A stretch of DNA of 64,000 bases, taken from contig NZ_FZNT01000003.1 of NCBI RefSeq assembly GCF_900188235.1, positions 310,001 through 374,000 on the forward strand, read 5' to 3'. This DNA is from Lutibacter agarilyticus. Its GTDB lineage: Bacteria; Bacteroidota; Bacteroidia; Flavobacteriales; Flavobacteriaceae. The translations under genes and the position numbers were made by a program. The notes under the pieces are model-generated. The model was not told the DNA's origin, ran no database searches, and saw nothing but the letters and a program-made list of their open reading frames with translations. Below, in pieces: positions 1-64,000 of this stretch. Within the stretch, counting starts at the first letter, position 1. Every line of letters starts with the position of its first letter.

Positions 1-422
1 TTAATTTGAAATTAAATTTAAAAAATATTGAAATCCATGGCACAGAAAAATCAAGGTTAAATCTTGAAATTTTAAGCGAAGTGGTTGCTGTTAGAATTGA
101 AAATTCTTGTAATTTAACTGCTATAATTGATGCTAAAGAAACCAGTATGGTTGGTTTAGACAATGCGATTACAACACTAAAAGGAACCTCTAATTCTTTA
201 GAAATAGAATTTTCTGGAGACTCTTCTTATAAAGGAAAAGATTTTATAGCGGCTAACGCTATTGTTAAATCTAATAACAATGCTAAATTATATGTACACG
301 TAACCAAAGAATTAAACCTGCTTGCTAATAATTCATCTGAGGTGCATTTGTATGCAAATCCAGCAATAGCACTTCATGGTTTTTATGACAAAGCGCTAAT
401 TAAAAAAAGAGAGTTAGACTAA
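1..422 (+). CDS. DUF2807 (GIN-domain) protein, 3' part only
   Basis: The reading frame is open to the left edge, so this is the C-terminal part of a longer gene; a TTG at position 6 is not a convincing start. The visible residues form a run of short repeating beta-strands with many Asn, Ser and Thr (for example NNSSEVHLYANPAI near the end). This is the usual look of the DUF2807 'head GIN domain' or auto-transporter-adhesin-like family, secreted beta-solenoid proteins common in Bacteroidota. The role is unknown. It converges on the transporter gene that follows. The family call rests on pattern only. Confidence 0.55.
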   Translation, partial: NLKLNLKNIEIHGTEKSRLNLEILSEVVAVRIENSCNLTAIIDAKETSMVGLDNAITTLKGTSNSLEIEFSGDSSYKGKDFIAANAIVKSNNNAKLYVHVTKELNLLANNSSEVHLYANPAIALHGFYDKALIKKRELD

Positions 423-441
423 ATTAGTTTCTATACACGTT

Positions 442-2025
442 TTATAATACGCTTAATATTTGAACCACTATTATTAAAAGTACCATTGCAATAGGATATA
501 CTGTTGCATACGCTACAGCAGGAGCATCTGTATCAACCAAATTATCAACAGCAGCTAAACCAGGAGTACTTGTCATACTTCCTGTTAGTGTTCCTAATAA
601 AGTTAATAAATTCATTTTCATAACATAGCGCCCAACAATAGTAACTAGAATCATAGGTACTAAAGTTATTAATATACCATAACCAAATAGTTCCACACCA
701 TACTCTTGAAAAGTAGTCACTAAACTAGAACCTGCGCTTGTACCAACAGCCGCCAAAAAGAATAGCAACCCAAATTGTCTCAATAATTGGTTAGCACCTC
801 CAGTCATTGTCCACATAATTGGTCCTGTTTTACCAGTACGACCTAATATTAACCCAACCATTAAAATACCACCTGTTAACCCTAAACTAAATGAAAAATT
901 ACCAAAATTAAGACTTAATTTACCTACTAAAATTCCAATTAAAATTCCGGCAGCAATTGGAAAAAAGTCAGTACTTGACAGTTTACGATCATCATCCCCA
1001 AAAATACGACTTACATTTTTCATATTTCCTTGATTACACACCACTATTAATTTATCACCAAATTGCAAGGTTGAAGAAGGACTTGGAGAAATATTAATCC
1101 CAGATCTTCTGATACGCGTAACAGTGGCATTGTAGGTGTTTAATATATTTAACTGACCTAATGTTTTTTTAACCACTTCTTTATTTGTTACCAACACTGA
1201 ACGCACTTCATAATTTTTATCAGATGGGATTTCCTCATCTGTTTCAGGACCTACTAAAATTGTAACTCTTTCTAAAGCGTCTAGTGTACCCACAGCCTTT
1301 ATAATATCTCCTTTTTGCAATACTAATTCTCGAGAAGGAGCAATTACATTATTTTCATGCATGACCCTTGAAATAACCGCTTTTGTCATAAAACGAATAT
1401 TTATTTCACCCAAACTTTTCCCAATTACATTTTCATTTTCAACAACATAATATTTTCGTAAAATTTCAGGATAATCCAATGCCAACTCTTCTTTGTACTT
1501 TTTTTCTTCGGAAGCAATTTTAACTCGTATCAATTTCGGCATTAAATTAACAAAAAGAATTACACCAATTACTCCAAACGGATAACCAATACCATAACCT
1601 ATAGATGCCATTGGAGAACCTGTTGTATCAATGGCTGCTGCCAAACCTGGCGTACTGGTTAACGACCCATTTAATAATCCTATACTCAAACTTTTATCAA
1701 TACCTCCAAAATAAGACACACAAAAAGTAATTGCACCTGCACTAATAATTAAAACCGCTGCTAACAATGCTAAATGCCTCCCATTTTGCTTAAAAGATTC
1801 AAAAAAACTTGGTCCTGCCTGAATTCCTATCGTAAAAATAAAAAGCACCAAGCCTAAATATTGAAAATCTTTTGGTATTTGATACCCGTAATGGCCAAAA
1901 ACTAATGCGACAAATATTACTGCCGAAATATCTAATGAAATTCCTTTAATTTTAATTCTACCAATAATAAACCCTATTGCAATAATTAAAAATAGCACAA
2001 AATAACTATTCGATAATAAATTCAT
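442..2025 (-). CDS. AspT/YidE-family transporter with two RCK_C domains
   Basis: Integral membrane transporter of the aspartate:alanine exchanger family. The 527-residue protein has the family's symmetrical layout: an N-terminal membrane half (about 1-170), two TrkA-C/RCK_C cytosolic domains (about 190-345), and a second membrane half (about 350-527). The signature TSTPGLAA occurs once in each half, at residues 123-130 and 485-492, which is diagnostic of the internal duplication. Known members exchange aspartate and alanine or export unknown anions; the substrate here cannot be read from sequence. It is a single gene with its own promoter at 2045-2073. Confidence 0.85.
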   Translation of the reverse strand: MNLLSNSYFVLFLIIAIGFIIGRIKIKGISLDISAVIFVALVFGHYGYQIPKDFQYLGLVLFIFTIGIQAGPSFFESFKQNGRHLALLAAVLIISAGAITFCVSYFGGIDKSLSIGLLNGSLTSTPGLAAAIDTTGSPMASIGYGIGYPFGVIGVILFVNLMPKLIRVKIASEEKKYKEELALDYPEILRKYYVVENENVIGKSLGEINIRFMTKAVISRVMHENNVIAPSRELVLQKGDIIKAVGTLDALERVTILVGPETDEEIPSDKNYEVRSVLVTNKEVVKKTLGQLNILNTYNATVTRIRRSGINISPSPSSTLQFGDKLIVVCNQGNMKNVSRIFGDDDRKLSSTDFFPIAAGILIGILVGKLSLNFGNFSFSLGLTGGILMVGLILGRTGKTGPIMWTMTGGANQLLRQFGLLFFLAAVGTSAGSSLVTTFQEYGVELFGYGILITLVPMILVTIVGRYVMKMNLLTLLGTLTGSMTSTPGLAAVDNLVDTDAPAVAYATVYPIAMVLLIIVVQILSVL

Positions 2026-2044
2026 TCTTTTAAATTTTTAATAA

Positions 2045-2073
2045 CAAAATTAATTAGTTATTCAAGTTAACAA
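2045..2073 (-). promoter_or_regulatory. Promoter of the AspT-like gene
   Basis: On the minus strand TTG (2073-2071) is followed after 18 bases by TAATTTTG (2052-2045), which fits the Bacteroidota pattern TTG/TAnnTTTG. The start codon lies about 20 bases downstream. Confidence 0.5.
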
Positions 2074-2190
2074 CCTTTTATTTTTTGAATTAACGAAAAC
2101 GATTACATTTTACAGAATAACAAAAAATGGTTTCAGACAAATATAATCATTAAAAATAAGCAGCATAAAACCTTCATTTATTCATAAAAA

Positions 2191-2212
2191 AAGCCCAAGT
2201 AAACTTGGGCTT
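2191..2212 (-). terminator. Rho-independent terminator of trxB
   Basis: Perfect 10-bp stem (AAGCCCAAGT and its complement) with a two-base loop. Read on the minus strand it is followed by seven T, just after the trxB stop. Confidence 0.85.
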
Positions 2213-2232
2213 TTCAATATTATTTATAATTA

Positions 2233-3180
2233 TTATTCTAAGGAACCTAAATAACGTTCAGCGTCTAAAGCAGCCATACAACCTGTGCCGGCAGCGGTAA
2301 CAGCTTGTCTATATTCTTTATCTTGCACATCTCCAGCAGCAAAAACTCCTGGTATATTAGTTTTTGTAGATTTCCCTTTAGTAATTAAATAACCTGTTTC
2401 ATCCATATCTAAAGCACCTTTAAAAATATCGGTATTTGGTTTATGACCAATGGCTATAAACACACCAGTTACATCAATTACTTCTTTTTCACCTGTTTGA
2501 TTATTTACAGCTCTTACACCTTCAACAACATTAGAACCCAAAACCTCATCAATTTCAGTATTGTATTTTACTTCAATATTATTAGTTTTAGCAACTCTAT
2601 GTTGCATCGCTTTTGAAGCTCTCATATAGTCTTTACGCACCAACAATGTAACTTTATTACAAATATTTGATAAATACGTAGCTTCCTCTGCTGCAGTATC
2701 TCCAGCTCCAACTACAACTACATCTTGTCCTTTATAAAAGAAACCGTCACAAGTAGCACAAGCAGATACACCTCCACCAATTAAACGTTGTTCACTTTCT
2801 AATCCTAAATATTTAGCTGTTGCTCCTGTTGAAATAATTAAAGTTTCCGCTTCAATTTGAATCGTTTCATCAATAGTAACTTTATGAATACCTCCTACTT
2901 CAGAACTAAAGTCTATTTTAGTCGCCATTCCAAATCTTACTTCAGTACCAAAACGTTCCGCTTGATTTTTTAAATCTTCCATCATCGCTGTTCCATCGGT
3001 TCCATTTGGATAACCTGGAAAATTATCAACTTCTGTAGTTGTTGTTAATTGACCACCCATTTGCATTCCTGTATACATTACCGGTTTTAAATCTGCTCTT
3101 GCGGCATAAATTGCTGCTGTATATCCTGCAGGCCCCGAACCAATAATTAAACATTTTATTCTCTCTATAGTATCAGACAT
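2233..3180 (-). CDS. trxB: Thioredoxin-disulfide reductase
   Basis: NADPH-dependent flavoenzyme that reduces thioredoxin in the cytoplasm. The 315 residues match the bacterial low-molecular-weight TrxB in length and order: FAD-binding GSGPAGYTA near residue 15, redox-active CATC at 141-144, the NADPH-binding GAGDTAAEEA at 158-167, and the C-terminal FAD motif GVFAAGDVQD. All catalytic residues are present. A TAAATTTG -10-like box lies at 3217-3210. The gene is divergent from a thioredoxin-like protein at 3361, a plausible but unproven partner. Confidence 0.95.
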   Translation of the reverse strand: MSDTIERIKCLIIGSGPAGYTAAIYAARADLKPVMYTGMQMGGQLTTTTEVDNFPGYPNGTDGTAMMEDLKNQAERFGTEVRFGMATKIDFSSEVGGIHKVTIDETIQIEAETLIISTGATAKYLGLESEQRLIGGGVSACATCDGFFYKGQDVVVVGAGDTAAEEATYLSNICNKVTLLVRKDYMRASKAMQHRVAKTNNIEVKYNTEIDEVLGSNVVEGVRAVNNQTGEKEVIDVTGVFIAIGHKPNTDIFKGALDMDETGYLITKGKSTKTNIPGVFAAGDVQDKEYRQAVTAAGTGCMAALDAERYLGSLE

Positions 3181-3360
3181 GATAATTTCTTTTTATTTTT
3201 AATAAGAAACAAATTTATGGGAAATAATAAGAAATTAACACGATTGTTTATAATTTTTCACAATACAATTATAAGAAAGAACAATACATACATTTCTGCA
3301 ATTTTAACTACATTTACCCTTAAATATTAGTCTACTTTTACCAACTTCAATATACAATAA

Positions 3361-3696
3361 ATGTCTATCAAAGAAATTACAAACTTAGCGTCTATTCAAA
3401 AAATAATAGCTTCAGAATTAGCAGTTTTAGTATATTTCAACACACAAACTTGTAGTGTTGGCGAAGCATTTTTACCCAAAGTTGAAAAAATAATACAAAA
3501 ATATTTTCCGAAAATAACATTTTTAACTGTTGATCTCAATTTTTCTCCTGAAATTTCAGCACATTACAGCGCTTTTGTAGAACCCACTATTTTAGTGTTT
3601 TACGACGGAAAAGAGACTGTTAGAAAAAGTAGAAATATCAGTATTTTTGAATTAGAGAAAGCAATTGAGAGACCTTACAAATTAATTTTTGAATAA
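3361..3696 (+). CDS. Thioredoxin-like protein with one active-site cysteine
   Basis: 111 residues with the order of a thioredoxin fold: strand VLVYFNT, an active-site turn at residues 30-34 (TCSVG), helix, strand FLTVDLN, and the cis-Pro segment FVEPTILVFYDG with Pro75. The classical WCGPC is reduced to a single Cys31, so it cannot carry the normal dithiol chemistry by itself; it could act as a monothiol protein or binding module. It is divergent from trxB and lies just upstream of two tRNA genes. ATG at 3361 is the only sensible start. Annotated in relatives simply as thioredoxin family. Confidence 0.75.
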   Translation: MSIKEITNLASIQKIIASELAVLVYFNTQTCSVGEAFLPKVEKIIQKYFPKITFLTVDLNFSPEISAHYSAFVEPTILVFYDGKETVRKSRNISIFELEKAIERPYKLIFE

Positions 3697-3700
3697 TTAC

Positions 3701-3730
3701 TTGTAAAATGTTTTTTTAGTTTTATATTTG
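3701..3730 (+). promoter_or_regulatory. Promoter of the tRNA-Pro/tRNA-Thr unit
   Basis: TTG at 3701-3703, 19-base spacer, TATATTTG at 3723-3730, 16 bases before mature tRNA-Pro. This is a near-ideal Bacteroidota promoter. A weaker TTG-N20-TTAATTTG (3840-3870) precedes tRNA-Thr. Confidence 0.7.
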
Positions 3731-3746
3731 CAAACCGAAAATCATT

Positions 3747-3821
3747 CGGGGTGTAGCGTAGCCCGGTTATCGCGCCACGTTTGGGACGTGGAGGCCGCAG
3801 GTTCGAATCCTGCCACCCCGA
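3747..3821 (+). tRNA. tRNA-Pro (TGG)
   Basis: Full cloverleaf: acceptor stem CGGGGTG pairing with CACCCCG, anticodon arm CCACG-TTTGGGA-CGTGG with anticodon TGG, T-loop GTTCGAATC, discriminator A at 3821. No CCA is encoded. It shares the intergenic region with tRNA-Thr, 63 bases downstream. Confidence 0.95.
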
Positions 3822-3884
3822 CAAAAAGACAAAAAAGTCTTGCAAGTTAATTCCAAATTAATTTAATTTGCACAAAATTAAAAA

Positions 3885-3958
3885 GCCGATGTAGCTCAGC
3901 TGGCTAGAGCAGCTGATTTGTAATCAGCAGGTCGTGGGTTCGAGTCCCTCCATCGGCT
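3885..3958 (+). tRNA. tRNA-Thr (TGT)
   Basis: Acceptor stem GCCGATG pairing with CATCGGC, D-arm AGCTCAGCTGGCTAGAGC, anticodon loop TTTGTAA giving anticodon TGT, T-loop GTTCGAGTC. CCA is not encoded. Confidence 0.95.
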
Positions 3959-3960
3959 CA

Positions 3961-3991
3961 AAAAATCATCTTCATTTGAAGATGATTTTTT
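3961..3991 (+). terminator. Terminator of the tRNA unit
   Basis: Stem TCATCTTCA / TGAAGATGA with a two-base loop, flanked by A5 and T6, directly after tRNA-Thr. It could work in both directions. Confidence 0.85.
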
Positions 3992-4049
3992 ATTTCCTAA
4001 TAGTTCACTGAATACATCAAAACCTTTCACACGCGATAAAACATACGGT

Positions 4050-5390
4050 TTAATTTTTCAAACTAGCTTTTGCAATTTCTATATTGGTTAAAATTTCATC
4101 TCTTAATTTTAAAATACTTCTTTTTTTATCTTTTTTCACAAAAAAGTAAAAGTGAAATACACGCTTAAACCCTTTAACTTCAACCCAATAATACATAGCA
4201 ATATATCCAGCTATTAAAAAAACAATTATTAGAAATAATATCTCCCAGAATTCAACATTAAAATAGTATCCAATTAATTTAAGTTGTAACCAATAAAATA
4301 AAGGAAACGTAAAAAGACCAACTATCATTTGTACAGAAGCTTTGTATTCTATATCAAGCTTTGAAGTATTAAACAGCACAGAAGGAAGAATATAGGGAAT
4401 GTAATTAGTTAGTAAGCCAAAAATGTAAATTGGTGCTAACAATAGAAATTTCAAAAAATAACTAACACAAACTACATTTTTGTTTTTATAAAGAAATTTA
4501 TCGGTGAAAAATTTAGGTGTTAGCTTTTCACTAGCAATTTCATTAAAAAAAAGATGCACTTTTGACTCGGTACTTTTATAGAGTTCTGAATTTGTTTTAC
4601 TAAGCAGCCGTAAGGATTTTGAAATTTGCGCCCGTACATCTAACGATTGTTTTGGATTTAGTTGTAAATCAGACTTAGGATTATTAAATGTTGTGTAAAA
4701 CTTATGACTTTTCAATAAAAATTGTTCTTGTTCTTCATTAGATGTGTTTGGTATGTTTCTTTCTAATAATGTTTGGATACGACCAGTAAGTTCTAAAACA
4801 GATTTACGTTCATTTTTCAAATAATCTTGTTTGTAAGTCGACACAGGAATAGGCTCACCAATAGTTACCGAAACCATACTTCTAAATTGAATAGCATCAG
4901 AATAGTCCAATGAAATTGGTAATATTTTTAAATTTGTATCATTATCTTTTAATAAATTATAACTCAAAGCAATTCTAGCAGTACCCGTTTTAATTTCACG
5001 TAATTTGAGTTCATAATAACTACTTCCTTCAGGGAATATTAAAATAGTTCCCTTTTTATCCAAATACTCATAACATTTTGAAAAGGAATAATTATTATTT
5101 GGTGTCACTCCGGGATTTACATCTTTTTTTCTGAAAATTGGAATTACATTAAAATACTCTAAAAATTTCCCAAAAAAGGAATTTGTAAAAAGCCCTGCGT
5201 TACCTAAAAACCCAATTTGTTGTTTCATTAATGAAGCAATAATTAAAGGATCCGTTAATGTATTTGGATGATTCGCTACAATAATTAGGGGGCCATCATG
5301 AAGCATATGTTGTTTTCCTGAAACAACTATTTTCTTGAAAAAGAAAAATAAGGACAACCTTACAAGTTGCTTTAGCAAGTGATAGATCAT
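4050..5390 (-). CDS. PlsC-like phospholipid acyltransferase with C-terminal membrane region
   Basis: Member of the glycerolphosphate acyltransferase (PlsC) family, which acylates lysophosphatidate or related glycerolipids at the inner membrane. The catalytic motif NHPNTLTDP (His41, Asp47) and the substrate motif FPEGSSYYE (near residue 119) are both present. At 446 residues it is longer than ordinary PlsC (about 240): the second half carries a linker and at least three hydrophobic segments (about 300-400), an architecture shared by a Bacteroidota subgroup. The start overlaps the stop of the upstream transporter gene by four bases (ATGA), so the two are probably translated together. Exact acyl acceptor unknown. 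Confidence 0.8.
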   Translation of the reverse strand: MIYHLLKQLVRLSLFFFFKKIVVSGKQHMLHDGPLIIVANHPNTLTDPLIIASLMKQQIGFLGNAGLFTNSFFGKFLEYFNVIPIFRKKDVNPGVTPNNNYSFSKCYEYLDKKGTILIFPEGSSYYELKLREIKTGTARIALSYNLLKDNDTNLKILPISLDYSDAIQFRSMVSVTIGEPIPVSTYKQDYLKNERKSVLELTGRIQTLLERNIPNTSNEEQEQFLLKSHKFYTTFNNPKSDLQLNPKQSLDVRAQISKSLRLLSKTNSELYKSTESKVHLFFNEIASEKLTPKFFTDKFLYKNKNVVCVSYFLKFLLLAPIYIFGLLTNYIPYILPSVLFNTSKLDIEYKASVQMIVGLFTFPLFYWLQLKLIGYYFNVEFWEILFLIIVFLIAGYIAMYYWVEVKGFKRVFHFYFFVKKDKKRSILKLRDEILTNIEIAKASLKN

Positions 5391-6679
5391 TGCATATTTT
5401 TTTTAAGATTTGCTAATTGAAGCATTACAAAACCACTAATAAAAAAGATAGACATAAAAAGCATGCTGTTTCGCATACTCCCTGTTAATTGATCAATTAA
5501 TCCATAAGATAATGATCCAATTACAATTGCCAATTTTTCTGTGATGTCATAAAAACTAAAATAAGAAGCAGTATCTTTAGTTTCAGCTGGAATAAGTTTT
5601 GAATAGGTTGATCTGGAAATGGATTGAATTCCACCCATTACAAATCCTAAAAAGGCTGCCAACCCGTAAAAAGAAACTTTATCTCTTAAAAAATATCCAG
5701 CAATACAAATACAAATCCAGAAAATTAAAGTAGTACTAATAGCAAAACCATTCCCTTTTAAATTAGATAAATACGCAAAGAAATAAGCCCCTGCAATTGC
5801 AATTATTTGTATAATAAGTACAACAAGTATCATTTCATCAGCACCCAAACCAATCTCCTTATCAGCAAACAACGGAGCTAATAACATAACCGTTTGAACG
5901 CCCATGCTAAACAAGAAAAATGATGTTAAAAAACGATTCATAACGAATTTTGATTTCACCATTTTAAATACTTTTCGCAATTCTTTTGTTCCATTTCCTA
6001 AAATACTCCAAGATATTTTTTTACGCTGCCCCCTATCTTTTAAATAGTAAAATGAAATTTGAGAAAATCCCATCCACCAAACTCCAACTAAAATAAATCC
6101 AAATCGAGTTGCTGAGCTTCCACTTTCAAAACCAAAAAATTCATATTTTTGAAATAAAATTAAATTTACAATTAACAAAATAACACTTCCAACATACCCC
6201 ATTGAAAAGCCTTTGGCACTTACTTTATCCATATATTTATTTGAAGTAATTTCAGGTAAAAAACCATTGTAAAAAACCAACGACCCTGCGTAACCAACAC
6301 TTGCTAACACAGAACAAGCAATTCCATATTCAACATTTTCACCCGTAAAAAAATAAAGACCAATACACGATAAGGATCCCAAATAGGTGAAAAATTGCAT
6401 AAATCGCTTTTTTAAACCTCCATAATCAGCAACACCAGATAACACCGGAGAAATAAAAACAATAATTAAAAATGAAAATGATATTGCAAATGAATACAGT
6501 ACAGAGTTTTTAATCGTTAAATTAAAAAACTGAATCATTTCTCCTCCAAAAAAATCTTGTGTGGTACCTAAATAGTAAATAGGAAATATTGCTGTAGTTA
6601 CTATAAGGTTGTAAACCGAATTTGCCCAGTCAAATGAAGCCCATGCATTTATCAATTTTTTATTGTTTTTTTCCAACAT
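5387..6679 (-). CDS. UMF1/Atg22-like MFS transporter
   Basis: About twelve membrane segments over 430 residues. The N-terminus NAWASFDWANSVYNLI is typical of the UMF1 (vacuole effluxer Atg22-like) branch of the major facilitator superfamily; in yeast Atg22 exports amino acids from the vacuole, but bacterial substrates are unknown. The gene overlaps the downstream acyltransferase by four bases, suggesting a two-gene operon and possibly a role tied to membrane lipids. Start ATG at 6679 places the motif at the expected N-terminal distance. Confidence 0.8.
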   Translation of the reverse strand: MLEKNNKKLINAWASFDWANSVYNLIVTTAIFPIYYLGTTQDFFGGEMIQFFNLTIKNSVLYSFAISFSFLIIVFISPVLSGVADYGGLKKRFMQFFTYLGSLSCIGLYFFTGENVEYGIACSVLASVGYAGSLVFYNGFLPEITSNKYMDKVSAKGFSMGYVGSVILLIVNLILFQKYEFFGFESGSSATRFGFILVGVWWMGFSQISFYYLKDRGQRKKISWSILGNGTKELRKVFKMVKSKFVMNRFLTSFFLFSMGVQTVMLLAPLFADKEIGLGADEMILVVLIIQIIAIAGAYFFAYLSNLKGNGFAISTTLIFWICICIAGYFLRDKVSFYGLAAFLGFVMGGIQSISRSTYSKLIPAETKDTASYFSFYDITEKLAIVIGSLSYGLIDQLTGSMRNSMLFMSIFFISGFVMLQLANLKKNMQ

Positions 6680-6748
6680 AAGAAAGATTTTAGATGGTAA
6701 TTTTTAGTTTTCTAGTCGATTAAGATACTTAAATAAAAGTAAGTATAG

Positions 6749-6789
6749 AATTTAGATAAGACTTTTACAAAATAAGTCTTATCTAAATT
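6749..6789 (-). terminator. Long hairpin after yiaA
   Basis: Perfect 16-bp inverted repeat (6749-6764 and 6774-6789) with a nine-base loop, directly downstream of the YiaA gene. It lacks a strong T-run, so it may be a terminator or an RNA-stabilising stem. Confidence 0.55.
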
Positions 6790-6807
6790 TTATAGTTTAT
6801 AGATAAT

Positions 6808-7305
6808 TTAATTAATAACTAACTCTTTATTATCAATATAACTTTTATCTCGTGTGTTTTTTTGAACAGCTATAGAAGCGTACAAGCTTAAGGTATAAGC
6901 CATTCCATAAAAACCTTTTTCACTAAGTAATAAATCGGCATTCCACAAACCAATTAGCAACAATAAAATAGCACTTATTGCCGAAAACCAGCTTATTCCA
7001 TAATACAAATCAGTAACTTGTAATCCTTCCAACCTATCTCTAACACTTTTTTGAACAGATATTGCCGAAAATAACCCAAAAAGCAAAATGGTAAAATAAT
7101 AACCTCTTTCATTTAATTGCATATCTGAATTCCATAAACCAATGCAGTAAGCCAAAATACCCACAAAAAGGGCTACCCAAGACGCTCCAATAAAAGCAGG
7201 GGTAGGTTTTTGATCAAATTTTTTGATTTCTTTTTTTTTCATAGTTTTTGACGCTGATTTCGACTCTTTTTCTTGAGTTGTATCACTTTTAAAATTGTAA
7301 TCCAT
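6808..7305 (-). CDS. yiaA: YiaA/YiaB-family inner membrane protein
   Basis: 165 residues with two copies of the YiaAB domain. Each has two membrane segments ending in a conserved pattern: GLWNSDMQLNERGYYFTIL...AISVQKSVRD and GLWNADLLLSEKGFYGMAY...SIAVQKNTRD. The first 35 residues are Lys/Ser-rich and cytosolic. Function of the family is not known; E. coli members are stress-linked inner-membrane proteins. Monocistronic, bounded by a strong hairpin. Confidence 0.85.
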   Translation of the reverse strand: MDYNFKSDTTQEKESKSASKTMKKKEIKKFDQKPTPAFIGASWVALFVGILAYCIGLWNSDMQLNERGYYFTILLFGLFSAISVQKSVRDRLEGLQVTDLYYGISWFSAISAILLLLIGLWNADLLLSEKGFYGMAYTLSLYASIAVQKNTRDKSYIDNKELVIN

Positions 7306-7470
7306 AATATTTAGTTTAATTGTTTATTATTTTTATCTATGGGTCAAAATTCAATAAAATTATATTACTACTAAAACCTAAAATTTAACAAAACTTACGA
7401 TTAAAAAGATACATTATACCCAAATAAACAATAATTAAGATATATTTGATTAAAATAACTTACGATATAA

Positions 7471-8958
7471 ATGAGCGTATTGCACACCATAATTTCTACC
7501 TTACCCCAAGAGGACAAGAAGGATTTTCTAAGAAATTTAAAAAGAAAGAATAAAAGAAACGACACTAAAAACATTGAGTTGTTTACACTTTTAGACGCTC
7601 CAATTGAGCGAACTAAACTCGACGAAATTATATATAGCAAACCTTCAAAAGGAGCTTACCATGCATTGTGCAAGCGACTACACGATTCGCTGATCGATTT
7701 TATTGCTACCAAGAGCTTTAAAAAAGAATCTTCAGAAGAAATGAATGCCTTAAAATTAATATTGGCTAGTCAATTTTTTTTTCAACAAAACAAAATCAAC
7801 ATAGCGTTTAAAACATTAGGTAAAGCTGAGTTAATTGCTGTTAAATATTCATTATTTAGTATTTTAAATGAAATCTATCACACCCAAATGCACCATGCAC
7901 ATTTAAATAAAACGTTAAAGCTACAGCACGTAATTAGTAAATACCAAGCAAATAAGTTAAATATTCAGCAAGAAGAAAATTTAAACCTATTTTATGCAAC
8001 TATTCAAGCTGAATTGAATCAAAGTAACCCTGAAGTTCCCAACATTATCAATAGAAATTTACAATTATTTAATATTTCAATAACTAAAAACTTAAGCTAT
8101 CAATCTCTGTTTAAAATATTGCAAATAAGCAATCAAATTGCTCATGTTACAAGAAATTATCATGCTATTTTACCATTTATTAAAAACACTTGCAAGGCAA
8201 TAGACGCTTCTGAAAGGTATTCAGAAAAACATTTATATGATCATTTACAGGTATTATATTATTTGGCAAATACTTATTTCAGGATTAAAAACTTTAAGGA
8301 AGCGACTAACTTTCTAAAAGAAATGCATACCAATATGCTTTTGGAAAAGAGTAAGTATTATACCATATTTTATCCACAATATATACTATTAGAAAATTTA
8401 TTGTTAATTTACACTGGAAATAATAAAACTGCAATTAGAAATTTACAAGAGTTTAATTTTGAAAAGCACAAAACCACACCTGAGTATTCTCTTGATTTAA
8501 AATTAACATTGGTAGTTTCATTATTTTTAAATAAAAACTACAAAGAAGCTTTTAATATTTACAAAGGTTTTTACCACAGCGATCAATGGTATATCTCAAA
8601 AGTTGGATATATTTGGGTAATTCAAAAAAACTTGATTGAAATCTTATTACTTATAGAATTGGATTATGTTGAGCTTGTAACATCTAGATTGAATAGTTTT
8701 AGAAAAAAACACAGAGCACATCTAATAAATCACAAAGAATCAATAATTTTAAATTTCATTAAACTAATTTCAATTTACTTTTACAAAACAGAAGATATTC
8801 ATTCAGAAAAATTCAAGGAAAAAGTAGCCCTTTTGTTAAAAGTTAAAACAATAGAAGAAGATATTTTTACAATTAGCTTTTATGCCTGGCTGAAGGCTAA
8901 AATAAATAAATCGGAAGTTTACAAAACAAGTCTAGAATATATTAATGATTTATTATAA
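7471..8958 (+). CDS. Hypothetical protein, alpha-helical repeat type
   Basis: 495 residues, almost entirely predicted helix, with regularly spaced aromatic and leucine positions reminiscent of tetratricopeptide-like repeats (for example YYLANTYFRIKNFKEATNFL around residue 267). No signal peptide, so cytoplasmic. The N-terminus (LPQEDKKDFLRNLKRKNKR) is short and basic. I do not recognise a catalytic motif. A TATATTTG box lies at 7441-7448, and the ten bases AACTTACGAT occur twice around it (7392-7401 and 7457-7466), which might be an operator. Scaffold or adaptor function is only a guess. Confidence 0.6.
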   Translation: MSVLHTIISTLPQEDKKDFLRNLKRKNKRNDTKNIELFTLLDAPIERTKLDEIIYSKPSKGAYHALCKRLHDSLIDFIATKSFKKESSEEMNALKLILASQFFFQQNKINIAFKTLGKAELIAVKYSLFSILNEIYHTQMHHAHLNKTLKLQHVISKYQANKLNIQQEENLNLFYATIQAELNQSNPEVPNIINRNLQLFNISITKNLSYQSLFKILQISNQIAHVTRNYHAILPFIKNTCKAIDASERYSEKHLYDHLQVLYYLANTYFRIKNFKEATNFLKEMHTNMLLEKSKYYTIFYPQYILLENLLLIYTGNNKTAIRNLQEFNFEKHKTTPEYSLDLKLTLVVSLFLNKNYKEAFNIYKGFYHSDQWYISKVGYIWVIQKNLIEILLLIELDYVELVTSRLNSFRKKHRAHLINHKESIILNFIKLISIYFYKTEDIHSEKFKEKVALLLKVKTIEEDIFTISFYAWLKAKINKSEVYKTSLEYINDLL

Positions 8959-8997
8959 GCCTTTTATAAGATAAACCTTCAACTAATAATTATTTAT

Positions 8998-10542
8998 ATG
9001 ATATTACAAATGAAGACAAGTTTTAAAATTAAAAATATTTTATGGATTCTTTTTATTGGATTATTAGCCTGTTCAGAAAAAAAAGAAACAGCAACCGATT
9101 TTTGCTCACAAATTCATAGAAATGAAGATATAACTCTTTCAACTGAACTTGAAGATGTCGCCGAATTGATGAAAACAAAAACAGGCGTATATGTTTTAGA
9201 AGACGGAAGTGGCTCTATGGTTGCCAGAGCTTGGCTATGTGAATATGCTGAAAAGAGCATTGACATTCAATACTTCATATTTTCAACAGATAATATTGGA
9301 CTCATAGCTTGTGATTATTTAATAAGAGCTGCAGATCGAGGTATTAAGGTGAGAATTATTGTTGATGATATTATGGTAAATGCCGATATTGAAGATTTAC
9401 TAACGTTTAGCTCTCATGAAAATATTACCGTAAAAATATACAATCCCGGTGTTAATTTAGGTAAGAATATTTTTAATAAAATTCAAAAATTTACAACAGA
9501 TTTTAGAAATGCAAACCAACGTATGCATAACAAAACATTTATTGTTGATGGCAAAGTGGTCATTACTGGCGGAAGAAATATTGCCGATGAATATTTTGAT
9601 TACGACCACGAATATAATTTTAGAGATAGAGATGTTTTAATATTAGGTAATGAATCAAGTGAAGTACATAAATCATTTGAAGATTTTTGGAATAGCTCTT
9701 TAAGTCAAAATGTAACAAGCATACTTAAACAAGATTTAGAAACTACTTATTTAAAAAATAGATTTGACAAACTACATGAGTACGCATGTAATCCAGAAAA
9801 TTTTTGGCCACAAATAAGAAAAAGAATAGCAGATTTACCAGCAACATTTAATAACATTAAAAATTCAGGGAAATTAGTTTGGCTAGATGATATAACGTTT
9901 ATTTCAGATATCCCAGGTAAAAATGACGGACAAAGCGGTTTAGGTGGCGGAGGTAATTCAACTAGCGCACTGATTGATTTAATTAAAAACGCTAAATCTT
10001 CCATTAATATTCAAACTCCCTATTTAATTACTACTGATTTAGGTAAAAACCTACTTAAAGAAGCTGTTGACCGTGGAGTAAAAGTTAGAATCTTAACAAA
10101 TAGCTTGGCTTCAACAGATAATATAGAAGCCTTTAGTAGCTACCAAACAGATAGAACTAAATTATTAAAAACCGGAGTCCGAATATTTGAATTTAGGCCT
10201 GATGCTGCAGAGCGAATTAAAATAATGACTGGAGAATTACAAGAAAAACTAGATCACAAACCAATATTTGGGCTTCATGCAAAATCTATGGTAATTGATA
10301 ATAAAACAACAGTTATTGGCACTTTTAACCTAGACCCTAGAAGTGCAAATTTAAATACAGAATGCATTGTAATAGTTAATTCTACTGAAATAGCAAAAGG
10401 AGTTTTAGAAGGCATGGAAGAAGAATTTAAACCTACAAATTCTTGGGAAACAACATTGGATTTCAATCCAGATTCAGAGGTAACTAAATTAAAACGCCTA
10501 AAAACCTGGACTCGAAAAATACTCCCTAAAGAAATTTTATAA
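8998..10542 (+). CDS. Phospholipase D-like lipoprotein (cardiolipin synthase family)
   Basis: Two HKD (HxKxxxxD) catalytic motifs define the PLD superfamily: HNKTFIVD starting at His177 and HAKSMVID starting at His427, each followed by the usual Gly/Asn segment (GGRNIADEYFD and GTFNLDPRSAN). The N-terminus has a hydrophobic stretch ending in LLACSE, a lipobox with Cys25, so the mature protein is probably a lipoprotein facing the periplasm. That differs from classical inner-membrane ClsA and resembles the PLD proteins annotated as cardiolipin synthase C-like. An internal ATG at 9010 is an equally good start. Substrate (phospholipid head-group exchange or hydrolysis) is inferred. Confidence 0.8.
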   Translation: MILQMKTSFKIKNILWILFIGLLACSEKKETATDFCSQIHRNEDITLSTELEDVAELMKTKTGVYVLEDGSGSMVARAWLCEYAEKSIDIQYFIFSTDNIGLIACDYLIRAADRGIKVRIIVDDIMVNADIEDLLTFSSHENITVKIYNPGVNLGKNIFNKIQKFTTDFRNANQRMHNKTFIVDGKVVITGGRNIADEYFDYDHEYNFRDRDVLILGNESSEVHKSFEDFWNSSLSQNVTSILKQDLETTYLKNRFDKLHEYACNPENFWPQIRKRIADLPATFNNIKNSGKLVWLDDITFISDIPGKNDGQSGLGGGGNSTSALIDLIKNAKSSINIQTPYLITTDLGKNLLKEAVDRGVKVRILTNSLASTDNIEAFSSYQTDRTKLLKTGVRIFEFRPDAAERIKIMTGELQEKLDHKPIFGLHAKSMVIDNKTTVIGTFNLDPRSANLNTECIVIVNSTEIAKGVLEGMEEEFKPTNSWETTLDFNPDSEVTKLKRLKTWTRKILPKEIL

Positions 10543-10644
10543 ACCCCGTTAATTATGTTTATTTAAAAAAAATCTAAATTTCACATCAATCATCTATATC
10601 CTATTATATTTGATTAAATTTGCACAAATTAAACAAGAAATTAC

Positions 10645-11250
10645 ATGCTTATAATTGGAATTGCCGGAGGAACAGGGAGTGGTAAAACAACAGTTGTGAA
10701 TCAAATTTTAAATGAACTACCCGCTGATGAAGTTTGTGTAATTTCACAAGATTCTTACTATAAAGAAACCCATCATTTAACTTACCAAGAGCGTACAAAA
10801 ATAAACTTTGACCACCCAAAAGCTATCGATTTTGATTTACTTGTAAATCATATTTCCGATTTAAGAAAAGGAGAAATTATTGAGCAACCTGTTTATTCAT
10901 TTGTAACGCATGACAGGGTAAAAGACACCCTAATTACACACCCTAGAAAAGTGGTGATTGTTGAAGGTATTTTAATTTTTAACAGTAGAGAGCTACGCGA
11001 TTTATGCGATATTAAAATATTTGTTCATGCCGATGCTGATGAACGATTGATAAGAAGGGTTCGTAGAGATATTGAAGAACGAGGAAGAGATGTAAATGAA
11101 GTTTTAACACGTTACCAAAACACATTAAAACCAATGCATCAACAATTTATTGAGCCTACAAAAAATTACGCAGATATTATTATCCCGAACGATCGATATA
11201 ACACCGTAGCTATTGATATTGTTAGAACTGTAATTAGTCAGAAACTTTAA
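10645..11250 (+). CDS. udk: Uridine kinase
   Basis: Cytoplasmic kinase of the pyrimidine salvage pathway, converting uridine and cytidine to UMP and CMP with a nucleoside triphosphate. The Walker A motif GGTGSGKTT sits at residues 8-16, followed by SQDSYYK and NFDHPKAIDFDLL, both Udk signatures, and the arginine-rich lid RRVRRDIEERGRD. Length 201 is normal. Only three bases separate it from the next gene, so udk and the DivIC-like gene are co-transcribed, as in many Flavobacteriaceae. Confidence 0.95.
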   Translation: MLIIGIAGGTGSGKTTVVNQILNELPADEVCVISQDSYYKETHHLTYQERTKINFDHPKAIDFDLLVNHISDLRKGEIIEQPVYSFVTHDRVKDTLITHPRKVVIVEGILIFNSRELRDLCDIKIFVHADADERLIRRVRRDIEERGRDVNEVLTRYQNTLKPMHQQFIEPTKNYADIIIPNDRYNTVAIDIVRTVISQKL

Positions 11251-11253
11251 TTT

Positions 11254-11574
11254 ATGACGTTAAAGCAGTTAAAAAATAAGCCCGTTTTTAAAGTCTTAAC
11301 CAATAGATACTTTATTATTTTAACTATTTTCATTGTATGGATGTTATTTTTTGATGAAAACTCTTGGCTTAATCACAGAGAGTTTGATGAAGATATTAAC
11401 AAATTAAAAAGCGAAAAAGAGCACTATAAATCTGAAATTCACAAAGACAGTTTACTTGTAAAAAAACTAGAAGATAAAAAAGAATTAGAAAAATTTGCAA
11501 GAGAAAAATACCATATGAAAAAAGACAATGAAGAAGTCTACTTAATTGAGTACGACACGCTGCCAAAAGATTAG
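11254..11574 (+). CDS. FtsB/DivIC-like septum formation initiator
   Basis: 106-residue bitopic membrane protein: short basic cytosolic tail, one membrane helix (about residues 19-36, RYFIILTIFIVWMLFF), then a Lys/Glu-rich coiled coil (about 47-85) outside. This is the FtsB/DivIC layout of the cell-division complex that links FtsQ/DivIB and FtsL. It lies directly after udk. The C-terminal motif EKFAREKYHMKKDNEEVYLI (AREKY-like) is typical of the family. Confidence 0.88.
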   Translation: MTLKQLKNKPVFKVLTNRYFIILTIFIVWMLFFDENSWLNHREFDEDINKLKSEKEHYKSEIHKDSLLVKKLEDKKELEKFAREKYHMKKDNEEVYLIEYDTLPKD

Positions 11575-11657
11575 CTTCAGTTTAAGTCTACTTTCAAAAT
11601 TCATTTTATTATTTTTGAGGTGTAGTTAATACAAAATAGCATATGTGTGATTTTATT

Positions 11658-12944
11658 ATGAATGATTTTGAACCAAGCTCAGCCGCTGCTTGGAAACAAA
11701 AAATACAGTTTGAGTTACAAGGTGCCGATTATAACAAAACATTGTTAACTAAAACTAACGAAGGAATCACCATAAAACCATTTTACCATTTAGATGATTT
11801 TGAAAAAATTACAATCCCTTCCGCAGAGATAAATCCTAAAATTTGTAAAAAAGTTGTAATTTCAAATGAAAAACAAGCAAATTTAGAAGCAATAAAAGCA
11901 TTTAGAAATGGGGTAAATTCTTTAAAATTTGTTGCAGATACTATTTTTAATATTGATGAAGTATTTCGAAATTTATTAAACAAGAATATTGAGTTTCACT
12001 TTCAACTTAACTTCCTTTCTGAAGAATTTTTACTGAAACTAATCGAATTCCTAAGCAATGAAATGAGCTATTTAAACATAGATATTATTGGGAATCTTGC
12101 CAAAACAGGTAACTGGTATAAAAATCTAAACACCGATTTTAAAACTATTGAAAACTTACTTCAAAAAAATAATTCAAAATTTATTTTAAGCGTAAATGCC
12201 AACATTTATCAAAATGCTGGTGCAAATACCGTTCAGCAAGTTGCTTACGCATTGGCGCATGTAAATGAATACTTCACAAAATTTGATGCCAATATTGCCT
12301 CTAAAATTCAATTCAATTTTGCTACAGGTAGTAATTATTTCTTTGAAATTTCTAAAATTAGAGCATTCAGATATTTATACAATTTAATTCTATCAAAGTA
12401 CAACACTTCAGCAAACGCTCAAATATATTCAGAACCAAGCCTGCGAAATAAAACACTATTTCATAAAATTACAAATACGTTTCGAAGCAATACGGAAATT
12501 GAGAGCGCTGTTTTGGGAGGTTCAAATACTATTTCTAATGAATTTTCTTCCGAAGAACTACTACAAAACAACTTGCTAAAAAACACGCAACATATAGTTA
12601 AAGGTACTTATTATATTGAAGCTATTACAAAACAAATTACGGAAAAAGCCTTGACCATTTTTAAGGAAATTGAAAAAAGTGGTGGATTTTTATCACAATT
12701 AAAAGAAGGTACTATTCAACGAAAAATAAAGGAAAACGCTCAAAAAGAACAAACTCAATTTGAGTCTAGAACTTTAGTTTTGGTCGGCGCTAATAAGTTT
12801 CAAAATAAAATTACCTCACTAAAAGAAGATGTAGATAAAAATCTACTTCAAAAAAAGAAAGCTCGTAAAACATTAATCATCCCAATAACAACAAAACGAT
12901 TATCTGAAAAATTGGAACTAAAAAAATTGAAAAATGAAGCGTAA
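11658..12944 (+). CDS. mutA: Methylmalonyl-CoA mutase small (beta) subunit-like
   Basis: Resembles the non-catalytic subunit of heterodimeric methylmalonyl-CoA mutase, which converts (R)-methylmalonyl-CoA and succinyl-CoA. The N-terminal WKQKIQFELQGADYNKTLL and the KPFYHLDD segment are characteristic, as are the barrel pieces NAGANTVQQVAYALAHVNEY and ISKIRAFRYLYN. The 429 residues have no cobalamin-binding domain, as usual for flavobacterial small subunits. An ATG at 11643 adds five residues; 11658 fits relatives better. It overlaps the downstream gene by 11 bases. Because its partner is degenerate (next entry), whether this pair is still a working mutase is doubtful. Confidence 0.8.
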   Translation: MNDFEPSSAAAWKQKIQFELQGADYNKTLLTKTNEGITIKPFYHLDDFEKITIPSAEINPKICKKVVISNEKQANLEAIKAFRNGVNSLKFVADTIFNIDEVFRNLLNKNIEFHFQLNFLSEEFLLKLIEFLSNEMSYLNIDIIGNLAKTGNWYKNLNTDFKTIENLLQKNNSKFILSVNANIYQNAGANTVQQVAYALAHVNEYFTKFDANIASKIQFNFATGSNYFFEISKIRAFRYLYNLILSKYNTSANAQIYSEPSLRNKTLFHKITNTFRSNTEIESAVLGGSNTISNEFSSEELLQNNLLKNTQHIVKGTYYIEAITKQITEKALTIFKEIEKSGGFLSQLKEGTIQRKIKENAQKEQTQFESRTLVLVGANKFQNKITSLKEDVDKNLLQKKKARKTLIIPITTKRLSEKLELKKLKNEA

Positions 12945-13935
12945 AGATTTTTCAGACTTAAAAATTGAAACTCAGAATGAAAAAGACGTGTACTTTGAAC
13001 ATGAAGAGTTTATTGCGGGGACAGCTCCTTTTTTAAGAGGTATTTACCCAACTATGTACCTTGAAAAACCTTTAGAAACCAAAATACTTGTTGAATTTTC
13101 TTCACCTCAAAAATGCAATACTTTTATAAAAGAACATATTACAAAAGGCTATAAATATTTTACTTTTCACATTAATTCCAACAACACCAATCCAATTGAT
13201 GAAAAGGAAACTGGAGGCATACTCATATCCAACACAGAAGATGTAAAAACATTATTCAACGAAATTAAATTACAAAATTTAGAAATCACCATTTACACAG
13301 AGAATAATACTCTTAACGTAATTAAACTACTTAACTTAGGATTAAGGGAATTACAAACATCTCTTGAAAATTTAAACTTCAATATTCAATTAAATACTTC
13401 AGCAAATATTATTGATGTTTTTGAGTATTTTATTCAACATAACATTAAAAGTATAGAGATTTCAAACACACGTTCAATAGAAAATAAAACTCCTGAAGCT
13501 GATTTGGCAGATTTATTATTTACTTCTTATGTATGTATTCAGCATCATGTTTCCAAAGGCAACACAATTGACAGCATCGCTAACAAGATTTCATTCAACT
13601 TAAAACTCGGCAACAAGCATTTTATTGAAATAGCAAAAGCAAGATCCGCAAGAATGCTTTGGGCAAAAATAATACATTTATTCAACCCTAAAAAACAAGC
13701 ATCTTACGCTTTAAAATTACACGCAACAATTGAAAACGCAACAACTATTTTACCTGCTATTTTTGGAGGTTATCAAAGTGCAACTTCTTTTGAAACTGAG
13801 CAATTAGTTGCGCTTGAAGAAACAGGCATTACAAAAACGGTTGACCCTTGGGCTGGTTCTAATTATATGGAGCAAAAAACCGCTGAAATTACATCTAAAG
13901 CTTGGCTGTTATTTGAAGGGCTAAAAAATAAATAA
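12934..13935 (+). CDS. Shortened methylmalonyl-CoA mutase large-subunit-like protein
   Basis: Recognisable as MutB/ScpA by APFLRGIYPTMYLEKP near residue 33, IEIAKARSARMLWAKI near 229 and TKTVDPWAGSNYME near 303. It has only 333 residues where large subunits have about 700. The whole C-terminal B12-binding domain (DxHxxG) is missing, the segment between LKLHATIENA and the C-terminal VDPWAGSNYME is much shortened, and the position of the active-site YHMQEAGA motif reads NTRSIENKTPEAD, so the catalytic Tyr-His pair is lost. The frame is nevertheless open, and the start ATG overlaps the mutA stop by 11 bases. It may be a decaying gene or a non-catalytic partner of MutA. Confidence 0.75.
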   Translation: MKRKDFSDLKIETQNEKDVYFEHEEFIAGTAPFLRGIYPTMYLEKPLETKILVEFSSPQKCNTFIKEHITKGYKYFTFHINSNNTNPIDEKETGGILISNTEDVKTLFNEIKLQNLEITIYTENNTLNVIKLLNLGLRELQTSLENLNFNIQLNTSANIIDVFEYFIQHNIKSIEISNTRSIENKTPEADLADLLFTSYVCIQHHVSKGNTIDSIANKISFNLKLGNKHFIEIAKARSARMLWAKIIHLFNPKKQASYALKLHATIENATTILPAIFGGYQSATSFETEQLVALEETGITKTVDPWAGSNYMEQKTAEITSKAWLLFEGLKNK

Positions 13936-14064
13936 CCAAAATATTTAAAATATCCGATAACAATAACTCAAAACTAACAAACTGCAACCCCGCTATTAAT
14001 ATGATCTAATTATTTTAAATTTAGTTCAAAAAAAATCTTATCTTAGAAACTGTTTTTAAACCGC

Positions 14065-14083
14065 CTGTAAATAATTTTTACAG
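14065..14083 (+). promoter_or_regulatory. Inverted repeat upstream of trpB
   Basis: CTGTAAA and TTTACAG separated by five bases, 40 bases before the trpB start codon. It could be an operator or a weak leader hairpin; no promoter box is clear nearby. The rest of the 187-base gap holds nothing I recognise. Confidence 0.3.
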
Positions 14084-14122
14084 AAACTAATTCCAAAAAT
14101 ACAGTTATAAAATAATAGAAAA

Positions 14123-15328
14123 ATGTCAGAAAATTATTTCAAAAAGTACCCAAACAAAGAAGGTTTTTTTAATGAATATGGTGGCGCATTTATACCCCCA
14201 CAATTAGAAGAAGAAATGAAAAAAATTAATGATGCTTATTTTTCAATAAGCAAATCTCATAAATTTATTTCTGAACTTCGAGATATTCGTAAACACTTTC
14301 AAGGAAGACCAACCCCTGTGTATCACTGCCACAGGTTATCTCAAAAATATGGAGGTCAAATTTATTTAAAAAGAGAAGATTTAAATCATACCGGAGCTCA
14401 TAAGTTAAACCATTGTATGGGCGAAGCTTTACTTGCAAAGCATTTGGGAAAAAAGAAATTAATTGCTGAAACCGGAGCAGGACAACACGGAGTTGCTTTA
14501 GCTACAGCTGCCGCTTATTTTGGATTGGAATGTGAAATTCATATGGGTGAAGTTGATATTGCTAAAGAGTATCCAAACGTTTTAAGAATGAAGATTTTGG
14601 GCGCTACAGTTGTACCAGTAACACACGGTCTAAAAACTTTAAAAGAAGCTGTTGATAGTGCTTTTGGCGCATATTTACAGGACCCTATAAATACAATTTA
14701 CTGTATTGGATCTGTAGTTGGTCCACACCCATTCCCTATGATGGTTCGCGATTTTCAGCGTGTTGTAGGCATTGAAGCTAAAGATCAATTTTTTGATATG
14801 ACTGGAGAACTTCCAGACAATGTTGTTGCTTGTGTTGGTGGAGGAAGTAATGCAATGGGAATTTTTTCAGCTTTTTTAGAAGATGAAGAATGTAAATTAT
14901 ACGGTATTGAACCGGGAGGAAAATCGCTAGAAACTATTGGTGAACATGCCGCTACTATGACTTTAGGCTCCCCTGGAATTATTCACGGATTTAAATGTTA
15001 TACACTGCAAGATGAAAACGGCGAGCCTGCTCCTGTACATTCAATTGCAAGTGGATTAGATTATCCTGGTGTAGGCCCTGAACATAGCATGTTAAAAGAC
15101 TTAGAAAAGGTTACTTACGACTGTATTTCTGACAAAGAATGTATAGATGCCTTTTTTGAATTAAGCAGAATGGAAGGTATTATTCCTGCGCTTGAAAGTG
15201 CCCATGCGGTTGCTTATGCCTTAAAATTAGCAAAAGAAAATCCTAAACAATCTATTTTGGTTAATTTAAGCGGTAGAGGCGATAAAGATTTAGATTATGT
15301 TGTTGAAAATTACGGAATTCCTAAATAA
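14123..15328 (+). CDS. trpB: Tryptophan synthase beta chain, stand-alone
   Basis: PLP enzyme joining indole and serine to tryptophan. The PLP lysine is Lys94 in HTGAHK, the catalytic Glu116 is in [11 protein letters not shown], and the phosphate-binding loop GGGSNAMG is intact. Length 401 is normal. No trpA, trpF or trpC lies nearby, and several otherwise invariant positions differ from ordinary flavobacterial TrpB ([13 protein letters not shown] instead of KxNNxxGQxLLAK). It may therefore be a second, orphan TrpB copy used for indole scavenging or together with a distant TrpA. It has its own terminator, so it is monocistronic. Confidence 0.85.
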
Positions 15329-15352
15329 ATAAGGCTTTTCCTATTTCTTATT

Positions 15353-15390
15353 AAAAAGAGGTTAACTAAAATTTCAGTTAACCTCTTTTA
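15353..15390 (+). terminator. Terminator of trpB
   Basis: Stem AGAGGTTAACT / AGTTAACCTCT flanked by A and T runs, with an eight-base loop, 25 bases after the trpB stop. Confidence 0.85.
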
Positions 15391-15470
15391 TGTTTTATTA
15401 TGAATTGAAGATATAAGGCTACAGAAGATTAGATTTCATAGGCCAAACAAATTCACAACCATTGTTCAAT

Positions 15471-15514
15471 AAAAAAAAGCCCACAATCGATTGTTAAAAT
15501 CTGAATTATGGGCT
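15471..15514 (-). terminator. Terminator of the glp operon
   Basis: AGCCCACAAT (15478-15487) pairs with ATTATGGGCT (15505-15514) with one mismatch; on the minus strand it is followed by eight T (15478-15471). It lies about 45 bases after the last gene of the glycerol operon. Confidence 0.7.
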
Positions 15515-15559
15515 CTTCGAACGTAAAATATTTAATGTAATTAAATTTTATTCTCGTTT

Positions 15560-16327
15560 TTAAAACAGTTTTATTGCAAACTGAATTCTTGCTATTTTAG
15601 TAGAAGGATTCCACATCGTAGTCGCCTCTACAGGTATTCTTAAAGTTGAAACTTTTAATATTTTTGAAGCTGTTATACCTACATTTACAATATCAAAGTT
15701 TTGTTCTCCATCACCATAAAGGTGTGTGTCACCATTAAAAGAAAAACCTGCACCAACAAAGGCATTTAAATCTACTTTCGAATCTTGAACTAAAGGATAT
15801 GCCACTTGTACATAAGTTGAATAACGTTGCTCAAAATCTCCATTAGTATTTTGAGAATCTACACTTCCAAATAACAAAACATCAGCTTCTAAAGTTAAAG
15901 GGAATTTCTCTCCAAAATTATACGACGTTCTTAAATCCAATAAGTGTCTAGAAGTTTCTTTATCGTAATCCCAAATATCAGGATTTACTAAACCTCTTGT
16001 ATTAAATAAATCCCATAACCCAATAGAAAATCCATTCTTAGCAAACTGCACATAATAATCTATTTCTTTATAATGAGTTCCATCACTTTCATTTGAGATA
16101 GCCATACCACCCCAAAAACCAGCTGTAAAGGTTTTAGATTCATTCAGTGTAAAAATTGTTTGAACAGAAAACATAGGTTTATCTGTAATTACCAAACCTC
16201 TCCATAAATGATTTGATTTTAAACTTACCGTAAAATCAACAGGACTATCCTTCAATTCAGTTTCTTGAGCGACGCTAATTTGAACAGATAAAACCGCGAC
16301 TAATACTACTAATATTATTTTTTTCAT
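15560..16327 (-). CDS. Outer-membrane beta-barrel protein of the glycerol operon
   Basis: 255 residues with a clear signal peptide (cleavage after SVAQ, about residue 20) and alternating amphipathic strands ending in IARIQFAIKLF, whose terminal aromatic residue is the usual outer-membrane barrel signal. I do not recognise a named family with certainty; the LKSNHLWRGL opening resembles uncharacterised TorF-like porins. It is the last gene after glpD-glpK-glpF, 32 bases behind glpF and in front of the operon terminator, so a role in letting glycerol or glycerol phosphodiesters cross the outer membrane is a reasonable inference. Confidence 0.65.
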   Translation of the reverse strand: MKKIILVVLVAVLSVQISVAQETELKDSPVDFTVSLKSNHLWRGLVITDKPMFSVQTIFTLNESKTFTAGFWGGMAISNESDGTHYKEIDYYVQFAKNGFSIGLWDLFNTRGLVNPDIWDYDKETSRHLLDLRTSYNFGEKFPLTLEADVLLFGSVDSQNTNGDFEQRYSTYVQVAYPLVQDSKVDLNAFVGAGFSFNGDTHLYGDGEQNFDIVNVGITASKILKVSTLRIPVEATTMWNPSTKIARIQFAIKLF

Positions 16328-16359
16328 TATTTTAATTTTAATATTCTATAAATCCATTT

Positions 16360-17097
16360 TTAGACTAATGTAACGTACAATAGAGCAGCTATTACAGCTC
16401 CAATAATTGGACCTACAACAGGAATCCAAGCATAACCCCAGTCGCTCCCACCTTTTACCGGTAAAATTGCATGCATAATTCTTGGCCCTAGATCTCTAGC
16501 TGGATTGATAGCATATCCTGTTGTCCCTCCTAAAGACAAACCGATCACCCACACAAGAAACGCAACAGGTACCGCTCCAATAGAACCTAAACCTATTATT
16601 GCTCTTGCATCTACATCTCCAAGAATATCTAGACTTGGACCCGCTAAATAAAATATTACAAATACTAAAACAAAAGTTCCTATAATTTCACTTATTAAGT
16701 TTGAAAAAGTATTTTTAATTGCTGGCCCTGTACTAAAACAAGCTAATTTACCACCTTCATCTTCAGTTGACTTAAAGTGATCTTTATAAAAAATCCACAC
16801 TAATAAAGCTCCTAACATTGCCCCAATCATTTCTCCTGCAATATATTCAGGAACTAAATCCCAAGAAAGTTTCCCTGCTGTTGCCAAAGCAACCGTTACT
16901 GCTGGATTTAAATGCGCTCCACTATAAGGACCCGCCACTATTACACCTACAAATACGGCTAAGGCCCAACCTGTAGTTATTACAATCCACCCTGAATTGT
17001 TTCCTTTTGTTCCGTTTAATACAACATTAGCTACAACTCCGTTCCCTAATAAAATAAGCAACATAGTCCCTAATATTTCTGCTACTAGAATTGACAT
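16360..17097 (-). CDS. glpF: Glycerol uptake facilitator (aquaglyceroporin)
   Basis: Inner-membrane channel of the MIP family. Both pore signatures are present: GAHLNPAVTVA in the first half and GYAINPARDLGPR in the second; the Asp after the second NPAR is the mark of glycerol facilitators rather than water-only aquaporins. The 245 residues hold six membrane helices. It lies between glpK and an outer-membrane protein gene in one operon. Confidence 0.95.
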   Translation of the reverse strand: MSILVAEILGTMLLILLGNGVVANVVLNGTKGNNSGWIVITTGWALAVFVGVIVAGPYSGAHLNPAVTVALATAGKLSWDLVPEYIAGEMIGAMLGALLVWIFYKDHFKSTEDEGGKLACFSTGPAIKNTFSNLISEIIGTFVLVFVIFYLAGPSLDILGDVDARAIIGLGSIGAVPVAFLVWVIGLSLGGTTGYAINPARDLGPRIMHAILPVKGGSDWGYAWIPVVGPIIGAVIAALLYVTLV

Positions 17098-17127
17098 AAT
17101 TTTAATTTGTTTGATTAATGGTTGATT

Positions 17128-18624
17128 TTACTCTTCGATCCAATTTTGAGCACATTTTACTGCTTTATGCCAGTAATGCAACATCTTTTCGACTTTGTCT
17201 TCTGCTAATTGCGGAAGAAACTCTTCATCTACAACCCACTGAGATTGAATATCATCAACACTATCCCAATAACCCACTGCTAAACCAGCTAAATAAGCCG
17301 CTCCTAAAGCAGTTGTTTCTAATGTTTTTGGTCTTATAATTTTAAATCCAAATAAATCTGATTGAATTTGCATTAACAAATTACTTGCTGCCGCACCACC
17401 ATCAACTCTCAATTCAATACTTTCTTCACCAGCATCAGCTTCCATAGCTTTTACAATATCGTACACTTGAAAAGCAATTCCTTCTAACGTTGCACGAGCA
17501 ATATGAGCATCTGTTGTTCCTCTTGTAATTCCCATCATAGTTCCACGAGCATATTGATCCCAATAAGGAGCTCCCATTCCCGTTAAAGCTGGCACAAAAT
17601 ACACACCACCATTATCTTCTACAGTTTCTGCTAAATGATTTATACCAGGAGCTGTTTTTACTAACTTTGCACCATCTCTTAACCATTGGATTGCAGCACC
17701 TCCAACAAACACACTTCCTTCTAAAGCATAAGTGGTTTTCCCTTTAATTTTCCAACCAACAGTGGTTAATAAATTATTTTCAGAATAAACAGCCTTTTCA
17801 CCGGTATTCATTAACAAGAAACAACCTGTTCCGTAGGTATTTTTAACCATTCCAGGTTTTGTACACATTTGACCAAACAATGCAGCTTGTTGATCACCAG
17901 CTATACCAGCAATAGGAATTTTAGTTGAGAACAACGTTGTTGCTGTTTCCCCATAAATTTCACTACTCTGTTTTACTGTTGGCAAAATAGCCTTTGGAAT
18001 GTTAAACAATTCTAATAATTCTGCATCCCACTCTAAAGTGTGAATGTTTAACAACATAGTTCTACTTGCATTTGAAACATCAGTAATAAACATATTACCT
18101 CTTGTTAATTTCCATACCAGCCAAGTATCAACTGTTCCAAAGCATAATTTACCTGCTTCAGCTTTTTCTCTTGCCCCTTCTACATTATCAAGAATCCATT
18201 TTAATTTTGTAGCAGAAAAGTAAGCATCTAAAACTAAACCTGTTTTCTTTTTAATCATATCAATATGACCAGCATCTTTTAACTCATCGCAATATTTAGC
18301 AGTTCTTCTATCTTGCCATACAATTGCATTATATATTGGCTCACTAGTTTCGCGATCCCATACAATTGTAGTTTCTCTTTGATTAGTGATTCCTATTGCA
18401 GCGATTCCTTCACCAGAAATACCTTCTTGAGCTGTAACTTCTGCAGCAACTGATATTTGTGAAGACCATATATCATTTGGATTATGCTCTACCCATCCTG
18501 GTTTTGGGAAAATTTGCTCAAAAGGTTTTTGAGATACTCTTACAATTTCTCCGTTATGATTAAATAAAATCGCTCTGGAAGAGGTCGTTCCTTGGTCTAA
18601 GGATAAAATTAATTTATTTTTCAT
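17128..18624 (-). CDS. glpK: Glycerol kinase
   Basis: Phosphorylates glycerol to sn-glycerol 3-phosphate, trapping what GlpF lets in. The 498-residue FGGY-family protein shows the ATP-binding start [14 protein letters not shown], the substrate segment [24 protein letters not shown], and the C-terminal [19 protein letters not shown] signature. Length and all landmarks are normal. It lies 42 bases after glpD and 30 before glpF, so the three are co-transcribed. No sign of the enteric fructose-bisphosphate or EIIA-Glc control can be read from sequence alone. Confidence 0.97.
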
Positions 18625-18666
18625 TTTTATGTTTGGTTATTATGGTTATTAAATTTGAATTTATAT

Positions 18667-20226
18667 TTATAAAATATAATTAGAGGTTACCTCTATGTAG
18701 TCACCTACTTGCTTTTTTTCCCAAGCCTCATCTTGCTTTAATTCTGCTGCCATTATTTTTGCAACTTGCGGAGCCATTTTAATACTCTCTATAGCATCTA
18801 ACAATTGACAGCGAGTTCTACGAGCTAGAAAATCTTCAACAGTACGCGCCATTTCGTGTTTTACAGCCCACACTACTTGAGCATTAATAACATCAAGAGA
18901 AGTACTAATCGATTCACTCATTCCTTTTTCTTTCGACAATTTCAAAATTGCATCTTCATCACTTCCGTAGAAATACAAAGGGTTATTATAATCTACATCT
19001 TCTTTATACCCCTTAATTCTCATATGTTTAGTCTTTGTTTCAATATGCGACCAGCCATTTCTTTTCTCAGTTTTGTCTACCAAATCTTCCCCCATCTTCC
19101 TGTAAGTTGTCCACTTACCACCAACCATTGTAAGCAACCCCGATTTAGATTCGAAAATTTTATGACTTCTTGAAATTTCTTTCGTTTTGTTTCCTTTTCC
19201 TTTTGAAGCTGCCAAAGGTCTCAATCCTGCAAAAACACTTAAAACATCAGTTCTCTTAGGCGCCTTTGTTAGATAACGAGCAGCTGTTTTTAAAATAAAT
19301 TCAATTTCTTCCTCTAAAGCTATAGGCTCTAATGATTCTTTTTCAATAGGAGTATCTGTTGTACCCACCACAACTCTATTATGCCAAGGTACTAAAAATA
19401 GAACCCTACCATCATCTGTCTTTGGAATCATAATTGCGTCATTATCTGGCAAAAATGATTTATCTAATACCAAATGAACCCCTTGACTTGGAGCAATTGT
19501 TTTTTCAGCATTGGGTGAATCCATCATTAAAACATCATCAGCAAATACACCTGTTGCGTTCACAACTTGCTTTCCTTTTATTTCGTAATCTTTTCCAGCT
19601 TCTTGATCTGTAAATTTCACACCAGAAACAATCCCATTATCATCTTTTATTAACCCGTTTACATCACAATAATTAATTACAATAGCTCCATTTCCAACAG
19701 CAGTTTGTAATGTGTTAATTGCCAACCTTGTATCATCAAATTGACCATCAAAATAAACTACACCCGCTGATATTTTTTTTGAATTAATTGTTGAAATACG
19801 TTTAAGAGTTTTAGATTTTGAAATTCTTCTAGATCTGCCCAAGCTATATTTTCCTGCCAATAAATCATACAATGTTAACCCTACCGTATATTGAAGTTCA
19901 TCAAACAACCCGTGAGTTGGAATTATAAAAGACTGACTTTTAACTAAATGAGGTGCGTTTTGAGTCAACAAACCTCTTTCAACAACAGCCTCTCTTACTA
20001 AACCAACATCACCTTGCGCTAAATAACGAACACCACCATGAACTAATTTTGTACTTTTACTCGAAGTCGATTTCGTAAAGTCTGATTTTTCAAGTAAAAC
20101 TACTGAATATCCCCTAGCTGAAGCTTCTAGAGCAATACCAATTCCTGTAGCTCCACCTCCAATAATTATAAAATCATACATCTTATTTTCACTACTAACT
20201 CTATCGATCATTTCATTTCTCTCCAT
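18667..20226 (-). CDS. glpD: Glycerol-3-phosphate dehydrogenase (quinone)
   Basis: Membrane-associated FAD enzyme oxidising glycerol 3-phosphate to dihydroxyacetone phosphate with electrons passed to the quinone pool. The FAD-binding IIIGGGATGIGIALEA lies near the N-terminus, followed by STKLVHGGVRYL, the GlpD signature, and a C-terminal helical domain. Upstream in-frame codons up to 20382 are hydrophobic nonsense crossing the regulatory repeats, so I take the ATG at 20226, giving 519 residues starting MERNEMIDRVSSENKMYDF. First gene of the glp operon, divergent from a GlpR-type repressor. Confidence 0.93.
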   Translation of the reverse strand: MERNEMIDRVSSENKMYDFIIIGGGATGIGIALEASARGYSVVLLEKSDFTKSTSSKSTKLVHGGVRYLAQGDVGLVREAVVERGLLTQNAPHLVKSQSFIIPTHGLFDELQYTVGLTLYDLLAGKYSLGRSRRISKSKTLKRISTINSKKISAGVVYFDGQFDDTRLAINTLQTAVGNGAIVINYCDVNGLIKDDNGIVSGVKFTDQEAGKDYEIKGKQVVNATGVFADDVLMMDSPNAEKTIAPSQGVHLVLDKSFLPDNDAIMIPKTDDGRVLFLVPWHNRVVVGTTDTPIEKESLEPIALEEEIEFILKTAARYLTKAPKRTDVLSVFAGLRPLAASKGKGNKTKEISRSHKIFESKSGLLTMVGGKWTTYRKMGEDLVDKTEKRNGWSHIETKTKHMRIKGYKEDVDYNNPLYFYGSDEDAILKLSKEKGMSESISTSLDVINAQVVWAVKHEMARTVEDFLARRTRCQLLDAIESIKMAPQVAKIMAAELKQDEAWEKKQVGDYIEVTSNYIL

Positions 20227-20286
20227 GACACTATCTTTTATCTTTTTTTTGGTACTAAATTGTTTTTTACACTGTAAACATAAAAC

Positions 20287-20366
20287 AAAACGAAACAATA
20301 CGAAAGTTATTTTTTGTTTTTTTACAAGAATAATGATATTTATCATAAAAACGAAACGAAAGTTAA
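20287..20366 (-). promoter_or_regulatory. Two candidate GlpR (DeoR-family) operators
   Basis: Two related sites lie between the glpD promoter and its start: ACGAAAC/ACGAAAGTTA at 20290-20309 and, tightly overlapped, at 20351-20365. On the coding strand the second reads AACTTTCGTTTCGTTTTTAT, very like the TTTCRTTTYRTTTY pattern reported for DeoR-family repressors such as AgaR. Placement downstream of the predicted start of transcription fits repression by road-block. Confidence 0.5.
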
Positions 20367-20418
20367 CTTCAAAAAAAACCAAACTAACCTAAAACTAACT
20401 ACATATCAATGAATTAAA

Positions 20419-20446
20419 CAAATATATCTAGTGATTATCAACTCAA
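20419..20446 (-). promoter_or_regulatory. Promoter of the glp operon
   Basis: On the minus strand TTG (20446-20444), 17 bases, TATATTTG (20426-20419). Transcription would start near 20413, leaving a leader of nearly 190 bases that contains both candidate operators. Confidence 0.6.
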
Positions 20447-20495
20447 ATAAACAAAACAGTACACATTATATCTTCGGTATGTTTCATTTATAATG

Positions 20496-20503
20496 TATAT
20501 TTG
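20496..20503 (+). promoter_or_regulatory. -7 box of the glpR promoter
   Basis: TATATTTG 20 bases before the ATG at 20524; no good -33 TTG is seen, which would suit a weakly expressed regulator. Confidence 0.45.
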
Positions 20504-20523
20504 TCTTATAAAAAATTGAGAAA

Positions 20524-21291
20524 ATGGTCTTAAATATTGCAGAACGACATAAATTAATCCTAGACAAACTAAAAACGAATGGATTTGTAACAGTAAATGA
20601 TTTAAGTCAAGAATTTAGTGTTTCGTTAGTAACAATACGAAAGGATTTAAAACTATTAGAAGAAAGAAACTTATTATTTCGCACACACGGAAAAGCCATT
20701 CCCGCTGATCCATATATTACAGAACACCATGTTAATGTAAAAGAAAAGCTACAGACAAAAGAAAAAAATTTGATTGCAATTGCAGCCGGACTCACTTTAG
20801 AGCCTTTTGATAGTATTATTATAGCATCAGGAACTTCGGTTATTGAATTTGCAAGAAATATTAAACCCGTTGAAGGACTTACGGTTTTATCAGCTTCTCT
20901 AAACACCTCTTTAATTTTGTCTGAAAACCCAAATATTGATGTTATGCAACTTGGAGGTATTGTAAGGGCTAGCTCATCTTCAGTTGTTGGCCCCATTGGA
21001 GAGAAAATGCTCGCCGAATTTACTTTTACCAAACTATTTTTAGGTGTTGACGGTATAGATTTAGACTACGGACTAACAACAACCAGCTCCATGGAAGCTT
21101 CTTTAAACAAAGAAATGATAAAGGCAGCCCAAAAAATAATTGTTCTTGCAGACTCCAGTAAATTTGGAAGAAAAGGATTTGGAAGAATTTGTGGTCTTGA
21201 CGATGTAGACCAAATTATTACAGATAGCGGCATTGAGACTAAAACAAAAAATAAACTTTTTGAATTGGGTATTGACGTTACCATTGTATAA
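20524..21291 (+). CDS. glpR: DeoR-family transcriptional repressor, GlpR-like
   Basis: 255 residues: N-terminal winged helix-turn-helix of the DeoR type (residues 1-60; TVNDLSQEFSVSLVTIRKDL is the recognition region) and a C-terminal sugar-phosphate sensor domain (about 75-250) containing the SGTSVIEFARNI and DSSKFGRKGF family motifs. Sensors of this type bind phosphorylated metabolites; in enterobacteria GlpR senses glycerol 3-phosphate. The gene is divergent from glpD with about 300 bases between, so control of the glp operon is the natural inference. Followed by a hairpin terminator shared with the convergent MFS gene. Confidence 0.88.
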   Translation: MVLNIAERHKLILDKLKTNGFVTVNDLSQEFSVSLVTIRKDLKLLEERNLLFRTHGKAIPADPYITEHHVNVKEKLQTKEKNLIAIAAGLTLEPFDSIIIASGTSVIEFARNIKPVEGLTVLSASLNTSLILSENPNIDVMQLGGIVRASSSSVVGPIGEKMLAEFTFTKLFLGVDGIDLDYGLTTTSSMEASLNKEMIKAAQKIIVLADSSKFGRKGFGRICGLDDVDQIITDSGIETKTKNKLFELGIDVTIV

Positions 21292-21301
21292 AAAGAGACA
21301 C

Positions 21302-21336
21302 TATCCTATAAAGTGTATAAACTTATTTATAGGATA
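21302..21336. terminator. Hairpin between glpR and the MFS gene
   Basis: Perfect 11-bp inverted repeat TATCCTATAAA / TTTATAGGATA with a 13-base loop, between two convergent genes. T-runs are weak on both sides, so it may serve either direction. Confidence 0.55.
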
Positions 21337-21344
21337 AATTTCCT

Positions 21345-22559
21345 TTAAGTAATCCTTAAAGATTTACGCAACAAAATCATTAATAAAACCGCCACCAATC
21401 CTAAACCACCCATTAAATACCAATTGGCTGCATAGCCAAACCTATCAATAATTTCCATACCTATTTTTGCACTAAAAATATGCGCAAAAGAAAAAGCCAT
21501 AGAATATAACGCTAAATATCGCCCTTCTTTACCACTAGGAGCTCTATTCATTGCAAAATTATTAGTAAAAGGAAACGCTAACATTTCCCCTACAGTTATA
21601 AATAACATTCCTATTATTAAAACCCCTGTCCAAAGTGAAATATTTAATATTAAAAAACTAAATGAAAATAACATCAAACTCCAGGTTATAATTTTCATTT
21701 TATTCAATAGTTTTTGTTCAATATAATGGATTAAAGGCATTTCTAATAAAAATATTAAAAATCCATTTAGCGACATTATCAAACCTATTTGCACTTCGGT
21801 TAACGAATGTATCTCCTTATAATACAAAGGCATGGTGGTAAATAATTGTAAAAATATAAAACCCATTAAAAAAACTACAGCCAAAAATATCCAATACGGT
21901 TTGTCTTGATAAACAGAAGTAAAACTACCACTTTTAACTTCCACCTCCTCAACCGTTTTAGCATGAAATTCTTTTTGCTTCAGCACAAAAAGCATCAATA
22001 CAACAGCCGAAACACAAGTAATTCCATCAACCCAAAAAAGACCTAAATAATTAAGAGACGCAATAATTAGACCTCCTAAAAAAGGTCCAAATGAAAAGCC
22101 TAAATTAATTGCCAACCGTATTAGCGTTAATGATCGCGTTTGATTTTTAGGCTTACTATATGCTTTTAAAGATACAAACATAGCGGGTCTAAAGGTATCT
22201 GCAACTGTCATAGTCATAAAAATACCAATAGCAAATCCTTCAAATGAATTTATGTATTGCAAGCCAATAAACAAAAATCCGGTTAACAATAAACTCCAAA
22301 TCATTACTCTGTAAAAACCAAATTGATCTGTTAACTTTCCACCTAAATAAGAACCCAACAAAGAACCTAAACCAAAACTGGTCATAATCCACCCCACTTG
22401 CCCAAATTCTAAATTTAAATCTTCTGTTAAATAGAGCGACAGAAATGGCAGCACCATAGTTCCTGCCCTATTTATAAAAGTAATTAGTGCCAACCACCAA
22501 ACCTCTTTAGACAACCCACTAAACGAATCTTGGTATGATATTAATATTTTTTTTACCAT
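21345..22559 (-). CDS. MFS transporter
   Basis: 404 residues with about twelve membrane helices. The loop between helices 2 and 3 reads GSYLGGKLTDQFGFYRVM, the classic major facilitator G-x-x-x-D-R/K motif. It resembles the drug-efflux MdtH-type branch, but the substrate cannot be read. Its ATG lies directly behind a strong terminator (22575-22597), so it is either silent unless that terminator is read through or starts from a promoter very close to the ATG. Confidence 0.8.
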   Translation of the reverse strand: MVKKILISYQDSFSGLSKEVWWLALITFINRAGTMVLPFLSLYLTEDLNLEFGQVGWIMTSFGLGSLLGSYLGGKLTDQFGFYRVMIWSLLLTGFLFIGLQYINSFEGFAIGIFMTMTVADTFRPAMFVSLKAYSKPKNQTRSLTLIRLAINLGFSFGPFLGGLIIASLNYLGLFWVDGITCVSAVVLMLFVLKQKEFHAKTVEEVEVKSGSFTSVYQDKPYWIFLAVVFLMGFIFLQLFTTMPLYYKEIHSLTEVQIGLIMSLNGFLIFLLEMPLIHYIEQKLLNKMKIITWSLMLFSFSFLILNISLWTGVLIIGMLFITVGEMLAFPFTNNFAMNRAPSGKEGRYLALYSMAFSFAHIFSAKIGMEIIDRFGYAANWYLMGGLGLVAVLLMILLRKSLRIT

Positions 22560-22574
22560 TTCTATAAAATTAAA

Positions 22575-22597
22575 AAACCCAGCGCTTGGCTGGGTTT
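22575..22597 (-). terminator. Strong terminator just upstream of the MFS start codon
   Basis: Stem AAACCCAGC / GCTGGGTTT with a five-base loop; on the minus strand a T-run follows. It stands 16 bases before the MFS start codon and about 30 bases after a 24-codon reading frame, so it ends a short transcript or acts as an attenuator. Confidence 0.75.
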
Positions 22598-22629
22598 AAA
22601 ATGATTTTTTATTATTTATTTTTAAATAA

Positions 22630-22704
22630 CTATAACACATATACAACCCTGCAGTTTTTACAAACCACTTTCTTTACGGTACTATATAATTTACAATTAT
22701 TCAT
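22630..22704 (-). CDS. Candidate 24-residue cysteine-containing microprotein
   Basis: The frame opens with ATG at 22704 and encodes 24 residues, beginning MNNCKLYSTV and ending CKNCRVVYVL, with three cysteines including a CxxC pair and several lysines, a possible metal-binding knuckle. It is flanked by what a gene needs: a TAGTTTTG promoter box 20 bases upstream and a Rho-independent terminator shortly downstream, giving a predicted transcript of about 150 bases. I recognise no family. It could instead be a leader peptide of an attenuator controlling the MFS gene. Small size makes this tentative. Confidence 0.35.
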   Translation of the reverse strand: MNNCKLYSTVKKVVCKNCRVVYVL

Positions 22705-22724
22705 TACTTCAATTTATTAAAGTT

Positions 22725-22732
22725 CAAAACTA
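22725..22732 (-). promoter_or_regulatory. -7 box for the short transcript upstream of the MFS gene
   Basis: TAGTTTTG on the minus strand matches TAnnTTTG; TTTG lies 15 bases further upstream (22751-22748), somewhat closer than usual. Confidence 0.4.
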
Positions 22733-22809
22733 CGAAAAAAAATGAAACAAAAAACTTTAATCAACCTCATTAAAATAATTCGTATTTTAGTTTATTAAAA
22801 TTTCAAAAA

Positions 22810-23427
22810 ATGAAACACATTTATTTCTTCATATTATGCATCATCCTATTCAACAGCTGCCACACTCCAAAACAAACATACGAAGATACTATTAAGCAAT
22901 TTCAATATGAATTAAATACGCAATATGCAGATGCCTCTGAATCACCTTTAACTAAAGAAGATTTACCCACTTTTAGAGGGTTAGATTTTTTTACTATTGA
23001 TAAAAACTATCAAATTGAAGCTAAATTAGAATTAACTCCTAATTCACCCATTTTTGAAATGCAAACTACTACAGATAGATTGCCATTGTTTAAAATTTAT
23101 GGAATTGCATATTTTACGCTGAATGGTGAAAAATGCACCTTGAATTTATATCAAAGTCAAGATTATTCAAACACAATTAATCATCAAAATTTATTGTTTT
23201 TACCTTTTAACGATCTAACAAATGGAATATCAAGTTATAGCGGCGGACGCTTTATTGACTTAGAAACATCTTCAGCAGAGAACAACACAATAATTATTGA
23301 TTTTAACAAAGCGTACAATCCTTACTGTGCTTACAATCATAAATACTCTTGCCCCGTTCCACCTTCAGAAAACAATTTACCAATTGCAATTACAGCTGGT
23401 GTAAAAGATTATAAAAAACACCATTAA
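22810..23427 (+). CDS. DUF1684 lipoprotein
   Basis: 205 residues. The signal sequence ends in FNSCHTPK, a lipobox-like site with Cys17, so it is probably a lipoprotein. The body matches DUF1684: GLDFFTI, the SGGRFIDLE strand, and the hallmark C-terminal block NPYCAYNHKYSCPVPPSENN with LPIAITAGVKDY. The domain is structured and widespread but has no proven biochemical role. Monocistronic, followed by a terminator. Confidence 0.88.
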   Translation: MKHIYFFILCIILFNSCHTPKQTYEDTIKQFQYELNTQYADASESPLTKEDLPTFRGLDFFTIDKNYQIEAKLELTPNSPIFEMQTTTDRLPLFKIYGIAYFTLNGEKCTLNLYQSQDYSNTINHQNLLFLPFNDLTNGISSYSGGRFIDLETSSAENNTIIIDFNKAYNPYCAYNHKYSCPVPPSENNLPIAITAGVKDYKKHH

Positions 23428-23461
23428 AAAAGCCTTCATTAACAAATCAACGAAGGCTTTT
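23428..23461 (+). terminator. Terminator of the DUF1684 gene
   Basis: Stem AAAAGCCTTC / GAAGGCTTTT with a 14-base loop. It can also act for the convergent amt gene. Confidence 0.8.
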
Positions 23462-23481
23462 CTAATAAGAATAAAATATTA

Positions 23482-24765
23482 TTAATGTTGATTTAAACGA
23501 AAATCAGGATAAGCATCCATTCCATGTTCGTGAATATCTAAACCATCTTGCTCTTCCTCTTTACTCACACGTATTCCCGAGGTACTTTTCAACGTTTTAA
23601 TAATTGCATACGCACTAATTAAACAAAAAGCACTAACCGCGAACACACCTACTAGTTGATAACCGAATTGTTTCCAACCAGCAAGCTCACCAAAAACACC
23701 TACAGCTAAAGTTCCCCATACACCACAAATTAAATGAACTGCTATAGCTCCAACTGGATCATCTAATTTCAATTTATCAACTAAAGCTACACCTAACACA
23801 ATTAATCCACCAGCAATAAACCCAATTACCATAGCATCTGTAACACTCATAATATCAGCTCCTGCAGTAATTCCCACTAAACCTCCAAGCACACCATTTA
23901 AAAACATCGACAAATCATATTGTTTGTATTTAAACAATGAGACTAAAAATGCAGACAATCCACCTGATGCAGCTGCTATACAAGTTGTTACCAATACCAA
24001 GGAAGTTTTTCCTGGATCAGCTGAAAGTACAGAACCTCCATTAAAACCAAACCACCCTAACCATAATAAAAACACACCTGCAGTTGCAAAAGGCATATTA
24101 TGCCCTGGTATTGCTCCAACAGAACCATCTTTCTTAAACTTACCAATTCTAGCACCTAATAACCAAACTGCAATCAAAGCAGCCCATCCTCCTACTGAAT
24201 GCACTAAGGTTGAACCCGCGAAATCATAAAAACCAGCTTCTGAAATTAGTTCACCAGCAGCGTTTACTTCGTTTCCAAGTGTTGAAAGCCATCCGCCTCC
24301 CCATTGCCAAGAACCCACAATTGGATAAATTAAACCAACGTAAATAATGGTAAAAATCATAAAAGCACCTAATTTCATTCTTTCAGCAACAGCACCTGAA
24401 ACTATAGTAGCAGCAGTAGCAGCAAACATAGCTTGAAAAAGGAAATCTGTCCAATAGGTATAACCCCCGTCAGCATAAGCTGCTGTTAAACCGTTTTCTG
24501 GTAAGTTTAACCCAAATAAATCGAAAAAATAATCAGGCACAACCCCAGCAATAAAAGAACCTGGGTACATTAAATTAAAACCTATTAGCGTGTATAACAC
24601 TAAACCCATTGAAATAATAAATACGTTTTTAAATAGAATGTTAATTGTATTTTTTTGACGTGTTAAGCCAATCTCTAACAATGAAAATCCTAAATGCATT
24701 AAAAATACCAATGAGGTACAAATCATCATCCATACGTTATTTACTGTAAATAATGTATTCTCCAT
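23482..24765 (-). CDS. amt: Ammonium transporter (first copy)
   Basis: Amt/MEP/Rh channel for ammonium in the inner membrane, 427 residues with about eleven helices. Family landmarks include FAGSTLVHSVGGWAALIAVWL with the pore His, FNGGSVLSADPGKTSLVL, and the second pore His in IAVHLICGVWGTLAVG. The cytosolic tail (GIRVSKEEEQDGLDIHEHGM) is shared with the other Amt in this window. It lies 26 bases after a PII gene; PII normally plugs Amt when nitrogen is plentiful. Last gene of its operon. Confidence 0.93.
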   Translation of the reverse strand: MENTLFTVNNVWMMICTSLVFLMHLGFSLLEIGLTRQKNTINILFKNVFIISMGLVLYTLIGFNLMYPGSFIAGVVPDYFFDLFGLNLPENGLTAAYADGGYTYWTDFLFQAMFAATAATIVSGAVAERMKLGAFMIFTIIYVGLIYPIVGSWQWGGGWLSTLGNEVNAAGELISEAGFYDFAGSTLVHSVGGWAALIAVWLLGARIGKFKKDGSVGAIPGHNMPFATAGVFLLWLGWFGFNGGSVLSADPGKTSLVLVTTCIAAASGGLSAFLVSLFKYKQYDLSMFLNGVLGGLVGITAGADIMSVTDAMVIGFIAGGLIVLGVALVDKLKLDDPVGAIAVHLICGVWGTLAVGVFGELAGWKQFGYQLVGVFAVSAFCLISAYAIIKTLKSTSGIRVSKEEEQDGLDIHEHGMDAYPDFRLNQH

Positions 24766-24791
24766 AATATAACTATATTTTTATTTAAATC

Positions 24792-25130
24792 TTATTTAAG
24801 TGAATCTGATCCACGCTCTTTTGTCCTTATTCTATAAGTTTCTTCAACATCAGAAACAAATATCTTACCATCACCAACAATACCCGTGTAAGCAGAATTC
24901 AACAACGCATCAATAGTTCTTTCTAAAAACGGATCTGAAACTACAATTGATAAATATCTTCTTTGGATATCAGAAGTACTATAACTAACACCTCTATATA
25001 CATGACCTTGTTTTTCATTCCCTACTCCGGTCACATCCCAGTAGCTAAAAAAATTAACTTCAATTTCATGCAGCGCTTCTTTAACTTCATTGAATTTAGA
25101 TTTGCGAATAATCGCCTCAATTTTCTTCAT
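24792..25130 (-). CDS. glnK: P-II family nitrogen regulator (first copy)
   Basis: 112-residue trimeric signal protein that reports 2-oxoglutarate and ATP/ADP and closes the Amt channel. The N-terminal MKKIEAIIRKSKFNEVKEAL, the T-loop region with YRGVSY (Tyr at the site uridylylated in enteric PII) and the C-terminal GDGKIFVSDVEETYRIRT are all present. About five in six residues are identical to the second copy at 27739; differences cluster at the C-terminus and around residues 70-85. First gene of a glnK-amt operon with a characteristic promoter (25160-25243). Confidence 0.95.
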   Translation of the reverse strand: MKKIEAIIRKSKFNEVKEALHEIEVNFFSYWDVTGVGNEKQGHVYRGVSYSTSDIQRRYLSIVVSDPFLERTIDALLNSAYTGIVGDGKIFVSDVEETYRIRTKERGSDSLK

Positions 25131-25159
25131 AATTACTTAAATATTTAGTTAATCGAACC

Positions 25160-25243
25160 CAAAAATATATTTTTTATTTGTTACCCCCTAATTTTTATAG
25201 GGGTCAATCCTAATTTTTATACATATTTTTATTTTCACCCCTA
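25160..25243 (-). promoter_or_regulatory. Promoter and palindromic operator of glnK-amt (first copy)
   Basis: On the minus strand the -7 box is TATTTTTG (25167-25160). Fifteen bases upstream of it begins a C5/G4 inverted repeat: ACCCCCTA at 25183-25190 and TAGGGGT at 25198-25204 (one unpaired C). A further half-site ACCCCTA sits at 25237-25243. There is no ordinary -33 TTG; the repeat takes its place, which suggests an activator. The layout is repeated before the second glnK. Confidence 0.65.
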
Positions 25244-25292
25244 TTTGTTAAATAATATTTAAATTAAAGCAATAATTTACATATAAATAAAA

Positions 25293-25322
25293 AACACCCA
25301 ATGAATAAATTCATTGGGTGTT
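25293..25322 (-). terminator. Terminator of the glnK-amt-porin operon
   Basis: Perfect 13-bp stem AACACCCAATGAA / TTCATTGGGTGTT with a four-base loop; on the minus strand it is followed by TTTTTTATT. With the operator at 25160-25243 it fills the 307-base gap before glnK; the 114 bases between it and the porin stop hold nothing I recognise. Confidence 0.85.
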
Positions 25323-25437
25323 AAACCAAACCTAATATTAGAATTAATAACTATTAATATGAATTTTAACCTATTTCACTTATTAAATTAAAATGTCATA
25401 CAAAATAGCATATTCTTATTTTTAAAATTGTGTTATC

Positions 25438-26454
25438 CTAGAACGCATATATTGCAGCAACTAAGAAAGAAGATAAATTATCAGATGGCATTCCATCCGC
25501 ATCCATATAAGGCATAGAATCACTCCAAGAATCTAATCTAATTTCTGGCTTAATTGTCAAGTTCTCAACACTATAACTCCCCGTTAAAGTAAGACCTAAA
25601 ACACTTTCTTCTGCAGGATTTGCATCCCCATGCAAACCAAAATACTCACCTCTTAAACCAACCGAGAAAGCATCAGAAGTAGCTAATTGAGGGTATAAAG
25701 CAACTCCGTAGAATCCAGACCCATCATTATCATTATAAGCTGCATTAATTCCGAAGAAGAAAGAATCTGTAACATCAAATCCACCAGTATAATCAATTTC
25801 AAAACCTAAACCACCGCTATTACCACTGTCATAATATAAGTTAAGATATTGACCTTTGAAACCTAATTGAGCACCAAGTGCATATTCACCCGACATAGAA
25901 GTATCATTTGTATCCCAAGGATTAGTAACAGCCAACATTAAGCTAAAATCTTCAGACAAAGCAAAATCAGCTTTTATACCAACGTGAGAAAAAGGACCGC
26001 TAGAGAATAAATATGATGTACTGTAGTTGAAATTTGCTACAGGAGAAATAACCTCATACCCTAAGAACGTATTAAATCTACCCATTGTAAGCGTTGTCTT
26101 ATCAGAAACATTGTAGTACACATATGCTTGATTAACAATACCATCAACAATATCAGAATTAAAAGTTGCGCTTGCACCTCTTGGCCCAGTAACTAGATCA
26201 AGTACTGCTCCTACTTTTTCACCTTCATAAGCAAAAACTACGTTCCCCATACCAACTGCAAATCCTGAATTTTCTGCAAAAGCAGTTCCAAATGATTGAC
26301 CATCATTATCTGGAGCTGATAAATACGCTTGATAATACGCATCTACAGAACCACTTATTGTAAATTTCTTTTCTTCTTTTTCTTCTTGCGCATTCATTAT
26401 TCCTACTGAAAATACCGCAATTAATACTAGTACTATTTTTTTAATTGTTTTCAT
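25438..26454 (-). CDS. Outer-membrane barrel protein linked to ammonium transport
   Basis: 338 residues with a signal peptide (cleavage after IMNAQ, about residue 22), then about sixteen amphipathic strands and a C-terminal aromatic (VAAIYAF) typical of outer-membrane barrels. It looks like the carboxylate/phosphate-selective porin-like family of Bacteroidota. It follows amt by 48 bases and precedes a terminator, so it belongs to the glnK-amt operon. Its presence suggests that nitrogen starvation also opens the outer membrane to ammonium or small amines; this is inference. Confidence 0.7.
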   Translation of the reverse strand: MKTIKKIVLVLIAVFSVGIMNAQEEKEEKKFTISGSVDAYYQAYLSAPDNDGQSFGTAFAENSGFAVGMGNVVFAYEGEKVGAVLDLVTGPRGASATFNSDIVDGIVNQAYVYYNVSDKTTLTMGRFNTFLGYEVISPVANFNYSTSYLFSSGPFSHVGIKADFALSEDFSLMLAVTNPWDTNDTSMSGEYALGAQLGFKGQYLNLYYDSGNSGGLGFEIDYTGGFDVTDSFFFGINAAYNDNDGSGFYGVALYPQLATSDAFSVGLRGEYFGLHGDANPAEESVLGLTLTGSYSVENLTIKPEIRLDSWSDSMPYMDADGMPSDNLSSFLVAAIYAF

Positions 26455-26502
26455 AATTCCTGTTCTTGTTTTTATTTAATTTAATGTTCTTGAAAATTTT
26501 GA

Positions 26503-27699
26503 TTAGTTGTATACGTTTGATTTATGCTCGTGTATATCTAATCCGTCTACTTCTTCTTCTTTAGAAACTCTAAGACCAATTGTTTTCTTCAAAACAAACA
26601 ACACTATAAATGCTGTAACAACCGCCCAAGCACCAATTGCTAACACACCAATTGCCTGCACTCCTAATTGAGCAAATCCACCACCATAAAGTAAACCTCC
26701 ATCAGTTGCAAATACACCAACCAATAATGTACCTAAAGCACCACAAACACCGTGAACTGAAACAGCACCTACTGGATCGTCAATATTTAATTTTTTATCA
26801 ATAAAGTCAATTGAGAATACTACAACAGCACCTCCTATAATTCCAATAATTAAAGCACCTACCGGACTAACAGCAGCACAACCAGCTGTAATTGCTACTA
26901 AACCTGCTAAAGCACCGTTCAATGTCATTGAAATATCAGGCTTACCATAAGAAATCCAAGACACAATCATTGCCGTTACTGCACCCGCAGCAGCAGCTAA
27001 ATTGGTAGTAATTACGATTCCTGCAACAGCATTTGCACTATCTCCAGAAATTGCCAATTCAGAACCAGCGTTAAAACCAAACCAACCTAACCATAGGATT
27101 AACACCCCTAAAGCTCCAATTAATAAGTTGTGACCTGGGATTGCATTTGATTTTCCGTTTGTATATTTTCCAATTCTTGGACCTACTAAAATTGCACCAA
27201 CTAAAGCAGCCCATCCACCAACAGAGTGCACTACAGTTGAACCTGCAAAATCAATAAAACCTAGTTCAGTTAACCAACCTTCACCTTGCCACACCCAGTG
27301 ACCAGAAATTGGATAAATAACTACAGTCATAATAAATGAGAAAATGATATATGTTGAAAATTTTGTTCTCCCCGCTACAGCTCCAGAAACAATTGTTGCT
27401 GCTGTTGCTGCAAAAACGGTTTGAAAGAACAAATTGTGCATATCTTCCGAATTGCTATAAAATAAAGTTGGAGAACCTATAAAAGACCCTATTGTTTCTC
27501 CATACATTACCGTGTAACCAATGGCCCAAAAACCAATAGTACCGATACAAAGGTCCATAATATTTTTCATAATAATATTCCCCGCATTTTTTGATCTGGT
27601 AAAACCAGTCTCAACAAGCGTAAATCCTGCTTGCATAAAAAACACTAAAATCCCGCAGATTACTATCCACATTAAATCTAAAACAGCGTTAGCTTCCAT
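26503..27699 (-). CDS. amt: Ammonium transporter (second copy)
   Basis: 398-residue Amt channel. Pore and gate landmarks: FAGSTVVHSVGGWAALVGAI, FNAGSELAISGD, and VSVHGVCGALGTLLVG. It is clearly a different Amt type from the copy at 23482 (shorter, with changes in many helices) while keeping the same tail motif GLRVSKEEEVDGLDIHEH, which may be the PII docking region. It lies between its own PII gene (39 bases upstream) and an outer-membrane protein gene. Confidence 0.93.
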   Translation of the reverse strand: MEANAVLDLMWIVICGILVFFMQAGFTLVETGFTRSKNAGNIIMKNIMDLCIGTIGFWAIGYTVMYGETIGSFIGSPTLFYSNSEDMHNLFFQTVFAATAATIVSGAVAGRTKFSTYIIFSFIMTVVIYPISGHWVWQGEGWLTELGFIDFAGSTVVHSVGGWAALVGAILVGPRIGKYTNGKSNAIPGHNLLIGALGVLILWLGWFGFNAGSELAISGDSANAVAGIVITTNLAAAAGAVTAMIVSWISYGKPDISMTLNGALAGLVAITAGCAAVSPVGALIIGIIGGAVVVFSIDFIDKKLNIDDPVGAVSVHGVCGALGTLLVGVFATDGGLLYGGGFAQLGVQAIGVLAIGAWAVVTAFIVLFVLKKTIGLRVSKEEEVDGLDIHEHKSNVYN

Positions 27700-27738
27700 A
27701 ATATTCTTGTTTAAATTGTTTGTTCGTTTTATCTAAAT

Positions 27739-28077
27739 TTATTTTACAGCTTCGATGCCCTTTTCTTTCGTTCTTATTCTATAAGTCTCCTCAATATTTG
27801 AAACGAATATTTTACCATCACCTACTGAACCTGTAAAAGCAGACTTTAAAACTGCATCTACAGCTATCTCTAAAAATGGGTCTGAAACTACTATTGATAA
27901 ATACCTGCGCTGTATATCAGTAGTACTATAACTAACACCTCTATAAACATGACCTTGTTTTTCATTTCCTACTCCAGTTACATCCCAGTAACTAAAAAAA
28001 TTAACTTCTATTTGATGTAAAGCATCCTTAACTTCATCAAATTTTGATTTTCGAATAATAGCTTCGATTTTCTTCAT
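27739..28077 (-). CDS. glnK: P-II family nitrogen regulator (second copy)
   Basis: 112 residues and nearly the same protein as the PII at 24792, including the T-loop YRGVSY and the nucleotide-binding GDGKIFVS. Variable positions include the C-terminal tail (KGIEAVK against RGSDSLK) and residues 70-85, the region between the T-loop and the C-terminal strand. The near identity, with each copy sitting beside a different Amt, suggests duplication of a glnK-amt unit followed by divergence of the transporter rather than of the regulator. Confidence 0.95.
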   Translation of the reverse strand: MKKIEAIIRKSKFDEVKDALHQIEVNFFSYWDVTGVGNEKQGHVYRGVSYSTTDIQRRYLSIVVSDPFLEIAVDAVLKSAFTGSVGDGKIFVSNIEETYRIRTKEKGIEAVK

Positions 28078-28109
28078 AATAAAAATGATTTTTATAATTG
28101 ATTTCGAGT

Positions 28110-28191
28110 CAAAAATATATTTATTTTATTTTACCCCCTAATTTTTTAGGGGGTAAAATATTATTTTTATGTTTTATAGATTTTTACCCCT
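28110..28191 (-). promoter_or_regulatory. Promoter and palindromic operator of glnK-amt-porin (second copy)
   Basis: Minus-strand -7 box TATTTTTG (28117-28110). A perfect 14-bp inverted repeat, TATTTTACCCCCTA at 28127-28140 and its complement at 28147-28160, is centred 26.5 bases upstream of the box, exactly as before the other glnK. A half-site ACCCCT lies at 28186-28191, 53 bases from the first arm (54 in the other copy). Predicted leader about 27 bases. Confidence 0.7.
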
Positions 28192-28373
28192 GTTTTTTTA
28201 TAGGTATAATAAAATTATGTTAATTTTTATATTATTAACAAATTAATAAATAAGAATGTTTTCCAAGAAAATGAAAAAGAATAAGTTCAGTAAAAAAATT
28301 ACTATGCTATTTTAACATAAATCAACATCAATTTTAACCTTCAAGCAACTAAAAAAGCGATGATGGTTAATCT

Positions 28374-28409
28374 AGTGAATAAAAAACGACAATTATTCAC
28401 TCTTTTTTT
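28374..28409 (+). other. Terminator-like hairpin in a gene-free stretch
   Basis: The 377 bases from 28206 to 28582 hold no convincing gene. The only structure is AGTGAATAA / TTATTCACT with a ten-base loop followed by CTTTTTTT, a plus-strand terminator without an obvious gene before it. Two tiny plus-strand frames (19 codons from 28256 and 28 codons from 28360) exist, but no TAnnTTTG box precedes them. An unrecognised small RNA or a decayed gene is possible. Confidence 0.35.
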
Positions 28410-28582
28410 AAGATTGAACAATGAAAATATTAAAAAATTAAACTAAATAGTATAAAAGAATCGTAGGATAGTATAAGGAAAAATAAAAAATAGTTTAGAT
28501 TTTATAACAAGAAACATCTAAAACCTGAAAAATTTAGAAAAAAATAAAGCGAAACAGAATAATAGTAATCGCTTAATTGGAT

Positions 28583-29545
28583 TTAGAATGTAATTTTAGC
28601 AGCATCAGACCAACTCCATTTGCCTGTTACGGTCCCTTTATTTAAGATAAGAACTCCAGGATTTGATCTAATAATTGTTTTAAGCATTGTTTCATCTCCA
28701 AAAAGCATCTCAAAATTTAAATCGTAGTCTGTTTTAATCTTTTGATAATCTTCATCCATAGAAGAAGACAATAAATAAACGGTATACCCATTATTAATTG
28801 CAACATCAGAAACTGTTTTAACACCTGTAAATCCTTGCAAATCACTTTTAGATAAATTGTAAGCAACTACCAACATTATTTTATCATTAGCAAGAACAGC
28901 ATCTGTCAAATCTTCACCATCAACAGATTCTAGATAAAAATCATGAATTGGAGGTTCTTCTTCACCTATATACTCCATCCCTTCAGGAATACTTTTACCA
29001 ATAGCATAAGGCCTAAAATCAATTATTGGTAAATGCACCAATACATGGTATGTAATATATAAAAAGGTGGAAAATGATAAAAAAGTAATCCATTTACCTG
29101 CGCTCAGTCCAAAAACAGGATGAATAAGCTTTACTTTCAAAACCAATAACAACACAAAAGCTATTAAAATAATGTTTTTATAAAACGTACCCCAAGCGGT
29201 TAATTTAACAGCATCTCCAAAGCAACCACAATCTGTCACCTTATCATAATAAGCAGAATACCAAGTTAAAAATAAAAACACCAACATAATACCTAGCAAA
29301 CTCCAAGCAGTAAATTTTGGAAAATAACCAACTAACAGCATAACTCCCAACATAATTTCAGCCAAGATTAATAAAATTGAGAATGGCAGTGCATACGGAA
29401 TTAAAAATTCCAAATTCAATACATCAGCACCAAAGTATTCTTGAAACTTGTATGCAGAACCTAACGGATCTACTAGTTTTACAAATCCAGAAAAAATAAA
29501 TGTTATGGCAACAAATAATCTAACTATAAATACAATGGCTTTCAT
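28583..29545 (-). CDS. BT_3928-like membrane protein (DoxX/MauE domain)
   Basis: 320 residues. The first 140 form a four-helix DoxX/MauE-like membrane domain (FSGFVKLVDPLGSAYKFQEY) with the DCGCFGD cysteine motif at about 106-112, as in methylamine-utilisation MauE and vitamin K reductase-like proteins that relay electrons. A further helix or two lead to a periplasmic C-terminal domain (about 205-320) that looks thioredoxin-like but lacks CxxC. Known only as a conserved Bacteroidota protein. It follows DUF1599 by six bases in the same direction. Confidence 0.75.
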   Translation of the reverse strand: MKAIVFIVRLFVAITFIFSGFVKLVDPLGSAYKFQEYFGADVLNLEFLIPYALPFSILLILAEIMLGVMLLVGYFPKFTAWSLLGIMLVFLFLTWYSAYYDKVTDCGCFGDAVKLTAWGTFYKNIILIAFVLLLVLKVKLIHPVFGLSAGKWITFLSFSTFLYITYHVLVHLPIIDFRPYAIGKSIPEGMEYIGEEEPPIHDFYLESVDGEDLTDAVLANDKIMLVVAYNLSKSDLQGFTGVKTVSDVAINNGYTVYLLSSSMDEDYQKIKTDYDLNFEMLFGDETMLKTIIRSNPGVLILNKGTVTGKWSWSDAAKITF

Positions 29546-29551
29546 ATACTA

Positions 29552-30091
29552 CTAATTTTCGTTTAAATGAATTAAAGCAAAAACAGCATAATTTATCATA
29601 TCCTGATAATTTGCATCAATTCCTTCGGAAACAATTGTTTTCCCTTTGTTATCTTCAATTTGTTTTACACGTAATAGTTTTTGAAGAATTAAATCGGTTA
29701 AAGAACTTACACGCATATCGCGCCAAGCTTCGCCATAATCATGATTTTTATCTTCCATTAACTGCTTTGTAATTGCAATATGCTTGTCGTATAAAGCAAC
29801 TGCTTCTTCTGTTTCAATATCTGGCTGTTCTACAACGCCTTTTTCTAACTGAATTAGTGCCATTACAGCATAATTAATAATTCCTATAAATTCAGAAACT
29901 TCACCTTCATCAACTTTTCGAGTATCATTCTGTTGCAACTGACGAATGCGTTGCGCTTTTATAAAAATTTGATCGGTTAACGATGGTAAACGTAAAATTC
30001 TCCAAGCACTTCCGTAATCTTGTAACTTATTAATATATAAGGAGCGGCATTTTTGAATAACCGCGTTGTATTGTTTTGAAGTTTGTTGCAT
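29552..30091 (-). CDS. DUF1599 protein (duplicated domain)
   Basis: 179 residues made of two copies of one helical unit: LQDYGSAWRILRLPSLTDQI and KNHDYGEAWRDMRVSSLTDL, each followed by a basic helix (KAQRIRQLQ, KLLRVKQIE) and INYAVxALIxL. This duplicated pattern defines DUF1599, thought to be related to all-alpha nucleotide pyrophosphohydrolases (MazG-like), but activity is unproven. Forms a two-gene operon with the BT_3928-like gene; divergent from the LOG gene. Start ATG at 30091. Confidence 0.85.
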   Translation of the reverse strand: MQQTSKQYNAVIQKCRSLYINKLQDYGSAWRILRLPSLTDQIFIKAQRIRQLQQNDTRKVDEGEVSEFIGIINYAVMALIQLEKGVVEQPDIETEEAVALYDKHIAITKQLMEDKNHDYGEAWRDMRVSSLTDLILQKLLRVKQIEDNKGKTIVSEGIDANYQDMINYAVFALIHLNEN

Positions 30092-30157
30092 GTAACTATT
30101 AATTATTTCCGTAAATTTCGAACAAATTTAACGAATTAAAAAATCAATTATCTATTA

Positions 30158-30739
30158 ATGAAAAATATTGCTGTTTTTTGCGGGTCGAGTTTAGGTTTTA
30201 ATGAAGTTTATAAAAATGATGCGGTAAAATTAGGGCTTCATTTTGCCAAAAATAACATTGGAATGGTTTATGGAGGTGGAAAAATTGGTATGATGGGCGT
30301 AATTGCCGATACTATTTTGGAAAACAAAGGAGAAGTTATTGGTGTAATTCCGGGTTTGTTACGAAAAGAAGAAGTTGCTCACGAAAACATTACCCAAATG
30401 ATTGTTACCAAAACAATGAGCAAACGCAAGGTGAAAATAAGCAAATTGGTACATGGCTACATCGCATTACCCGGCGGATTTGGCACCTTAGATGAAATTT
30501 TTGAAGCACTAACATTAAACCAATTAGGTATTGAAAAAAAACCTGTAGGAGTATTAAACACCAACGGATTTTTTAACTATATGTTAAAACAACTAGATGT
30601 AATGGTAATTGAAGGTTACTTAAAACAATCAAACAAAGACATGTTAATTGTTAGCGATTGTGTTAACGACTTGGTTTTAAAAATGATGAACTATAAAGCA
30701 CCAGAAATGACAAAGGTAATTAATAAGGTAGTAAGATAA
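30158..30739 (+). CDS. LOG-family protein (TIGR00730)
   Basis: 193-residue cytosolic protein with the lysine-decarboxylase-like fold. The signature PGGFGTLDEIFEALT and the N-terminal CGSSLGFNEVY and VYGGGKIGMMG motifs mark the LONELY GUY family, nucleoside 5'-monophosphate phosphoribohydrolases that release free bases (cytokinins in plants). In most bacteria its physiological substrate is unknown. Its stop overlaps the folP start by one base (TAATG). Confidence 0.9.
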   Translation: MKNIAVFCGSSLGFNEVYKNDAVKLGLHFAKNNIGMVYGGGKIGMMGVIADTILENKGEVIGVIPGLLRKEEVAHENITQMIVTKTMSKRKVKISKLVHGYIALPGGFGTLDEIFEALTLNQLGIEKKPVGVLNTNGFFNYMLKQLDVMVIEGYLKQSNKDMLIVSDCVNDLVLKMMNYKAPEMTKVINKVVR

Positions 30740-31566
30740 TGAGCACTATTAATTGTAACGGAACATTAATTGATCTTTCTTCGCCAAAAGTTATGGGTAT
30801 TTTAAATATTACGCCCGATTCTTTTTTTGATGGTGGCAAATATTCAAATGAAGAAGCTATTATTTCACAGGTTGAAAAAATGCTAACTGATGGCGCTACT
30901 TTTATTGATATTGGAGCTTACTCATCAAGACCAGGCGCTAAACACATTTCAGAAGAAGAAGAATTAAACCGAATTGTTCCCGTAATTCAATTATTAGTTA
31001 AAGAATTTCCTAACATAATTATTTCAATAGACACCTTCCGAAGTATTGTTGCTGAACAGTGCATTAAACACGGCGCTTGTATAATTAATGACATTTCCGC
31101 AGGAAGTTTGGATACCGAAATGTTTTCAACCATCGCAAAATTACAAGTACCTTATATTATTATGCATATGCAAGGTTCACCTCAAAATATGCAGAACAAT
31201 CCTACTTACACAAATATAACGCAAGAGGTATTATACTATTTTTCAACTAAAATTTCAGAATTACGTGCTTTAGGCGTAAATGACATTATTATTGATGTAG
31301 GCTTTGGCTTTGGAAAAACCATAGACCATAATTATGAACTTTTAAAAAACCTACCATTATTTAAAAATTTAGAAGTCCCAATGCTTGTTGGTATTTCAAG
31401 AAAATCAATGCTGAACAAACCTTTAAACATTTCAGCAGAAGAAGCATTAAACGCAACAACTTCGGCAAATACAATTGCATTGCTAAATGGCACAAACATT
31501 TTACGTGTACACGATGTAAAAGAAGCAACACAAGCCATTAAAATAGTTGAACTATTAAATAATTAA
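30739..31566 (+). CDS. folP: Dihydropteroate synthase
   Basis: Folate pathway enzyme joining 6-hydroxymethyl-dihydropterin pyrophosphate with p-aminobenzoate; the sulfonamide target. The 275 residues contain GILNITPDSFFDGGKY, the DIGAYSSRPGA loop, SIDTFRSIVAEQ, NDISAG, the IIMHMQGSPQNMQ loop, DVGFGFGKTIDHN and GISRKSML, in the usual TIM-barrel order. Translationally coupled to the LOG gene by one-base overlap and followed within five bases by a lipoprotein gene, then cdaA. Confidence 0.95.
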   Translation: MSTINCNGTLIDLSSPKVMGILNITPDSFFDGGKYSNEEAIISQVEKMLTDGATFIDIGAYSSRPGAKHISEEEELNRIVPVIQLLVKEFPNIIISIDTFRSIVAEQCIKHGACIINDISAGSLDTEMFSTIAKLQVPYIIMHMQGSPQNMQNNPTYTNITQEVLYYFSTKISELRALGVNDIIIDVGFGFGKTIDHNYELLKNLPLFKNLEVPMLVGISRKSMLNKPLNISAEEALNATTSANTIALLNGTNILRVHDVKEATQAIKIVELLNN

Positions 31567-31570
31567 TTGA

Positions 31571-32281
31571 ATGAAAAAATTACTTCCACTTTTAACTTTA
31601 CTATTTTTAATAAGTTGTTCTAAACAAGAATTAAAAATTCCTACGTTAAATATTTCAGGATTACAAGAACTTCACAATCACTCACAGGTTTGGTTATTTT
31701 TTGAAGTTAAAGGAAATGACACCATTGCAAAAGTAAATCGAAAAAATACCATAAGCACCACGCATTGGATTTATAATATTGACAAACGCCTATCTTTAAA
31801 AACGATTATTCCAACCTTAACCAAATTAAAATACAAACATGCTAACGGAGTACATTCAAAAGAAGGTATGCACAACTACTTTAGCTACTCTGATACGATT
31901 TCAAAAAAATTAACTTTTTTTGAATTTGATGCTACGGAATATAAAACAGACAGTATTTTATCAAAATACTATTTAAAAACGAATAGTGATACTTATAACA
32001 AATTCAACAATATCAGCATTACCTTCAACCCAAACAACACTTTGATTAATGATGCTAAAATGGAAAAAGGTGAATTAAAAGACACACTACTTGATTTTAT
32101 AGATTTTTCTTCGGAAGGAAAACAAACAATGTTGCATTTAAATTTTAATGAAGATTTACTGTATCAAGATTATTTATATTACAGTACAATGATTTCATCT
32201 TTAAAAGCACCACACCTATTAATTAATAATTTAGAGTTTATTTTTAACCCAACAAAAGTTCCTGATTGCGATTGCGAATAA
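31571..32281 (+). CDS. Hypothetical lipoprotein between folP and cdaA
   Basis: 236 residues. The N-terminus MKKLLPLLTLLFLISCSKQE is a lipoprotein signal with Cys16. The mature part is rich in Lys, Asn and Thr and shows no motif I know; it ends in a short VPDCDCE. It sits four bases behind folP and 46 before cdaA in the same direction, a context kept in many Flavobacteriaceae, so a link to envelope homeostasis is conceivable but unsupported. Confidence 0.65.
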   Translation: MKKLLPLLTLLFLISCSKQELKIPTLNISGLQELHNHSQVWLFFEVKGNDTIAKVNRKNTISTTHWIYNIDKRLSLKTIIPTLTKLKYKHANGVHSKEGMHNYFSYSDTISKKLTFFEFDATEYKTDSILSKYYLKTNSDTYNKFNNISITFNPNNTLINDAKMEKGELKDTLLDFIDFSSEGKQTMLHLNFNEDLLYQDYLYYSTMISSLKAPHLLINNLEFIFNPTKVPDCDCE

Positions 32282-32327
32282 CTACTTTGTGTGTGATCTT
32301 TTTCATACTTTTACAAAAACCTTTTGA

Positions 32328-33101
32328 ATGCTCGACTTTTTAGACTTTTCTATTTTAGATGCCTTAGACATTGTTTTAGTAGCTGTACTATTATATTATG
32401 TGTACAAATTATTAAAAGGAACAGTTGCTATTAATATCTTTATTGGAATCACCTTAATTGTTTTAATTTGGAAAATTACCGAAGCCTTGCAAATGAAAAT
32501 GCTAAGTGGCTTGCTTGGAACTTTATTAGGATTAGGCGCTATAGCGGTACTTATTGTATTTCAACCTGAAGTTCGGAAGTTTTTATTAATGCTAGGTTCT
32601 ACAAATTTTTCCAACAGACGCAACTTTTTAAAACAGCTAAAGTTTTTGAAAACAGAAATTCACACCACAATGAATGTTGAAGCTGTGGTAAAAGCTTGCG
32701 ATGCTATGGCAAAAACAAAAACAGGTGCATTAATTGTATTGGAACGTACACACAACTTAGATTTTGTAAAATCTACTGGCGACCAAATGAATGCCGAAAT
32801 TAACCAGCCTATTTTAGAGAGCATCTTTTACAAAAATAGTCCGCTACATGATGGCGCTATGATTATTAAAGAAAATTTCATCATTGCAACTCGAATTGTG
32901 TTACCACTTTCAAACAAACACCTTCCTTCTAGATTTGGTTTAAGACACAGAGCTGCCATTGGAATTACAGAAAAAACGGATGCACTTTGCTTAGTGGTTT
33001 CTGAAGAAACAGGTAAAATGTCTTATATAAAAGATGGTGAATTTGTGTTTTTTAAAAATAACAATGAATTGATTGAAACAATCAGATACGACTTAAATTA
33101 A
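32328..33101 (+). CDS. cdaA: Diadenylate cyclase, CdaA type
   Basis: Makes the second messenger cyclic di-AMP from two ATP at the membrane. 257 residues: three membrane helices (about 10-85) followed by the DAC domain with the catalytic motifs SPLHDGAMII (DGA) and LRHRAAIGI (RHR). The usual Firmicutes partner CdaR is not adjacent; instead a lipoprotein and folP precede it. In Gram-positive bacteria c-di-AMP controls potassium and wall stress; the Bacteroidota role is less clear. Convergent with the ABC exporter gene, only six bases between stops. Confidence 0.93.
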   Translation: MLDFLDFSILDALDIVLVAVLLYYVYKLLKGTVAINIFIGITLIVLIWKITEALQMKMLSGLLGTLLGLGAIAVLIVFQPEVRKFLLMLGSTNFSNRRNFLKQLKFLKTEIHTTMNVEAVVKACDAMAKTKTGALIVLERTHNLDFVKSTGDQMNAEINQPILESIFYKNSPLHDGAMIIKENFIIATRIVLPLSNKHLPSRFGLRHRAAIGITEKTDALCLVVSEETGKMSYIKDGEFVFFKNNNELIETIRYDLN

Positions 33102-33107
33102 AACCGT

Positions 33108-34871
33108 TTAAGCAATTTCATTAGCAAACTGCATATTGTATAGGTTTTTATAGTAGCCATCTTTTTTCAACAGCTCTAAATGCGAACCTTGCTCAACAAT
33201 TCCACCTTGATCCATGACTATTATTTTATCCGCTTTTTTAACCGTTGTTAACCTATGTGCGATAATAATTGAGGTTTGATGTTTAGTTATTTTATCAGTT
33301 GCTTTTTGAATTAATTTTTCTGAATACGAATCAATAGATGATGTTGCTTCATCTAAAATTAGTACACTTGGCTTACTAACATAGGCACGTAAAAAAGCAA
33401 TTAACTGTCGCTGACCCGAAGACAACATAACACCACGCTCTTTTACATTATATAAATAGTTATTAGGTAAACTCATAATAAAATCATGAATTCCTATTTC
33501 TTTAGCAGCTTTTTTAACTTCCTCCAAAGTAATTTCATTGTTGCTCAATACAATATTGTTATATATTGAATCAGAGAACAAGAAAACATCTTGTAGTACA
33601 ACCGCAATTTCTTTCCTTAATGAAGGCAATGTATATTGTTCAATATTATGATTGTCTATACAAATTTCTCCTGAATCAATTTCATAAAAACGATTCACCA
33701 AATTTATAATGGTAGATTTCCCTGCTCCAGTAGCACCAACAATGGCCACAGTTTCACCAGCCTTTACGTTAAATGAAATTCCCTTCAACACTTCTTCACC
33801 TTTAATATAGCTGAAATGCACTTTTTTAAACTTTATATCTCCGGCAAAATGCGTTGCTTCAACATTTCCTGTTTTGGCTATCTGACTTTCAGTATCTAGT
33901 ATTTCAAAAACACGATCTCCTGCCACCATTCCCATTTGAAGTGTATTGAATTTATCTGCAATTTGCCTTAAAGGTCTAAACAACATTTGAGACATCATAA
34001 TAAAAGCAATAATTTCACCAGCATTTGTACCTCCATTATTAACCACATCTAAACCTCCAAACCAAACTAACAATCCAACAGCAATAGATGACAATATTTC
34101 AGCAATTGGAAAGAAAATAGAATAATACCAAACTGTTCTTACATGCGCTTTTTTATGCTTCTCATTAATTTTTACAAAATTCTCGTATTCAATTTTTTCA
34201 CGATTAAAAAGCTGTACAATGTTCATTCCTGTAACCCGCTCTTGAACAAAGCCGTTTAAATTTGCTACCTGAGACCGAACATCTTGAAAAGCAGACTTTA
34301 TAGCAATTTGAAAAACTTTTGTAGCATACACTAAAATTGGAAGGATTATAAAAGCAATTAAAGCTAATTTCCAATTCATCCATAACATTACCAAAGCAAC
34401 CACAAACATTTTTAGAAAATCGCTGATAATCATAAACAAACCACCTCCAAAAAACTGCGCAATAGTTTCCGTATCACTTACCAACCTAGTCACTAATTTA
34501 CCTACTGAAGATTGATCAAAATAAGCCATTTTAAATTGCAACATATGTTTTTGCAATTTCACACGGATGTCTTTAATAATATGTTGGCCTAACCAATTTA
34601 CTTTGTATATAAATATGAATTGTAAAAAAACTTCAGCTAACAAAAAACCACACATCAACAACGAGAAATACAACAACCCATCTTTATCTTTATTTTCAAA
34701 ATAATTATTTACAATTTCTTGTAATAATATTGGCTTGGCTACAGAAACTAACGACAATAATATAGCTGACAACGTACCTACAAAAAATTGCCAACGGTAG
34801 TTCTTAGCAAACCCCATTAGTCGTTTAAATATTTTTGCATCAAAAGCCTTTCCTGTCACTTTTTTACTCAT
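33108..34871 (-). CDS. ABC exporter (membrane and ATPase domains fused)
   Basis: 587-residue half-transporter: six membrane helices (about 20-320) then a nucleotide-binding domain with Walker A GATGAGKST, the signature LSSGQRQL, Walker B VLILDEATSS and the switch His in IIAHRL. The intracellular loops and length match MsbA/LmrA-type lipid or drug exporters, working as a homodimer. Substrate unknown; in this phylum such genes are often annotated as lipid A exporters. Overlaps truA by eight bases, so it is probably read from the truA promoter. Confidence 0.88.
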   Translation of the reverse strand: MSKKVTGKAFDAKIFKRLMGFAKNYRWQFFVGTLSAILLSLVSVAKPILLQEIVNNYFENKDKDGLLYFSLLMCGFLLAEVFLQFIFIYKVNWLGQHIIKDIRVKLQKHMLQFKMAYFDQSSVGKLVTRLVSDTETIAQFFGGGLFMIISDFLKMFVVALVMLWMNWKLALIAFIILPILVYATKVFQIAIKSAFQDVRSQVANLNGFVQERVTGMNIVQLFNREKIEYENFVKINEKHKKAHVRTVWYYSIFFPIAEILSSIAVGLLVWFGGLDVVNNGGTNAGEIIAFIMMSQMLFRPLRQIADKFNTLQMGMVAGDRVFEILDTESQIAKTGNVEATHFAGDIKFKKVHFSYIKGEEVLKGISFNVKAGETVAIVGATGAGKSTIINLVNRFYEIDSGEICIDNHNIEQYTLPSLRKEIAVVLQDVFLFSDSIYNNIVLSNNEITLEEVKKAAKEIGIHDFIMSLPNNYLYNVKERGVMLSSGQRQLIAFLRAYVSKPSVLILDEATSSIDSYSEKLIQKATDKITKHQTSIIIAHRLTTVKKADKIIVMDQGGIVEQGSHLELLKKDGYYKNLYNMQFANEIA

Positions 34872-35616
34872 GTATAAAAATTGTTTTTGGATAAGTTACT
34901 TGCGTTAAAAATAACCCTTGTGGTGGCGCAGATGTTCCTGCATTACACCTATTTTCACTTTCTATTATTTGTTTAAACTCATTGATTGAAGTCTTCCCTA
35001 AACCAATATCTATTGATGTTCCAACTATAGCACGCACCATATTTCTTAAAAAACGATCAGCGGTAATATAAAAAACTAAAGACTTCCCTTCTTGCTTCCA
35101 AATAGCTTTCGTTATATCACAGTTGTACGTTTTAACATTGGTATTAGAACGTGAAAAACATTTAAAATTAGTGTAAGGTAGCAATATTTCAGCTGCTTCA
35201 TTCATTTTAGCAATATTTAACGTTTTATTATTTAACTGCCATGTTGTTTCTAATTTAAAAGGATTTCTTCCTAAATAAATTCTATATTCATAACTTCTGC
35301 TTGTGGCTGTAAAACGCGCGTGTGCATCATCAACTACATTAAAAATATTCAACACAACAATATCATTTGGTAAAAGTGAATTTACCTTATAAATAACTTC
35401 GTTAACATTAATTGACTCTTCAACATTAAAATGGGCGAAAATTTGAGCAGCGTGAACACCTGTGTCTGTCCTACCAGCTCCAACAATATCTATTGGCGTT
35501 CGCAATATTATTGAAATAGCCTTATTCACACATTCTTGTACTGAAATAGCATTTGGTTGCCACTGCCAACCATGATAACTTGTGCCTTTATATGCTATTT
35601 CTAAAAAATATCTCAA
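34864..35616 (-). CDS. truA: tRNA pseudouridine synthase A
   Basis: Converts uridines 38-40 of the tRNA anticodon arm to pseudouridine. The catalytic aspartate lies in GAGRTDTGVHA, and RFLRNMVRAIVGT and the start RYFLEIAYKGTSYHGWQW are TruA signatures. I choose the TTG at 35616 (LRYFLEIAYKG) instead of the in-frame ATG at 35655. The ATG would lie upstream of the TATATTTG promoter box at 35649-35642, and the extra residues (LYICICTKITFQ) are absent from normal TruA. Length is then about 250. Confidence 0.92.
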   Translation of the reverse strand: MRYFLEIAYKGTSYHGWQWQPNAISVQECVNKAISIILRTPIDIVGAGRTDTGVHAAQIFAHFNVEESINVNEVIYKVNSLLPNDIVVLNIFNVVDDAHARFTATSRSYEYRIYLGRNPFKLETTWQLNNKTLNIAKMNEAAEILLPYTNFKCFSRSNTNVKTYNCDITKAIWKQEGKSLVFYITADRFLRNMVRAIVGTSIDIGLGKTSINEFKQIIESENRCNAGTSAPPQGLFLTQVTYPKTIFIHE

Positions 35617-35630
35617 TTGAAATGTTATTT

Positions 35631-35660
35631 TTGTACAGATGCAAATATACAGCATATTTG
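35631..35660. promoter_or_regulatory. Overlapping divergent promoters, truA and YfcE-like gene
   Basis: Two back-to-back -7 boxes form a perfect inverted repeat CAAATAT-acagc-ATATTTG (35642-35660): TATATTTG on the minus strand for truA, CATATTTG on the plus strand for the phosphoesterase. The plus promoter has TTG at 35631-35633 with a 19-base spacer. Both polymerases could not bind at once. Confidence 0.6.
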
Positions 35661-35683
35661 TGAGTTAAGAATTTTACTTTTCT

Positions 35684-36178
35684 ATGAAAAAAATTTTATT
35701 ATTATCAGACACGCACAACTATATTGATGCACAAATTTTAAAATTTGTAAAACAAGCCGATGAAGTTTGGCATGCAGGAGATATAGGTAATATTGAAGTT
35801 ATTGATGCTATTAAAGAACTGAAGCCTGTTAGAGCTGTATTTGGAAATATTGACGATACTATTGTAAGAAGTGAATTTCCTTTAAATAATAAATTTACTA
35901 TTGAAAAAGTTTCGGTTTGGATTACTCATATTGGTGGTTATCCTAACAAGTATGATCCAAGAATTAAAGAAGAAATACAAAAAAAACCTCCACTACTTTT
36001 TATCAGTGGCCATTCACATATTTTAAAAGTTCAATTTGATAAAAAATTAAATTTACTTCATATGAATCCTGGAGCTGCAGGAAAACACGGTTTTCACAAA
36101 GTAAGAACTATGTTGCGTTTTGAAATAAATGAAGACAAAATTTCAAACTTAGAAATTATAGAACTAGCAAAAAGATAA
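35684..36178 (+). CDS. YfcE/MJ0936-like metallophosphoesterase
   Basis: 164-residue calcineurin-like phosphoesterase. Metal-binding motifs in order: LLSDTHN (D and H), WHAGDIGN (D), VFGNIDD (N and D), THIGGYP, and SGHSHI. The compact size and motif spacing match the YfcE family of phosphodiesterases, which hydrolyse artificial phosphodiesters and whose natural substrates are unsettled. Divergent from truA with overlapping promoters; followed by a terminator. Confidence 0.9.
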   Translation: MKKILLLSDTHNYIDAQILKFVKQADEVWHAGDIGNIEVIDAIKELKPVRAVFGNIDDTIVRSEFPLNNKFTIEKVSVWITHIGGYPNKYDPRIKEEIQKKPPLLFISGHSHILKVQFDKKLNLLHMNPGAAGKHGFHKVRTMLRFEINEDKISNLEIIELAKR

Positions 36179-36192
36179 CCTTTGAAATGCAA

Positions 36193-36222
36193 AAAACCAT
36201 TTTAAATTAATAAAATGGTTTT
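36193..36222 (+). terminator. Terminator of the YfcE-like gene
   Basis: Stem AAAACCATTTTA / TAAAATGGTTTT with a six-base loop, located between two convergent genes and able to serve both. Confidence 0.75.
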
Positions 36223-36252
36223 CCTTGCACTAAATATACTAAGATGTTAGGT

Positions 36253-36687
36253 CTATCGTAATCTATCCACAGATTTTACAAGTTCCTCATCCTTTTTAAT
36301 TGCTTTGTTAGCTAATACTACCAAAACAATTGTAAAAACAGGAATAAGCAACCCAATACCTTTCTCAGAAACGTTAATTTCTCCAGATAAATTTTGCGTA
36401 AAATATACGAGTATACCTAATAAAATAAAATTGATCAAAACTGATAAGCGTCCCAACACAAATTGTAATTTTCTATTTTTATATTTAAAAATAGCAATCA
36501 ATGTCCAAGCAGCCGAGACAAAAAATAATACAGACATTGTTTTTAGTAAAACATTATCTGTAACAAAAGCATCCATTGCAAAAAATTCAACTCCGGCATC
36601 ATCAACCCATAAATTCAACACAAAAACCAACGCTGACGAAAGTAATGTGGCAATTAATAGGTAAAGTGTTTGTATTCTTTGAATCAT
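36253..36687 (-). CDS. DUF4293 membrane protein
   Basis: 144 residues with four membrane helices and the typical start MIQRIQTLYLLIATLLSSAL of DUF4293, a Bacteroidetes-only family of unknown function. The C-terminal tail (KAIKKDEELVKSVDRLR) is cytosolic and charged. A TATTTTTG box lies at 36715-36708. The gene is divergent from rho, an arrangement often conserved in the phylum. Confidence 0.85.
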   Translation of the reverse strand: MIQRIQTLYLLIATLLSSALVFVLNLWVDDAGVEFFAMDAFVTDNVLLKTMSVLFFVSAAWTLIAIFKYKNRKLQFVLGRLSVLINFILLGILVYFTQNLSGEINVSEKGIGLLIPVFTIVLVVLANKAIKKDEELVKSVDRLR

Positions 36688-36762
36688 ATAATTATTGTAA
36701 TGAATCGCAAAAATACATTTTATTTTTAAAGATATAAAGAGAACTTATCTAAAATAATTTTA

Positions 36763-36770
36763 TATATTTG
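36763..36770 (+). promoter_or_regulatory. -7 box of rho, long leader
   Basis: TATATTTG, followed by a 138-base untranslated leader before the rho ATG. The leader repeats TACTACAA twice (36776-36783 and 36801-36808) and is A/T-rich without a clear hairpin. Rho commonly represses its own synthesis by terminating in its leader, so the length is suggestive. Confidence 0.45.
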
Positions 36771-36908
36771 CAATGTACTACAATAGAGTGGTATACATAT
36801 ACTACAACATTTCAACTTAATCACCCTTAGATTAATTTACACTAAAAAACTTAGTATAGTCGTAAGAAAATATATAATATACATTAACAAATTTTACACA
36901 ATAACATA

Positions 36909-38633
36909 ATGTTTGAAATTTCCCAATTAAAGGAGAAGACTCTTGTTGAATTGCAAGAAATTGCAAAAAATATTGGCGCAAAAAAATACAGTCAATTAAA
37001 AAAATTAGATTTAGTTTATTTAATTTTAGATATCCAAGCAACAGCTCCTTCAAAGGTTACAAAACCTTCACCTTCCACAGGTGAGCAAAAACCTAAACCA
37101 AAGCGCAAACGTGTATCAAAGCCAAAAGTAGCCGAAAACACTCCCGATCCACAACAAACAACTACAGCAGCTCCTGAAGAAAAAAAACCACAGCCAAAAC
37201 AGCCAGTTCAAAAAAAATCTGTACAGCCCGTTCAAAAAAAGCCAGTACAGCCGGTTGAAAAAAAGCCTGTTCAAACAAAATTAAATATCAGCACACCTGA
37301 TAAAGCTACTGTTGAAGTTACCTCTAAAGGTAGTGAAGACAAAACTGCTACTGAAAATACACCGAAGAAACCTCAACCAAAGAGGCCTGAAAACAATAAT
37401 AAGCAGCAACCACAACAGAATAAACAAAACCAACAAAATAAACAACGTAACCAACAAAGAGATAATAAAGGACAACGTACTAATAGCGGCAACCGTTATA
37501 GAGATCCTGATTATGAATTTGATGGAATTATTGAAAGTGAAGGTGTATTAGAAATGATGCCTGATGGATATGGTTTTTTACGTTCATCTGATTACAACTA
37601 CCTTTCTTCTCCTGATGATATTTACTTATCACAATCACAAATTAAATTATTTGGATTAAAAACAGGAGACACTGTTAAAGGTGTTATAAGACCACCTAAA
37701 GAGGGTGAAAAATATTTTCCTTTAATACGTGTTTCAAAAATTAACGGATTGAATCCAAATGTTGTTAGAGACCGTGTTTCTTTTGAACATTTAACACCTT
37801 TATTTCCGCAGGAAAAATTCAATTTGGCAGGTAAATCAAGCACCCTTTCTACAAGAATAATTGATTTATTTAGCCCTATTGGAAAAGGACAAAGAGGTAT
37901 GATTGTATCTCAGCCAAAAACAGGTAAAACAATGTTATTAAAAGACATTGCGAATTCAATAGCTTCTAACCACCCTGAGGTGTATCAAATTATTTTGTTA
38001 ATTGATGAAAGACCTGAAGAGGTTACTGATATGCAACGTAATGTAAGAGGTGAAGTTGTAGCTTCAACATTTGATGAACCTGCAGATAAGCACGTTAGAG
38101 TAGCTAATATTGTATTAGAAAAAGCGAAACGTTTGGTTGAATGTGGACACGATGTAGTAATTTTATTAGATTCTATTACACGTTTGGCGAGAGCTTATAA
38201 CACTGTTGCACCTGCATCAGGTAAAATATTATCGGGTGGTATTGATGCAAACGCTTTACATAAGCCAAAAAGATTTTTTGGAGCGGCTCGTAACATTGAA
38301 AATGGTGGGTCTTTATCTATTATTGCTACAGCTTTAACTGAAACTGGTTCAAAAATGGATGAAGTTATTTTTGAAGAGTTCAAAGGAACAGGTAATATGG
38401 AACTTCAATTAGAAAGAAACATAGCCAATCGTAGAATTTATCCTGCTATTGATTTAGTAAAATCAAGTACTCGTAGAGACGATTTATTATTAGATCCTAA
38501 AACCGTACAACGTTTATGGGTATTAAGAAAGTATTTAGCTGATATGAACCCTGTAGAAGCTATGGAGTTTATTAAAGATAAAATTCAATACACCACTTCA
38601 AACGAAGAGTTTTTAATCTCTATGAACGGATAA
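36909..38633 (+). CDS. rho: Transcription termination factor Rho with long disordered insert
   Basis: Hexameric RNA helicase that ends untranslated transcripts. Order: N-terminal Rho_N helix bundle (about 1-43, [20 protein letters not shown]), a low-complexity insert (about 46-200) made of Lys, Pro, Gln and Asn with VQKK/PVQ repeats, the RNA-binding cold-shock domain (about 205-275, [16 protein letters not shown]), and the ATPase with Walker A PKTGKT at 336-341 and [15 protein letters not shown]. At 574 residues it is 150 longer than E. coli Rho. A similar insert in Bacteroides Rho has been linked to condensate formation. Confidence 0.97.
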
Positions 38634-38660
38634 TAATCCTTTCAAATAAGTTATAAACAA

Positions 38661-38694
38661 AAACCCAGCTCAATTAAATTGAGCTGGGTTTTTT
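38661..38694 (+). terminator. Terminator of rho
   Basis: Very strong stem AAACCCAGCTCAATT / AATTGAGCTGGGTTT followed by T5-6. The T-tract is also the first TTTT of the heptamer repeat array. Confidence 0.9.
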
Positions 38695-38785
38695 GGCTTT
38701 TGGCTTTTGGCTTTTGGCTTTTGGCTTTTGGCTTTTGGCTTTTGGCTTTTGGCTTTTGGCTTTTGGCTTTTGGCTTTTGGCTTTT
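38691..38785. repeat. Thirteen tandem copies of TTTTGGC
   Basis: Perfect head-to-tail 7-mers from 38691 to 38781, then TTTT. Every unit is identical. The array lies between the rho terminator and the ppiD terminator, so it is not in a known gene. Because 7 is not a multiple of 3, any reading frame through it gives the 7-residue period FWLLAFG, an artefact. Such arrays change length easily by replication slippage. Confidence 0.97.
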
Positions 38786-38798
38786 AAAACTAAGCACA

Positions 38799-38830
38799 AA
38801 AAAATCCGAACATAAATGTTCGGATTTTTT
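38799..38830 (-). terminator. Terminator of ppiD
   Basis: Stem AAAAAATCCGAACA / TGTTCGGATTTTTT with a four-base loop, 22 bases after the ppiD stop on the minus strand. Confidence 0.85.
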
Positions 38831-38852
38831 TATAATTTATATCGTAAGATTC

Positions 38853-41015
38853 TTAAAAGAAAGTGGCTCTATTATCATCAATATCAGCAGTTTCTTGTAA
38901 TACTTGATACAATTGATAAGTTCGTCCTTTTACACCAGTTTCAATGGTATTTCTAAAGGTTTCATAATTTTCAATATCAACAGGAAGATCACGCTTTGTA
39001 ACTTTCACAAAGAAGATACCTTTAACACCGTTAATCATTTCAGAAATTTTTTCTAATTCAATTGTAGACATTGCTCCAACAACAGCAGGCTCGTTACCTA
39101 CACCTGTAATAATTGGACTTCCTAAATTAATAGATGAAGCATTTCTAACAGAAGTATTTCCGCTAGCAGCAATTTCTTCTAAAGTAGAACCTGATAATTT
39201 ATCTTGAATAAGTTCGGCTTTTTTCTCGTTCATTAATAACGGACGAACTTCAGCAATAATTTCTGGGCTAATAGCAACTTCATCTTTACTCGTTTTTTCA
39301 GAAAGATATACAACTGCATACCCTCTATTTCCGTTAACATCAATATCAAAACGCTTGTAGTCTCCTACATTTCTTTCAGCATTAAATGCCCAAGTTACAA
39401 TTTGACGTTGGCTAGTTAATCCTGGAACTTCCTCATCTAAAGCTTTTAAATTTAAAGCAGATTTTAAGTTGTAACCCTTTTCAGCAGCAACATCTTCTAA
39501 GGATTTTCCTTCAGCAATAGCAGCAGCTAAAGTTTCAGCTTGTTCAAAAATATTATTTTCTGTTTCTTCTGAAGCTTCAATTAAACGTGCATACGTTGCT
39601 AATTTAACCGCCTTTTCAGCTTTAGTTTGCTCTTCAATTTTAATAATATGAAATCCAAAAGCCGTTTCAACAACTTGAATGCTTCCTACTCTATTTTTAT
39701 AAATAAAATCAGCAAAATCTTTATCGAAACCAGGGCTGAAAGCTTGGTCTTTACGAATCCAACCAATATCTCCACCTTTACCTTTTGTTCCGTCAGAATT
39801 AATTTCGTCAGCAACTTCAATAAACTTAGCTTTGTTATTTTTAACTAAGTTAAAAATACTATCGGCTGTTTTCTTAGCTTCTTCTTTTGTTTTTAATGAA
39901 GTAGATCTTGTAGAACCAGCATAAGGAACAATAATATGACTTGATTTTACAGAATCAGGTAATTGTAAAACTTCAACTAATTTTGAAATTTTATAATAAC
40001 CATTTTCTTTATAAGCACCAATAACATCTCCTATTTCAGCGTTAAAAACAGCTTCAGAAATATTTGATGGAACTTGACTTCTGTATTTGTAACCGTTATC
40101 AATGGCTAAATCAGATTTGTTATCATTTAAAAACTCTTCGTAGTTAGTTGCATTTTTTAAACCTGCAATTTTTACGGTAGCTTTTGCTGCATTACTATAT
40201 TCTTCTCTATCGTTAATATAGCTTTCAACAACAGCTTTTACAGCCTGATCATCTGCTAATGAAGGTACAATATCAAATTTCACATACTCTAAAGAACGTG
40301 TAGCTTCAGGTTTGTATTTTTTTGTGTTGCTAGCTACATATTTTTTAATATCACCAATAGTAACTTCTGCAATACTATCAGGAATTGAAACATAAGGTAC
40401 ATACACAAACTGACCTGTTATGCTTGTATTGTTGAATAAGTAATTTTCTTTACCTTCTTCTAATGAAGCTCCAAGACCAGCTGTTACCAAAGAAGTATAT
40501 GCTTGGCGCTCTAGATTTTGTTTGATACTTTTTTCAGTATTTAACCAATTGTACCAAGCTTCAGGATTACCTGCTTCAGCTTCGTCTTTTAAATTTGCTA
40601 TATATTCTTTCAATTTTTCTTCATCAAACAGGTTTGCTTGATTTTTGAACATAGGCGAATTTTGAATTTCTGGCAATGCTACCATAGCATCCCAAATATC
40701 TTTTTCACCTACAACAATTCCAGCTTCTTCAAGCTGAGTTTTAAATATTTTTTCACCAATAAATGTATTCCATACCGTATTTACCGCCTGAATTTGAGTT
40801 GCTCTACCACCACTTTGGGCTCTATAAGCTTCAACCTGACGAGCAAATTCTTCACGATCAATTTCTTCACCATTTACGGCTCCAATTGAATTTACTTTAC
40901 TAGCACTAAAAAAATTTTGAATAGAGCTTGGATCCAATACAAACGCAAAAAGCGCTAAACCTACAATTAGGATTAAGAACATTGAACGATCTCTAATTTT
41001 TGATAAAATTGCCAT
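38853..41015 (-). CDS. ppiD: PpiD-type periplasmic folding chaperone/peptidyl-prolyl isomerase
   Basis: 720 residues: one N-terminal membrane anchor (MFLILIVGLALFAFVLD, about 12-28), a SurA_N-like chaperone region (about 40-240), and a parvulin domain (about 360-465) with SSHIIVPYAG, GGDIGWIRKDQAFSPGFDKD and AFGFHIIKIEEQ. This is the layout of PpiD, which handles polypeptides leaving the Sec translocon. A second, degenerate parvulin-like stretch may follow. The gene heads a minus-strand cluster with an envelope theme (CNNM protein, lptC, TPR protein, barrel protein), though the 100+ base gaps suggest separate units. Confidence 0.9.
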   Translation of the reverse strand: MAILSKIRDRSMFLILIVGLALFAFVLDPSSIQNFFSASKVNSIGAVNGEEIDREEFARQVEAYRAQSGGRATQIQAVNTVWNTFIGEKIFKTQLEEAGIVVGEKDIWDAMVALPEIQNSPMFKNQANLFDEEKLKEYIANLKDEAEAGNPEAWYNWLNTEKSIKQNLERQAYTSLVTAGLGASLEEGKENYLFNNTSITGQFVYVPYVSIPDSIAEVTIGDIKKYVASNTKKYKPEATRSLEYVKFDIVPSLADDQAVKAVVESYINDREEYSNAAKATVKIAGLKNATNYEEFLNDNKSDLAIDNGYKYRSQVPSNISEAVFNAEIGDVIGAYKENGYYKISKLVEVLQLPDSVKSSHIIVPYAGSTRSTSLKTKEEAKKTADSIFNLVKNNKAKFIEVADEINSDGTKGKGGDIGWIRKDQAFSPGFDKDFADFIYKNRVGSIQVVETAFGFHIIKIEEQTKAEKAVKLATYARLIEASEETENNIFEQAETLAAAIAEGKSLEDVAAEKGYNLKSALNLKALDEEVPGLTSQRQIVTWAFNAERNVGDYKRFDIDVNGNRGYAVVYLSEKTSKDEVAISPEIIAEVRPLLMNEKKAELIQDKLSGSTLEEIAASGNTSVRNASSINLGSPIITGVGNEPAVVGAMSTIELEKISEMINGVKGIFFVKVTKRDLPVDIENYETFRNTIETGVKGRTYQLYQVLQETADIDDNRATFF

Positions 41016-41129
41016 TATTATATTTAGTTTAATTACAGTGTGCGAAAATACAATTTAGTATTCAATTATAAAAGTGAATTGATTAATATTAACTGTAATA
41101 TTAGTGAGATTTTTATGGAATGAAAAGTA

Positions 41130-42395
41130 TTAATCTTCGGTATCTAAAACTTTTAAATACACTTCCATTATTTTTGAAGAATCAACCTTTAACATTTTAA
41201 AATAAAGATTGTTAATTTCTATAATTTCATCTTCTTTTGGAATGTCTTCATTGTGATATACTATAAATCCGCCTAAGGTTTCGTAAGCTTCATTTTCTTC
41301 TAAATTTAGATCATAGGTTTCGTTTAAATAATCTACTTCTAAACGAGCTGAGAGTTCAAATTCTCTTTCATTTATAGATTTTTCTAATAACTCAACCGTA
41401 TCATGTTCATCAATAATTTCACCAAAAAGTTCCTCTACAATATCTTCAATTGTAATAATTCCAGAAGTTCCTCCAAACTCGTCTAACACAACACTGATGC
41501 TTCTTTTTTTCTTAATTAAAATATTAAGCACATTATTAATTAGCATACTTTCAGGCACATATTCAACCGGCAATAACATAGATTTAATATTTTTAGGCCT
41601 TTTAAACATTTCAAAAGCGTGTGCATACCCCACAACATCATCTAAAGAACCTCGATATACCAAAATTTTTGAATAGCCAGTGTCAATAAATAATTTTTTT
41701 AAATTATAAATTCGTTCGTTAATTTCAACCGCAACAACCTCAGTTCTAGGAATCATAATTTCTCTAGATTTCAAATTATCAAACTCTAATGCATTTTGAA
41801 AAATTTGGATTTCACTGTCTACCTCTTCACTATCTTTTGCATTTTCAAGCTGTTGAATAATATAATTCCCTAACTCTGCTTTACTAAACTCGGTTTGCAC
41901 CACATCAGTTGCTGAATTAAAAAAACGCTTTAAGAAAAAGTCTGATATTCCAGTAATAAAGTCGGAAATGAAGTGGAAAATAATATAAAAAAAATAGGCG
42001 AAAGGTGCAAAAATCACTAAGGTTTCATTTGCATAAACTCTAAATAATGCTTTTGGGAGAAACTCTGCAGTGACTAAAATTAATAGGGTTGAAATAATAG
42101 TTTGAATGAATAAAACAGTAAATTCATTTAATGTTTCAGTAGGTAAAAAATCAATTATTAATTTACCCATAAAAAAACTATAAACCACCAATGCAATATT
42201 ATTACCAACCAGCATTGTTGTAATAAACTTAGATGATTTGGAAGTTAATTTGGTAAGAATTCTAGCTATAAACCCTTCTTTTTTTTTCTCTAATTCAATT
42301 TGAAATTTATTTGCAGATACATATGCAATTTCCATCCCTGAAAAAAAGGCTGACAATAGTATTGAAACGAATATAACTACAATTTGAATTTCCAT
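41130..42395 (-). CDS. CNNM/CBS-domain membrane protein (CorC/HlyC family)
   Basis: 421 residues: an N-terminal CNNM (DUF21) membrane domain (about 1-180; SAFFSGMEIAYVSANKF), a pair of CBS domains (about 195-320; REIMIPRTEVVAVE, VVLDEFGGTSGIITIEDI) and a C-terminal CorC_HlyC domain. Proteins of this group bind adenine nucleotides at the CBS pair and are linked to Mg2+ or Na+ export; older annotations as hemolysin are misleading. The gliding-linked GldE is a relative, but no gldD lies beside it. It follows a tiny membrane gene and lptC with gaps of two to three bases, so all three form one operon. Confidence 0.88.
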   Translation of the reverse strand: MEIQIVVIFVSILLSAFFSGMEIAYVSANKFQIELEKKKEGFIARILTKLTSKSSKFITTMLVGNNIALVVYSFFMGKLIIDFLPTETLNEFTVLFIQTIISTLLILVTAEFLPKALFRVYANETLVIFAPFAYFFYIIFHFISDFITGISDFFLKRFFNSATDVVQTEFSKAELGNYIIQQLENAKDSEEVDSEIQIFQNALEFDNLKSREIMIPRTEVVAVEINERIYNLKKLFIDTGYSKILVYRGSLDDVVGYAHAFEMFKRPKNIKSMLLPVEYVPESMLINNVLNILIKKKRSISVVLDEFGGTSGIITIEDIVEELFGEIIDEHDTVELLEKSINEREFELSARLEVDYLNETYDLNLEENEAYETLGGFIVYHNEDIPKEDEIIEINNLYFKMLKVDSSKIMEVYLKVLDTED

Positions 42396-42398
42396 TTA

Positions 42399-42587
42399 CT
42401 AATTTTTGTTTTCCATTTTTTTCCTAAAACGCTTTCTGAAAAAATACATAAAAATTGCCAAAACTGCAAAAAGAAGCATCATATACGCAGACTCTCTTTT
42501 TTCACTCCAATTTAAAAAGGTTTCTACTAAAAATATTACTGCTACTATTAAGTATCCAAATTCAAATATTTTTGATGCTCTATTCAT
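42399..42587 (-). CDS. Small membrane protein between lptC and the CNNM gene
   Basis: 62 residues with two short membrane helices (about 10-25 and 35-50) and a very basic C-terminal tail (FRKRFRKKMENKN). No family is recognised. It is real rather than accidental because it is squeezed between lptC (two bases) and the CNNM gene (three bases) in the same direction with ATG starts throughout. Confidence 0.7.
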   Translation of the reverse strand: MNRASKIFEFGYLIVAVIFLVETFLNWSEKRESAYMMLLFAVLAIFMYFFRKRFRKKMENKN

Positions 42588-42589
42588 TC

Positions 42590-43150
42590 TTATTCTTTTA
42601 TAGTTATAACTCCTGTTTGGTTTTTAACCCACCATTTATCTAAATCTTCTGAGGCTTCAAAACCTGTTCCGTAAATAGTATCGCTAGCTGTATAAAATGC
42701 AAATTTTTCTTCTGTGAAAAAATAATGTGTTTTTTGATCCCAATAAATTTGATTGGTAAGTAATTTATTTTTTTGTGAATGATTTATAATTACTACATTA
42801 TTTTTTATTTCTGAAACTTCTGTTTTCTTATAACTTTTTGCATAATCACCTTGAATTGTGGTAGAATCACCATTTACTTCAATGGTAGTAATTTTAATTC
42901 CGTTAGGAAATTCTGTATAAGGATGATTTTCACGATTGCTAAAATCGAGCATTAATGGCGCCTTCATTTTAACATCTATTCTTCCTGAGTCGGTATGTTT
43001 ATGCACAACATTGAAAGACTCACCTATAGGCAAATTTTTATCTGCCAAAAAATCTCTCACTTCTTTAGCACTATTTGTACATGAAAAAAACATTGCTATT
43101 GACAATACAACAACAATGTTTTTTATTTTATTAACAACTGATTTTGTCAT
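42590..43150 (-). CDS. lptC: LPS export protein LptC
   Basis: 186 residues: lipoprotein-like N-terminus (IAMFFSCTNSAKE, Cys24) and an OstA-like beta-jellyroll that passes lipopolysaccharide from the LptBFG pump to LptA. The segments KAPLMLDFSNRENHPYTEFP, GIKITTIEVNGDSTTIQGDYA and VVIINHSQKNKLLTNQIYWD are characteristic of Bacteroidota LptC. A lipobox instead of a membrane helix is normal in this phylum. A TATATTTG box lies only five bases before the ATG (43162-43155), which implies a leaderless message or a later start. Confidence 0.85.
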   Translation of the reverse strand: MTKSVVNKIKNIVVVLSIAMFFSCTNSAKEVRDFLADKNLPIGESFNVVHKHTDSGRIDVKMKAPLMLDFSNRENHPYTEFPNGIKITTIEVNGDSTTIQGDYAKSYKKTEVSEIKNNVVIINHSQKNKLLTNQIYWDQKTHYFFTEEKFAFYTASDTIYGTGFEASEDLDKWWVKNQTGVITIKE

Positions 43151-43241
43151 TCAACAAATATATCAATTATAATATTTTAATTCTAATTTAAGGAACAGTA
43201 ACTGTTTCATTAATCCAACATCCAATTTTATGTTTAGAACC

Positions 43242-44537
43242 TCAAGCAATCCCTGCTACAAATAAATCTTTTTTAGTTGGCACATTATCAGCATAAGCTT
43301 TTATATATTTATTAGCCATACTTGAAATACTAGGATCAACAGCTTTGGCTCTTTTTGCTTTATTAACTGCAGCAACATAAACCATTCTTTTTGAAACCAC
43401 ATCAGTTCCACAAGAGTTTGCACTTGATGCATACATACTTGCTATTAATAAATATGCTTTACCGTTACTTGGAGCGTACTTTAACGCTTCATAGCATAAT
43501 GATCTTGCTTCAGATTTTGCTCCTTTTTTCATTCTATTTTGAGCCACCTTTAATAAATAACCCGATTTTTTATAAGGATCTTGTTCTTGCTCAACAGCTT
43601 GCTTAAAGTACTCTGTAGCTTTAGTCGTTTCGCCATTTTTCATTAAAATACCTGCATAGAAAACTGATGCTTGAGGTGATGGATCAGCTTTTACATAAGC
43701 TTCAACCAAAGTATCGTAAAAAGGATCATCTGTACATTCTTTATTAAACATTCTTGATACTGCTCTTCTTAACCAAACAGGATCATTTTTGTTACTATCA
43801 AAATTCTTTTTGTTTAAAGGAATTAAGTTTTCACAAGTTGAAATTGCAGATAATCTACTATCTAAACCAGATTCAATTTGCTCTAAAGCCGTTAAGTTTT
43901 GTTGATATATACCTCTGTTCTTCTTGTCTTTAGCACTTAATGTTAAAGAATCTTTAGCATTAATACCATCAATTCTTTTGAAATATGATGTTCTTTTTAA
44001 TTCAACACCTTCAATTACTTCATCATAAGTATCAAAAACTAATTGAGGATTTGTTTCTTTATTTCTATCCATAACTCCATCAAAATATCTTAGAATGTTT
44101 TTTCCAGACATATCTGTAGGATTTATTTCAAAAGCTTGTTGTAATAAATTAAATATTTCTTCCTCAGGCGCACCATTACTTGCCATAAAAGTAGCTAAAT
44201 CACTAAATACTTTCGCTTTATCTGAAGGGAAATGATCTAAACGCTGCATATACACCCTTTTTACAAGTTGCTTTCCTAGTTCTTTTTCTGCAGGTGATGC
44301 TTTACTAAATTTATTTTTAGCAATAACTGCTCCATATTTGTAAATATTTACAGAAAGTTTTGGGCAGTTGTCCATACACCACATCCAATTATCGAATGCT
44401 TGATCGTACTTCTTTGCTTTGTATTCTCCTTTAAATAAATTGTATTTAATATTACATTCATCAGCCGCTTGTGAAAAAACAATTGGAGCTGTTGCAATAA
44501 AAAATAAAAAAGTAAAAATTTGCTTCATGTTTTTCAT
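43242..44537 (-). CDS. Secreted TPR-repeat protein
   Basis: 431 residues with a signal peptide (IATAPIVFSQA, cut near residue 23). Helical tetratricopeptide-like repeats run through the rest; clear examples are PSPQASVFYAGILMKNGETT near 297 and APSNGKAYLLIASMYAS near 361. Several cysteines are scattered (CNIKY, CMDNCP, CENL, CTDD, CGTD), consistent with an oxidising compartment. Likely periplasmic scaffold; no further assignment possible. An ATG at 44528 gives a start three residues later. Next to an outer-membrane protein gene 17 bases upstream. Confidence 0.75.
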   Translation of the reverse strand: MKNMKQIFTFLFFIATAPIVFSQAADECNIKYNLFKGEYKAKKYDQAFDNWMWCMDNCPKLSVNIYKYGAVIAKNKFSKASPAEKELGKQLVKRVYMQRLDHFPSDKAKVFSDLATFMASNGAPEEEIFNLLQQAFEINPTDMSGKNILRYFDGVMDRNKETNPQLVFDTYDEVIEGVELKRTSYFKRIDGINAKDSLTLSAKDKKNRGIYQQNLTALEQIESGLDSRLSAISTCENLIPLNKKNFDSNKNDPVWLRRAVSRMFNKECTDDPFYDTLVEAYVKADPSPQASVFYAGILMKNGETTKATEYFKQAVEQEQDPYKKSGYLLKVAQNRMKKGAKSEARSLCYEALKYAPSNGKAYLLIASMYASSANSCGTDVVSKRMVYVAAVNKAKRAKAVDPSISSMANKYIKAYADNVPTKKDLFVAGIA

Positions 44538-44554
44538 CGTCCTATTTTGTTAGA

Positions 44555-45841
44555 TTAATTAATTTGTCTTTTTTGAAACCATTTATCATTAAGAGATAAA
44601 CTCATTCTAAAATTTATAAAATTCTCTTGTACTAAGTTACTTTCTGTTTTTCCTCTTTTTCCAAATTCAAATCCAAAATTCAAATTTGATAGTTGTTGTT
44701 TACCTACTGGTAAGCCTACACCAAAAGATATGCCAATATTGTTTACTTCCTCAAAATTATTTCCATTCTTTTCACCATCAATCATTAAACCTGAGTTTTC
44801 CATATAAAAACCAGCCCTATATGTAACTCTATTCCAGTAACTTAATATTGAATTGTATTTTGGCGTATAAAATCCTCCTACAGCAAATTTGCTATAATCT
44901 GAGAACTGCACATTTGGACTATTATATATACTTCCTCTAAATTCAGCTGCTTTTTGAAATGAATAATCTACACCTGCATACCACTTATTATCTCTTCCTA
45001 CACCAACACCAACTGTAGATTTTAATGGATTTTTAAAATTACTGAAATTCGTATTATTTAAAATAGTGTCTTTAGCTATACTGGTAGATAATGGATTTAC
45101 AGTGTATAAGTATTCCTTTTCTTTAGCTTCAATATCGTTTCCTAAAATAAAACTACCCCCAGCGTATACTTGCGTAAAATCGCTTATTTTAGTTGTATAT
45201 TGAAAACCTGCATTTAATTTAAACCCCGAAATATTAGAAATGGTTTCATATTTAGTAGCAAGTGTAGCATCTACTACTTTATTTACTATACTATTTGTTA
45301 TTTTCCCAAAAACATAATCTCCTTGCAAGCCTAAATTTAATCCTTTTACAGGTGAGTAACCAAAACCTAAAAACACTCTACTTGTTCCTCCTTCACCTTT
45401 AAAAGAACTTACATCAAGTATATTTCCATCATCATCATAGTTTATAGACAATAAATTATAACCAACTGAAGTATTTGGAAGTAATCCAAATGAAACACCT
45501 CCTTTTTCTCCTACATTAAATCCCATAGCCATATATGAAAGATAGGTTGCTGCAGCACTTTGAGTTTCTCCATTTTGCTTAGCCCACGAATTTTTACTTA
45601 CCAAACCTAAAGTGTAGTTTGTGAATTGTAAAGCTGCATTTGCAGCTGGATTTGATAAATTTATTCGATGTGATTCTCCTAAAGCAACACCTACTCCTGC
45701 CATACTTAATTGCTCTGAGGTTGCCGAATTATTTTTATCGCCAATACCAAAAAAAGAGTAAACTGAAGTGTTATTTATTTGAGAAAAACTACTTGCAGAT
45801 ATAAATAGCGTTATAATTACAACTATTATTTTTTTAATCAT
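44555..45841 (-). CDS. Outer-membrane beta-barrel protein, FadL-like look
   Basis: 428 residues, signal peptide ending SASSFSQ. The start of the mature protein (NNTSVYSFFGIGDKNNSATSEQLSMAGVGVAL, with NLSNPAANAAL following) is typical of the FadL/PorV-like barrels of Bacteroidota, in which a plug segment precedes about fourteen strands. Function (hydrophobic substrate uptake or secretion-associated) cannot be settled. It lies between coaX (3 bases) and the TPR gene (17 bases), so the three genes share one transcript. Confidence 0.7.
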   Translation of the reverse strand: MIKKIIVVIITLFISASSFSQINNTSVYSFFGIGDKNNSATSEQLSMAGVGVALGESHRINLSNPAANAALQFTNYTLGLVSKNSWAKQNGETQSAAATYLSYMAMGFNVGEKGGVSFGLLPNTSVGYNLLSINYDDDGNILDVSSFKGEGGTSRVFLGFGYSPVKGLNLGLQGDYVFGKITNSIVNKVVDATLATKYETISNISGFKLNAGFQYTTKISDFTQVYAGGSFILGNDIEAKEKEYLYTVNPLSTSIAKDTILNNTNFSNFKNPLKSTVGVGVGRDNKWYAGVDYSFQKAAEFRGSIYNSPNVQFSDYSKFAVGGFYTPKYNSILSYWNRVTYRAGFYMENSGLMIDGEKNGNNFEEVNNIGISFGVGLPVGKQQLSNLNFGFEFGKRGKTESNLVQENFINFRMSLSLNDKWFQKRQIN

Positions 45842-45844
45842 TTA

Positions 45845-46567
45845 TTATAAATTATAGGTCAAAATCCTGTTCAATCCATCCAATAAAAAATTTGGATTGG
45901 CAAATATGCTATTTTTTAATCTATTTGCCAAGAATTTAACGTCTCCACCTGTTAAAACTACTGTTAAATCTTGATTTTTTTCTTTATACTGATTTATTGT
46001 TCCATCAATTTCACTTATAACACCGTTTATTACACCCGAATGTATACTGTTAACTGTTGAATCTCCTATCAATTTAACTGGAAATTGAGGTTCTAGTATA
46101 GGTAATTTTTCAGTAAAAACATTCAAAGCCTTATAACGCATACGAATTCCAGGAGAAATTCCACCTCCAAAATATTCAGTTTTAGCATTTACATAATCAT
46201 ACGTAATACAAGTACCTGCATCAATAATTAAAACGTTTTTATTTGGATAGTTTTTTACAGCAGATGAAACCAATGCAATTCTGTCTACACCTAACGTTTT
46301 TGGACTAGCATATTCGTTTTTGAAAGGGATTTTTGTGTTAGAATTCAAGATTATTAGCTTAATTTTAGATTTCAACTCAATAATTTCACTTTTTTTTACT
46401 GCACCTACAAAAGAAATTATTGCAGCAACGCAGTTAAATTTTTCAGCAATACTTAGTGCATTACCAGCAATGTTTACGTGTGTAAATATTTCATTATGAA
46501 TTAATTCACTATTTTTATAAACAGCCATTTTAACTCTCGTATTCCCAACATCAATAATTAAGTTCAT
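45845..46567 (-). CDS. coaX: Type III pantothenate kinase
   Basis: First step of coenzyme A synthesis, ATP-dependent phosphorylation of pantothenate, by the CoaX type that feedback by CoA does not inhibit. The ASKHA-fold motifs are present: DVGNTRVKMAVYK at the N-terminus, SPKTLGVDRIAL with the catalytic Asp, LIIDAGTCITYDYV and GGGISPGIRMRYKAL. Length 240 is normal. First gene of a coaX, barrel protein, TPR protein unit. Confidence 0.95.
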   Translation of the reverse strand: MNLIIDVGNTRVKMAVYKNSELIHNEIFTHVNIAGNALSIAEKFNCVAAIISFVGAVKKSEIIELKSKIKLIILNSNTKIPFKNEYASPKTLGVDRIALVSSAVKNYPNKNVLIIDAGTCITYDYVNAKTEYFGGGISPGIRMRYKALNVFTEKLPILEPQFPVKLIGDSTVNSIHSGVINGVISEIDGTINQYKEKNQDLTVVLTGGDVKFLANRLKNSIFANPNFLLDGLNRILTYNL

Positions 46568-46616
46568 TTCCTTTTTTTTTCAAGCTATAAAAATACAACA
46601 GATTTTTTTAAAATTG

Positions 46617-46649
46617 TTTGGATTAATCTAAAAAATGAATGTATATTTG
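46617..46649 (+). promoter_or_regulatory. Promoter of tRNA-Phe
   Basis: TTTG at 46617-46620, 21-base spacer, TATATTTG at 46642-46649, 16 bases before the tRNA. Confidence 0.65.
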
Positions 46650-46665
46650 CAACCGCTAAGGCAAT

Positions 46666-46738
46666 GGTACCTTAGCTCAGTTGGTAGAGCAAAGGACTGA
46701 AAATCCTTGTGTCCCTGGTTCGATTCCTGGAGGTACCA
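46666..46738 (+). tRNA. tRNA-Phe (GAA)
   Basis: Acceptor stem GGTACCT pairing with AGGTACC, D-arm TAGCTCAGTTGGTAGAGC, anticodon loop CTGAAAA with anticodon GAA, T-loop GGTTCGATTCC, discriminator A. CCA not encoded. Confidence 0.96.
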
Positions 46739-46741
46739 CTT

Positions 46742-46776
46742 AAAAACCCTATAAACGTAATTTTTATAGGGTTTTT
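46742..46776 (+). terminator. Terminator of tRNA-Phe
   Basis: 14-bp stem AAAAACCCTATAAA / TTTATAGGGTTTTT with a seven-base loop and T-tract, four bases after the tRNA. The 250 bases from here to the histidine kinase stop hold only a weak hairpin (near 46937-46960) and no gene. Confidence 0.85.
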
Positions 46777-47027
46777 TTATCTTAAAACATATAGCTAAAA
46801 AGCTGATTTAGAGAGTTAATTGAAATAATATTTAGATTTTTTAGAATAAAGAACCTTTAATAATAATTATTTAAAACTAATATAGTTAACCTTCCAAAAT
46901 TGTTAATTAACCCCTTCGATTTAGTTAAGTGCTTTAAAAGAAGAAGTAATGCTTCTTTTTTTAAAGATCAAAAACTATAACCCAAAGAAAAATCTACGGG
47001 CTTAATCATTTTAGGCTTAACTTTATT

Positions 47028-49304
47028 TTAGGAATTTGGGTATTTCATTTTCAAATAACCATCTAACACCGTATTTAAACGCTCACTGCTTATTGGTTTT
47101 GAAATAAAATCATCACACCCAACTAATTTTGCATTATCTTTTTGCTCATTCGTAGAGTAAGCTGTTAAAGCTAGAACTGGAATCTCTGAATTTAACTCTT
47201 TTATTAGCTTTGTAGCTTCATAACCATCCATTATTGGCATTTTTAAATCCATTAACACCATATCAAAATCTGAGTTATTTTTAAATAACTGAACAGCTTC
47301 TTCTCCATTTTTCGCATGCTGTATAACACACCCTAAACTATACTTTTGCTCTAATAAAGCTTCTAAATACAATGCATTAACCTCTTCATCTTCTACCATT
47401 AAAAACATTGGTATATTCTTTGCATCAACTTCTACATCATTAATATATACAGGATTATATGGAAGAACCACAAAAAAAGTAGAGCCACTTTCTTTGCTTG
47501 AATTTAATTTTATTTGACCTCCTAATAATTCTACATTCTCTTTTACTATTGACAATCCAAGACCTAATCCTCCTGTTTTTTTAGTTAAATCTTTTTCAAC
47601 CTGAGAGAAACGCTCAAAAATAGATTCATGGTTACATTCTTCAATCCCAATTCCAGTATCTTTTATATACATTTCAATTTTACCATCATTAACTTCGTAA
47701 CCAAATTCTACAAAACCTTCGTTTGTATATTTTAAGGCGTTTTCAACCAGATTTGTTATTATTTTATTCAGTTTTGAAGTATCTGTATGCACTGTACTTT
47801 TTCTATCAGAAAGTCCTTTCTTTAAATAAATAGGTATTTTGTTTTCTTTTGCTTTCAATTCAAAAATTGAAAAGATTTCCATTAATAAGTCATTTAAACA
47901 AACTTCTTCTTTAAACACTTTTACTTGACGTGTATCTAAACTAGATATTTCAAGAATATCATCAATAATGTGCAATAATTGCTTACCACTATTTTGTATT
48001 ATATTTACAAAACTATTTCTTTTTTCACTACTTAAATTGGGGTCACTTAACATATCTGAAAACCCTAAAATACCATTCATTGGGGTTCGAATTTCATGTG
48101 ACATATTATTTAAAAACTCTGTTTTCAATAAGTTACTATATTCCGCTTGTTCTTTTGCTTTTTTAATTTCTTCAATAAAATTTAAACGCTCATTAACATT
48201 TCTCATAATACCAAGATTCCCAATCCACTCTCCTCTTGTATTTAAAAGTTTGGTTCCAAAAGTTTCACCAGCAAATATTTGATTGTTTTTATTTTTGTAA
48301 TTAACTATATAAAACTCATTATTAGCCTTAAGAGCTTCAGAAAAAACCTTTTCTCCTTTCGATTTATAATCCTCAATGCTCGCATAAAATATAGAGGTGT
48401 TTTCCCCCATTACTTCACTTGGCAAATAACCAAATGTATTTTCAACACCCTTATTTGCTAAAACTATATTGCGATTCTTATCGGTTATCACTATAGCATC
48501 TGTTAGTGAGTTAAACATTACTTCAAACAATAGCTTTTGCTCACTCAGCATTTCTTCATTCATTTTTTTTGATGAAATATCCTCTTTAATTGCTAAATAA
48601 CTTATAATTTTACATTCTTCATTTTTTACAGGTGAAATTGTGGCTTGCTCCCAAAATATTTTCCCTTCTTTACTTTTATTTATTAGCTCACCAGACCATA
48701 CTCCACCATTAGAAATGGTTTCCCACATTTCTTTATAAAATGATGCATCTTGTCTACCGGAATTCAAAATTCTTGGGTTAACACCCAACGCTTCTTGTGC
48801 AGAATAGCCTGTTATTTCACTAAATTTAGGGTTAGTATATTCTATATTACCATCAGTATCAGTAATAACAATGGAGTTACCACTTTGCTCAACTGCTACT
48901 TTTAATTTATTAATTTCAAGCTCCTGAGAATCTACTCTTCCCTTTATTTTATTAATCTCATCAATTTCATAAACAAACCATTTTTTTACAATTAAAAATA
49001 ATATCAACAAGACAACTATTAAATTAATAATTTTTGGGATAAAAACAATTTTTGGATCACCTAGAAAATTAAAAACACTTATTGGAAGAAGACCTGAATA
49101 TGAAGTATACCAAGCACCAAAATACACACTCTCAAAAAAGGATCTAAAAGCGTCAATAGCTAAAATCACTAACAGTAATTTAAACAATTTACCATACTCT
49201 TTTAAGGCTCTAATTTTAACTATATAAAATATAAATACAGCCGCCCAAACAATTATTAAAACCCAATATACAACAGGGGTAGCATAATTAAAGAAATCTT
49301 TCAT
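47028..49304 (-). CDS. Hybrid sensor histidine kinase with two PAS domains
   Basis: 758 residues. Three N-terminal membrane helices (about 10-110), a coiled coil, PAS domain 1 (about 132-250; NSIVITDTDGNIEYTNPKFS), PAS 2 (about 260-380; DAIVITDKNRNIVLANKG), HisKA with the phosphorylated His403 in FLNNMSHEIRTPMNG, HATPase_c (N box NLVENALKYT, GLGLSIVKEN), and a receiver domain with the acceptor Asp686 in VLMDLKMP. No output domain and no neighbouring response regulator are visible, so phosphate is probably passed to a separate HPt protein. The signal and target are unknown. Confidence 0.93.
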   Translation of the reverse strand: MKDFFNYATPVVYWVLIIVWAAVFIFYIVKIRALKEYGKLFKLLLVILAIDAFRSFFESVYFGAWYTSYSGLLPISVFNFLGDPKIVFIPKIINLIVVLLILFLIVKKWFVYEIDEINKIKGRVDSQELEINKLKVAVEQSGNSIVITDTDGNIEYTNPKFSEITGYSAQEALGVNPRILNSGRQDASFYKEMWETISNGGVWSGELINKSKEGKIFWEQATISPVKNEECKIISYLAIKEDISSKKMNEEMLSEQKLLFEVMFNSLTDAIVITDKNRNIVLANKGVENTFGYLPSEVMGENTSIFYASIEDYKSKGEKVFSEALKANNEFYIVNYKNKNNQIFAGETFGTKLLNTRGEWIGNLGIMRNVNERLNFIEEIKKAKEQAEYSNLLKTEFLNNMSHEIRTPMNGILGFSDMLSDPNLSSEKRNSFVNIIQNSGKQLLHIIDDILEISSLDTRQVKVFKEEVCLNDLLMEIFSIFELKAKENKIPIYLKKGLSDRKSTVHTDTSKLNKIITNLVENALKYTNEGFVEFGYEVNDGKIEMYIKDTGIGIEECNHESIFERFSQVEKDLTKKTGGLGLGLSIVKENVELLGGQIKLNSSKESGSTFFVVLPYNPVYINDVEVDAKNIPMFLMVEDEEVNALYLEALLEQKYSLGCVIQHAKNGEEAVQLFKNNSDFDMVLMDLKMPIMDGYEATKLIKELNSEIPVLALTAYSTNEQKDNAKLVGCDDFISKPISSERLNTVLDGYLKMKYPNS

Positions 49305-49470
49305 ATTAGGAAAATAAACAACTTAAATTTAGTTAAATAATCTTATAAAAGGTAACATCTTTCATATTTATTTTATGATTAAACTTTATTTTGAAAGGAA
49401 TGAACGTTTATTCTTCAAATAAACCTTCTTAAAACAACCGAGAATTTCATGTAGTAATTTCATTAAATTA

Positions 49471-49504
49471 AAAAAGCTGCAAGTAAAAATACTTGCAGCT
49501 TTTT
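49471..49504 (-). terminator. Terminator of the small acidic protein gene
   Basis: 14-bp stem AAAAAGCTGCAAGT / ACTTGCAGCTTTTT, six-base loop; the A-run on the plus strand gives the T-tract on the minus strand. Confidence 0.85.
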
Positions 49505-49521
49505 TAATTTAGATGATAGAA

Positions 49522-49809
49522 TTATTTATCATCATCATCTAAATCTACTTCACCTAAATCAATTTCTTCAACAATATCAGGTACAATTGAGTCTTCGTCA
49601 TGACTTTCCATACTATCAACCAATTCATCACTAATTTTAACCAAATATATGGTATCCTCTGTTTTAACCTCTACTGCATCAACATACTGCCCTTTTGGGT
49701 TTGTAAAGTGAATAACATCCCGTATCCCGTACCCGTCAGGGAATTTTTCAACCAATAAATTTAATATTTCTGGTGTTAGCTTTTTATAATCAACTATTAC
49801 TCGCTTCAA
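49522..49809 (-). CDS. Small acidic conserved protein of unknown function
   Basis: 95 residues beginning at a TTG codon (49809). A compact N-terminal part (DYKKLTPEILNLLVEKFPDG and YGIRDVIHFTNPKGQYVDAV) is followed by a very acidic tail (EEIDLGEVDLDDDDK). It looks like a widespread Bacteroidota protein that databases sometimes mislabel DNA primase; I see no primase motif. The acidic tail suggests an RNA-polymerase- or nucleic-acid-mimic type interaction, but this is only an impression. Flanked by terminators on both sides, so it forms its own unit. Confidence 0.7.
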   Translation of the reverse strand: MKRVIVDYKKLTPEILNLLVEKFPDGYGIRDVIHFTNPKGQYVDAVEVKTEDTIYLVKISDELVDSMESHDEDSIVPDIVEEIDLGEVDLDDDDK

Positions 49810-49966
49810 AATAAAACAGTTATAAATTATACAATTATCTTTAATTTCATCTCAATTTACTAGAAATGATTTTTTCAAATATATAAAAATAATTTTACCA
49901 AAAAATAAATTGTTGATTATAAATAACTTTTTTTTAACCACCTAAACAACAGTTGTTTAAAAATTT

Positions 49967-49990
49967 AAAGCCAAGATTTCTCTTGGCTTT
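49967..49990 (-). terminator. Terminator of the pseudouridine synthase gene
   Basis: Stem AAAGCCAAGA / TCTTGGCTTT with a four-base loop, 22 bases after the stop codon. Confidence 0.75.
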
Positions 49991-50012
49991 AAATAAAATA
50001 TTTTAAAAAATA

Positions 50013-50876
50013 TTATAACATTTTTAAATTGTTTACTTCCATTTCAGTTAAATGCCTCCAGTGACCTCTTGGCAAGTCTTTTTTAGTTAAACCTGCAAAA
50101 ACTACACGATCTAACTTTACAACACTATAATTAAAGTGTTCAAAAATTCTACGAACAATTCTATTTCTTCCTGAATGAATTTTTACTCCAACTTCGCTTT
50201 TAGGCTGATTAACAATATAAGAAATCTCATCTACCAACACACGTTTATCATCTAACATAAATCCTTCAGCAATTTTATTTAAATCGCTCATCGCTAATTT
50301 TTTATCTAAACTAGCATGATATAATTTTTGAATGTTATGTTTTGGATGGGTTAATTTTTTTGCCATTTCACCATCATTGGTAAACAACAATAAACCTGTT
50401 GTATTTCTATCTAACCTTCCTACTGGGTAAATACGTTCTTTTGAAGCAGCACCAACAAGTTCCATGACTGTTTTACGTCCACGATCATCATCCATTGTTG
50501 TAATAAAATTCTTTGGTTTATTCAACAATACGTATCGTTTTTTTTCAGGACTAATCAGCGAACCATCAAATCTAACCTCATCAGTTACTTTTACTTTATA
50601 ACCCATTTCAGTTATAATTTTACCATTTACGGCAGCACTACCAGCAGCAATGTATACATCAGCTTCGCGACGTGAACATATTCCTGAATTTGAAATGTAT
50701 TTGTTTAAACGGATTCCATCTACTTCTGGATCAGAAGTTTTTTGTGGTTTTGGTGAAGGTTTTTCACGCGTATCGCTTGAGAATTTCTTTTTATTATCAA
50801 ACTTTCTTTTAAAAGTAGTTTGAGGTTTCTTTTTTCCTGGTTGTCGTCCTCCCGACGAGTTTCTATTTGAATTCAT
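50013..50876 (-). CDS. rRNA pseudouridine synthase, RluB/RsuA family
   Basis: 287 residues. A basic, disordered N-terminal tail (about 1-50, GGRQPGKKKPQTTFKRKFDN) leads into an S4 RNA-binding domain (about 53-110; LNKYISNSGICSRREADVYI) and the RsuA/RluB catalytic domain with GRLDRNTTGLLLFTNDGEMA holding the catalytic Asp. The basic tail is typical of Bacteroidota members. RluB against RsuA cannot be decided by eye; RluB modifies helix 80 of 23S rRNA. A promoter with TTG-N16-TACTTTTG lies just upstream. Confidence 0.88.
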   Translation of the reverse strand: MNSNRNSSGGRQPGKKKPQTTFKRKFDNKKKFSSDTREKPSPKPQKTSDPEVDGIRLNKYISNSGICSRREADVYIAAGSAAVNGKIITEMGYKVKVTDEVRFDGSLISPEKKRYVLLNKPKNFITTMDDDRGRKTVMELVGAASKERIYPVGRLDRNTTGLLLFTNDGEMAKKLTHPKHNIQKLYHASLDKKLAMSDLNKIAEGFMLDDKRVLVDEISYIVNQPKSEVGVKIHSGRNRIVRRIFEHFNYSVVKLDRVVFAGLTKKDLPRGHWRHLTEMEVNNLKML

Positions 50877-50892
50877 TATTCTTAATTTTTTG

Positions 50893-50919
50893 CAAAAGTA
50901 ATTCTAATTCTTTTAACAA
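50893..50919 (-). promoter_or_regulatory. Promoter of the pseudouridine synthase gene
   Basis: Minus strand TTG (50919-50917), 16 bases, TACTTTTG (50900-50893), 17 bases before the ATG. Confidence 0.5.
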
Positions 50920-50934
50920 TTGATAATTAAGACC

Positions 50935-51870
50935 TTATTTTAACAAAATTCTATTTATTATAATTGAATAATCTATTAACGCTAAGCTAAATACCCCTGC
51001 AACAATTAATAATTTTAGCAGTATGTGAAGCATTCCATAATTTCGTTTGTTTTTATAAAACCACAGCAATCCTAAAAAAATAAGCAACACAACAAATACG
51101 GTATAAAAGTAATATTTCATATCGCCAATTTCAGGATACTGCATTAAAAAGTAAATTGGATTTAAGGTTAAAACTACCAATACTGATATTAATATTTTTG
51201 TAAAATGTTCTCCATATTTTACTGCTATTGTTTGGTAATTTTGTGCAAAATTCCCTTTTAAATTCACCAAATCTTTTACCAACTCTCTAATTAATAAAAT
51301 GAAGAATAAAAAGGCCGCATGTGTAAAAATAATTTCAGAAAAGTTTTTATAATACACAAATATGGCAAAAAATGGTAAAATAGCTAAAACAGCTGCAGAT
51401 AATAGTCCGGCTAAAGGGTATCTTTTTAGTTTGTGTGAATACAACCAAATTAGAAAAATGTAAATTGCAAAAAAAAGTGCTGCTCTCCAAGAAACTAAAA
51501 AAGCAATAAGTACTCCTATAAAATTCAGTAAAAAATAAATTTTTAACTTCGTTTTTTGATCTACAATATTATCTATTTTAGATTTAATAGGCTTATTTAT
51601 ACTATCGGTTTCCGCATCATAAAAATTATTGATAATATAGCCCGAAGCTATTACACAAATAGTTGCCAATACAATAAAATACAAGTTAGGATCAAACAAC
51701 ACCTGTTTTAACGTTTGTTCAGGCGAAAAAATAAAAACAGCCGCTAAATATTGCGCAATAACAATCAACAAAATATTATAACCACGTACCACAGAAAACA
51801 AGCTCAATATTTTTATATAAAGAGGTTTTGGTTTCTTTGAGTTTTTTTTGGAAATTTCTAATAAATCCAT
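50935..51870 (-). CDS. UbiA-family prenyltransferase
   Basis: 311 residues with about eight membrane helices. The first aspartate-rich motif NNFYDAETDSINKP and the second RELVKDLVNLKGN define the UbiA superfamily, which transfers isoprenyl chains in the membrane. Relatives here are named geranylgeranylglycerol-phosphate geranylgeranyltransferase, after archaeal ether-lipid enzymes; a true product is not proven. It sits 48 bases after a GHMP kinase of the mevalonate pathway, so it likely uses the isoprenoid made by its neighbours. Confidence 0.8.
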   Translation of the reverse strand: MDLLEISKKNSKKPKPLYIKILSLFSVVRGYNILLIVIAQYLAAVFIFSPEQTLKQVLFDPNLYFIVLATICVIASGYIINNFYDAETDSINKPIKSKIDNIVDQKTKLKIYFLLNFIGVLIAFLVSWRAALFFAIYIFLIWLYSHKLKRYPLAGLLSAAVLAILPFFAIFVYYKNFSEIIFTHAAFLFFILLIRELVKDLVNLKGNFAQNYQTIAVKYGEHFTKILISVLVVLTLNPIYFLMQYPEIGDMKYYFYTVFVVLLIFLGLLWFYKNKRNYGMLHILLKLLIVAGVFSLALIDYSIIINRILLK

Positions 51871-51918
51871 TTAAAAGAGTGAAAGTTCTAAAGAAAATGA
51901 ACCTTCTATTTTAGTAAG

Positions 51919-52845
51919 TTAAAACCTATAAACTAATTCTAGTTTATAATCTTTTAAAATAGTTTTTGTTTTATTAAAATCTTTTGTAAAACCTAAAATG
52001 TAACCACCACCACCCGAGCCGCAAAGCTTCAAGTAATAATCATTCGTCTCAATTCCATGTTGCCAAACTTTATGAAATGCTGAAGGAATCATTGGTTTAA
52101 AATTTTCTAAAACTACTTTTGATAATTGCTTTACATTTCCAAACAACGACTTTACATTTCCGTGTAAGAAATCTTCAATACAAGCATCAGTATGTTTTGC
52201 AAAATCTTCATTCAACATTTTTCTAAAACCTTCGTTTTTCATTTTATTCATAAAAAGAGAAACCATTGGTTCTGTTTCACCAATTATTTCAGAATCTAAT
52301 AAAAACACAGCTCCTTTTCCTTCCTTTTGAGATGGAATTCCTGTTGGTTCTAAATTATCTTTCGAATTAATAAGTATGGGCAAACTTAAATACGAATTTA
52401 ACGGATCTAAACCTGAACTTTTACCGTGAAAAAAAGATTCCATTAATGAAAAAACCTCTTTTAGTTTCAACAGTTTGGCTCTTGTTAAATTTTCTAATAC
52501 AGTTATTTTATTACTGGCATATTTATCGTAAATAGATGCAACCAAAGCTCCTGAACTTCCAACGCCGTATCCTTGAGGAATACTTGAATCAAAATACATG
52601 CCTTCATCTAAATCTTTTCTAAATTCTTGCAAATTAAAAACAACCAAATCTGTTTTTAAATTAGACAAATACGCATAGTATTTATCTAATTTAAGGTTCG
52701 AGTCTTTAGCTATTTCTGAAATTTTATCTGACTTTATTAAAGCTCCTTGGTAACTGTTATACGGAATCGCTAAACCTTTGGAATCTTTTATAATTCCATA
52801 CTCTCCAAAAAGTAAAATTTTTGCGTAAAAAAGTGGTCCTTTCAT
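51919..52845 (-). CDS. GHMP kinase, mevalonate kinase-like
   Basis: 308 residues of the GHMP kinase superfamily: N-terminal KILLFGEYGIIKDSKGLAIP, the ATP-loop PQGYGVGSSGALVASI near 91-106 and the C-terminal CGSGGGGYILGFT. In this phylum such a gene beside mvaD is normally called mevalonate kinase, converting mevalonate to phosphomevalonate. Spacing to mvaD is five bases and the order mvaD-kinase-UbiA repeats in relatives, so these three form an operon. Whether it acts on mevalonate or phosphomevalonate needs activity data because a second GHMP kinase (58716) is also present. Confidence 0.8.
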   Translation of the reverse strand: MKGPLFYAKILLFGEYGIIKDSKGLAIPYNSYQGALIKSDKISEIAKDSNLKLDKYYAYLSNLKTDLVVFNLQEFRKDLDEGMYFDSSIPQGYGVGSSGALVASIYDKYASNKITVLENLTRAKLLKLKEVFSLMESFFHGKSSGLDPLNSYLSLPILINSKDNLEPTGIPSQKEGKGAVFLLDSEIIGETEPMVSLFMNKMKNEGFRKMLNEDFAKHTDACIEDFLHGNVKSLFGNVKQLSKVVLENFKPMIPSAFHKVWQHGIETNDYYLKLCGSGGGGYILGFTKDFNKTKTILKDYKLELVYRF

Positions 52846-52850
52846 AGGTG

Positions 52851-54005
52851 TTAATTATTGGATAATTGTTTTGCCCCAATTCCAACTCTGTCGCAAATAT
52901 AATGATTTTCTTGACAATACTGAATTAACTCATTAATTATAAAATTGTTAACTCGCTTTTTTTCATTCTCTGGAAACAACACATGAACATTTGCACCTGC
53001 ATCTAATGTAAAACAAATATTAGAATTTGTTTGTTCTCTAAATGCCCATATTTTATGAATAATTTTTAAGGTGTTAGGTTTCATTAAAATAAAATACGGA
53101 TTGCTGGTCATCATCATAGCGTGTAAACTCAATGCCTCACTTTCAACAATAGCAATAAACGCTTTTAAATCTCCATTTTGAAGTACTTCTGATATGTTGG
53201 AAATATTGTTATTGGCCTGTTGAAAACGTTGTTGTGCAAACGGATGATTGAACATTAATTTATGACCAACAGTACTAGAAACCTGTTTTTTACCTTCATC
53301 AACCAATAAAATGGTATCGTGGTAATTTCTAAAATTTTGATGTACTTTATTTGGATATTTCACCCCAAATAAATTAGAACTCCCTTCAATATCTGTATGT
53401 TTTCCCCAAACAATTAATTCACCTTCAATACTTCTACAAGCACTTCCTGAGCCCAAACGCGCCAAAAAAGATGCTTTTTTATTGAAATATTCGTCAGTCA
53501 TTTCGACTCCGCTCAATGACCGTTCAACACTCATAATACACAATGCTAAAGCACTCATACCACTTGCTGAAGAAGCAATTCCGCTACTATGTGGAAATGA
53601 ATTTCGAGATTCTATGGTAAAATCAAAGTCTTTTAAAAACGGAACATATTTTTCTATTCGTTTAAAAAAAGTAGCAATTTTAGGTTTAAAATCGTTTTTC
53701 TTTTCACCTTCAAAATAAATTTCAAAATTGTAACCGTTTTCGTCAACCTGAACTTGTTTCAGGTTCTCTTCATCAGATTCTGAAACAAGTTCAGAATGAC
53801 GGTTTTCCTTCAATTTATATTTTAAAGTTGTTAGTGTAAAACAAGCATCAAGCGTAAAACTTATAGAGGTGTTTTCTGGAATTTGAGGCTCTTGTTTACC
53901 CCAATATTTCACCAAAGCAATATTACTTGGTGTTTTCCAGGTTACATTTCCTTCTGAAGTAGTTGCTGTATTATAATTAGATAAAATGAAGTCGATTTCA
54001 GTCAA
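52851..54005 (-). CDS. mvaD: Diphosphomevalonate decarboxylase with an in-frame repeat insertion
   Basis: Makes isopentenyl diphosphate from mevalonate 5-diphosphate. Signatures: WKTPSNIALVKYWGKQ near the start, NSFPHSSGIASSASG, ARLGSGSACRSIEGE and MTSNPYFILMKPNT. No ATG is available; of the TTG codons I take 54005, which matches family N-termini (TEIDFILSNYN) and follows a TATCTTTG box at 54028-54021. Residues about 69-88 (starting RHSELVSES) are coded by a palindromic genomic repeat lying in a loop before the strand YNFEIYFEG. Despite this the rest of the protein is intact, about 384 residues. Confidence 0.9.
   Translation of the reverse strand: MTEIDFILSNYNTATTSEGNVTWKTPSNIALVKYWGKQEPQIPENTSISFTLDACFTLTTLKYKLKENRHSELVSESDEENLKQVQVDENGYNFEIYFEGEKKNDFKPKIATFFKRIEKYVPFLKDFDFTIESRNSFPHSSGIASSASGMSALALCIMSVERSLSGVEMTDEYFNKKASFLARLGSGSACRSIEGELIVWGKHTDIEGSSNLFGVKYPNKVHQNFRNYHDTILLVDEGKKQVSSTVGHKLMFNHPFAQQRFQQANNNISNISEVLQNGDLKAFIAIVESEALSLHAMMMTSNPYFILMKPNTLKIIHKIWAFREQTNSNICFTLDAGANVHVLFPENEKKRVNNFIINELIQYCQENHYICDRVGIGAKQLSNN
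53497..53520. repeat. Possible second repeat-derived segment in mvaD
   Basis: GTCATT (53497-53502) and AATGAC (53515-53520) bracket TCGACTCCGCTC. The 24-base block reads S-L-S-G-V-E-M-T in the gene and resembles a short palindrome often seen between Bacteroidota genes. Related decarboxylases have a shorter SLNPEM-like sequence here, so a small insertion or conversion is likely. Confidence 0.4.
53741..53801. repeat. Palindromic repeat inside mvaD (copy 1)
   Basis: CGTCA...TGACG at the ends, with perfect 15-base arms CTGAACTTGTTTCAG (53748-53762) and CTGAAACAAGTTCAG (53780-53794). The same family occurs at 58623-58703. The ends (CGTCnnCCTGAACTTG... and ...CAAGTTCAGAATGACG) are shared by both copies. 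Here it is read in frame as about 20 residues of MvaD. Confidence 0.85.
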
Positions 54006-54093
54006 AACAAAAATTTTGTACAAAGATACAATTTTAGAGATTAGAAAAAAGAGCAAAGAGCATAGACTTTTCTTACTATTCCTCTTAAATAAA

Positions 54094-54807
54094 CTAAATT
54101 CTTTCTAATCTTTGGAGCACATCTTTTTTGTAGCTTCTGCTTATTGGCAACGCTTTTTTATGAATCTCAATAAACTCGTTGGTAAAGGATTCAATTTTTG
54201 AGATAGATACAATAAATGAACGGTGAATTCTTAAAAAATCAGCTTTAGGTAGTTTGGCTTCAATACTCGAAATAGTTTCGCGTGTAATAATTAATTTATC
54301 AGTTAAATGAAACTTAATATAATCGCTATAACTTTCAATATAATTTATTTCAGAAAAATTAATTTTCACCATTTTACGATCGGAACGCACAAAAATAAAA
54401 TCGTTTTTTTCTTGAACTATTTCGGTTTTAATATTCGTTTCAACCACCGTGTTTTCACCTAAAAATTTATGAACCGCTTGCAATAAACGTTCAAACGAAA
54501 TTGGTTTCAACAAATAATCTACTGCCTGTAAATTAAATCCGTCAATAGCATATTCTCGGTAAGCGGTTGTAAAAATTACCTTTATATTTTTATTGATTGA
54601 TTTCGCAAAAGAGAGTCCAGAAATTTCTGGCATATTGATATCTAAAAAAATTAAATCTACCTTATTTGAATTAATTTCATTAAAAGCTTCAATAGCATTT
54701 TTACAGGTAGCAACAACATTAACAGTAGCTACTTTTTGCAAGTGATTTTCTAAAATATCACGAGCAACGGGTTCATCATCAACTATAAGACAATTTACTT
54801 TACTCAT
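54094..54807 (-). CDS. LytTR response regulator
   Basis: 237 residues: receiver domain (about 1-120) with the acidic pocket VDDEPVARD, phospho-acceptor Asp in LIFLDINMP and Lys in LLKPI, then a LytTR DNA-binding domain (about 135-235; INYIESYSDYIKFHL, FLRIHRSFIVSISKIE). LytTR proteins bind pairs of 9-base sites about 21 bases apart. Overlaps its kinase gene by eight bases. Candidate target repeats lie at 55988-56019 in the promoter region that this operon shares with the gene at 56080. Confidence 0.93.
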   Translation of the reverse strand: MSKVNCLIVDDEPVARDILENHLQKVATVNVVATCKNAIEAFNEINSNKVDLIFLDINMPEISGLSFAKSINKNIKVIFTTAYREYAIDGFNLQAVDYLLKPISFERLLQAVHKFLGENTVVETNIKTEIVQEKNDFIFVRSDRKMVKINFSEINYIESYSDYIKFHLTDKLIITRETISSIEAKLPKADFLRIHRSFIVSISKIESFTNEFIEIHKKALPISRSYKKDVLQRLERI

Positions 54808-55870
54808 TTTTTAATTGTTTTAAATTACTAATAGTCAATTTCACTTTAAAATGTTTAGCTGTTTGATTGGTTTCTAATGTATAAGATTCTGTATACAACA
54901 TTTCCAAACGCTTCGTAATATTCTCTAATCCTATTCCTGTATTGGTTTTATTTTCTTGGATTGATGTGTTTTCAATTTCAAAAAACAGGGTGTCATTTTC
55001 AGTTTTTATATGAATGGTCACATTTAAACTACCGTTAATTATATCTCCATGTTTAAAGGCATTTTCAACAAAAGGAATTAACAACATTGGTGCAATTTGA
55101 ATGGTATTGTTAGCCACTTCAATAGTTGTCTCAACTTCCAACGTATCGTGAAAACGCATTCTTTCAAGCGACACATAATCTAGCAAGTGGTTAATTTCAT
55201 CCAATAATAAAACCTGTGGCTTTTCTATTTGATATAAAATATAATCTAATAAATTAGATAATTTTAAAATCATTTCAGGCGCTTCATCTTTCTTTTTTAA
55301 AGCAAAACCATAAATAGTATTTAACGAATTGAATAAGAAATGAGGGTGAATTTGCATTTTTAAAAATCGTAATTCCTGATCTTTTATTTGCAACTGTGTT
55401 TGTAATATTTTATTTTTTAAATTTTCATTATTTACTATTGATTTGTAATTGTGCATTATTAAACTAAAAGACACAATAATTAATACTACAAAATAAACTC
55501 CTAAAATTATAAATGGCAGTGTTTTGGTTAATGGCGCTGTATCAACCTCTTTATACCCTTCAGAAAAAATTAATCCATAAAGAATAGATAAAATAATAAC
55601 ATACACTGAAATTATAAATGTGTACGCACTATATAATATAAAGTATTTATACTTTTTTGTCAGTAAATAATTAGGTATTAGATAGTAAATTAAAAAGTAG
55701 CTAACTAAAATTGTGGGAGGTAATAAAAAACCCGAAAACAAATTTACATACTTGGTGTTTGAACTTCCATAACCTAAAAAATATGCGTAAAAATAATAGA
55801 TAACTACCCAAAAAAGTAGATGACTACCAATGGTAAATAGCTGTTTTATAATATTACTTTTTAAATTCAT
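54800..55870 (-). CDS. LytS-type sensor histidine kinase
   Basis: About 357 residues: four membrane helices in the first 150 residues, a coiled coil (ENLKNKILQTQLQIKDQE), and the His_kinase domain with the phospho-accepting HPHFLFNSLNTIYGF, followed by an HATPase with ENAFKHG and GIGLENITKRLEMLY. This is the short cytosolic kinase type that pairs with LytTR regulators. The ATG at 55870 is a better start than the TTG three codons upstream. The sensed signal is unknown. Confidence 0.92.
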   Translation of the reverse strand: MNLKSNIIKQLFTIGSHLLFWVVIYYFYAYFLGYGSSNTKYVNLFSGFLLPPTILVSYFLIYYLIPNYLLTKKYKYFILYSAYTFIISVYVIILSILYGLIFSEGYKEVDTAPLTKTLPFIILGVYFVVLIIVSFSLIMHNYKSIVNNENLKNKILQTQLQIKDQELRFLKMQIHPHFLFNSLNTIYGFALKKKDEAPEMILKLSNLLDYILYQIEKPQVLLLDEINHLLDYVSLERMRFHDTLEVETTIEVANNTIQIAPMLLIPFVENAFKHGDIINGSLNVTIHIKTENDTLFFEIENTSIQENKTNTGIGLENITKRLEMLYTESYTLETNQTAKHFKVKLTISNLKQLKNE

Positions 55871-55987
55871 AAAGTGCAATATGCAAATAATGTTAAAGCT
55901 ACTATTATTTTAGCGACAGAAATAGCAAATTAAACTTCATTTTACCAATTTTCAGCTTCATGCTACAAAATTCGCTTTTAATCCGTT

Positions 55988-56019
55988 GATTATCGTAACT
56001 TTCTTGTTAATTATCGCAA
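55988..56019. promoter_or_regulatory. Candidate LytTR binding repeats
   Basis: ATTATCGTAA (55989-55998) and ATTATCGCAA (56010-56019) are direct repeats exactly 21 bases apart; a weaker third copy with TCG in phase starts near 55967. On the minus strand the first contains TACGATAAT, matching eight of nine positions of the LytTR half-site. A TACTTTTG box for the rightward gene follows at 56047-56054. Confidence 0.45.
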
Positions 56020-56079
56020 TTAAAAATAATTGTTTAATTTAGAATATACTTTTGACGTATAAATTTTAAAAAATATATT

Positions 56080-56469
56080 ATGTTATTAAATCTACAAGTA
56101 ATTAAACCTCTTATGGGAAATCCTTTTATTGCACGTTTAAATGAAGGCGGACCTTTATTTATGTACACTACACTAACTTTACTAATTGTGATTATTGCAC
56201 TTTTAATAAGAGGATATGTAAAACCAGCAACTCGAAAAAAAACAATTACACTAGTAAGTTCCGTAAGTTTATTTGTATTGGTTTGGGGATTTTTAGGTCA
56301 AATGATTGGGCTAATTGGAGCTTTTGACGCTATTGAAGCTGCAGGAGATGTAGCTCCTTCCATATTAGCTGGAGGTTTAAAAATCGCAATACTTTCTCCA
56401 TTATTTGGAATGGTTGTATTTCTAATTGCTCGTTTAGGAATTATTAGCTTAAATATTTTAGAAAAATAA
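56080..56469 (+). CDS. Short membrane protein with ExbB/MotA-like C-terminus
   Basis: 129 residues and three membrane helices. The stretch LVWGFLGQMIGLIGAFDAIE, then ILAGGLKIAILSPLFGMVVF, is like the last two helices of MotA/TolQ/ExbB proton channels, where they line the ion path. The large cytosolic domain and partner genes (exbD, motB) are missing, so it is unlikely to be a complete channel. It is divergent from a LytS/LytTR operon whose candidate binding repeats sit in its promoter region, so it may be a target of that system. Confidence 0.6.
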   Translation: MLLNLQVIKPLMGNPFIARLNEGGPLFMYTTLTLLIVIIALLIRGYVKPATRKKTITLVSSVSLFVLVWGFLGQMIGLIGAFDAIEAAGDVAPSILAGGLKIAILSPLFGMVVFLIARLGIISLNILEK

Positions 56470-56534
56470 ACATGTAATATCTAATTTATCAATACATTAT
56501 AAATTATATTTCTTTTTTGTTATTTTTGCAGTCT

Positions 56535-57143
56535 ATGAAAACGAAAAAGGCATTTATTTTACTTAATGGCTCAGAGCCAAATAGTTTCCCTGACTTAACT
56601 GAATACAATATTGTTTGCGCTATTGATGGTGCATATAACTATTTCAAAAATAATAATATTGAACCTGATTTAGTAACTGGTGACTTCGACTCAATCAACA
56701 CAATACCTACATCAACTGAAGTAATTAACACGCCTAATCAAGATTTTACAGATTTTGAAAAAGCGTTGCAAATTTTAAAACATCGCGGTTATTACGATAT
56801 TGATGTTTACGGTGGAAGTGGAAAAGAGCACGATCATTTTTTGGGAAATATTAGCACTGCTAAACAATGGAAAATAGGTTTAAACATTACTTTTTTTGAT
56901 GATTTTGGTAAATATTTTTTCATCAATGATTTTTATTACGGCACAAATTTAAAAGACCGAAATGTTTCTTTAATTCCAATGCCAGTTGCAAATGGTATTA
57001 TTACAAAAGGCCTATTATACCCTTTAAATAATGAAACGTTAACTTTTGGTGAACGTCTTGGAACTAGAAATAAAGCGAATGAAAACGACATACAAATAAC
57101 CTATGATGACGGCGATTTGTTAGTATACATCAGCCATACTTAA
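56535..57143 (+). CDS. Thiamine pyrophosphokinase
   Basis: 203 residues. ILLNGSEPN, VCAIDGAYNYFKNNNIEPD, TGDFDSI, the NTPNQDFTDFEKAL loop and VYGGSGKEHDHFLGNI mark thiamine pyrophosphokinase (ThiN/TPK1 type), which converts thiamine to the coenzyme thiamine diphosphate. The ATG at 56535 is used; upstream in-frame TTG is less likely. A TATTTTTG box ends only six bases before it (56521-56528), so the mRNA may be leaderless. Followed by a small gene 11 bases later. Confidence 0.88.
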   Translation: MKTKKAFILLNGSEPNSFPDLTEYNIVCAIDGAYNYFKNNNIEPDLVTGDFDSINTIPTSTEVINTPNQDFTDFEKALQILKHRGYYDIDVYGGSGKEHDHFLGNISTAKQWKIGLNITFFDDFGKYFFINDFYYGTNLKDRNVSLIPMPVANGIITKGLLYPLNNETLTFGERLGTRNKANENDIQITYDDGDLLVYISHT

Positions 57144-57154
57144 AAGCTACTTTT

Positions 57155-57388
57155 TTGAATCGGAAATTAAAACTTATTTGGGATTTTAAAGGTCCGGCAT
57201 CTCTAAAAACTGCCGAACATCACTGCATTCATTTAAAAGAATTTGCACTGATTGAAAAGTTACATTTTTACGAAATAGATTTTTTAACTATTTCTGAAAT
57301 GCATACCATTGCTTTTATAACTGTTAATGAAAGTGATATGAAAATTTACCGCGATGCATTAAAACCTCATCGCGGTCAATTAGCTTAG
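57155..57388 (+). CDS. Hypothetical small protein behind thiamine pyrophosphokinase
   Basis: 77 residues from a TTG start, 11 bases behind the thiamine pyrophosphokinase gene and overlapping the convergent flavoprotein stop by four bases. The sequence begins NRKLKLIWDFKGPASLKTAE and contains three His and one Cys; it looks like a small cytosolic alpha/beta protein. A similar protein is found in this position in other Flavobacteriaceae as far as I recall, but I know no function. Translational coupling is suggested by the short spacing. Confidence 0.55.
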   Translation: MNRKLKLIWDFKGPASLKTAEHHCIHLKEFALIEKLHFYEIDFLTISEMHTIAFITVNESDMKIYRDALKPHRGQLA

Positions 57389-58596
57389 TTATTTACCGAA
57401 TTTGCTACAATCCAAGCACTCGTCCATGCATTTTGAAAGTTAAATCCGCCTGTAACGGCATCAATATTTAACACTTCACCTGCAAAAAATAAATTTTTAT
57501 GGAGTTTACTTTCAAATGTTTTGAAATTAATTTCTTTTAAATCAACACCTCCTGCAGTAACAAATTCATCTTTAAACGTACTTTTACCTGTTACTTTAAA
57601 CTTACATCTTGTTAATTGGATTGCTAAATCTTCTAGTTGTTTATTGCTTAATTGTGCCCATTGCCAATCGTTCTCAATTTCAGCAGACAATACCAATTTG
57701 ACCCATAAACGCTTTGGAATATCTTCAAAAATAGAATAATTAACAACTTGTTTTTTTGAGTTTTTATTTTTGGTACTTTTTAAGAAATCTAGTACAAAGT
57801 CATATTTTTTAGACAACCAATTTACCTCAATTTCAAAACAATAATGCTTTTGATACATTTCCAAAGCTCCCCAAGCCGATAGTTTTAAAACACCCGGACC
57901 ACTCAATCCCCAATGCGTAATTAACAACGGGCCGCTTTCAGCCAATTTTGAATTCAACACTTTTACCGAACCCCAAGGAACTGAAAGCCCTGGAATATCC
58001 TTTAAAATTTCATTTTCAATATTAAAGGTAAATAAAGACGGTACTGGCGGAACAATCGTATGTTCTAAGCCGCTTGTAATTTCCCAAACTTTAGCATTAC
58101 TTCCTGCAGCAATTAAAACGTAATCTGCTTCAATTGTTTCTTTATTTGTTTGAATTAAAAAACGATCTTCAATTTTCTGAATTGAATCTACTCTCGAACT
58201 CATTTTAACCTCAACACCTGCATTATGAGCACTGTTTAAAAAACAATCAATAATTGTTTGTGATGAGTTAGATGCTGGAAAAATACGATTATCATCTTCT
58301 ATTTTTAACGGAACACCTCTATTTTCAAACCATTCCATAGTATCGCCCGTCATAAATTTATGAAAAGGGCCTAATAATTCTTTTTTCCCTCTAGGATAAA
58401 ACTCAACCAATTCATTTGGAATAAAACAAGCGTGTGTTACATTACATCTTCCACCTCCACTTACTTTTACCTTTTGAAGTACTTTATTACTTCCTTCTAA
58501 AATAACAACTATCATTTCAGGATTTAATTCAGCTGCATTTATGGCTGCAAAAAATCCTGCTGCTCCACCTCCTACTATTACAAATTTTTTCTTCAT
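57385..58596 (-). CDS. HI0933-family flavoprotein (YhiN/BaiN-like)
   Basis: 403-residue FAD protein. N-terminal IVGGGAAGFFAAINAA, the GGGRCNVTHA motif near 47 and C-terminal FAGEVLNIDAVTGGFNFQ define the HI0933-like oxidoreductases, annotated variously as aminoacetone oxidase or NAD(P)/FAD-dependent oxidoreductase. A related enzyme, BaiN, acts on bile acids in gut clostridia, but the substrate here is unknown. Upstream lies an intergenic repeat (58623-58703), which separates it from the GHMP kinase. Confidence 0.88.
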   Translation of the reverse strand: MKKKFVIVGGGAAGFFAAINAAELNPEMIVVILEGSNKVLQKVKVSGGGRCNVTHACFIPNELVEFYPRGKKELLGPFHKFMTGDTMEWFENRGVPLKIEDDNRIFPASNSSQTIIDCFLNSAHNAGVEVKMSSRVDSIQKIEDRFLIQTNKETIEADYVLIAAGSNAKVWEITSGLEHTIVPPVPSLFTFNIENEILKDIPGLSVPWGSVKVLNSKLAESGPLLITHWGLSGPGVLKLSAWGALEMYQKHYCFEIEVNWLSKKYDFVLDFLKSTKNKNSKKQVVNYSIFEDIPKRLWVKLVLSAEIENDWQWAQLSNKQLEDLAIQLTRCKFKVTGKSTFKDEFVTAGGVDLKEINFKTFESKLHKNLFFAGEVLNIDAVTGGFNFQNAWTSAWIVANSVNN

Positions 58597-58622
58597 TATG
58601 TTTTGTTACAATTTAGCTGTTA

Positions 58623-58703
58623 CGTCTCCCTGAACTTGAATCAGGGTATCATTTTATTGACTTGTTAAGCATTATGAGATTTTGAATCAAGTTCAGAATG
58701 ACG
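58623..58703. repeat. Palindromic intergenic repeat (copy 2)
   Basis: 81 bases with CGTCTCCCTGAACTTGAATC at one end and GAATCAAGTTCAGAATGACG at the other, plus an internal CCCTGA...TCAGGG hairpin. Shares both ends with the repeat inside mvaD but has a longer middle. It lies between the flavoprotein and GHMP kinase genes and may act as a hairpin or boundary element. Confidence 0.8.
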
Positions 58704-58715
58704 ACTCTAAATTTA

Positions 58716-59645
58716 TTATAAAATTAAATCTTGATACCGAATTACGGTTTGAAAACCTTTATTGTTAAAATAATTAGGAGTATCCTTATTACCTGTGGCC
58801 AATATAAAATCGCCACCCCAAGCACCTAAACTTTTTGTTTGCCCAAAATAATCGGAAAAATAGTGTTCTTGAACTGTTTTTAGTTGAATTGTTTTTGAAA
58901 CTATTTGTTCGTGCTGTTTTAGTATTTTTTCAAAATCAACTAAACTTGTACATTTTAAAAATGCAGTTGCTAATTCTGAAACATCTTTTATTTCTGAAGT
59001 TAAACTTCCTTTTAATTCTTTAAATCGTTGAATACCTTCTCTACTATTTTGCTTTTTATTTAAATACACAAAATACAATTGTTCTTTAAAAGAAGGATTG
59101 AAATCAACTTTTTCAACAATAGGATGTGTTCCATTTCTGGTATATAAAATAGGTGAATTATGCGCCGCACAAGCTAAATCATAACCACTTCCACCAAAGG
59201 TGTTTTCTAATAAAATATACGGATTTACTCGTACCCAATTTGCTAAATTATTAATTAAGGTTGAAGAGGTTCCCAAACCCCAATTTTTAGGAAAAGTTAA
59301 ATGAGTTTCAACTAAAAATCCTTGATTGGAATTTAAAAAATCTGGATTTAAGTTCCTTACTTCCTTTAAAATTTTTAGTAGGTTTTCAGCCAATGTATCA
59401 TTTCCACCATCTTCATCAGCCTCAAAATCTGCACTAAATAAGCGTAATTTTGGCAAATCAAAAACAACTTCTAACCAACAAGAACCTTCATTTGTAAAAC
59501 TCTTCCAAATTAGTTGAGGCTCTTTTATTTTTTGAATGGTTAAATCTTGTCCGCAAGTAGTTGGCACTGCTAAAGATGTTGCTCCATCTAACACAAAATA
59601 TTCACCAGTTAATAATAATTTTCCGTTGCTATAAAATTCTTTCAT
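58716..59645 (-). CDS. GYDIA-family GHMP kinase
   Basis: 309 residues. Start KLLLTGEYFVLDGATSLAVP and the loop NWGLGTSSTLINNLANWV are GHMP-kinase motifs; the segment FGGSGYDLACA is the GYDIA-like element that names a subfamily often found beside HMG-CoA reductase in Bacteroidota. Its place three bases after a HAD hydrolase and close to HMG-CoA reductase suggests that it is the missing phosphomevalonate kinase, since the other GHMP enzymes here would be mevalonate kinase and decarboxylase. That role is inferred. Confidence 0.82.
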   Translation of the reverse strand: MKEFYSNGKLLLTGEYFVLDGATSLAVPTTCGQDLTIQKIKEPQLIWKSFTNEGSCWLEVVFDLPKLRLFSADFEADEDGGNDTLAENLLKILKEVRNLNPDFLNSNQGFLVETHLTFPKNWGLGTSSTLINNLANWVRVNPYILLENTFGGSGYDLACAAHNSPILYTRNGTHPIVEKVDFNPSFKEQLYFVYLNKKQNSREGIQRFKELKGSLTSEIKDVSELATAFLKCTSLVDFEKILKQHEQIVSKTIQLKTVQEHYFSDYFGQTKSLGAWGGDFILATGNKDTPNYFNNKGFQTVIRYQDLIL

Positions 59646-59647
59646 CT

Positions 59648-60334
59648 TTATTTCAATAGGTTAGCCACTTCAGAAATATTCTCAACAACTGGAAATGTTT
59701 GACGCTCATCTTTTTTTACTTCTTCATGAGCCCAAGTTGTATGAAAAGGAACATGCACTGCGTAACTTCCAATTTCTAGTACTGGCAATATATCTGACTT
59801 TACAGAATTTCCTACCATTAAAAAGTTTTCAGGCTTACAATCTAAATGTTTCAACAGTTTTTGATAATCCGATGGTTTTTTATCGCTCATTATTTCAATA
59901 TGATGAAAATGTTTTTCTAAACCCGATTTAATTAATTTTCGCTCTTGATCTAACAAATCTCCTTTAGTAGCCAATACAACCCGATAATCGCCATTTAAAC
60001 TTTTTAATACCTCACCAACACCTTCTAACAATTCAACTGGCTTATTCAGCATCTCTTTTCCAAAGGAAATAGCTTTAGACACTAATTCTAAATCGCCTTT
60101 TCCTTCTGTTATTTTTAAAATTGTTTCTACCATTGAAAGCACAAAACCCTTAATCCCGTAGCCATACAATTCTAAATTTCTCATTTGAATTGAAAACAAT
60201 ATCGTATTCACTTCCTCTTCTGGCAAATATGCTTTTAACAACTTAGAAAAAGCTTCTTCAGTTGCTCTAAAATAAGGTTCATTTACCCAAAGTGTATCGT
60301 CTGCATCAAATGCAATTACTTTAATGTTTTTCAT
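59648..60334 (-). CDS. HAD-family hydrolase
   Basis: 228 residues: nucleophile motif AFDADDTLW near the start, Thr-containing motif II VVLATKG, Lys of motif III and KPENFLMVGNSVKSDI (motif IV). The cap inserted after motif I is helical, so subclass I. Family members dephosphorylate small metabolites; which one is unknown. An ATG at 60334 follows the HMG-CoA reductase stop by one base, so it is coupled with it, giving a possible link to isoprenoid phosphates. Confidence 0.85.
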   Translation of the reverse strand: MKNIKVIAFDADDTLWVNEPYFRATEEAFSKLLKAYLPEEEVNTILFSIQMRNLELYGYGIKGFVLSMVETILKITEGKGDLELVSKAISFGKEMLNKPVELLEGVGEVLKSLNGDYRVVLATKGDLLDQERKLIKSGLEKHFHHIEIMSDKKPSDYQKLLKHLDCKPENFLMVGNSVKSDILPVLEIGSYAVHVPFHTTWAHEEVKKDERQTFPVVENISEVANLLK

Positions 60335-60335
60335 G

Positions 60336-61613
60336 TTATTTATCCCCAACTAACTTATTATACGCTTCAACCACTGCATTATGTGTCACTGTTTTATTCT
60401 CAAAATAATTGATTAAAAACTGTTTTTCACTCTCAGTTGCACCCAATTGCTTTATAATATTTGTCAAGTGCATTTTCATATGTCCTTTCTGAATTCCTGT
60501 AGTTGTTAAAGCACGTAAAGCTGCAAAATTCTGCGCTAAACCTGCAACAGCAATAATTTCCATTAATTCTTTTGCTGAAGGGTTCCCTAACAACTGTAAA
60601 GACAGTTTGGATAAAGGATGTAATTTTGTTAATCCGCCAACAGTACCCAAAGCCAACGGAACTTCAATCCAAAATTTAAAAATCCCATTTTCAATAGTTG
60701 CATTGGTTAAACTTTTATATTGTCCATCTTTAGCTGCATATGCATGAGCACCAGCTTCAATAGCTCTAAAATCATTTCCTGTAGCTAAAACAACAGCGTC
60801 AACACCATTCATAATTCCTTTATTATGGGTTACAGCTCTATGAGGTTCAGCATTTGCTATTTGTACTGCTTGCACAAACTTTTGTGCAAACAACGCTGAA
60901 TTTTCAGCATATAATTCATTTACCTTACAACTAACCTCAGCACGCACTAAACAATCAGGTACATAATTTGATAAAATGCTCATGACAATTTGAATACCTT
61001 CATTTTCAAATTCGTTGGCAATTGCTTCCAAACAAGAATTTATAAAATTAGCACCCATACTATCAGCCGTTTCAAAAGTAACGTGCAACTGGTAGTAATT
61101 ATTTAATTCGGCAGTTTTATCTCTCAACTCGATATCTAAAATTCCACCGCCACGCTTTTTCATGTTTTTGGTAATTTCTTCGGTGACTTTAAACAATCCT
61201 TCTTTTTTTGAAGAAAAATAATTTTGAAGTGCTATTTTATTACCTTCAAACATAAAATGAACTTGGCCAATTTTCACAGTTGAAATTACTGTTGCTTTAA
61301 ATCCGCCACGGGTACTCCAAAATTTAGCAACCAATGAAGCTGCTGCAACCACAGAACTTTCTTCAATAGTCATTGGAATGGTGTAATCCTTTCCATTAAT
61401 TACAAAATTAGGCGCAATGGCAAAAGGCATATAAAAGTTTGAAATGGTGTTTTCAATAAAATCGTCATGTAAATCTTGAAGGATTTTGTTTGAATTCCAA
61501 TATTGTGCTAAACATTTAGCTACCTTTTCATCATTATTGAAAAAATTAGAAATCAACCAATCTATTTTTTCTATTTTATTAAGTTTCGAAAATCCACTAA
61601 CGGTTTTTGACAT
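60336..61613 (-). CDS. mvaA: Hydroxymethylglutaryl-CoA reductase (class II)
   Basis: Makes mevalonate from HMG-CoA. The 425 residues have class II landmarks: ENTISNFYMPFAIAPNF, PMTIEESSVVAAAS with the catalytic Glu, GMNGVDAVVLATGND-like GIMNGVDAVVLATGNDFRA, and GTVGGLTKLHPL. I start at the ATG 61613 (MSKTVSGFSKLNKIEKIDWL), as in relatives; a TTG nine codons upstream adds non-homologous residues. First gene of an HMG-CoA reductase, HAD hydrolase, GHMP kinase operon that supplies isoprenoids. HMG-CoA synthase is not in the window. Confidence 0.93.
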   Translation of the reverse strand: MSKTVSGFSKLNKIEKIDWLISNFFNNDEKVAKCLAQYWNSNKILQDLHDDFIENTISNFYMPFAIAPNFVINGKDYTIPMTIEESSVVAAASLVAKFWSTRGGFKATVISTVKIGQVHFMFEGNKIALQNYFSSKKEGLFKVTEEITKNMKKRGGGILDIELRDKTAELNNYYQLHVTFETADSMGANFINSCLEAIANEFENEGIQIVMSILSNYVPDCLVRAEVSCKVNELYAENSALFAQKFVQAVQIANAEPHRAVTHNKGIMNGVDAVVLATGNDFRAIEAGAHAYAAKDGQYKSLTNATIENGIFKFWIEVPLALGTVGGLTKLHPLSKLSLQLLGNPSAKELMEIIAVAGLAQNFAALRALTTTGIQKGHMKMHLTNIIKQLGATESEKQFLINYFENKTVTHNAVVEAYNKLVGDK

Positions 61614-61761
61614 TGTGTTGCAAATTTTATATTTCGGCAAAGATAATTTAATAAAACCAAAAATAATTATCTAAATCAGATGCGCAATTTTATGATATAT
61701 TTCAGGTTAAATTTGCTAAATTTTTCTTAAACTTGGCAATTATTTAAAGAATTAACAATTA

Positions 61762-63945
61762 ATGAAGAAACTACTGCTACTTTTTATAGCTATAACTTCC
61801 TTAGCAACAGCTCAAAAAAAAGACATTTCACTTGATGAAATTTGGAACGGGACCTTTAGTACCGAACAAATGAACGCTTTAAATTCAATGAATGGTGATT
61901 TTTATACCTTATTAAACTTTAATAATAAAACACAAAGCACCTCTGTTGATAAATACAATTATGCGACTTTAGAGAAAATTGAAACAGTTGTTGACAGCAA
62001 AAATTTAACTGAATTAAACTATTTTGAAAGTTACGAATTCAACAACAATGAAACTAAATTAATTTTAGGTGTAAATTCTGAACCTATATACAGACACTCA
62101 AGCTTGGGTGTTTTTTACGTTTATGACCTTTCTTCAAAAACATTGCAATTAATTGACGCTGATAAAATTCAAGAACCTACTTTTTCACCAGACAGTAAAA
62201 AAGTAGCTTACGCAAAAAATAACAATATTTACATTAAAAATTTAGAAACCAACACGGTAACTCAGGTTACTGCTGATGGATTAAAAAATAGCATTATAAA
62301 CGGTATTTGTGATTGGGTGTACGAAGAAGAATTTGCTTTTGTAAAGGCTTTTGAATGGAGTAACGATAGTAAAAATTTAGCTTTTTTACGTTTTGACGAA
62401 ACAGAAGTCCCTACATTTTCAATGGATATTACAGGTACTGGTTTATACCCAACTCAACAAGTTTTTAAATATCCAAAAGCTGGTGAAAAAAATGCAGTGG
62501 TTACACTCCATATTTTTAATTTCGAGCTTAATAAAACTTCAAAAATTGATATTGGAGAATATGAGTATATTCCAAGAATAAAATGGACAAACAATGCTAA
62601 TGTTTTATGTGCAACTACTTTAAATCGTCATCAAAACGACCTAAAATTGTATTTTGTGAATGTAACTGATTTTTCTACGGAAGTTGTATTGAATGAAACA
62701 GACGCTGCTTATGTTGATATTCATGATAATTTAACTTTTTTAAGCGATAATAGTTTTATTTGGACCAGTGAAAAAGATGGTTTTAACCATATTTACCATT
62801 ATTCAAAAGAAGGTAAATTAGTAAAACAATTAACTTCTGGAAATTGGGAAGTTACTAATTTTTACGGCGTAAACGAAAAAACTAAAACTGCTTATTACCA
62901 ATCGGTAGAAGATGGATCTATCAACAGAACAATTTATTCTGTTAGCTTTAATGGTAAAAATAAAAAACGATTAACCAATGCTTCAGGTACAAACAGTGCC
63001 TCGTTTAGTAAAAATAAAAACTACTTTATCAATACGTTTTCTGATGCAAATACGCCTCCTGTTTATACGCTTCATAATTCCAAAGGAACTCAATTAAAAG
63101 AAGTATTAAACAATAATAAGCTTACTGAAGCATTAAAGTCGTACAAACTTTCAAAAAAGGAGTTTTTTATGTTAAAAACTGAAACTGGAGAATTCAATGC
63201 CTGGATGTTAAAACCTTCATACTTTGATGAGACAAAAACATATCCATTATTTATGACTCAATATTCTGGACCTGGATCACAATCTGTTAGTAACAGTTGG
63301 AATAGTGCCAACGATTATTGGTTTCAACATTTAGCTGAAAAAGGATATATAATTGTGTGTATTGACGGAAGAGGAACAGGTTTTAAAGGTGCTGAATTTA
63401 AAAAAGCAACGTATTTAAACTTGGTAAAATATGAAACCATTGATCAAATTAACGCTGCTAAAGAATTAGCAAAGAGACCTTACATTAATAACTATGAAAT
63501 AGGAATTTGGGGATGGAGTTTTGGTGGTCATATGAGTACAAACTGTTTATTGAAAGGAAGTGATACTTTTAAAATGGCCATTGCTGTCGCACCCGTTACA
63601 AGCTGGCGTTTTTACGATTCGATTTACACGGAACGTTTTATGCGTACACCTCAAGAAAATCAAGAAGGTTACGATAATAATTCTCCAATAAATTATGCTG
63701 ACAAACTGCAAGGCAAGTTTTTATTGGTGCACGGAAGTGGTGACGACAATGTACATGTTCAAAATACGATGCGATTAACAAATGCTTTAATTGAAGCTAA
63801 TAAGCCTTTTGATTTGGCTATTTACCCTGACAGAACGCACGGAATTTACAGAGGAAAAAACACTAGACTTCATCTTTACAATAAAATGACGACCTTTATC
63901 GAGGAAAATTTAGGTAAAACAGCAAAAAATCAACTTGAATTATAA
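61762..63945 (+). CDS. Dipeptidyl-peptidase IV (S9 family)
   Basis: Secreted serine peptidase removing Xaa-Pro dipeptides. 727 residues: signal peptide (ITSLATAQ, about residue 17), an eight-bladed propeller (about 40-480) with the DPP-IV loop DWVYEEEF whose two Glu bind the substrate amino group, and the alpha/beta hydrolase with Ser586 in GWSFGGH, Asp in GSGDDNVH and His in DRTHGIY. All catalytic residues are present. A TAAATTTG box lies at 61708-61715. The next gene begins 42 bases downstream. Confidence 0.94.
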   Translation: MKKLLLLFIAITSLATAQKKDISLDEIWNGTFSTEQMNALNSMNGDFYTLLNFNNKTQSTSVDKYNYATLEKIETVVDSKNLTELNYFESYEFNNNETKLILGVNSEPIYRHSSLGVFYVYDLSSKTLQLIDADKIQEPTFSPDSKKVAYAKNNNIYIKNLETNTVTQVTADGLKNSIINGICDWVYEEEFAFVKAFEWSNDSKNLAFLRFDETEVPTFSMDITGTGLYPTQQVFKYPKAGEKNAVVTLHIFNFELNKTSKIDIGEYEYIPRIKWTNNANVLCATTLNRHQNDLKLYFVNVTDFSTEVVLNETDAAYVDIHDNLTFLSDNSFIWTSEKDGFNHIYHYSKEGKLVKQLTSGNWEVTNFYGVNEKTKTAYYQSVEDGSINRTIYSVSFNGKNKKRLTNASGTNSASFSKNKNYFINTFSDANTPPVYTLHNSKGTQLKEVLNNNKLTEALKSYKLSKKEFFMLKTETGEFNAWMLKPSYFDETKTYPLFMTQYSGPGSQSVSNSWNSANDYWFQHLAEKGYIIVCIDGRGTGFKGAEFKKATYLNLVKYETIDQINAAKELAKRPYINNYEIGIWGWSFGGHMSTNCLLKGSDTFKMAIAVAPVTSWRFYDSIYTERFMRTPQENQEGYDNNSPINYADKLQGKFLLVHGSGDDNVHVQNTMRLTNALIEANKPFDLAIYPDRTHGIYRGKNTRLHLYNKMTTFIEENLGKTAKNQLEL

Positions 63946-63987
63946 AAAAATTAAATAAATTAACCCAATTAATTTCAACTTAAAATT

Positions 63988-64000
63988 ATGACTGACAAAA
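63988..64000 (+). CDS. First codons of a following gene
   Basis: Only ATG-ACT-GAC-AAA is visible (Met-Thr-Asp-Lys). In Flavobacteriaceae a POT-family peptide transporter beginning MTDK often follows a dipeptidyl-peptidase, but four residues cannot establish this. Confidence 0.25.

Follow-up and report, generated by a model that had tools for sequence, protein, structure and literature searches.

Each of the two glnK-amt operons of Lutibacter agarilyticus analysed here is preceded by a module of GC-rich palindromes with ACCCC/GGGGT half-sites. Judging from its sequence and its distribution, we propose, with a probability of about 0.7, that this module serves as operator for a nitrogen-assimilation regulon in Flavobacteriaceae; its effect is most likely activation, most probably under ammonium shortage. 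Flavobacteria have a major part in breaking down marine and soil polymers, often at low ammonium. A literature search found no description of an ACCCC/GGGGT operator, and the accessible portions of the sources described no transcriptional regulator or operator for flavobacterial ammonium assimilation. The module delimits a regulon, supplies a DNA bait for its protein and predicts promoter positions to the base; control of nitrogen genes in Bacteroidota therefore becomes directly testable.

Two palindromes upstream of each glnK-amt operon

In the window (the whole stretch of DNA analysed, 64,000 nt), the promoters of both operons are read on the minus strand, and a porin gene lies between the operons. 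The glnK genes were assigned from open reading frames with P-II family matches, which fall below the equivalog cut-offs; both amt genes match TIGR00836 above its cut-off. The features are:

23482..24765, minus strand, amt (ammonium transporter) of operon A
24792..25130, minus strand, glnK (P-II protein) of operon A
25160..25167, minus strand, copy A, -7 box TATTTTTG before the second glnK-amt operon; it matches TAnnTTTG exactly and follows IR2 after 15 nt
25183..25204, minus strand, IR2 of copy A, the promoter-proximal palindrome ACCCCTATAAAAATTAGGGGGT
25237..25241, minus strand, GGGGT half-site (ACCCC on the plus strand) of IR1, the distal palindrome, copy A
25438..26454, minus strand, porin (BBP2 family) between operons A and B
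26503..27699, minus strand, amt (ammonium transporter) of operon B
27739..28077, minus strand, glnK (P-II protein) of operon B
28110..28117, minus strand, copy B, -7 box TATTTTTG before the first glnK-amt operon; likewise an exact match that follows IR2 after 15 nt
28133..28154, minus strand, IR2 of copy B, the promoter-proximal palindrome ACCCCCTAAAAAATTAGGGGGT, with perfect arms out to 28127-28160
28186..28190, minus strand, GGGGT half-site (ACCCC on the plus strand) of IR1, copy B
28203..28207, minus strand, degenerate partner half-site ATACC (GGTAT on the plus strand) of IR1, copy B, two mismatches over the palindrome

A sequence-only reading had noted a TATTTTTG box and an inverted repeat upstream of both glnK genes, and we confirmed this to the base. 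In each copy the repeat is centred 26.5 nt from the box end, with a 15-nt gap between box and IR2; an extra ACCCC half-site is found 54 nt (copy A) or 53 nt (copy B) from the first arm, and inspection of the 26 nt preceding each box revealed no -33 TTG, all as described. The perfect 14-bp arms reported for copy B (28127-28140 / 28147-28160) are present there but are not a conserved property in relatives. The unit consists of two palindromes and not, as had been suggested, of one plus a half-site. The reading had overlooked ATAAAAAT between the palindromes as well as GGTAT (28203-28207), a fourth half-site. Given this fourth half-site, there is a second palindrome, IR1, which is perfect in many relatives. 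It is degenerate in both window copies, and in copy A the partner half-site is lost or degenerate and hardly recognisable.

The complete module consists of four half-sites, approximately [ACCCC-N9-12-GGGGT]-N30-34-[ACCCC-N9-12-GGGGT], followed 14-16 nt on by a TAnnTTTG -7 box. Its two palindromes are ~53 bp apart, equal to five helical turns, and ATAAAAAT sits between them in most glnK modules. All 50 glnK and porin modules and 25 of 26 glnA modules had an ACCCC-to-ACCCC distance of 51-54 bp, the search pattern itself permitting 49-56 bp. The inner spacing of the palindromes ranges from 8 to 13 nt (mostly 10-11), with half-site centres mostly 15-16 bp apart; such variation is unusual for a rigid dimer, and we count it against the proposed operator.

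Occurrence of the module and promoter geometry

In the 4.10-Mb L. agarilyticus genome, ACCCC-N12-GGGGT occurs in exactly two places, both at glnK (reversed control, 0). With the spacer relaxed to N8-13, four places were found genome-wide (control, 0), the two additional ones inside open reading frames. Within the window alone, allowing up to 2 mismatches, 8 matches were found versus 3.67 expected, a number reached by 3 of 100 shuffles, which is weak evidence. A third, weaker copy of the module lies at glnA/glnN of this genome; none was found at its gltB or ald, which counts against our interpretation.

Among the Flavobacteriaceae, a three-half-site pattern was detected in 132 of 397 genomes, and its reversed control in 16. 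The single palindrome ACCCC-N12-GGGGT is not family-specific (120 of 199 genomes, with many control matches); the three-half-site pattern is specific where the single palindrome fails. Leaving aside six chance-looking places, we retrieved 110 loci, 105 of which are upstream of glnK, amt, glnA, glnN, gltB, porin or ald. The same putative operator thus precedes several unlinked ammonium-assimilation genes, and it was found before such genes in 4 of 4 further loci. One module is placed between divergent glnA and glnN, and porins of the same cluster as the window porin own a module copy in relatives. A four-half-site score of 3 or less was obtained for 16 of 41 flavobacterial glnK upstream regions, 0 of 39 others and 0 of 1230 dinucleotide shuffles. 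Sites had been predicted before glutamine synthetase and gltB, where many genomes indeed have them, and before urea and nitrate genes, none of which is a target in the 110 loci. A site conserved before nitrogen-assimilation genes in many Flavobacteriaceae points to a nitrogen regulator, and the earlier view holds in so far as the repeat is a conserved cis-regulatory site that covers the -33/-40 region and has a link to nitrogen assimilation.

The available part of PMC9723704 reports, for F. psychrophilum, a TAnnTTTG -7 box consensus at -12 to -5, and box positions relative to the start site are taken from that part here. Of 76 glnK, porin and glnA modules, 61 have their best box, with at most one mismatch (both window copies are exact), 14-16 nt after IR2, against ~3 expected. 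The module promoters therefore have the flavobacterial sigma-A box; the accompanying -33 TTG, sought 18-20 nt before the box, was found in 6 of 73 modules. Three observations on geometry count against the proposed operator. Of 15 ald modules, 4 have the box at 15-17 nt. At glnN, four half-sites could be placed in 14 of 28 cases, and 7 of those 14 have the box at 15-17 nt. In four genomes of other families, the third half-site and a -7-like box before glnN are separated by 10-12 nt, a different geometry.

Proposed mode of action and candidate regulators

We propose that a dimeric or larger DNA-binding protein would recognise the ACCCC/GGGGT half-sites. One dimer on IR2, centred near -39, would stand in for the -33 contact that sigma-A RNA polymerase lacks here, and a second on IR1, centred near -92, would lie five turns upstream on the same face of the DNA. 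By analogy with class-II-plus-upstream (class III) activator promoters, the effect would most likely be activation, presumably under scarce ammonium. An activator site near -40 had been proposed before: its position and its nitrogen link stand, whereas the preference for activation over repression came from position, which by itself cannot separate an activator from a repressor. According to the portion of PMC5552732 available, amtB and glnK transcripts of Prevotella ruminicola are higher at non-limiting ammonium; the expected sign therefore does not hold across the whole phylum. The module was absent from the Prevotella loci inspected.

The same operator could instead serve a repressor, with the IR2-bound protein blocking polymerase at plentiful ammonium and IR1 adding cooperativity. 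IR2 spans about -49 to -28 and covers the -33 region, so that a protein on it would occlude polymerase too, and at ald and in other families the module is placed differently with respect to the box. However, the distal palindrome is kept at the five-turn distance, and -33 TTG is missing from most modules, which would fit an activator taking its place. We regard repression as possible but unlikely.

Regulators were inventoried in 1.395 Mb of the small genome G166 (~1.7 Mb), using 17 E. coli and 2 flavobacterial baits. Ten of them were tested for presence in 16 genomes, 13 of which have a checked module or module-like site (in G131, G185 and G352, the full module was not checked); response regulator, AraC, XRE, NtrC-type and B12-type MerR matches were left out. 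Of the G166 candidates, Lrp/AsnC, Crp, Rrf2, ArsR and BlaI each lack a match in some genome with a checked module. The BlaI tested is that of G166 and not the glnA-linked one, whose gene occurs in 15 of 22 long glnN loci and looks like a conserved neighbour. As to autoregulation, no recognisable regulator gene was found among the close downstream genes of the 110 loci.

One MerR, one TetR and one Fur-like protein were each present in 16 of 16 genomes; the MerR protein thus occurs in all 13 of those with a checked module or module-like site, and the other two equally so. The palindrome may resemble MerR-family sites; a literature search for a CadR-like operator found nothing. MerR-family operators lie between -35 and -10 in a long spacer, whereas IR2 is upstream of the box with its centre at about -39. 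A rather doubtful idea is that a master nitrogen regulator peculiar to the Bacteroidia arose before the family did, as a two-dimer activator on ACCCC/GGGGT palindromes; it may be this near-universal MerR protein (108 aa in G166).

A regulator of the Lrp/AsnC family might be suspected by analogy, since Lrp controls nitrogen and alanine metabolism. Of 11 long ald loci, 10 have an Lrp/AsnC gene near ald; another Lrp, LrpB, is present in 11 of 11 family genomes tested, and in G166 a third is encoded 1.8 kb beyond amt. But conservation extends over the whole ald neighbourhood, and the ald-linked Lrp, which looks like a conserved neighbour, had no match at E<=1e-12 in G118 and G313, both with perfect modules. 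LrpA, LrpB and LrpC each lack a match in some genomes with checked modules or module-like sites, and none of the three was found in the five other-family genomes with module-like sites. LrpB would still be a candidate if a different protein used the other-family sites; for Lrp/AsnC as a whole we consider the assignment improbable.

That the palindrome acts as a transcribed hairpin or terminator within a 5' leader, from an upstream start, is very improbable: although some relatives have long perfect palindromes (L034, L046, L052), and two of eight IR1 outer positions pair somewhat above shuffled levels (27 vs 21.4 and 28 vs 20.1, n=54; reached by 82 and 31 of 2000 shuffles), there is no pairing excess at the other six or at all eight of IR2, no pairing next to the core in 27 of 54 IR1 and 21 of 33 IR2, and one module lies between divergent genes. 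Flanks outside the ACCCC core pair little or no better than shuffled flanks, giving no clear compensatory pairing beyond the conserved core, and no Rfam family matches the module; an RNA element was rejected. With a -7 box downstream at a fixed distance and no clear covariation beyond the core, an operator bound by a protein is favoured over an RNA hairpin.

Comparison with known nitrogen and activator systems

NtrC with sigma-54, the system of Pseudomonadota, has the same target genes, but the module promoters carry a sigma-A type -7 box; among 76 modules, -24/-12 TGGC..TTGC was found in 0, GG-N10-GC in 2 and an NtrC-like site in 0. In cyanobacteria, NtcA controls a global nitrogen regulon including glnA, amt and glnB, and its site, centred near -41, replaces the upstream promoter element while the -10 box is intact. 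The module is similar in its proposed nitrogen regulon and in having a site near -40 in place of the upstream element with the box intact; it differs in its two palindromes with ACCCC half-sites, and GTA-N8-TAC occurs in 0 of 76 modules. The class III promoters of E. coli CRP have tandem activator sites near -41 and -92 and resemble the module in two tandem sites about five turns apart, whereas a CRP site is present in 0 of 76 modules and half-site centres are mostly 15-16 bp apart here versus 11 for CRP.

GlnR/TnrA of Bacilli, which belong to the MerR family, control glnA, amt-glnK and gltB. Three of 76 modules contain TGTnA-N6/7-TnACA and both window copies lack it, and the MerR protein scored 28.2 bits against the TnrA model (cut-off, 140 bits). 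The likeness lies in the same targets, a palindrome with an A/T-rich centre and a small MerR protein in 16 of 16 genomes, here a candidate for binding the module. If it does so, this protein would be a distant functional counterpart of GlnR/TnrA with an evolved, class-III-like activation of sigma-A promoters.

Two palindromes before the glnK genes

A TATTTTTG box was found upstream of each glnK in the window, with a 22-bp inverted repeat 15 nt further upstream. The genes are arranged glnK-amt-porin-glnK-amt along the minus strand and form a pair of paralogous ammonium operons, each preceded by a module:

23482-28077, minus strand: two glnK-amt operons separated by a BBP2-family porin gene (glnK, amt and porin assigned with profile libraries)
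Copy A, before glnK 24792-25130: 22-bp inverted repeat ACCCCTATAAAAATTAGGGGGT
Copy B, before glnK 27739-28077: 22-bp inverted repeat ACCCCCTAAAAAATTAGGGGGT

The sequence-only reading had proposed a palindrome plus a half-site, bound at -40 by a nitrogen-responsive activator. Its distances were all correct, including the 14-bp arms and the centre 26.5 nt from the box, and an extra half-site does lie 53-54 nt from the first arm in the window copies. The upstream regions of glnK in relatives (named genomes searched with the glnK protein; best 80 loci used) showed, however, that the true unit is two palindromes, [ACCCC-N9-12-GGGGT]-N30-34-[ACCCC-N9-12-GGGGT], here called IR1 (distal) and IR2 (promoter-proximal). 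In the window IR2 is perfect and IR1 degenerate; many relatives show the reverse. With ≤3 mismatches allowed over 20 positions in glnK upstream regions of 400 nt, the four half-sites were found in 16 of 41 flavobacterial regions, 0 of 39 from other groups and 0 of 1230 dinucleotide shuffles; the remaining 25 flavobacterial regions scored 4 (seven), 5 (one) or none (17). glnK modules are also present in two congeners (G047, G269). In genus g127, two genomes (G127, G317) have no more than remnants at glnA and no module at glnN.

ACCCC-N12-GGGGT is not scattered over the 4.10-Mb genome: its 2 places are the two glnK promoters, and the reversed control gave 0. Relaxing the arm spacing to 8-13 nt yielded 4 places (control 0), the two additional ones inside open reading frames. 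A scan of the window with two mismatches allowed is weak evidence (8 matches vs 3.67 expected). A third, weaker module of similar spacing is present at the divergent glnA/glnN promoter of this genome (contig C21); none was found upstream of its gltB and ald.

Between the porin gene and the copy A module, a hairpin at 25294-25321 (ACACCCAATGAA-taaa-TTCATTGGGTGT, perfect 12-bp arms), followed by a T run on the minus strand, has the appearance of a terminator for the upstream operon. A DUF1684 gene (22810-23427) adjoins amt and may be linked to ammonium metabolism, because same-cluster genes neighbour glnK at 22 loci other than the window.

Target genes and promoter geometry

Employing three half-sites in a row (ACCCC-N9-12-GGGGT-N30-34-ACCCC) as the pattern, we obtained matches in 132 of 397 Flavobacteriaceae genomes; the reversed pattern matched in 16 (control counted by hand). 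We examined 110 of the loci, leaving out six chance-looking places and some others. In 105 of them the site preceded, by at most 450 bp, a gene of one of seven types: glnK, amt, divergent glnA/glnN, gltB, a porin gene (often divergent from gltB) and ald. The exceptions were L115, L120, L129, L173 and L198, and four places added afterwards also fell at these genes (glnK, porin or glnN). Cluster gene names in relatives are presumptive, assigned by recognising sequences; profile libraries served for the window's glnK, amt and porin only. Glutamine synthetase genes (glnA, glnN) and gltB had been expected as targets and are among these types, whereas the urea and nitrate genes also expected were not represented downstream of the loci examined. 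At four ald loci (L138, L152, L200, L222) the palindrome, an extended form of the operator, is flanked on both sides by a half-site at the usual spacing, giving matches on both strands. One locus contains a SAM-II riboswitch above the gathering score (L157, 9400-9458).

Among 295 Bacteroidia genomes, 24 (the window's own counted in) showed a match. Five were outside the family, before glnN (G614, G505, G472, G517) or amt (G683), and one family genome (G174) had a match before ald; the remaining matches adjoin no such gene and look like chance. The box before other-family glnN is placed differently from that in the family: the third half-site and a -7-like box are separated by 10-12 nt (G614 and G505 have the exact box, G472 and G517 TACCTTCG).

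We could assign four half-sites in 105 upstream regions (glnK 29/31, glnA 26/26, porin 21/23, ald 15/15, glnN 14/28; gltB left out). All 76 glnK, porin and glnA modules have 50-54 bp from one ACCCC to the next, within the 49-56 permitted by the search pattern. In 61 of these 76 the best TAnnTTTG (≤1 mismatch) began 14-16 nt past IR2; at a background of 0.012 per position, about 3 would be expected by chance. The ald promoter is arranged differently, because only 4 of 15 ald modules had the box at 15-17 nt. The double palindrome is unusual, its conservation is real, and at these nitrogen genes it very probably constitutes an operator.

The palindrome might instead act as a transcribed hairpin. 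Two of eight outer flank positions of IR1 did pair slightly above shuffled flanks (27 vs 21.4 and 28 vs 20.1, of 54), but no excess was found at the other six nor at all eight of IR2. Flanks beyond ACCCC/GGGGT thus pair little better than shuffled ones, and pairing next to the core was lacking in 27/54 IR1 and 21/33 IR2; as sites were selected for the exact core, core pairing itself is uninformative. Inner positions are almost exclusively A or T, with no strand preference. Because an Rfam search also gave no match to the module, and one lying between glnA and glnN can act in either direction, a hairpin is unlikely.

In F. psychrophilum the TAnnTTTG box is at -12 to -5, according to PMC9723704. 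Together with the box spacing, this would centre IR2 at about -39, covering the position of the -33 element, and IR1 at about -92. The missing -33 TTG reported for the window extends to most modules: TTG occurred 18-20 nt ahead of the box in only 6 of 73 modules. From this geometry, we predict with a probability of about 0.70 that a protein on IR2 replaces the -33 contact, with IR1 as a second site, and activates most likely when ammonium is scarce. Between the palindromes, ATAAAA[A/G]T was present in 20/29 glnK and 16/21 porin modules but in 0/26 glnA, 0/14 glnN and 0/15 ald modules. ATAAAAAT, whose position between the palindromes hardly varies among glnK and porin modules, may be contacted by the polymerase alpha subunit or by a second factor.

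Candidate proteins

No regulator gene directly downstream of the sites stood out in the 110 loci. Regulators were collected from 1.395 Mb of a small genome (G166) with 17 baits from E. coli and 2 from flavobacteria, and ten were sought in 16 other genomes (E≤1e-12). In 13 of the 16 a module or module-like site had been checked; G131 showed one palindrome, and G185 and G352 were represented by pattern count only. A MerR-family, a TetR-family and a Fur-like protein were each present in 16/16, some TetR matches being only 27-36% identical and perhaps paralogues. LrpB was found in 11/11 family and 0/5 other-family genomes. The ald-linked Lrp was not matched in G118, in G313 or in any of the five other-family genomes, and Crp was matched neither in G043 (99% complete, glnK module confirmed) nor in G158; Rrf2, ArsR, BlaI and a third Lrp each lacked a match in several of the 16.

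Half-site centres are mostly 15-16 bp apart, a spacing reminiscent of MerR-family operators, and GlnR and TnrA are nitrogen regulators of the MerR family. On these two points the MerR-family protein is the first candidate. Classical MerR operators are not placed over -39, and at E≤0.001 no solved structural relative of the protein was found by sequence.

Of 22 glnN loci >6 kb, 15 have a BlaI-type repressor gene close to glnN (e.g. L144, L153, L156, L202, L211, L214), often accompanied by a BlaR-type gene; a similar pair is near amt in G683 (L257). The third Lrp/AsnC-family gene of G166 (contig C4; L342, 14739-15198) lies two genes past glnK-amt-porin, and in G182 a relative of it sits between the glnA and glnK modules.

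Comparison with known systems

A literature search, largely confined to sources short of full text, found no published description of an ACCCC/GGGGT operator, and a term search of PMC12316311, on sigma-54 regulons, found no glnA in its text. When the motifs of known systems were applied to 76 modules, those of NtcA, NtrC, CRP and TGGC..TTGC matched none, GG-N10-GC matched 2 and the GlnR/TnrA box 3.

Prevotella ruminicola shows a joint response of amtB, glnK, glnN-2 and gltBD to nitrogen; the accessible portion of PMC5552732 names neither a promoter motif nor a transcription factor for them. There, amtB and glnK transcripts were higher at non-limiting ammonium, a sign opposite to that proposed for Flavobacteriaceae; weighing these data lowered the probability of the predicted activation from 0.74 to 0.70.
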